A DNA stretch of 7,868 bases from Clostridia bacterium (GTDB taxonomy: Bacteria; Bacillota_A; Clostridia; Oscillospirales; CAG-272). Of the stretch, positions 1 through 7,868 are shown piece by piece. A program made the translations under genes and the position numbers. The stretch spans positions 1 through 7,868 of the forward strand of contig JAGAIH010000428.1 in assembly GCA_017626655.1 (NCBI GenBank). The letters are read 5' to 3'. The notes under the pieces were generated by a model. That model worked only from the letters and a program-made list of their open reading frames with translations, was not told where the DNA came from and did not search any database. Within the stretch, counting starts at the first letter, position 1. The number at the start of each line of letters is the position of its first letter.

Positions 1-141
1 AACACCTTCCAAAACGACAATGCGGTGCGCCTCCAACTGTTGAACTAGTGTCTCACCGCCAAAACCGCACAGAAAACAGCCTATCCCACATCCAAGCCAA
101 ATACGCAGGGCACGATGGGTGGCGGAATCAGATCTTTTCAT
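1..141 (-). CDS. N-terminal part of an unrecognised small membrane protein, cut by the window edge
   Basis: An ATG at 141 opens a frame that stays open for 47 codons to the edge of the window. It is preceded by a near-perfect ribosome binding site (AAGGAGGT at 148-155, six bases from the ATG). The N-terminus is short and basic (MKRSDSATHRALR). A hydrophobic, glycine- and cysteine-rich stretch follows at about residues 14-29 (IWLGCGIGCFLCGFGG), and then a polar segment. This suggests a signal anchor or a first membrane helix. There is no clear lipobox at the usual place. The start is 16 bases after the stop of the 93-residue gene, and the binding site lies in that gap, so the gene should be co-transcribed with its upstream neighbours. 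The product is not recognised. The evidence that it is a real gene is the binding site and spacing; its function is open. Confidence 0.6.
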   Translation of the reverse strand, partial: MKRSDSATHRALRIWLGCGIGCFLCGFGGETLVQQLEAHRIVVLEGV

Positions 142-147
142 ATCAAG

Positions 148-155
148 ACCTCCTT
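148..155 (-). promoter_or_regulatory. Ribosome binding site of the edge-truncated gene
   Basis: AAGGAGGT on the minus strand, six bases before the ATG at 141. This site is the main support for calling a gene that is cut off after 47 codons. Confidence 0.75.
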
Positions 156-157
156 CC

Positions 158-439
158 TTAATCCTTTCCATAGTACGCGAGAAGCGATCGATCACGCACG
201 ATTACATCCAAGGCTCGGCGGATCATGCCTTCATCAATGCGTTTTACCACGATATACTTGAAAGACGGCAATATAAAATCTTCATGGTTGGATTCCATCA
301 AGGATCTCAGATTATCGGGTGTGATAAAGACCAATGTGTAGGCTTCGCCGTCGGCGGTGGTCACGCACACGTCCACGTTGTCATTGGTGAGATCGGCTAT
401 GCTCTCTATGGGCGTGGGGAAGAAAACGTCATACTTCAC
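158..439 (-). CDS. Hypothetical 93-residue protein, possibly immunity-like
   Basis: This is a small soluble protein with a GTG start at 439. The start is fixed by AAGGAG at 446-451, six bases upstream, in a site that overlaps the stop codon of the preceding gene. The gap to that gene is only 12 bases, so translation is probably coupled. There is no signal peptide or membrane helix. The pattern is alternating beta strands (VDVCVTTADGEAYTLVFIT, residues 22-40), then a helix-like segment (PDNLRSLMES), a second strand (KYIVVKRID), and a final helix with conserved-looking RRALDVIV. The motif 'V-x-V-x-x-x-DG-x-x-Y-x-x-x-F-x-T-x-x-N-[IL]' recalls, from memory, small proteins found next to toxin and immunity genes in Bacillota. 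I cannot name a family. The double-CXXCG neighbour makes an immunity role possible but unproven. Confidence 0.8.
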   Translation of the reverse strand: MKYDVFFPTPIESIADLTNDNVDVCVTTADGEAYTLVFITPDNLRSLMESNHEDFILPSFKYIVVKRIDEGMIRRALDVIVRDRSLLAYYGKD

Positions 440-445
440 GGCGAT

Positions 446-451
446 CTCCTT
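446..451 (-). promoter_or_regulatory. Ribosome binding site that selects a GTG start
   Basis: AAGGAG on the minus strand, six bases before the GTG at 439. The next in-frame ATG would lose conserved-looking N-terminal residues and has no comparable site. The site abuts the stop codon of the upstream gene at 452-454, consistent with coupled translation. Confidence 0.7.
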
Positions 452-1075
452 TCAAAAGGCGCGAAACATATCCGCGATCGGCCCCATCTCCGCGCCCGTA
501 AGCCTATGCTTGCGGATGACCTCGGCCACCCGCTCACTACACACGGTCACAGCGGGAAAATCTCCCACGCGGCAGAGGTCGTGACCGCTCCAGGTGTCCA
601 TATCCAAGGCGGCAGGGATGGTGTACAGCCTTTCGCGGCTCCACGCAAACCGCCCGCAAGCGGGGCAGAGGTTCTTTTTCTTCAGTTTCATGGCGAAAAG
701 GTCAAGCTCCACACGTCCCATGATGGGTGCGTAGCAGTAGACGGGATCGGCAACAGGCTCGGCATTTGCCCCTTTCACGCGAAAGACAGGAACCGACTCG
801 ATCTCTCCCAGACCGCTGATCCCTGCCTCACGGAGCAGGTCGATCACCCGCGCGGAGCAGACAAAGTCTCCCACGGGAACCCCCGTAAACTCCAAAAAGT
901 CAGGGTATTTGGCTCCGCCCTCCACTTCATACGCGCGGGGAGCGGTGCGCGGGAGAGGAGTGGCGATCTCCCGCCCACAGGAGGGGCAAGGGGTACGGTC
1001 ATAGCCTCCAAAGCCTCGATCGCGGAAGGCGTAGGCGTAGCGGTTGGAGGCGTGGATGGAGAGGGTGTAGAGCAT
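452..1075 (-). CDS. Double-CXXCG motif protein, probable immunity-type zinc protein
   Basis: A 207-residue soluble protein with two CXXCG knuckles, CPSCG at 30-34 and CPACG at 137-141. They probably bind zinc, either as a shared site or as two half-sites. Each knuckle is followed by a matching segment: VGDF...VCSARVIDLLREAGISG (68-88) and VGDF...VCSERVAEVIRKHRLTG (170-194). The protein therefore looks like an internal duplication. This layout matches the double-CXXCG group that includes the SitI6-type immunity proteins of Myxococcus. The repeated segment also resembles the C-terminal part of Imm11/DUF1629 proteins, where a similar 'VCS.R....L...G..G' pattern occurs. Family knowledge therefore suggests an immunity protein against a contact-dependent toxin. 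No toxin gene is visible in the window. The ATG at 1075 has AAAGGA seven bases upstream. The gene leads directly into the 93-residue gene. Confidence 0.8.
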   Translation of the reverse strand: MLYTLSIHASNRYAYAFRDRGFGGYDRTPCPSCGREIATPLPRTAPRAYEVEGGAKYPDFLEFTGVPVGDFVCSARVIDLLREAGISGLGEIESVPVFRVKGANAEPVADPVYCYAPIMGRVELDLFAMKLKKKNLCPACGRFAWSRERLYTIPAALDMDTWSGHDLCRVGDFPAVTVCSERVAEVIRKHRLTGAEMGPIADMFRAF

Positions 1076-1117
1076 GGCGGTGTCCTTTCCGGAAAGCGGA
1101 GGAACGGCCTCCGGCGG

Positions 1118-1147
1118 CCTAAAACCTTTTTGTAAAAAGGTTTTAGG
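1118..1147. repeat. Perfect palindrome with 14-bp arms and a 2-base centre
   Basis: The left arm CCTAAAACCTTTTT (1118-1131) is the exact reverse complement of the right arm AAAAAGGTTTTAGG (1134-1147), separated by GT. It lies in the gap between the stop of the membrane-protein gene (1161) and the start of the double-CXXCG gene (1075). It is followed on the plus strand by a second short palindrome, GGAATTCC (1146-1153). The transcript would form a long hairpin on either strand. Neither side has a run of T after the stem, so it is not a classical Rho-independent terminator. It looks like a dispersed intergenic repeat or small non-coding mobile element of the kind common in gut clostridia. The family is not identified. 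It might still reduce read-through or stabilise the upstream mRNA end. Confidence 0.85.
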
Positions 1148-1160
1148 AATTCCAAAAACT

Positions 1161-2027
1161 TTAGAACAGGGTACTTTTCGTATGGGTCGTGACGAAATGA
1201 TTCATGCGGGCTTGCAGATCGGCAAGATCGGCAAACTCGGTCAGCGCCACCGTCTCGTCGGCATCGCTGTCGTCGCTCATAAAGACGGTCTCGTTATCGA
1301 GGTTGAAGCTGATGGTCTGCCCGTTTCGGGTCACGAACAGGTCGATCATGCCGTCCTCCTCGCGGAAGACGCACTCGGTGATGGTGGTCCCCGCCTCAAA
1401 AAAGTCGGGGGCGGAGTCGGATTCCAAAAGCGTCCAGACCTCACCGAAAAGCCCTTCACGGACATACGTTTCCTCGGCGGTAACGGTATCTGTGGCGGGA
1501 GCGGCGGACGGGATGGCAGTAGGATTCATGCCCGCAAGCTTTGTCTGAGCCTTACGGATACACCACATGACGTACCTTCCTTCACCCGTGGCGGTGATTG
1601 TAAAGCCCTCCCCTTCCAAAACAAGGCGAGGGGTGCGGCCCTTGGAGTGTGGGTACAGGTAGGTCACCTTCATGGAACGGATCTCGGAGAGGGGCACACT
1701 TCCATTTCCTCGGTAGTGGGTCTTCTTGCGAGAGTCGGGGTCTTTCCGCAGCTCGGCCTCGGCGTGAAAGAAATACAGGGTGTCCTCGGTGATGACGAAA
1801 AATATCTTTTTACGACATCCGAGCATGACGATGAGGAAGATGGGCAGCTCCAAAGCGCAAAGGATGGTAACAAAGAGTCTTGCATCGTCGGGAATGGGGA
1901 AAATATAACAGAGAGCAGTCGTGAAAACCAACAGGATACTGACTCCCCATGCATGGTAAAAGCCCTCGGTGCGTAGCTTTTGGCCTTTGAGGGCCGCGGG
2001 ATCAAGGTTCTTTTGTTTTTGGAGCAC
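1161..2027 (-). CDS. Membrane protein with two N-terminal helices and a PH-like cytosolic domain
   Basis: A 288-residue protein. A short charged N-terminus is followed by two hydrophobic helices (about residues 26-46 and 50-70) joined by the short turn PIPDDAR, forming a hairpin that would leave both ends in the cytosol. Next come the strands KIFFVITEDTLYFF (73-87), VPLSEIRSMKV (111-121) and RLVLEGEGFTITATG (134-148), a pattern typical of bacterial PH-like (bPH) domains behind a membrane anchor. The acidic C-terminal part (about 180-288), with 'DETVALTEFADLADLQARMN', is a second soluble region that I do not recognise. The start is GTG at 2027, chosen because GGAGGGG (2035-2041) lies seven bases upstream. 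The gap to the ATPase stop is 16 bases, so it is the third gene of the TerB unit. A role as membrane anchor or sensor for that system is inference only. Confidence 0.8.
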   Translation of the reverse strand: MLQKQKNLDPAALKGQKLRTEGFYHAWGVSILLVFTTALCYIFPIPDDARLFVTILCALELPIFLIVMLGCRKKIFFVITEDTLYFFHAEAELRKDPDSRKKTHYRGNGSVPLSEIRSMKVTYLYPHSKGRTPRLVLEGEGFTITATGEGRYVMWCIRKAQTKLAGMNPTAIPSAAPATDTVTAEETYVREGLFGEVWTLLESDSAPDFFEAGTTITECVFREEDGMIDLFVTRNGQTISFNLDNETVFMSDDSDADETVALTEFADLADLQARMNHFVTTHTKSTLF

Positions 2028-2034
2028 GATCTTA

Positions 2035-2041
2035 CCCCTCC
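2035..2041 (-). promoter_or_regulatory. Ribosome binding site that selects the GTG start of the membrane protein
   Basis: GGAGGGG on the minus strand, seven bases before GTG at 2027, in the 16-base gap after the ATPase stop. No in-frame ATG nearby has such a site. Confidence 0.65.
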
Positions 2042-2043
2042 GA

Positions 2044-3471
2044 TTAAAAATCTATGTCTTCCGGATTAAACTTTTTCTGATTCTCCGCTGCCACGGGAGT
2101 CGTTCCCTTCTCTGTCGACCGTTCCGCGGCGGTGGGCGCCCACGCATCTCCGTCACCGTCGCTGTCATCATCCGCCCGCTTCAAAGTCACCGCCGACCCC
2201 ACCACCTGCTCGAAGGTGGCCTCGGGGTTCTGCATGAGGATGTTCAGGACGGTCATGTAGTCGCGGAGCATCTCGCGGGGGGTGATCATGCTGTCGGCAC
2301 CCGCGCGGGAGAGGCAGAGGTTCAAGAAGGCCAGCTGCTGGGCGTCGGTGATGCGGCACTCCCAGCCGTAGAACTGGGCGTAGAGGGCGGTCACGCGGCG
2401 GATCAGGGCCAGCAGCTCGTCGTCGGCCAGACGGCGGAGACGGATGACGGGGCCGATGAGATTCTTGAAGCCCTCCAAGGCGAATCGGCTGTCGCAAAGG
2501 CGGGAGCGGAGAGCCTCGTAGGAGAACAGGCCTCGGCGGGGATCCTCCAGAAACTGGGGGGTACCGCCGAAGACAATTCCCAGACCCGGGGCGCGACCCT
2601 GGAGGGTATCGTTGAACATGGAGAGGATCTTCTCGTAGTTGTTCTCACGGCTGACGCGGTGGACGATCTTGTAGAGGTTGACGCACTCGTCGATGAAGAC
2701 CATGAGGCCTCGGTAGCCCATCTTGCGGACCAGAGAGGCCCAGAGCTTGAGGAAGTCGTACCAGTTGTCGTCGTCGATGATGACAGACACGGGAAAGCCG
2801 AGTTCCCCCCGGGCTTCGGTTTTGGTGGCGTACTCACCTCGGAGCCAGCGCAGGCAGGCGGACATCCGCAGGCGGGCGGTCTCCCCATCCTCGCGGTAGG
2901 CCTTGTAGTAGGCGGTGATGACCCGGGCGAAGTCGAAGCCCCCCACCAGGAATTCCAACTCCCGCATGGTATCGCTGACCTTGCGGGTCATGAGATCGTC
3001 AAAGCGGGGATCCTCGGGGGACACGCCGTTCGAGATCAGCTCGTCCTGCATCATACCGATCCAGCGGGCGATGAGCTTGGGGAGAGCGCCGCCGTCGGGG
3101 GAGGCCTTGGAGGCGAGATTCTTCATCAGCTCGCGGTAGGTGGCCACGCCCGACCCGCCGCTGCCGTAGAGACGGCGCTCGGGGGAGAGGTCGGCGTCGG
3201 CGGTGATGAAGTCCCGCTCCAGGGCGTAGCCGCGGATGAGCTGGATCAGAAAGCTCTTACCGCTTCCGTAGCGGCCGATGAGAAAGCGCATGGAGCCGCC
3301 GCCCTGGTCGATCTGCTCCAGGTCGGAGAGGAGCGCTGAGATCTCGTCCTTGCGCCCGATGGCGATGTAGGGTGCCCCCGCGCGGGGGACCACTCCCGCC
3401 GACACCGAGGCCAGCAGGGACCCCAGCACGCGGCGCGGGACTTTCACTTGATTCTGATTGGAATTTTCCAT
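2044..3471 (-). CDS. P-loop ATPase of the DUF2791/BrxC-BrxD family
   Basis: A 475-residue cytosolic ATPase of the AAA/STAND-like P-loop class, the BrxD-like group seen in BREX and TerB-associated cassettes. The N-terminal segment has GAPYIAIGRKDEI (32-44), the family's usual entry into the nucleotide-binding core. Walker A is GRYGSGKS (66-73). Walker B is GLMVFIDECVNL (255-266), with D261 and E262 as the metal-binding and catalytic acids. A sensor segment follows, GIVFGGTPQFLED (298-310), then GLFSYEALRSRL (314-325) with arginines that could act as fingers. A helical lid region lies at 345-425. The tail ends in KKFNPEDIDF after an acidic, low-complexity linker (433-462). All key residues are present, so it should be active. 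The ATG at 3471 has GGAG six bases upstream and starts 14 bases after the TerB-N stop. It very probably works with the TerB-N protein; the substrate, likely DNA or a protein-DNA complex, is inferred. Confidence 0.88.
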   Translation of the reverse strand: MENSNQNQVKVPRRVLGSLLASVSAGVVPRAGAPYIAIGRKDEISALLSDLEQIDQGGGSMRFLIGRYGSGKSFLIQLIRGYALERDFITADADLSPERRLYGSGGSGVATYRELMKNLASKASPDGGALPKLIARWIGMMQDELISNGVSPEDPRFDDLMTRKVSDTMRELEFLVGGFDFARVITAYYKAYREDGETARLRMSACLRWLRGEYATKTEARGELGFPVSVIIDDDNWYDFLKLWASLVRKMGYRGLMVFIDECVNLYKIVHRVSRENNYEKILSMFNDTLQGRAPGLGIVFGGTPQFLEDPRRGLFSYEALRSRLCDSRFALEGFKNLIGPVIRLRRLADDELLALIRRVTALYAQFYGWECRITDAQQLAFLNLCLSRAGADSMITPREMLRDYMTVLNILMQNPEATFEQVVGSAVTLKRADDDSDGDGDAWAPTAAERSTEKGTTPVAAENQKKFNPEDIDF

Positions 3472-3485
3472 ATATATCTCCGTTA

Positions 3486-5513
3486 TTACAAAAGCTCAAT
3501 GACTTGTTCGCGATACTCTTCGATCACGGTATACCCGCCCATGCCGTCATCCTCCAGGATGATATCCCCGATCTCCCCGTCGGCGGTGAGAGCGTTGATC
3601 TCGTCGGCCAGCGCGTCGGGCATCTTCCCAAGGGCCTTGGCGGCGGCGCGAAGGGCGGCGGAATCACCGTCCAGAGCGGCCTTGATGAAGGGGGCGTAGG
3701 GGGCAAGTAGTGGATCTTCCCCACTCTCGACGGTTAAGGTAGGCTTGATATTGACCGCGCTCTTGCCGTTCTCCCCGTTCTCCTCCGTTTGCGCCGCAGG
3801 CGCAACATCATTCCCCGAGCTTGCTCGGCGGACATCGTTTGCGCCCCGCGCAACTTCATTTCCGCCCGGCGGAACATCATTTGCCGTATCCACGGCAACC
3901 TCATTTGCCGCTCCGTCGGCAACCTCAAAGGCCTCCACCAGAATACGGGTGGTCTCCCAGGAATCCGCCTCAATGGCCGCGGCATCCTCCAGCGACACCG
4001 CCTTGCGCGGCAGATCGTACAAGGCCTCGTAGGCGGGGCGGGGTTCTTCCTTTTTCTTGACGACAGCGGCGGATTTCGGCGGCTCCAGGGGGTTCAGGTA
4101 GGCGTCCAGCGCGTCCCGCAGAGGGAGGGGCAGGGACATGACCGACAGCTTGGAGCGCACCCCGATCCAGCCCCGCAGACGGTTCTCCACGTGCTTGACC
4201 ATGTCGCCCATGAGGAAGCGCAGCTCGTGGGAGCGGGAGAAGGAGGTGTAGGAGACCTCGATCCTGCGCTTGTTGCGGTAGGAGCAGAGAGCCCCCGTGT
4301 AGGCGTCGCGGGTGACGGTGGAATCCAGCATGGTAATCGCCGGCTTGCCGGCAGGCTTCTGACCGTTGGCCCCCAGAAGCAGGGGGAGAACGTGGGCCAC
4401 GGCGGCGGGAATGGTGGAGTCGAACAGCGCCTTATGCTCACCGCTGGCGAACTTGGACTTGCGGTAGTCGTACTGACAGCAATGCCGCATCAGAATGCGG
4501 GCGGTCTGCAGGGCAGTGGGGTCGGCCTTACCCGCGGGCGCGGTTGCGCCCCCCTCGGGGAGACGGACGGCGGCGGAGAGGTAGAACTCCTTCAGTCGGC
4601 TTTCCTGGATGACGGTATCCAGGGCAGGTGCCAGCAGATCCACGGGAGCGGTCAGCTCATGGATCAGACAATAGTCGCAAAGCCACTCGCACATATAGTG
4701 GTCCAGCTGGGGGAAGGGCTTGCGGTAGGCCATCCAGACCTTCGCCATGGCGTCTCGGCGGTCCATGGCCTCGGTTGTCTCACTCACGGGGAGGTTGATC
4801 AGCTCAAAGAGGTAGAGCAGGACGTAGGCGTAATCGGTATCGAGGTACTGCCCTCGGCGGGTATACTCCCGCCAGTAGAGGTACCAGGCCTCGGAACGGC
4901 GGTTCAGCTGGGTGTATTGAGGGAAATAGGAGAAGAAGCTGACCTTCTCAGCGGTCTTGGGAGGCTTCATACCGTCGTAACGGTGGGCGTCCTCCACGAA
5001 GCTGTCGAAGTAGTGGTAGCCCGTCTGCCAGCCGTAGACCTTGACGCTGTGGAGCAGGACGCCGTCGGGCTGATACTCGGTCAGCGGCTCGACGGACTTG
5101 CTCTCGCCTCGCTTGTAGGAGGGGACGTAATGGACGGCTGTGGCGGCGGTCTCGGGGGGTTTGGGTTGGGGCGAGGGGGAGGGCTGAGGATTCGGGCTGG
5201 GATCGGGAGCGGGCTTGGGGGCGGGCATGGGGCGGTCGTACTCCCCCGCGTCTCGGGTGCTTCCCTCCTCCCCTCCCAGGACCGTCAAGGGGACGGCGGT
5301 CACGGGCTGAGGAGCGGCTTTGGCCGAGGCTTCACCGGCAGGCTTCGCGGCGGTCAGCTCCACCTCCACCGCCGTAGGGGCGGGGCGGGACAGAGGCGGT
5401 GTACGGCGGATAGGCCGCTCGGGGAGGAGCTTATCCACGTCCCAGAAGTCGTCGATCTCCTTTTTGCGGTGGGATTCGTCGGTGTTTTGTCGTTTTTTCT
5501 CCCATTCGGTCAT
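3486..5513 (-). CDS. TerB-N/TerB-C domain protein, first gene of the accessory operon
   Basis: A 675-residue soluble protein. The short N-terminal motif IDDFWDVDKLLP (20-31) is typical of this family, followed by a proline-rich linker (about 95-121). TerB-N covers roughly 150-330: SVKVYGW, GYHYFDSFVEDA, VSFFSYFPQYTQLNR, AWYLYWRE, then DTDYAYVLLYLFELINLP and LDHYMCEWLCDYCLIHEL. The middle region (335-475) is helical. TerB-C follows in two parts, DSWETTRILVEAFE (517-530) and PDALADEINALTADGEIGDIILEDDG (632-657), separated by a low-complexity linker that holds the hairpin array (about residues 530-575). TerB-N/TerB-C proteins are thought to act with a P-loop ATPase and helicase in DNA-related stress or defence systems; the biochemical role is unknown. 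The ATG at 5513 has AAAGGAGG (5521-5528) seven bases upstream and its own strong promoter. Confidence 0.87.
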   Translation of the reverse strand: MTEWEKKRQNTDESHRKKEIDDFWDVDKLLPERPIRRTPPLSRPAPTAVEVELTAAKPAGEASAKAAPQPVTAVPLTVLGGEEGSTRDAGEYDRPMPAPKPAPDPSPNPQPSPSPQPKPPETAATAVHYVPSYKRGESKSVEPLTEYQPDGVLLHSVKVYGWQTGYHYFDSFVEDAHRYDGMKPPKTAEKVSFFSYFPQYTQLNRRSEAWYLYWREYTRRGQYLDTDYAYVLLYLFELINLPVSETTEAMDRRDAMAKVWMAYRKPFPQLDHYMCEWLCDYCLIHELTAPVDLLAPALDTVIQESRLKEFYLSAAVRLPEGGATAPAGKADPTALQTARILMRHCCQYDYRKSKFASGEHKALFDSTIPAAVAHVLPLLLGANGQKPAGKPAITMLDSTVTRDAYTGALCSYRNKRRIEVSYTSFSRSHELRFLMGDMVKHVENRLRGWIGVRSKLSVMSLPLPLRDALDAYLNPLEPPKSAAVVKKKEEPRPAYEALYDLPRKAVSLEDAAAIEADSWETTRILVEAFEVADGAANEVAVDTANDVPPGGNEVARGANDVRRASSGNDVAPAAQTEENGENGKSAVNIKPTLTVESGEDPLLAPYAPFIKAALDGDSAALRAAAKALGKMPDALADEINALTADGEIGDIILEDDGMGGYTVIEEYREQVIELL
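3789..3928 (-). repeat. In-frame array of six small hairpin units with a conserved linker
   Basis: Six inverted repeats follow one another inside the TerB-N coding sequence. In plus-strand letters the arms are TTGCGCC/GGCGCAA (3789-3805), CCGAGC/GCTCGG (3815-3828, with an imperfect extension), TTGCGC/GCGCAA (3839-3853), TTCCGC/GCGGAA (3860-3874), TTGCCGT/ACGGCAA (3881-3898) and TTGCCG/CGGCAA (3905-3922). Stem sequences differ between units but each pairs with itself. Every unit is followed by a six-base linker: CATCAT, CATCGT, CTTCAT, CATCAT, CCTCAT, CCTCAA. Linker starts are 27, 21, 21, 24 and 24 bases apart, all multiples of three, so the frame is kept. In the protein each linker reads N-D-V or N-E-V (F-E-V in the last). 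It resembles a palindromic element that has inserted and multiplied in a tolerant protein linker. Confidence 0.88.
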
Positions 5514-5530
5514 ATTCTTGCCTCCTTTCC

Positions 5531-5540
5531 CAAGGCCTTG
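5531..5540. promoter_or_regulatory. Palindrome CAAGGCCTTG in the leader of the TerB operon
   Basis: A perfect 10-bp palindrome between the promoter's predicted start point (about 5555) and the ribosome binding site (5521-5528). It could be an operator half-site pair or a small leader hairpin. At this length it may also be chance. Confidence 0.3.
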
Positions 5541-5561
5541 CGTGATTCTTTGTAATATATT

Positions 5562-5590
5562 ATTGTACCATACATTGGGATGCTTGTCAA
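5562..5590 (-). promoter_or_regulatory. Consensus vegetative promoter with extended -10
   Basis: On the minus strand, TTGACA (5585-5590), a 17-bp spacer and TACAAT (5562-5567). The spacer ends in TGG, which gives an extended -10 (TG-n-TACAAT). Transcription should begin near 5555 in an A/T-rich stretch and give a leader of about 40 bases before the TerB-N ATG at 5513. The promoter lies downstream of the terminator of the valS-deacetylase unit, so the TerB operon is expressed independently and probably constitutively at a good level. Confidence 0.85.
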
Positions 5591-5635
5591 TGATTTTTCG
5601 GGAATTTGCGGGAGGAACACGAACAGAAGTTCAAA

Positions 5636-5664
5636 GAAAAAAATCCCCCCGCCGAAGCGAGGGG
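5636..5664 (-). terminator. Rho-independent terminator after the deacetylase gene
   Basis: On the minus strand the stem CCCCTCGC (5657-5664) pairs with GCGGGGGG (5645-5652), with one T-G wobble, closed by a TTCG tetraloop. An A and seven T residues follow (5637-5644). It begins 14 bases after the deacetylase stop codon and ends the valS transcription unit. Confidence 0.92.
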
Positions 5665-5678
5665 CAAAGGGTATCAAA

Positions 5679-6530
5679 TCAGCGGAACTTCTTGGTCTCC
5701 CCGGGCTGAACACAGCAGGTCACCCCCGCGTACTCAAACCACACGGGAATGGCCGAGGGGTTGCGGACGAACTTGCCCTCCACCGAGAAGTGCAGGGCGC
5801 GGTAGGCCTCCACGTACTCGTAGACCTCCATGTTGGTGGCGTACCAGACGTCGTCGCGGCCGCCCACCTTCTCGCAGAAGGATTCGATGCGGTCCCAGTT
5901 GTTGTTGGCGTCGAACTCGTAGGCGTGGCCCCAGACGTAGAACAGCCAGGGGGTATCCCACCCGTTGGGCTGGCCGTTTACAAATTTGTCGGCCAGATCG
6001 AAGAGACGGTCGTCGTTGTGGTGGCAGGTGGCGGGCATACGGAGCCAGTCGGTGGGGATGGAGAAATTGCCCGTGGACACGGTGGTGCGGGCGTAGGCGA
6101 TGTCGTTGTCGCGGAGGACCTCCACCGTCATGTCGCTGAAGGTGCCCATGGGGTAGGCACACCCGCGGACCAGGCGGTCGAAGAGCTTCTCCAGCGCCTC
6201 GCGGTCCTTGGCCACCTCGTAGTTGGCGATGGGGCGGGGGACACGGTCCAGGAAGGGGTGGGTGTAGCCATGGATGGCGATCTCGTGATTTTTACCCAGC
6301 TCACCGCCGTAGCTCTCCAGGGCCTTCTTGTAGCCCACGCGGCGGTGGATGGTCCCCTCGGGCCAGGTGTACTCGGCGGTCTGCAAAGGCTCGCCGTTGA
6401 GGTTGAAGGTGCCCTTCAGACCGTGCTTGTTGAAGATCTCCATGAGGCGGATATCCTGCTCCACGCCGTCGTCGTAGGAGAAGGTAAGGGCCTTGCGCTT
6501 GGCATCGGGGAAAAGCATGTACATCATCAT
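5679..6530 (-). CDS. Polysaccharide deacetylase-like protein (NodB fold)
   Basis: A 283-residue NodB-homology protein. Motif 1 is TFSYDDG (16-22), with D20 and D21 as catalytic base and metal ligand. Motif 2 is IAIHGYTHP (84-92), with H87 and H91 as metal ligands. Motif 3 is reduced to CAYPMGTFSD (124-133), without the usual arginine. A later WGHAYEF (200-206) may supply the final histidine. The C-terminal 40 residues (VWFEYAGVTCCVQPGETKKFR) look like a small beta extension. There is no signal peptide, so it is either cytosolic, acting on a soluble sugar or sugar nucleotide, or exported in another way. The frame extends upstream to a TTG at 6587, but AAGGAG at 6540-6545 lies nine bases before the ATG at 6530, which is preferred. 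The gap to the YD-repeat gene is 53 bases, with a terminator immediately downstream. The exact substrate cannot be read from the sequence. Confidence 0.85.
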   Translation of the reverse strand: MMMYMLFPDAKRKALTFSYDDGVEQDIRLMEIFNKHGLKGTFNLNGEPLQTAEYTWPEGTIHRRVGYKKALESYGGELGKNHEIAIHGYTHPFLDRVPRPIANYEVAKDREALEKLFDRLVRGCAYPMGTFSDMTVEVLRDNDIAYARTTVSTGNFSIPTDWLRMPATCHHNDDRLFDLADKFVNGQPNGWDTPWLFYVWGHAYEFDANNNWDRIESFCEKVGGRDDVWYATNMEVYEYVEAYRALHFSVEGKFVRNPSAIPVWFEYAGVTCCVQPGETKKFR

Positions 6531-6539
6531 GGTCTTGGT

Positions 6540-6545
6540 CTCCTT
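6540..6545 (-). promoter_or_regulatory. Ribosome binding site that sets the deacetylase start
   Basis: AAGGAG on the minus strand, nine bases before the first of three consecutive ATG codons. It argues against the upstream TTG at 6587, which would overlap the stop codon of the preceding gene and adds a lysine-rich tail unlike the family. Confidence 0.65.
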
Positions 6546-6583
6546 ATCAATATGTTTTTTGGATAACTGATCTTTTTTGTTGG

Positions 6584-7552
6584 TCAAGGGGTGATCTCGT
6601 TCCCCTCGCGGTCATAGTAGGTATCGGTCAGCACCTCTCCGTTTTCACCGTAGGTGATCACACGGCACACGTATTGACCGTATCCGTATTCTTCCGCAAA
6701 GAAGGTCTCCTCGATCACGGCTCCGTTGAGTTTCTTCACCTGATGGTTCGGTTCCTTCCACTCGTCATAGGTATATTCCCACGTGTAGTGCCGCTCGGGA
6801 TCACCGTTTTCATCGTAGTAGATCTCGTAATCCCAATACCACGCGACGCTCGGGCTTAGGAAGCACAGATACTCGTACACGCGTAGGTCATCCACGTAGT
6901 GAACCTGCCCGAGAAGCCTCCCCATGGCGTCATAGGTATTCTCAAACCGCTCGGTCTGGGTCAGTTCTCCCTCGGCACCGTAATGGAAAATATAGTCCTT
7001 ATGGTCAAATCTGTACAGAGAGACTGTCCGATTTCCGTCCTCCCCGTAGGAGATACACTCCCGATAGGCGTGCTCGGGGTCCACCTCGGGGTAAACGGTA
7101 CAGTTCTCCTCATAGATCAGCACGTCGTTCTCATAGACAAGCGTGTGCTTAGGTTCAAGATCGTCGGGTTCCTCGTACTGATACTCATAGCGAGTCACCT
7201 TGACGGGCTCCCCCTTGGCATCGTACTCGGTCTCCAGAGTGAGGAGCCATCTATGGTCGGGATCATACTCGCGGACGGTATAGCCCCCGTTTTCCAGCTT
7301 ACCGTATAGGCCGCAGTCACAGTAGCGGAAGCAGTCCTCGTCGAAGCTATGCTCATGGGTCCCGGTCTCGGCGGTATCTTCCCCGTGGTGGGTGCCGTCG
7401 GGGAAATCTACCGCCCCCTCAAAGGGCTTCTCCAGAAGCACATCGAGGAGATCCGCGAGGGAAAACCCCGATAGGGTCAGCAAAGCGAGTCCCCCCGCCA
7501 GAAGGAGGGCGGCGCACAAACATAAAAGCGGGATAGCGATCCTTTTTTTCAT
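6584..7552 (-). CDS. Membrane-anchored, tyrosine-rich protein with degenerate YD-type repeats
   Basis: A 322-residue protein that begins with a lysine-rich tip and a hydrophobic helix (about 4-28, MKKRIAIPLLCLCAALLLAG), a signal peptide or anchor without a lipobox. A short acidic region is followed by a His/Cys cluster, THEHSFDEDCFRYCDCG (65-81), like the H-x(n)-C-x(3)-C-x-CG knuckles in surface proteins of Bacillota. From about residue 108 there are repeated 'YD/YG-x-x-G' units: EYDAKGEP, SYGEDGNR, HYGAEGEL, TYDAMGRL, YYDENGDP, TYGENGEV and YYDREGNE. These resemble isolated YD/RHS repeats and should form a chain of beta hairpins outside the membrane. The ATG at 7552 has AAAGGAGGT (7561-7569) eight bases upstream. 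It starts 46 bases after valS and is probably co-transcribed with valS and the deacetylase. Function unknown; surface or envelope binding is the reasonable guess. Confidence 0.82.
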   Translation of the reverse strand: MKKRIAIPLLCLCAALLLAGGLALLTLSGFSLADLLDVLLEKPFEGAVDFPDGTHHGEDTAETGTHEHSFDEDCFRYCDCGLYGKLENGGYTVREYDPDHRWLLTLETEYDAKGEPVKVTRYEYQYEEPDDLEPKHTLVYENDVLIYEENCTVYPEVDPEHAYRECISYGEDGNRTVSLYRFDHKDYIFHYGAEGELTQTERFENTYDAMGRLLGQVHYVDDLRVYEYLCFLSPSVAWYWDYEIYYDENGDPERHYTWEYTYDEWKEPNHQVKKLNGAVIEETFFAEEYGYGQYVCRVITYGENGEVLTDTYYDREGNEITP

Positions 7553-7598
7553 GGTCGGTTACCTCCTTTCGGCGGGGGGAATGGATATGGATATGAAA

Positions 7599-7868
7599 TT
7601 AACCCAACTTAGCCAGCGCAGCCTGAGTAGCCCCCAGTTTCTCCTGCGCGGCGGCCAGCTTGGCGCGCTCGGCCTCGACCACGGCGGCGGGAGCCTTGGC
7701 CACGAAGCCCGCGTTGCCCAGCTTGCCCTCCAGGCGCTTGACCTCCCCCTCCAGCTTGGCGATCTCGGAGGCAAGGCGGGCCTTCTCCTTCTCGAAATCG
7801 ATCAGGTCGGACATGGGCAGGTAGGCGGTGGCGGAGGGGGTGATGATCTGGACGGCGGTGTCGGCGGA
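7599..7868 (-). CDS. valS: Valyl-tRNA synthetase, C-terminal end (partial)
   Basis: The frame is open to the window edge and ends at TAA (7599-7601). It gives the last 89 residues. They begin ADTAVQIITPSATAYLPMSD and continue as the C-terminal coiled coil, LIDFEKEKARLASEIAKL, then KLGNAGFVAKAPAAVVEAER. The 'LIDFEKE..RL..E..KLE' and 'GFVAKAPAAVVE.ER.KL' segments are the hallmark of the ValS C-terminal tRNA-binding arm. The enzyme charges tRNA-Val and is cytosolic and essential. The apparent ATG at 7814 is an internal methionine (YLPMSD), not a start. No terminator follows, so transcription should continue into the YD-repeat gene. Confidence 0.95.
   Translation of the reverse strand, partial: SADTAVQIITPSATAYLPMSDLIDFEKEKARLASEIAKLEGEVKRLEGKLGNAGFVAKAPAAVVEAERAKLAAAQEKLGATQAALAKLG

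What the first reader, a model, noticed from the sequence alone, without database searches (positions are those of the whole stretch)
3789..3928. Array of six self-complementary units with a constant linker, in frame inside the TerB-N gene
Each unit is a small hairpin whose arms change from unit to unit while keeping self-pairing. The units are separated by a six-base linker that is nearly constant (CATCAT and one- or two-base variants). All five linker-to-linker distances (27, 21, 21, 24, 24) are multiples of three. The array falls in the low-complexity joint between the two parts of TerB-C, where it encodes repeated N-D-V/N-E-V. This looks like compensatory change in stems plus selection for frame, comparable in concept to Rickettsia palindromic elements that insert inside genes. 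It may be a palindromic mobile repeat that expands in tandem, an mRNA structure that tunes translation, or a flexible protein tether.
Basis: partly seen in the sequence, partly recalled or inferred. Interest (0 to 1): 0.7.

Follow-up and report, generated by a model that had tools for sequence, protein, structure and literature searches.

The report
Hairpin-repeat array inside a defence gene
A run of six small DNA hairpins sits in frame inside a bacterial anti-phage gene; it looks like a copy of a hairpin-array repeat scattered mostly between genes in related gut Clostridia, a sister of the unexplained 'Gut-1 RNA', that has also come to lie in flexible parts of proteins.

Summary
In detail: six hairpins at 3789-3922 with six-base linkers (CATCAT or variants) spaced 27, 21, 21, 24, 24. 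The 38 stem pairs are not explained by the protein: synonymous recoding gives mean 6.1, maximum 25 in 2000 trials. The gene matches sngA of the Shango anti-phage system; the array encodes a linker predicted disordered.

It is not ordinary low-complexity coding sequence. Arrays with the same linker and other self-paired stems occur, mostly between genes, in 15 of 146 related genomes (14 of 15 pass a palindrome test). Genome G154 has one in sngA and another, in opposite orientation, in sngC. At one intergenic site relatives hold an ATGATG array, hairpin arrays with a GTGAAAT-type linker (Rfam Gut-1 RNA in two of three sites scanned) or nearly nothing.

Best reading: a genic copy of a dispersed, structure-defined hairpin-array repeat, sister to Gut-1, working like intragenic REPs or Rickettsia palindromic elements. 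Mobility is inferred; no mover was found. None of the 30 best RAYT loci has such arrays, though one other RAYT lies beside one (L034).

The parts
3486..5513 (-). host gene, sngA-like (Shango TerB protein, 675 aa)
   Evidence: Pfam TerB_N 1.1e-15; PADLOC SngA 4e-42
2044..3471 (-). sngB-like ATPase, next gene of the operon
   Evidence: PADLOC SngB 1.7e-164; Pfam BrxC_BrxD 5.6e-154
3789..3928 (-). whole array: six hairpins and six linkers, in frame, within residues about 530-578 of the protein
3905..3922 (-). hairpin 1 in coding order, 6-bp stem
3899..3904 (-). linker ATGAGG
3881..3898 (-). hairpin 2, 7-bp stem; this 24-nt unit is missing in the sngA of G004
3875..3880 (-). linker ATGATG
3860..3874 (-). 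hairpin 3, 6-bp stem
3854..3859 (-). linker ATGAAG
3839..3853 (-). hairpin 4, 6-bp stem
3833..3838 (-). linker ACGATG
3815..3828 (-). hairpin 5, 6-bp stem
3806..3811 (-). linker ATGATG
3789..3805 (-). hairpin 6, 7-bp stem; with the bases that follow it (CAAACGGA) it reads like one end of several intergenic arrays
3923..3928 (-). outer linker TTGAGG; intergenic copies have ACGAGG at this end

Best explanation
The array is a copy, inside a gene, of a dispersed DNA repeat made of tandem small hairpins joined by a short constant linker (ATGATG class). The hairpin is kept as structure, not as sequence. The repeat sits mainly between genes, often beside a terminator, and belongs to a wider set of hairpin arrays that differ in linker (ATGATG, GTGAAAT, TCGATAT and others sharing a YGAWRT core), of which the GTGAAAT class is Rfam's Gut-1 RNA. 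Proposed mechanism: exposed single strands fold at the palindromes; units are gained, lost and replaced by strand switching or by a hairpin-acting enzyme at the linker; recombination then spreads the result between alleles. In sngA the array is tolerated because it encodes a disordered linker and because only units with lengths divisible by three survive. Shown: the anatomy, excess self-pairing, dispersed relatives, two host genes in opposite orientations, unit gain or loss, frame filter, linker-class difference at one site. Inferred: movement, the enzyme, strand switching.
For: Excess pairing over the protein's needs. Arm-matching in 121 distinct spacers chosen by linker alone: mean 4.63 outer pairs against 2.04 when mates are swapped, maximum 2.29 in 500 (24 viral loci and 10 loci of plain repeats were dropped beforehand). 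Dispersal: 15 of 146 family genomes, backward-pattern control 1 of 146; script finds two-unit palindromic arrays for 14 of the 15, none on reversed sequence. Same grammar at both ends: several intergenic arrays begin ACGAGG-TTGC and end GCGCAAACGGA like the sngA array. A second gene: sngC of G154 carries a four-hairpin array in antisense, read through in frame, G154's sngA has one too, and P0136 shows what reads as a single unit. Unit loss: window against G004 sngA differ by one 24-nt unit. Frame: 5 of 5 spacings divisible by three in the window; 35 of 127 other distinct units. Compensatory change: orthologous intergenic array TTGCCCC..GGGGCAA in G004, TTACCCC..GGGGTAA in G153. Site exchange: ATGATG array in G001, GTGAAAT-type arrays in relatives, near-empty in G153, two of three scanned being Gut-1 by Rfam.
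Against: No mover found; RAYT genes are not associated (0 of 30 best loci; genome co-occurrence odds ratio 1.3, p 0.79), with one neighbour as exception (L034). No clean insertion in either gene. The array state changes 19 times on a tree of the N-terminal part (at least 14 forced), but a 72-column C-terminal tree forces only 1, and mosaic alleles (G154 sngA 57% identical overall with a near-identical linker) or chimeric metagenome contigs could make these changes without new insertions. The window's own genome could not be searched. Arrays are sparse: 131 of 146 family genomes lack the three-linker pattern.
Confidence: 0.75

Rival explanations
1. Ordinary low-complexity coding repeat: the protein selects a repeated N-D-V tether, and the palindromes are by-products of GC-rich alanine/glycine codons.
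For: The linker is predicted disordered (pLDDT 28-36 in blocks of ten over about residues 531-600), and N[DE]V recurs in 39 of 119 homologues by a regular expression.
Against: Synonymous recoding does not give the pairing (0 of 2000). The same DNA units occur in places without a recognised gene and in antisense in sngC, where they encode different residues. Homologues 98% identical upstream use an unrelated linker (P0027/P0047, P0058/P0063).
Confidence: 0.05
2. REP-type elements moved by a RAYT tyrosine transposase, as for GTAG REPs.
For: A RAYT gene lies just downstream of an intergenic array in L034 (NF047646 62.5 bits, below its cut-off of 80; PDB 4er8 E 3e-8). RAYT-like matches are common in the family (79 of 146, some of them IS200 cross-hits). 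GTGAAAT arrays co-occur with RAYT by genome (38 of 55 against 41 of 91, p 0.006). REPs inside genes are known (PMC3733652, PMC6006769).
Against: 0 of the 30 best RAYT loci have an ATGATG or GTGAAAT array within about 1.5 kb; 1 of 30 (L107) has an array of the wider linker set. ATGATG arrays do not co-occur with RAYT (9 of 15 against 70 of 131). G117, which has 18 matches, and G079 are absent from the list of RAYT-matching genomes.
Confidence: 0.12
3. A functional RNA structure: transcribed hairpins next to terminators protect or end messages, and the sngA copy tunes sngAB expression. This is the view implied by Gut-1's listing as a certain noncoding RNA.
For: 40 of 76 arrays have a terminator-like hairpin within 150 nt, against 53 of 600 random positions (opposite arms of one element count twice). 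The region folds well. Gut-1 is marked Y for 'is RNA' in PMC2864571 (passage).
Against: The palindromes are the same on both strands and lie in either orientation in genes. Arrays are missing or of another linker class at an orthologous site. 80 of 119 sngA homologues lack the array.
Confidence: 0.15
4. Passive expansion by replication slippage or hairpin strand switching in place, without any mobile element; similar arrays arise again and again because hairpins breed hairpins.
For: Unit number varies between alleles, and the G154 sngC array, a single unit in P0136 and none in the other homologues form a graded series.
Against: It does not explain the shared linker and shared end sequences in sngA, sngC and unlinked intergenic sites, nor near-identical arrays at separate loci of one genome.
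Confidence: 0.2

Closest known systems
Gut-1 RNA (Rfam RF01706; PMC2864571)
   Same: Its model is three hairpins with variable stems joined by a constant linker (GUGAAAU). It occupies, in G004 and G150, the intergenic site where G001 has the ATGATG array.
   Different: Linker ATGATG instead of GTGAAAT; the window array has no Rfam match up to E = 1. It is inside a gene. The paper's passages call Gut-1 a noncoding RNA found only in environmental sequences.
REPs / REPINs with RAYTs (GTAG and CGTC families; PMC3733652, PMC6006769)
   Same: Small dispersed palindromes, mostly between genes, tagged by a short unpaired motif, sometimes in frame inside genes, often in inverted pairs (sections and passages). 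Here 40 of 76 arrays have an opposite-orientation arm within 120 bp.
   Different: Tag is ATGATG, stems are not conserved in sequence, units stand head to tail, and RAYT genes are not flanked by them in the 30 best loci.
Rickettsia palindromic elements (RPE)
   Same: Palindromic DNA residing in frame inside genes (recalled; also mentioned in the PMC3733652 section seen).
   Different: Different host phylum; RPE sequences were not compared here; RPEs are, from memory, longer single inserts.
PARCELs (PMC2996958)
   Same: Tandem palindromic coding repeats with variable copy number (abstract and part of one section).
   Different: PARCELs encode a 25-residue amphipathic motif; these units encode 7-9 residues of disordered linker and lie mainly outside genes.
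Repetitive hairpin-forming elements of sponge mitochondria (PMC2800124)
   Same: Recurrent invasion of intergenic regions by structurally similar but sequence-divergent hairpin elements (abstract).
   Different: Mitochondrial; no constant-linker arrays are mentioned in the abstract.

Membership tests
Gut-1 RNA (RF01706) | covariance-model score at or above the gathering threshold | tested here: not met
   no match up to E = 1 in window 3700-4000
Gut-1 RNA (RF01706) | GTGAAAT linkers between hairpins | tested here: not met
   linkers are ATGATG and variants
Gut-1 RNA (RF01706) | series of hairpins with variable, self-paired stems and a constant linker | tested here: met
   consensus shown
GTAG/CGTC REP | GTAG or CGTC tag at the foot of the hairpin | tested here: not met
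   feet carry ATGATG variants; GTAGGGG near 5 of 76 arrays
GTAG/CGTC REP | cognate RAYT gene flanked by the repeat | tested here: not met
   0 of 30 best RAYT loci; one exception outside that set, L034
Rickettsia palindromic element | similarity to an RPE consensus | not tested
   no RPE sequence was compared
intragenic mobile palindrome (functional analogue) | present in some alleles, absent from close homologues, frame kept | tested here: met
intragenic mobile palindrome (functional analogue) | clean insertion with an exact empty site | tested here: not met
   sngA and sngC show replacement; near-empty site only for one intergenic array in G153
CRISPR array | long near-identical repeats with unrelated spacers | tested here: not met
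   repeats are six bases and spacers are palindromes
PARCEL | 25-residue motif (DUF285-like) | tested here: not met
   Pfam finds TerB_N only; units encode 7-9 residues
Shango system | SngA and SngB profiles | tested here: met
Shango system | third gene sngC in the operon | tested here: not met
   tblastn of SngC finds only a weak match (E 0.6) at the array itself; present downstream in L252, L004, L005, L006

The most novel reading that the evidence does not exclude
Gut-1 is not a classical noncoding RNA but one linker class of a superfamily of structure-defined mobile DNA: arrays whose hairpins are recognised by shape while a YGAWRT linker serves as the class tag. Linker classes replace one another at the same sites, sweep through genomes of gut Clostridia, and enter genes in either orientation wherever the protein is floppy, including two of the three genes of the Shango defence operon.
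Probability: 0.5. Interest if true: 0.75.

Novelty: new variant of a known kind. Interest (0 to 1): 0.6.

Why it matters
It joins three things that were apart: an orphan Rfam family of gut metagenomes (Gut-1), a set of hairpin arrays that I found in no library searched here, and in-frame palindromes in an anti-phage operon. If right, Gut-1 can be tested as mobile DNA rather than as RNA, and the arrays offer a natural experiment in which structure is kept while sequence is free. It also gives a way for defence proteins to gain and lose flexible linkers.

Tried and rejected
RAYT transposition: looked promising at L034, then failed on adjacency (0 of 30 best RAYT loci) and co-occurrence for the ATGATG class. 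IS200-like transposases: 0 of 30 loci. Phage carriage: the three-linker pattern hits 24 stretches in IMG/VR, but by eye only L131, L134 and L138 show varied palindromes; the rest are plain tandem repeats. A class-wide scan gave 12 of 391 genomes, of which by eye three (G258, G350, G484) are not palindromic. Protein tether alone, translation tuning, CRISPR and PARCEL were considered and rejected as explained. Reversed sequence is no control for the linker-free scan, since hairpins survive reversal (one search gave 163 against 163); second-order Markov sequence was used instead and gave 0 in five runs. One translation was made in the wrong frame and not used. The output was cut, so part was re-examined. 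The C-terminal tree had too few columns to force changes.

Papers: ten searches listed no paper that describes ATGATG hairpin arrays; this covers only the open-licence library and these terms.

Full report
What is there. The window is one 7868-base metagenome contig, with no genome held for it. On the minus strand it carries a 675-residue gene with a TerB_N domain that matches SngA of the Shango anti-phage system (PADLOC 4e-42), followed by SngB (1.7e-164). Shango is a three-gene TerB/ATPase/helicase system (passages of PMC10250203). SngC is not in the window: tblastn gives only a weak match (E 0.6), at the array itself.

More than chance. Six hairpins with 38 stem pairs were seen. Recoding the same protein with the gene's own synonymous codons gave a mean of 6.1 and never more than 25 in 2000 trials. 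So the protein does not force the palindromes. The true pairing of arms is the only one of 720 that reaches 38. AlphaFold2 gives pLDDT below 50 for residues 531-548 and 550-600, so the array, at about residues 530-578, is in a stretch predicted disordered; overall confidence of the model is modest (mean pLDDT 65.7).

Homologues. Of 467 SngA homologues found, the best 120 are listed; one (P0102) was dropped because its linker anchor was not found. A regular expression marks 39 of 119 as array-type; the others have unrelated linkers. On a tree of the part upstream of the linker the state changes 19 times, at least 14 forced by well-supported branches. A short C-terminal tree also needs 18 changes but forces only 1. 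Near-identical pairs differ in state: P0027/P0047 are 98.6% identical over 489 residues and P0058/P0063 98.1% over 474. Recombination is a likely contributor: G154's SngA is 57% identical to the window's overall but shares a near-identical linker. Many of these sequences are metagenome contigs, so assembly chimeras cannot be excluded. The window and G004 alleles differ by one 24-base unit.

Other copies. In 146 genomes of the family of G001, three AATGATGT linkers in series occur in 15, against 1 for the pattern read backwards; a script that asks for two palindromic units finds them in loci of 14 of the 15 (all but G118), and none on reversed sequence. In the genus of G004, 4 of 12 genomes match a looser pattern, with one control match in G003. 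Among 391 genomes of the class, 12 match, nine of them palindromic by eye. Taking 121 distinct spacers chosen by linker alone, arms match their own mates (mean 4.63 outer pairs) far better than other units' mates (2.04, maximum 2.29 in 500 shuffles); viral loci and ten loci of plain repeats had been left out. In 49 loci I counted 76 arrays of at least one unit: 40 have an arm of opposite orientation within 120 bases, 40 a terminator-like hairpin within 150 bases (53 of 600 random positions do), and nine an open frame running 60 codons beyond both ends. On inspection four of the nine are in recognised genes (sngA in the window, L001 and L019; sngC in L183); at L021 and L181 the array stands between two genes and the frame is antisense; one (L159:1703-1736) looks like a chance match inside another open frame; the remaining two are in short frames of no known family. 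Three of the four genic loci were fetched because they hold these genes or are the window itself, so the count does not measure how often genes are hit.

A second gene and the frame. In G154 an array of four hairpins lies in sngC (PADLOC 4.6e-241), in antisense, and is read through in frame with different residues for each unit because the units are 23 bases long. Of the 120 listed SngC homologues, P0122 (98% identical) has the array, P0136 shows what reads as one unit, and the rest of those whose linker could be cut out (118 of 120) do not. None of 30 SngC loci from other genomes has an array. G154's sngA has an array as well. In the window all five spacings are divisible by three, while 127 distinct units from arrays not assigned to sngA or sngC fall 35/50/42.

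Site exchange and Gut-1. For the seven-unit array of G001 (L008) I searched the orthologous place in 12 genomes of the genus and aligned seven. In G153 the flanks are 4 bases apart. In G004, G150, G005 and G154 the gap holds hairpins joined by ATTTCAC-type linkers (GTGAAAT on the other strand); in G151 a similar series with another linker; in G002 unrelated sequence. Rfam was run on three of these (L277, L278, L280): G004 and G150 score above the gathering threshold of Gut-1 RNA, RF01706, and G153 has no match. The alignment shows Gut-1 as three hairpins joined by GUGAAAU. The window's own array has no Rfam match up to E = 1. GTGAAAT series occur in 55 of 146 genomes and TCGATAT series in 24 of 146, with no match of the backward control in the rows shown; a few listed TCGATAT matches are not palindromic by eye. 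A linker-free scan of 263 fetched sequences found 22 seven-base linkers; 16 contain YGAWRT or its complement, where 128 of 16384 random words do, five more are shifts of the same linkers and one (GCGTAGC) is part of a hairpin; Markov controls gave 0 in five runs. These loci were mostly fetched by the ATGATG pattern, so class frequencies are biased. One orthologous intergenic array shows a compensatory change between G004 and G153.

Mechanism. Shown: anatomy, excess self-pairing, dispersal in relatives, residence in two genes in opposite orientations, unit gain or loss, a frame filter in sngA, a linker-class difference at one site. Inferred: that arrays move, that linkers are recognised, that hairpins are copied or extended on single strands. 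RAYT transposases were the natural candidate, but none of the 30 best RAYT loci carries ATGATG arrays, although one other RAYT gene lies just downstream of an array (L034). GTGAAAT arrays co-occur with RAYT genes by genome (p 0.006), ATGATG arrays do not (p 0.79); phylogeny was not corrected for.

Known precedents. REPs inside genes, kept in frame in flexible parts, are described in PMC3733652 (abstract and two sections) and PMC6006769 (passages). Gut-1 is listed in PMC2864571 as a certain RNA with no cis-regulatory role, human gut only (passages); one search for its names found no other paper in the library. The present arrays fail the membership tests of Gut-1 (linker, score) and of GTAG REPs (tag, RAYT), but work like both, hence 'new variant of a known kind'.

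Noticed in passing
window 2044-5513: The Shango operon looks incomplete here: sngA and sngB are present, sngC is not found in the window, while it follows within about 0.1 to 2.1 kb in L252, L004, L005 and L006.
   Followed up: partly
L252:2452-8497 (G154:C127): One relative carries hairpin arrays in both sngA (sense) and sngC (antisense) of the same operon.
   Followed up: yes
G001, 92 places: TCGATAT-linked hairpin arrays are very abundant in this genome (44 forward, 48 reverse matches), beside its ATGATG arrays.
   Followed up: partly
L278:617-747, L280:730-856, L277: Orthologous intergenic site with hairpin arrays of another linker class (Gut-1) or almost nothing, where G001 has an ATGATG array.
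   Followed up: yes
L034:1502-2239 (G022:C144): An ATGATG array just upstream of a RAYT gene, the only such neighbour seen.
   Followed up: partly
L142:2953-6470 (G117:C46): Two near-identical arrays in the same orientation flank genes that look like a DNA methyltransferase and its partner nuclease (judged from the sequence, not searched).
   Followed up: no
L037 (G016:C34), L158 (G137:C10): GTAGGGG-headed REP-like sequence lies beside some ATGATG arrays (5 of 76).
   Followed up: partly
P0095, P0101 (SngA) and P0232 (SngC) linkers: A recurring N-S-E-F-G-I-R-N-S-E-L-like stretch may be yet another repeat type in the same floppy linkers.
   Followed up: no
window 4343-4356: A short palindrome coincides with a four-residue in-frame addition (GQKPAGKPAITM against the consensus GQKPAITM) in the same gene.
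   Followed up: no
window 1118-1162: A 14-bp perfect inverted repeat with a second palindrome beside it, between two genes; possibly a terminator.
   Followed up: no
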